A stretch of 6,028 nucleotides of DNA, from the NCBI GenBank assembly GCA_027021085.1, contig JALUVB010000191.1, positions 1-6,028 on the forward strand. Reading direction: 5' to 3'. Both the position numbers and the translations under genes were made by a program. How positions within the stretch are numbered: the first letter of the stretch is position 1; every line of letters begins with the position of its first letter. Origin of the DNA: a bacterium. Its GTDB lineage: Bacteria; CAIJMQ01; JAADFP01. The notes under the pieces are model-generated. The model searched no databases. It had not been told where the DNA came from and was given only the letters and a program-made list of their open reading frames with translations. This document shows, piece by piece, positions 1 through 6,028 of the stretch.

Positions 1-1671
1 CCAAAAGCTCCGGTAACCATAAAAAGCCTGGCCCTGGAAATCCCCTTAAAGGAAGAGGATGCCCTGTACATGAAGGCAAAGGAGATGTTTACTGACCCCA
101 ATTGGGGCTGGTATGCTGCTGCTCTTTATAAAGGGGCAAAAGGAAACGGAAGAGACCTTTTGAAGATTAGTAATAAATGGTTCTTTTCCGCTAAGGGTTG
201 GCTCTGGCCGAACAAATTTATGCACTATGTCTGGGTAGGAGGGGACAAGGTGGGGTTATCGGTAACCTTTAATTCAGATAAGAATTTTTACACTAAAAAG
301 TATGTAGAGATTTTAAACAAGGGCAAGACAAAGGAACTGCGGTTTAATTTTATTGGTTCCCCCTATCCCTTGCAAGAGCCCCTATCCTACACCCTGGCCC
401 TGCATGCCACGCCGGTTAAGCCTTTGCCGAAAGATCCCCGGAAATGGCATTACGGATACGGTGGCGGTGGTGACCTTAGGACTCAACCCGGGAACCAGAA
501 AGACTTTTATGCCGTGACTCCCTATCGCCTTACCCGGGCCATGGGCTGGCCTGGACTAACCCCGGCAGGAAAAAGAAGGGTAGAAGCATTCTGGAAAGAA
601 GGGGTGAGAGTATTCCCGGATTATTACACGAATATGACCACGGTAGAGATGCCGGAGTTCCAGCTTTTTGGCCGGGAATGGGAGACCATTCCCAAAAGAA
701 GATGGCCCTCAGGAAAATTCACCACGGCGGTGGTCTGTTTGAGAGATTCTTATACAAATTTCCTGTTATGGGGTATAAATAAGATGATAGATGAAGGCCT
801 GAGGGGTATATATTTTGATTCATCGGGGGTTCTGGCCTGCATAAATGGATACCACGGTTGTGGGTATATTGACAATACAGGGAGACGCAGGCCTACTATT
901 AATCTATTCGGAGCCAGGGAAGCATATAAGAGGATTTATACCCTCTTCAAATCAAGACACCCGGGTTCCTTTATCATCGCCCATGCAGTTCCGATAAGTC
1001 CCCTGGCCTCTTTTGTAGATGGAACCACGGAAGGTGAGTTCTGGGGTGGTCGTCAGAAGAAATACGGCTATTCTCAGCTCACACCGGACTTTTTCAGGAC
1101 CGGTTTTGCTACGTTCCAGGAGTATGGAGTTCCCTTTGAATTCTATGCATTTTTAGCTTATAACCGGGTGGAGAAAAAATGGAGGGTGCCTGCGGAGGAG
1201 GTTCTTGCCCTAACCCTTATTCATAATATTTATCCTCTGGCAAACCGGGTTGGCGGTGGTTGGGGCATAGGGCTGCAGCAGTTAAAACCGGTATGGGAGA
1301 TAATGGATGATTGGTATACCACTTCTGAATGGATTCCTTACTGGAAAAGTAGCAGTCTGGTACAATCATCTATGGATAATGTAAAAGTGAGTGTATACCT
1401 AAAAAAAGCAGAGAAGAAAGCCTTGCTTCTGGTGGCAAATCTTGCTAATAGCCAGGCAAGAGGAGAATTGAAAATTAATCTTGCAGGTTTTGGCTGGAAA
1501 AAAGAAGGAGTAAGAGTGACAAGAATTAAACGGGCAAAATTCGAAGTAAAAAATGGGATACTCAAAGAAATAAAACCGATGACAAAAGAGGCAATTACTC
1601 TGACAGATTCCGCAATAGAGGTTTCTCTGCCCGGGAAGAGCATACAATTCATCCTGCTGGGAAAAAACTAA
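1..1671 (+). CDS. GH123-like (DUF6067-type) glycosidase-like protein, 5' partial
   Basis: The reading frame is open from base 1 with no stop, so the Met at 70 is internal and the true start lies upstream; 556 residues are visible. Numbering from that Met, residues about 1-115 resemble the beta-sandwich N-terminal region of GH123-like proteins, ending in the characteristic LHATPVKPLPKDPRKWH stretch. Residues about 125-420 look like a TIM-barrel catalytic region, with a strand-end motif GIYFDSSG (Asp250) and a later DGTTEGEF motif (Asp317, Glu321, Glu323), both plausible active-site positions. Residues about 430-533 form a C-terminal beta-rich domain. Known GH123 enzymes are beta-N-acetylgalactosaminidases that use an adjacent Asp-Glu pair; here Asp250 is followed by Ser-Ser, so the substrate should not be assumed. 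Whether the protein is exported cannot be told without the N-terminus. It leads the visible operon, 24 bp before the next gene. The family assignment is moderately sure, the reaction is not. Confidence 0.72.
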   Translation, partial: PKAPVTIKSLALEIPLKEEDALYMKAKEMFTDPNWGWYAAALYKGAKGNGRDLLKISNKWFFSAKGWLWPNKFMHYVWVGGDKVGLSVTFNSDKNFYTKKYVEILNKGKTKELRFNFIGSPYPLQEPLSYTLALHATPVKPLPKDPRKWHYGYGGGGDLRTQPGNQKDFYAVTPYRLTRAMGWPGLTPAGKRRVEAFWKEGVRVFPDYYTNMTTVEMPEFQLFGREWETIPKRRWPSGKFTTAVVCLRDSYTNFLLWGINKMIDEGLRGIYFDSSGVLACINGYHGCGYIDNTGRRRPTINLFGAREAYKRIYTLFKSRHPGSFIIAHAVPISPLASFVDGTTEGEFWGGRQKKYGYSQLTPDFFRTGFATFQEYGVPFEFYAFLAYNRVEKKWRVPAEEVLALTLIHNIYPLANRVGGGWGIGLQQLKPVWEIMDDWYTTSEWIPYWKSSSLVQSSMDNVKVSVYLKKAEKKALLLVANLANSQARGELKINLAGFGWKKEGVRVTRIKRAKFEVKNGILKEIKPMTKEAITLTDSAIEVSLPGKSIQFILLGKN

Positions 1672-1695
1672 GAAAGAAAAGGAGGGAGATAGAAC

Positions 1696-2313
1696 ATGGG
1701 TAAGATATTAAAAATGACCTGGGGGGTAATGGCTTTGGCGGTTTTGTTTTCTGGGCAGCTGCTGTGGGGTGAGGAGAGAGCAAATCTTCTAAAAAACCCC
1801 GGATTTGAGAAGATTAAACCCTTTACTGTGCCCGAAAGAATGAAAGGAATAATAGAAGCCACGGAAATACCCGAGGGATGGTCAATAGGGTCCGGTAGTT
1901 ATCCCGGAAAACTCACGGTGATATATGATGTAGAGACCTCCCACGGCGGTTCCAGGTATATAAAGTTAGAGAATAAACCTACCCCCGCAAGAAAGACCTA
2001 TGTGCTTTTTGCGGGGGCCGGTCATAACCGGCCGGTACGGGTTACCCCGGGTAAAAAATACTTGATTAAAGTCTGGGTAAAAGGAGAAGGATCTATAGGC
2101 ATAATTGCTTATGGATTTACCGGGCGAACGTTTATCCATGCATTCGGGTCCGGGCGGATGCAGGTAAACAGCCCGGATGAGTGGAAGGAATACAAGTTTG
2201 AGTTTGATACCAAGGAAAGTGATAAAGATATCAATGGCTTACAGCCTGCTTTCAGCATAGGAGGCACCCTGTACCTGGACGATGCCTATATGGGAGTTTT
2301 GCCCGCAGAATAG
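1696..2313 (+). CDS. Small secreted carbohydrate-binding (CBM4/9-like) protein
   Basis: This 205-residue protein starts with a typical signal peptide: basic residues (Lys3, Lys6), a hydrophobic core at about residues 8-23, then a polar segment where cleavage is likely near residues 25-28. There is no Cys anywhere, so it is not a lipoprotein. The mature part opens with NLLKNPGFE, the usual first strand of jelly-roll carbohydrate-binding modules, then has a PEGW segment, an RVTPGKKYLIKVWVKG strand pair and a DEWKEYKFEFD strand, and closes with GTLYLDDAYM, also typical of this fold. No catalytic domain is attached. The start is supported by GGAGGG at 1681-1686, nine bases before ATG. It probably binds glycan outside the cell or in the periplasm and may help the neighbouring enzymes, but the ligand cannot be read from the sequence. 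A structural or non-sugar-binding role for the jelly roll is possible. Confidence 0.75.
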   Translation: MGKILKMTWGVMALAVLFSGQLLWGEERANLLKNPGFEKIKPFTVPERMKGIIEATEIPEGWSIGSGSYPGKLTVIYDVETSHGGSRYIKLENKPTPARKTYVLFAGAGHNRPVRVTPGKKYLIKVWVKGEGSIGIIAYGFTGRTFIHAFGSGRMQVNSPDEWKEYKFEFDTKESDKDINGLQPAFSIGGTLYLDDAYMGVLPAE

Positions 2314-2327
2314 GCAACATATATACC
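2299..2327 (+). promoter_or_regulatory. Possible weak sigma70-type promoter before the GH95-like gene
   Basis: TTGCCC at 2299-2304 and TATACC at 2322-2327 are separated by 17 bases, each matching the consensus at four of six positions. The -35 part lies inside the end of the preceding gene. The gap that follows is AT-rich, and another -10-like TATATT sits at 2335-2340 without a convincing -35. This could give the downstream pair of genes their own transcription, but matches of this quality occur by chance. Confidence 0.18.
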
Positions 2328-2350
2328 CGGGCGATATATTTAATATTTAA

Positions 2351-2357
2351 GGGAGGA
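2351..2357 (+). promoter_or_regulatory. Ribosome binding site of the GH95-like gene, long spacer
   Basis: GGGAGGA at 2351-2357 is a strong Shine-Dalgarno sequence. It lies 11 bases before the ATG at 2369, compared with nine and six bases for the other visible sites. No in-frame ATG, GTG or TTG lies between them, so the ATG at 2369 remains the best start. Confidence 0.6.
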
Positions 2358-2368
2358 ATATCAGTATA

Positions 2369-4732
2369 ATGGAAAAGAATTTAAGCAGCTTTCTCAGGAA
2401 ACAGGATGTAATAAATAAAAAACCTGCGCAGGAATGGGAGGAGGGGCTTCCTCTGGGCAACGGGGATATGGGGGTAATGGTCTGGGGAGACGGCAATCCT
2501 TTAAAACTAACCATAGACAAGGCCGATGTCTGGGATACCCGCAACCCGGAGTGGGACAGCAGTTTTCGTTTTAACCGGGCCAAAGAATTGCATCAAGCCG
2601 GGAAAAAAGAAGAATTCCTGAAATATATCAAGGCAAAGATTAAATACAATGACATTGCTCCCACTAAATTAGGTGTAGGCAGAATAGAAATCAGGGGAAA
2701 TCACAAGCCGCTTCAGGTGGAGAAAGCGAGGCTTTCCCTTGCTCAGGCGGTAGTCAAAACCAACCTCACAACCGATAATGCCCGGGGCAAACTGGAAGTA
2801 TTTGTCAGCAGAACAAGGCCACTTATCCTGGTGAGATGGCCGGATTCCCTGCAGCTTAAGGCAAAATATAAAAGCTTCTTCCATCTGGTAAGGAGTGGAG
2901 AGCCTAAAAAAAGCATAGGTTATCCGCATATAAAGGCAGACCTGAGCAAGTACGGCTACAGAGAACCTCTCTCCGCTTCCTATAAGGATGCCCACTACAG
3001 CCTGCAGGAAATACCTGACGGAGGAAGGGTAGCAGTAGTCTGGAAGGAGGTTAAAAAAAGAGGTTTCTGTGAGTTAAGGCTATCCATTGCTTACAGTCTC
3101 TCGGGAGAAGATGTGCTGGAAATTGCCTATCAAAATATTGAGGAGTCTTCCTCCCTCTCCTGGCGAAAAATTTTCCGGGAACATGCTGCCTGGTGGAATT
3201 CGTTCTGGGAGGAAAGGTCAATAATTCACCTGCCTGATGCGAAGCTGGAAAATTTATATCATTTAGAGATGTACAAATTCGCTTCCTCTTCCCGGCAGGA
3301 GGGCATACCCATAAGCCTGGTGGGGGTATGGAGCCCGGATGAGTTTATGCCTCCCTGGCAGGGAGATTATCACAACGATATAAATACCGAGATGTCCTAC
3401 TGGCCAGCCTACGCAGGCAATTGCCTTGACCTTGCGGAGCCTTTTAACCGTTACATGATAGAACAGTTAGAGGCAGAGCGGGAGCACAGCACTCAGGTAT
3501 TCGGGTTTGAGTGTGCCAAAGTTCCCTCCAATGGGATGCCTACAGGGAGAATTGGCAGCGCATGCGTCTGTGATATCTGGGTAGGAATCAATGCCTGGCT
3601 GGGACATCATCTCTGGTTATACTGGCTTTACAGCCAGGATAAGGATTTTTTGAAGAAAAAGGCTATGCCCTATTTCCGGGAAAGCGTCAGGTTCTATCTG
3701 GGAATCTTAGAAAAAGACGAGAAGGGATTCTATAATATTCCCTTTAGTTATTCCCCGGAATGGTTCGGAGGACCGGAGAAAGGAGTAGGCCCCACTCTCT
3801 GGAATAACCAGTTTGCCGGTTTTGGGAAAAATCCCTCCTGCGACTTAGCCCTGGTGAGAAACCTCTTCTCCTGGGCAATAGAATCCAGTCAGATTCTCGG
3901 ACAGTATGAAAAAGAACGCGCTCTCTGGCAGGAGGTTCTGGACCACCTTGCCCCCTATCCAGCCTGGAAACCTTATGGCATACTGGTGTTTGAGGATGTC
4001 CCCTATTCCACCAATCATCGTCATTTAAGCCATCTCCTGTGCATTTATCCTCTCGGAGACCTGAACATTGAAGGGACAGAAGAAGAAAGAGAACTTCTGA
4101 GGCAGAGTATAGAGAATCTCATTATACGGGGGACAGGAGAATGGGCAGGCTGGAGTTACAGCCATGCTGCCTGTATAGCTGCCCGGGTAAATATGCCCCA
4201 CTGGGCGGTAAGGTTGTTGCATACTTATCTGGATTATTTTGTAACCAGGACCGGGTTTCACAAGAACGGGGAAGAGGGTATCTATGGGCTTACTCTGCAA
4301 ATCGGCTCTGCTATTACACACGAGGGCGGATTCGGAGCGGCCACAGCCATACAGGAGATGTGTCTTCAGAGCTGGGGAGGAATAATCAGGATTTTCCCGG
4401 CTATCCCGCAGCAATGGAAGGAATTATATTTCCTGGGATTGAGAGCTGAGGGCGCATTTGTGGTAAGTGCCTGGAGGGAGAAAGGAGAAACTGTGGGGGT
4501 GGATATTTTATCAGAAAAAGGGAAAAAGTGTGTGCTGAAGAATCCTTTTGGAGAAAAAAGTTTTTTACTTAGCAATGGCAATCGGGAAGTAAGCTATAAA
4601 TTAAGCGGCAATAAAATAATATTTGCTACCGAAAAAGGAAAAACTTATTCCCTGCGCTGCAAAGGGAAAAGACCGGATAAACCGCTTCTCAGACCAGCCT
4701 CACCAGGAAATACTTTTGGGATAAAGTTATGA
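2369..4732 (+). CDS. GH95-like glycosidase with altered base residues
   Basis: This 787-residue protein follows the GH95 architecture. The N-terminal beta domain opens with EGLPLGNGDMGVMVWGDG (residues about 25-42) and runs to about 260; a linker reaches about 300, an (alpha/alpha)6 barrel runs to about 675, and a beta-rich C-terminus ends the protein. Barrel landmarks are GDYHNDINTEMSYWPA (332-347), SPE (462-464), HRHLSHL (550-556), WAGWSYSHA (592-600) and HEGGFG (651-656). Known GH95 members are inverting alpha-L-fucosidases or alpha-L-galactosidases. Glu464 fits their general acid. Against the base set Asn/Asn/Asp of the Bifidobacterium enzyme, this protein shows Asp337, Asn339 and Glu652. 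There is no signal peptide, so it probably acts in the cytoplasm on imported oligosaccharides. Its stop overlaps the next start (ATGA), implying coupled translation. The family is quite sure; activity on fucose is only one option, and a divergent GH95/GH65-related subfamily with another sugar is equally plausible. Confidence 0.85.
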   Translation: MEKNLSSFLRKQDVINKKPAQEWEEGLPLGNGDMGVMVWGDGNPLKLTIDKADVWDTRNPEWDSSFRFNRAKELHQAGKKEEFLKYIKAKIKYNDIAPTKLGVGRIEIRGNHKPLQVEKARLSLAQAVVKTNLTTDNARGKLEVFVSRTRPLILVRWPDSLQLKAKYKSFFHLVRSGEPKKSIGYPHIKADLSKYGYREPLSASYKDAHYSLQEIPDGGRVAVVWKEVKKRGFCELRLSIAYSLSGEDVLEIAYQNIEESSSLSWRKIFREHAAWWNSFWEERSIIHLPDAKLENLYHLEMYKFASSSRQEGIPISLVGVWSPDEFMPPWQGDYHNDINTEMSYWPAYAGNCLDLAEPFNRYMIEQLEAEREHSTQVFGFECAKVPSNGMPTGRIGSACVCDIWVGINAWLGHHLWLYWLYSQDKDFLKKKAMPYFRESVRFYLGILEKDEKGFYNIPFSYSPEWFGGPEKGVGPTLWNNQFAGFGKNPSCDLALVRNLFSWAIESSQILGQYEKERALWQEVLDHLAPYPAWKPYGILVFEDVPYSTNHRHLSHLLCIYPLGDLNIEGTEEERELLRQSIENLIIRGTGEWAGWSYSHAACIAARVNMPHWAVRLLHTYLDYFVTRTGFHKNGEEGIYGLTLQIGSAITHEGGFGAATAIQEMCLQSWGGIIRIFPAIPQQWKELYFLGLRAEGAFVVSAWREKGETVGVDILSEKGKKCVLKNPFGEKSFLLSNGNREVSYKLSGNKIIFATEKGKTYSLRCKGKRPDKPLLRPASPGNTFGIKL

Positions 4733-5760
4733 AAGCAAAGAAGAGAGCTTTAGCAGTATTTGAGGGGATTAAGTTAGATAGATTTCCCATGTGGTATGGA
4801 GCCGACTCCAAAACCACCTCAAACCTCATGGAACTCCTGGGGATAGAGGAAGAAGAGCAGCTCCTGCGTGCCCTGGGAATTGATTTTAGAACTATAAGGC
4901 CGCGTTACATTGGTCCCCCGCTTGCCCAATACGAAGATGGCAGCGTGGATACTGTGTGGGGAATTCGCAGGGGAGGAGCCTACTATGGGCAGGCTCTTAA
5001 TCATCCCCTTAGTGGGGCAGAATCAGTAAAAGACATAGAAAACTTTCCCTGGCCTGACCCGGCAGAGTGGGAGGTGAGCCATGTAGTAGAGGAAGCCAGG
5101 AGATACCAGGATTTTTGCCTGATAGGTGGTGCTTGGTCGCCTTTCTTCCACGATGTGTCGGAGCTATTCGGTATGGAGGAAATGTTTGTAAAAATGGTCT
5201 TGCAGCCAGGTGTAGTGGAGGCAGCCTGTGAAAAATGCGTGGAATTCTATCAAGACCAGTCAAGGCGAATGTTTGAACTTGCCGGTGATTTGCTGGACAT
5301 ATTTTTCCTAGGTAATGATTTCGGTTCACAGAATGGACTGCTCTGTTCTCCCGATATGTGGAGGCGTTTCTTCGCCCCGGGCATAAAAGCGATAATTGAC
5401 CTGGGACATAAATACGGGTTAAAAGTGGCTTTGCATTCATGTGGTGATATTCACGAAATTTTGCCTGACCTTATAGATATGGGGCTTGATGCCATAAATC
5501 CTATTCAGGTTAGTGCTGCGAACATGGACCCGGTAAAATTAAAGAAAGAATTTGGCAAAGATATTGTTTTCTTCGGGGGTATAGATATTGAGGTTTTACG
5601 CTGTGGTACGGAGGGAGATGTGCGTAATGAAACGCGGCGCATAATTCAGATTCTGGGAGAGGACAACCGCTATATTGTAGCTCCTTCGCATGATTATCTT
5701 TTACCGGAAATACCAGCTGAAAATATTGTGGCTATGTATGAAGAGGCAAAGAAAGTATGA
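4729..5760 (+). CDS. URO-D superfamily protein, probable cobamide methyltransferase type
   Basis: This 343-residue protein is full length for the uroporphyrinogen decarboxylase superfamily, a TIM-barrel family that also includes MtaA/MtbA-type methyltransferases acting on methylcobamides. Its N-terminus (ALAVFEGIKLDRFPMWYG) lacks the RQAGR signature through which true HemE binds porphyrin carboxylates, so heme synthesis is unlikely. LHSCGDI at 235-241 supplies a His236-X-Cys238 pair like the zinc ligands of MtaA-type enzymes. Where those proteins have a third Cys near the C-terminus, this one has APSHDY with His321; Cys292 is another candidate ligand. The C-terminal PEIPAENIVAMYEEAKK is typical of the family. 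The protein is soluble with no signal peptide. No Shine-Dalgarno is seen; the start is set by the ATGA overlap with the GH95-like gene. Methyl transfer from a methylated sugar or glycoside is an inference from context. No corrinoid protein gene is visible here. Confidence 0.8.
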   Translation: MKAKKRALAVFEGIKLDRFPMWYGADSKTTSNLMELLGIEEEEQLLRALGIDFRTIRPRYIGPPLAQYEDGSVDTVWGIRRGGAYYGQALNHPLSGAESVKDIENFPWPDPAEWEVSHVVEEARRYQDFCLIGGAWSPFFHDVSELFGMEEMFVKMVLQPGVVEAACEKCVEFYQDQSRRMFELAGDLLDIFFLGNDFGSQNGLLCSPDMWRRFFAPGIKAIIDLGHKYGLKVALHSCGDIHEILPDLIDMGLDAINPIQVSAANMDPVKLKKEFGKDIVFFGGIDIEVLRCGTEGDVRNETRRIIQILGEDNRYIVAPSHDYLLPEIPAENIVAMYEEAKKV

Positions 5761-5828
5761 AGAAATTTATAGAAAAAAGAGTAGTGTTTTTATTGCACCA
5801 GGTTATAGTGATTGCAAAGGTTTTGTAG
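5757..5828 (+). CDS. Possible 23-residue peptide ORF or gene remnant
   Basis: An ATG at 5757 overlaps the URO-D-like stop as ATGA, repeating the junction used one gene earlier, and the frame runs 23 codons to a TAG at 5826-5828. The peptide begins MKKFIEKR and continues into a hydrophobic stretch (VVFLL, VIVIAKVL), so it looks like a basic head with a short hydrophobic tail. No good ribosome binding site precedes it, so expression would depend on coupling. After the TAG the same frame stays open for 15 more codons to a second TAG at 5874-5876, which could suggest a decayed gene. Chance is the more likely explanation. Confidence 0.2.
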   Translation: MKKFIEKRVVFLLHQVIVIAKVL

Positions 5829-5854
5829 CCTGGTACTCTATTATTGCCTAAGTT
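5792..5854 (+). repeat. Three imperfect ATTGC...GTT direct repeats
   Basis: Copies lie at 5792-5804 (ATTGCACCAGGTT), 5811-5822 (ATTGCAAAGGTT) and 5843-5854 (ATTGCCTAAGTT). Their starts are 19 and 32 bases apart. They fall in the gap before the GH42-like gene, so they could be regulator sites, but the copies are short and degenerate. Confidence 0.25.
5797..5834 (+). other. Weak inverted repeat with a long loop
   Basis: ACCAGG at 5797-5802 and CCTGGT at 5829-5834 can pair around a 26-base loop; GAGTA at 5779-5783 and TACTC at 5834-5838 could extend this with a bulge. There is no T-run after it, so it is not a convincing intrinsic terminator. It may be an RNA fold at the operon end or chance. 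Confidence 0.2.
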
Positions 5855-5894
5855 GGGAAAGGTAGCGGGTTCATAGCTGATAGGGAAGAGTTAA

Positions 5895-5907
5895 ATGTAC
5901 TATACAT
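5895..5907 (+). promoter_or_regulatory. Small palindrome upstream of the GH42-like gene
   Basis: ATGTA-CTA-TACAT forms a perfect 5-bp inverted repeat with a 3-base centre, 24 bases before the downstream start codon. The position would suit an operator or a -10 region (TATACA at 5901-5906), but no matching -35 element is seen at the right distance. Confidence 0.2.
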
Positions 5908-5919
5908 AGTTCAAATAAC

Positions 5920-5925
5920 AAGGAG
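5920..5925 (+). promoter_or_regulatory. Ribosome binding site of the GH42-like gene
   Basis: AAGGAG lies six bases before the ATG at 5932 and fixes that start. It marks a new independently initiated gene after the 171-bp gap, unlike the overlap-coupled junctions upstream. Confidence 0.65.
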
Positions 5926-5931
5926 TATAGC

Positions 5932-6028
5932 ATGTCAGGGAAAAATAGGGGTAAAAAAAATATTGAAAAAGATTTATTTCCCTACGGGGTACAGTACTAC
6001 CGTGCTCCCACGCCTCTGCCGGAAGAAT
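5932..6028 (+). CDS. GH42-type beta-galactosidase-like protein, 3' partial
   Basis: Only the first 32 codons are in the window and the frame is open at its end. After a basic, lysine-rich leader of about 14 residues comes LFPYGVQYYRAPTPLPEE. This closely resembles the first beta-strand and loop of the GH42 beta-galactosidase TIM barrel, where a FPYGxQYYR-PxPP-x-EW opening is common. The leader has no hydrophobic core, so the enzyme would be cytoplasmic. The start is supported by AAGGAG six bases upstream. The catalytic glutamates lie outside the window, so the activity cannot be judged. Its presence suggests that the locus continues with glycan breakdown, perhaps of galactosides. A GH42-related barrel protein with another specificity is the main alternative. 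Confidence 0.65.
   Translation, partial: MSGKNRGKKNIEKDLFPYGVQYYRAPTPLPEE

Follow-up and report, generated by a model that had tools for sequence, protein, structure and literature searches.

A GH95-like glycoside hydrolase with Asp and Glu at two canonical catalytic positions points to a large sister clade of the classical α-L-fucosidases

Introduction

The classical enzymes of glycoside hydrolase family 95 (GH95), α-1,2-L-fucosidases and an α-L-galactosidase, are represented by AfcA (2EAB), FucOB (7ZNZ), XacAfc95 (7KMQ), BACOVA_03438 (4UFC) and BH0842 (2RDY). For AfcA, both residues of an Asn pair, Asn421 and Asn423, were proposed as activators of the attacking water (PMC4491172); in another account, Asn421 positions the acid and not the water (PMC12282258). 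In FucOB, the residues N385, N387, E541 and D699 were equated with N421, N423, E566 and D766 of AfcA, and each of them, like W655 and H693, is essential or critical; the activity requires the equivalents of AfcA Trp722 and His760 (PMC10063614). An Asn base is also at work in GH139, where the first position is Gln and there is no Asp766 (PMC12282258). The catalytic base of the GH65 kojibiose hydrolase FjGH65A is Glu616 (PMC8626586). How GH95 and GH139 enzymes work with Asn instead of a carboxylate base is still debated.

Here, we describe a GH95-like protein encoded on a bacterial contig of 6,028 nucleotides (JALUVB010000191.1 of assembly GCA_027021085.1), the whole of which is referred to as the window. 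In this protein an Asp and a Glu stand in the columns of Asn421 and Asp766.

Results

Gene neighbourhood

The GH95-like gene is the third of four co-directional, closely spaced genes (Table 1). The 4-base overlap with the following gene, which is similar to URO-D and MtaA-like corrinoid methyltransferases, is also found in a sister genome (URO-D-like gene L045:2179-3201), where a GH42 gene comes next. In the genome of the window, ten matches to URO-D and eight to the B12-binding domain were counted, and since URO-D-like matches are that numerous, this neighbour says little about the substrate.

The GH95-like copy of the sister genome is 86% identical to the window protein and has the same residues at the catalytic sites. 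With a dN/dS of 0.055 between the two copies, the gene is under strong purifying selection. The sister copy lies on a short contig and is split into two frames (L045:3-764 and L045:797-2182) near the barrel motif, which reads NTEMSHWSAY versus NTEMSYWPAY in the window protein; the split could stem from the assembly or reflect a gene that is truly decaying.

Table 1 Features of the window, with the residues of AfcA and FucOB in the corresponding columns
Feature	Position	Strand	Remark
Glycoside-hydrolase-like gene, GH123_N match (C-terminal part)	1-1671	+	truncated by contig start
Protein with N-terminal signal-like stretch and CBM_4_9 domain	1696-2313	+	55 bases upstream of GH95-like gene
GH95-like glycoside hydrolase ORF	2369-4732	+	787 aa
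Barrel motif HNDINTEMSYWPA, with D337 and N339	3371-3409	+	
Asp337 codon GAT	3377-3379	+	column of AfcA Asn421 / FucOB N385
Asn339 codon AAT	3383-3385	+	column of AfcA Asn423, proposed base
Glu464 codon GAA, in SPE	3758-3760	+	column of general acid AfcA Glu566
HRHLSH motif, residues 550-555	4016-4033	+	His552 in column of AfcA His678
Trp595	4151-4153	+	column of stacking Trp, AfcA W722 / FucOB W655
Gly646, 6 residues ahead of Glu652	4304-4306	+	column of AfcA H760 (His in classical enzymes)
HEGGFG motif, with E652	4319-4336	+	
Glu652 codon GAG	4322-4324	+	column of AfcA Asp766
URO-D/corrinoid-methyltransferase-like (URO-D/MtaA-like) gene	4729-5760	+	overlaps GH95-like gene by 4 bases

Domains and fold

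The protein starts with MEKNLSSFLRKQDV and has no obvious signal peptide, unlike several members of its clade. Its Pfam matches lie above the curated cut-offs for the GH95 catalytic domain (198.8 bits, cut-off 27), the C-terminal domain GH95_C (56.5 bits, cut-off 27.6) and GH65N_2, the N-terminal domain of GH95 (53.2 bits, cut-off 27.7); in addition there is a short match of about 40 residues to DUF5703_N. GH95 enzymes were also the top solved relatives in the sequence search. Based on an alignment of 112 sequences, AlphaFold2 gave a model with a pLDDT of 90.2 and a pTM of 0.94; an earlier alignment of seven sequences had modelled the active site poorly. The ten best structural matches of the model were all GH95 (Z 33-38), among them 2RDY (Z 38.4), 7KMQ (37.4), 4UFC (35.7), 8ZBV (35.5) and 2EAE (33.6), followed by FjGH65A (Z 31.6) and GH139 (Z 28). 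The window protein has the three-domain (α/α)6 fold of GH95.

Catalytic residues

HMM alignments to 2RDY, 4UFC, 8ZBV, 7KMQ and 7ZO0, using a profile of the 112 sequences, aligned D337 with the first Asn in N-I-N and E652 with the Asp in IDGNFG, and neither motif contained a gap. The original prediction, made from the sequence alone, had claimed exactly this arrangement with Asn339 kept, and the five solved chains bear it out; both substituted residues stay in the columns of Asn421 and Asp766. In the numbering of the FucOB paper (chain index + 6), D337, N339, E464 and E652 map to N385, N387, E541 and D699, and the chain of the FucOB E541A mutant has Ala in the acid column, as expected. The retention of the SPE acid had likewise been foreseen, and the spacings of 125 and 188 residues between the catalytic positions are correct; those given for AfcA, 143 and 200, follow from the published numbering.

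Besides N339 and the acid E464, W330, H335, R551 and H552 are retained, His335 corresponding to AfcA His419. The water-activating set Asn421-x-Asn423 plus Asp766 of the classical enzymes is Asp-x-Asn plus Glu in the window protein.

Distribution and phylogeny

When the genome collection was scanned with the single sequence, no match came up; an alignment query recovered relatives. With search patterns that stop before D337 and exclude E652, at least 578 pattern-matched stretches were confirmed to encode a relative. The best 80 of these, which are the closest to the query, come mainly from Bacteroidota, Planctomycetota, Acidobacteriota, Hydrogenedentota and Verrucomicrobiota; the counts below accordingly apply to the nearer members of a larger set. 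Cultured strains with a clade member include Mucilaginibacter sp. OK268 and Arenibacter catalasegens. Nearly all of the 80 carry the motifs H[HN]DLNT[QE] and FTLEGNFA.

In the alignment of the core clade drawn from these 80, Asp stands at position 337 in 76 of 77 members and Glu at position 652 in all 77. In the classical clade, the first-Asn column holds Asn in 24 and Asp in 4 of 28 genomic sequences, and Asp again in the solved 8ZBV, whereas the Asp766 column is Asp throughout (28 of 28 genomic and five solved sequences). The column of N339 is invariant in both (28/28 and 77/77). What the two main groups share is therefore N339 with an acid at 652, while position 337 varies; it is also Asn in two clade members, L017 and L075.

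A tree built without the key columns separates a clade of 28 rows with the window protein from a clade of 28 rows with 2RDY, 4UFC, 7KMQ, 8ZBV and FucOB, both with 100/100 support. Of the six solved GH95 enzymes this covers all but AfcA, which was not placed, and the window protein lies outside this classical clade of α-L-fucosidases and α-L-galactosidases. A distinct subfamily, as first suggested, gains support from this split. The window protein and its sister copy form a long basal branch of their clade, and the nearest rows are L017, with Asn and Glu, and two copies in a single genome, G322.

Judged from the aligned sequences, the combination of Asp and Glu is the hallmark of a large and widespread clade, sister to the classical GH95 fucosidases, and not an oddity of a single protein. 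Chance is not the source of the two residues, since they are kept in the sister copy under purifying selection and in 76/77 and 77/77 core members. Glu652 is a clade-specific swap of acid for acid. Asp337 is a new carboxylate, yet by itself neither unique nor strictly required, because five classical members have Asp and L017 and L075 have Asn. As the mark of a subfamily it holds for nearly the whole core clade, but in view of its recurrence and its losses it cannot serve as a clean marker of new chemistry.

The two G322 copies (L043:4668-7103 and L043:7171-9492) are adjacent GH95-like genes in which positions 337 and 652 are Asp and position 339 is Tyr. Their base site is further rearranged, with Tyr replacing the otherwise invariant Asn339. 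A member from Planctomycetota (L107:3887-6244) has Asp and Glu, but in the motifs GDMNVQETFWPA and FTMEANCGAA, and no Trp in the stacking column of the present alignment; the clade varies further. Literature searches for GH95-like subfamilies and for DUF5703 proteins retrieved no paper.

Fucose pocket and substrate

The column of AfcA His760 lies near a gap in the MAFFT alignment, and the residue was therefore read by its ungapped offset from position 652. Of the 33 classical or solved sequences, 29 have His in this column; Tyr occupies it in 76 of the 77 core members, and the window protein has Gly. The Trp722 column is Tyr in 74 of 77 core members; the window protein has Trp there (W595). 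Of the fucose-pocket residues W414, H419, H678, W722 and H760, the window protein keeps four and has Gly for H760, and the core clade in addition has Tyr for W722. As far as the sequences tell, these changes are a stronger sign of an altered substrate than Asp and Glu alone. With the pocket rebuilt at these two columns, plain α-1,2-L-fucose is probably not what the enzyme binds; more likely candidates are another L-sugar or a fucose that carries a substituent.

No clear L-fucose isomerase, no FucU and no rhamnose isomerase were found in the window's genome, which is incomplete. Its Fucose_iso_C matches are isomerase-like proteins that score below any named L-fucose isomerase. A fucose-isomerase-like gene (L155:484-1899) directly precedes a RuBisCO-like gene (L155:1922-3355) whose score is far under all named RuBisCO or OiaX cut-offs. 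The genes in the neighbourhood of 28 loci of the clade did not point to any one substrate: sulfatases, SusD, TonB receptors, GH29, GH141, GH123_N, GH20 and NAGLU were each seen one to three times.

Discussion

Mechanism

We favour the view that the window protein, one basal lineage of the large sister clade, is an exo-glycosidase with the GH95 fold that acts inside the cell and with inversion. Glu464 would protonate the leaving group, and the attacking water would be held between Asp337 and Asn339. Its proton would most likely be taken by Asp337, a true carboxylate, with Glu652 backing Asn339 in the way known for Asp766 of AfcA. Where Asp stands in for the first Asn, it is expected near the water, since the Asn pair of AfcA was proposed to activate it and the equivalents in FucOB are essential or critical; as Asn421 was also proposed to position the acid, an Asp in its column should sit near water and acid alike. 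We put the probability of this reading as a whole (Glu464 as acid, Asp337 as probable base, Glu652 behind Asn339 and a sugar other than plain fucose) at about 45%. The initial proposal that Asp337 or Glu652 could act as a carboxylate base is kept for Asp337, the new carboxylate; Glu652 brings in no new carboxylate, as the classical Asp in that place already backs an Asn. A different substrate, offered then beside a different base arrangement, gains in likelihood from the changes at Trp722 and His760, which that proposal had not noticed. The chemistry, the base and the substrate are our inference, whereas the fold, the columns, the conservation across the clade and the purifying selection were observed.

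Nearly as likely as Asp337 as base is an unchanged relay of Asn339 and Glu652. Asn339 would then be the base or clamp the water, Glu652 would simply replace Asp766, Asp337 would tune or position Glu464, and only the substrate would differ. Such a relay would fit since N339 and an acid at 652 hold in both main groups and position 337 is the variable one. It also agrees with the part of acid positioner given to Asn421, and with GH139, which manages with an Asn base although its first position is Gln and it has no Asp766 (PMC12282258). However, at a site whose Asn is proposed to touch the catalytic water, a carboxylate would serve much better as base than an amide, and the near-fixation of Asp in the core clade argues for more than tuning.

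That the substitutions are neutral drift in an ordinary α-L-fucosidase or α-L-galactosidase within GH95 is improbable. The full set of GH95 domains, the retained His335 and stacking Trp595, and the Asp at the first Asn of 8ZBV, which was deposited as an α-L-fucosidase, would all suit such an enzyme. Against it stand the deep split from the solved enzymes, the replacement, clade-wide for His760 and in most members for Trp722, of residues that are essential in FucOB, and a genome, albeit incomplete, with no clear L-fucose isomerase or FucU.

Very little credence is due to a methylated deoxy sugar as substrate, in the manner of GH139 on 2-O-methyl-L-fucose and with the coupled URO-D-like gene handling the methyl group: the overlapping URO-D/MtaA-like gene in both genomes, the DUF5703_N match common to GH139 and the place of GH139 among the nearest folds speak for it, but URO-D-like genes abound in the genome and are absent from the most-matched families near the other clade members (28 loci), the DUF5703_N match is short, and the GH139 profiles score 46-47 bits versus 142-292 for GH95.

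With Asp337 as the preferred base, one may go further and regard the clade as a separate GH family or subfamily in which a carboxylate at the Asn421 position replaced Asn catalysis and the substrate is neither fucose nor L-galactose; this we consider possible but, on balance, doubtful. In any case, a clade of this size, with one Asn replaced by Asp and the other backed by Glu, provides a natural set of enzymes for comparison on the question of the Asn base. For several hundred proteins or more, from Bacteroidota, Planctomycetota and further phyla, automatic labels such as "α-L-fucosidase" or GH95 may misname the substrate.

Comparison with known systems

FjGH65A (7FE3) shares with the window protein the fold at clan level and the position of the acid. 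Its base Glu616, in an AET motif, aligns about 6 residues before Glu652, in the His760 column where the window protein has Gly646, and Glu652 was therefore rejected as a base of the GH65 type. The GH139 2-O-methyl-L-fucosidases (BT0984 9HYQ, 9HMB) have in common with it the fold, the acid, the Asn at the second position and the short DUF5703_N similarity. They differ in the Gln-Asn pair, in the conserved Asp723/Asn729, with Asn729 for Asp766 (PMC12282258), where the window protein has Asp-Ile-Asn and Glu652, in the structural Z of 28, and in profile scores far below those of GH95.

For 8ZBV from Pontiella sulfatireligans F21, a literature search found no paper. It resembles the window protein in the Asp at the first Asn (NDLNTQMNYW), the second Asn and the SPE acid, but unlike the clade it retains Asp at 766, in an IDG motif, and Trp at 722, and it belongs to the classical clade in the tree. 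With the classical GH95 enzymes, finally, the window protein shares the three-domain architecture, the fold, the acid Glu, the second Asn, the HRHxSH motif and the W414 and H678 columns. It departs from them in Asp for the first Asn, Glu for Asp766 and Gly (Tyr in the clade) for His760, at 22-26% identity in the structural alignment and as a member of their sister clade in the tree.
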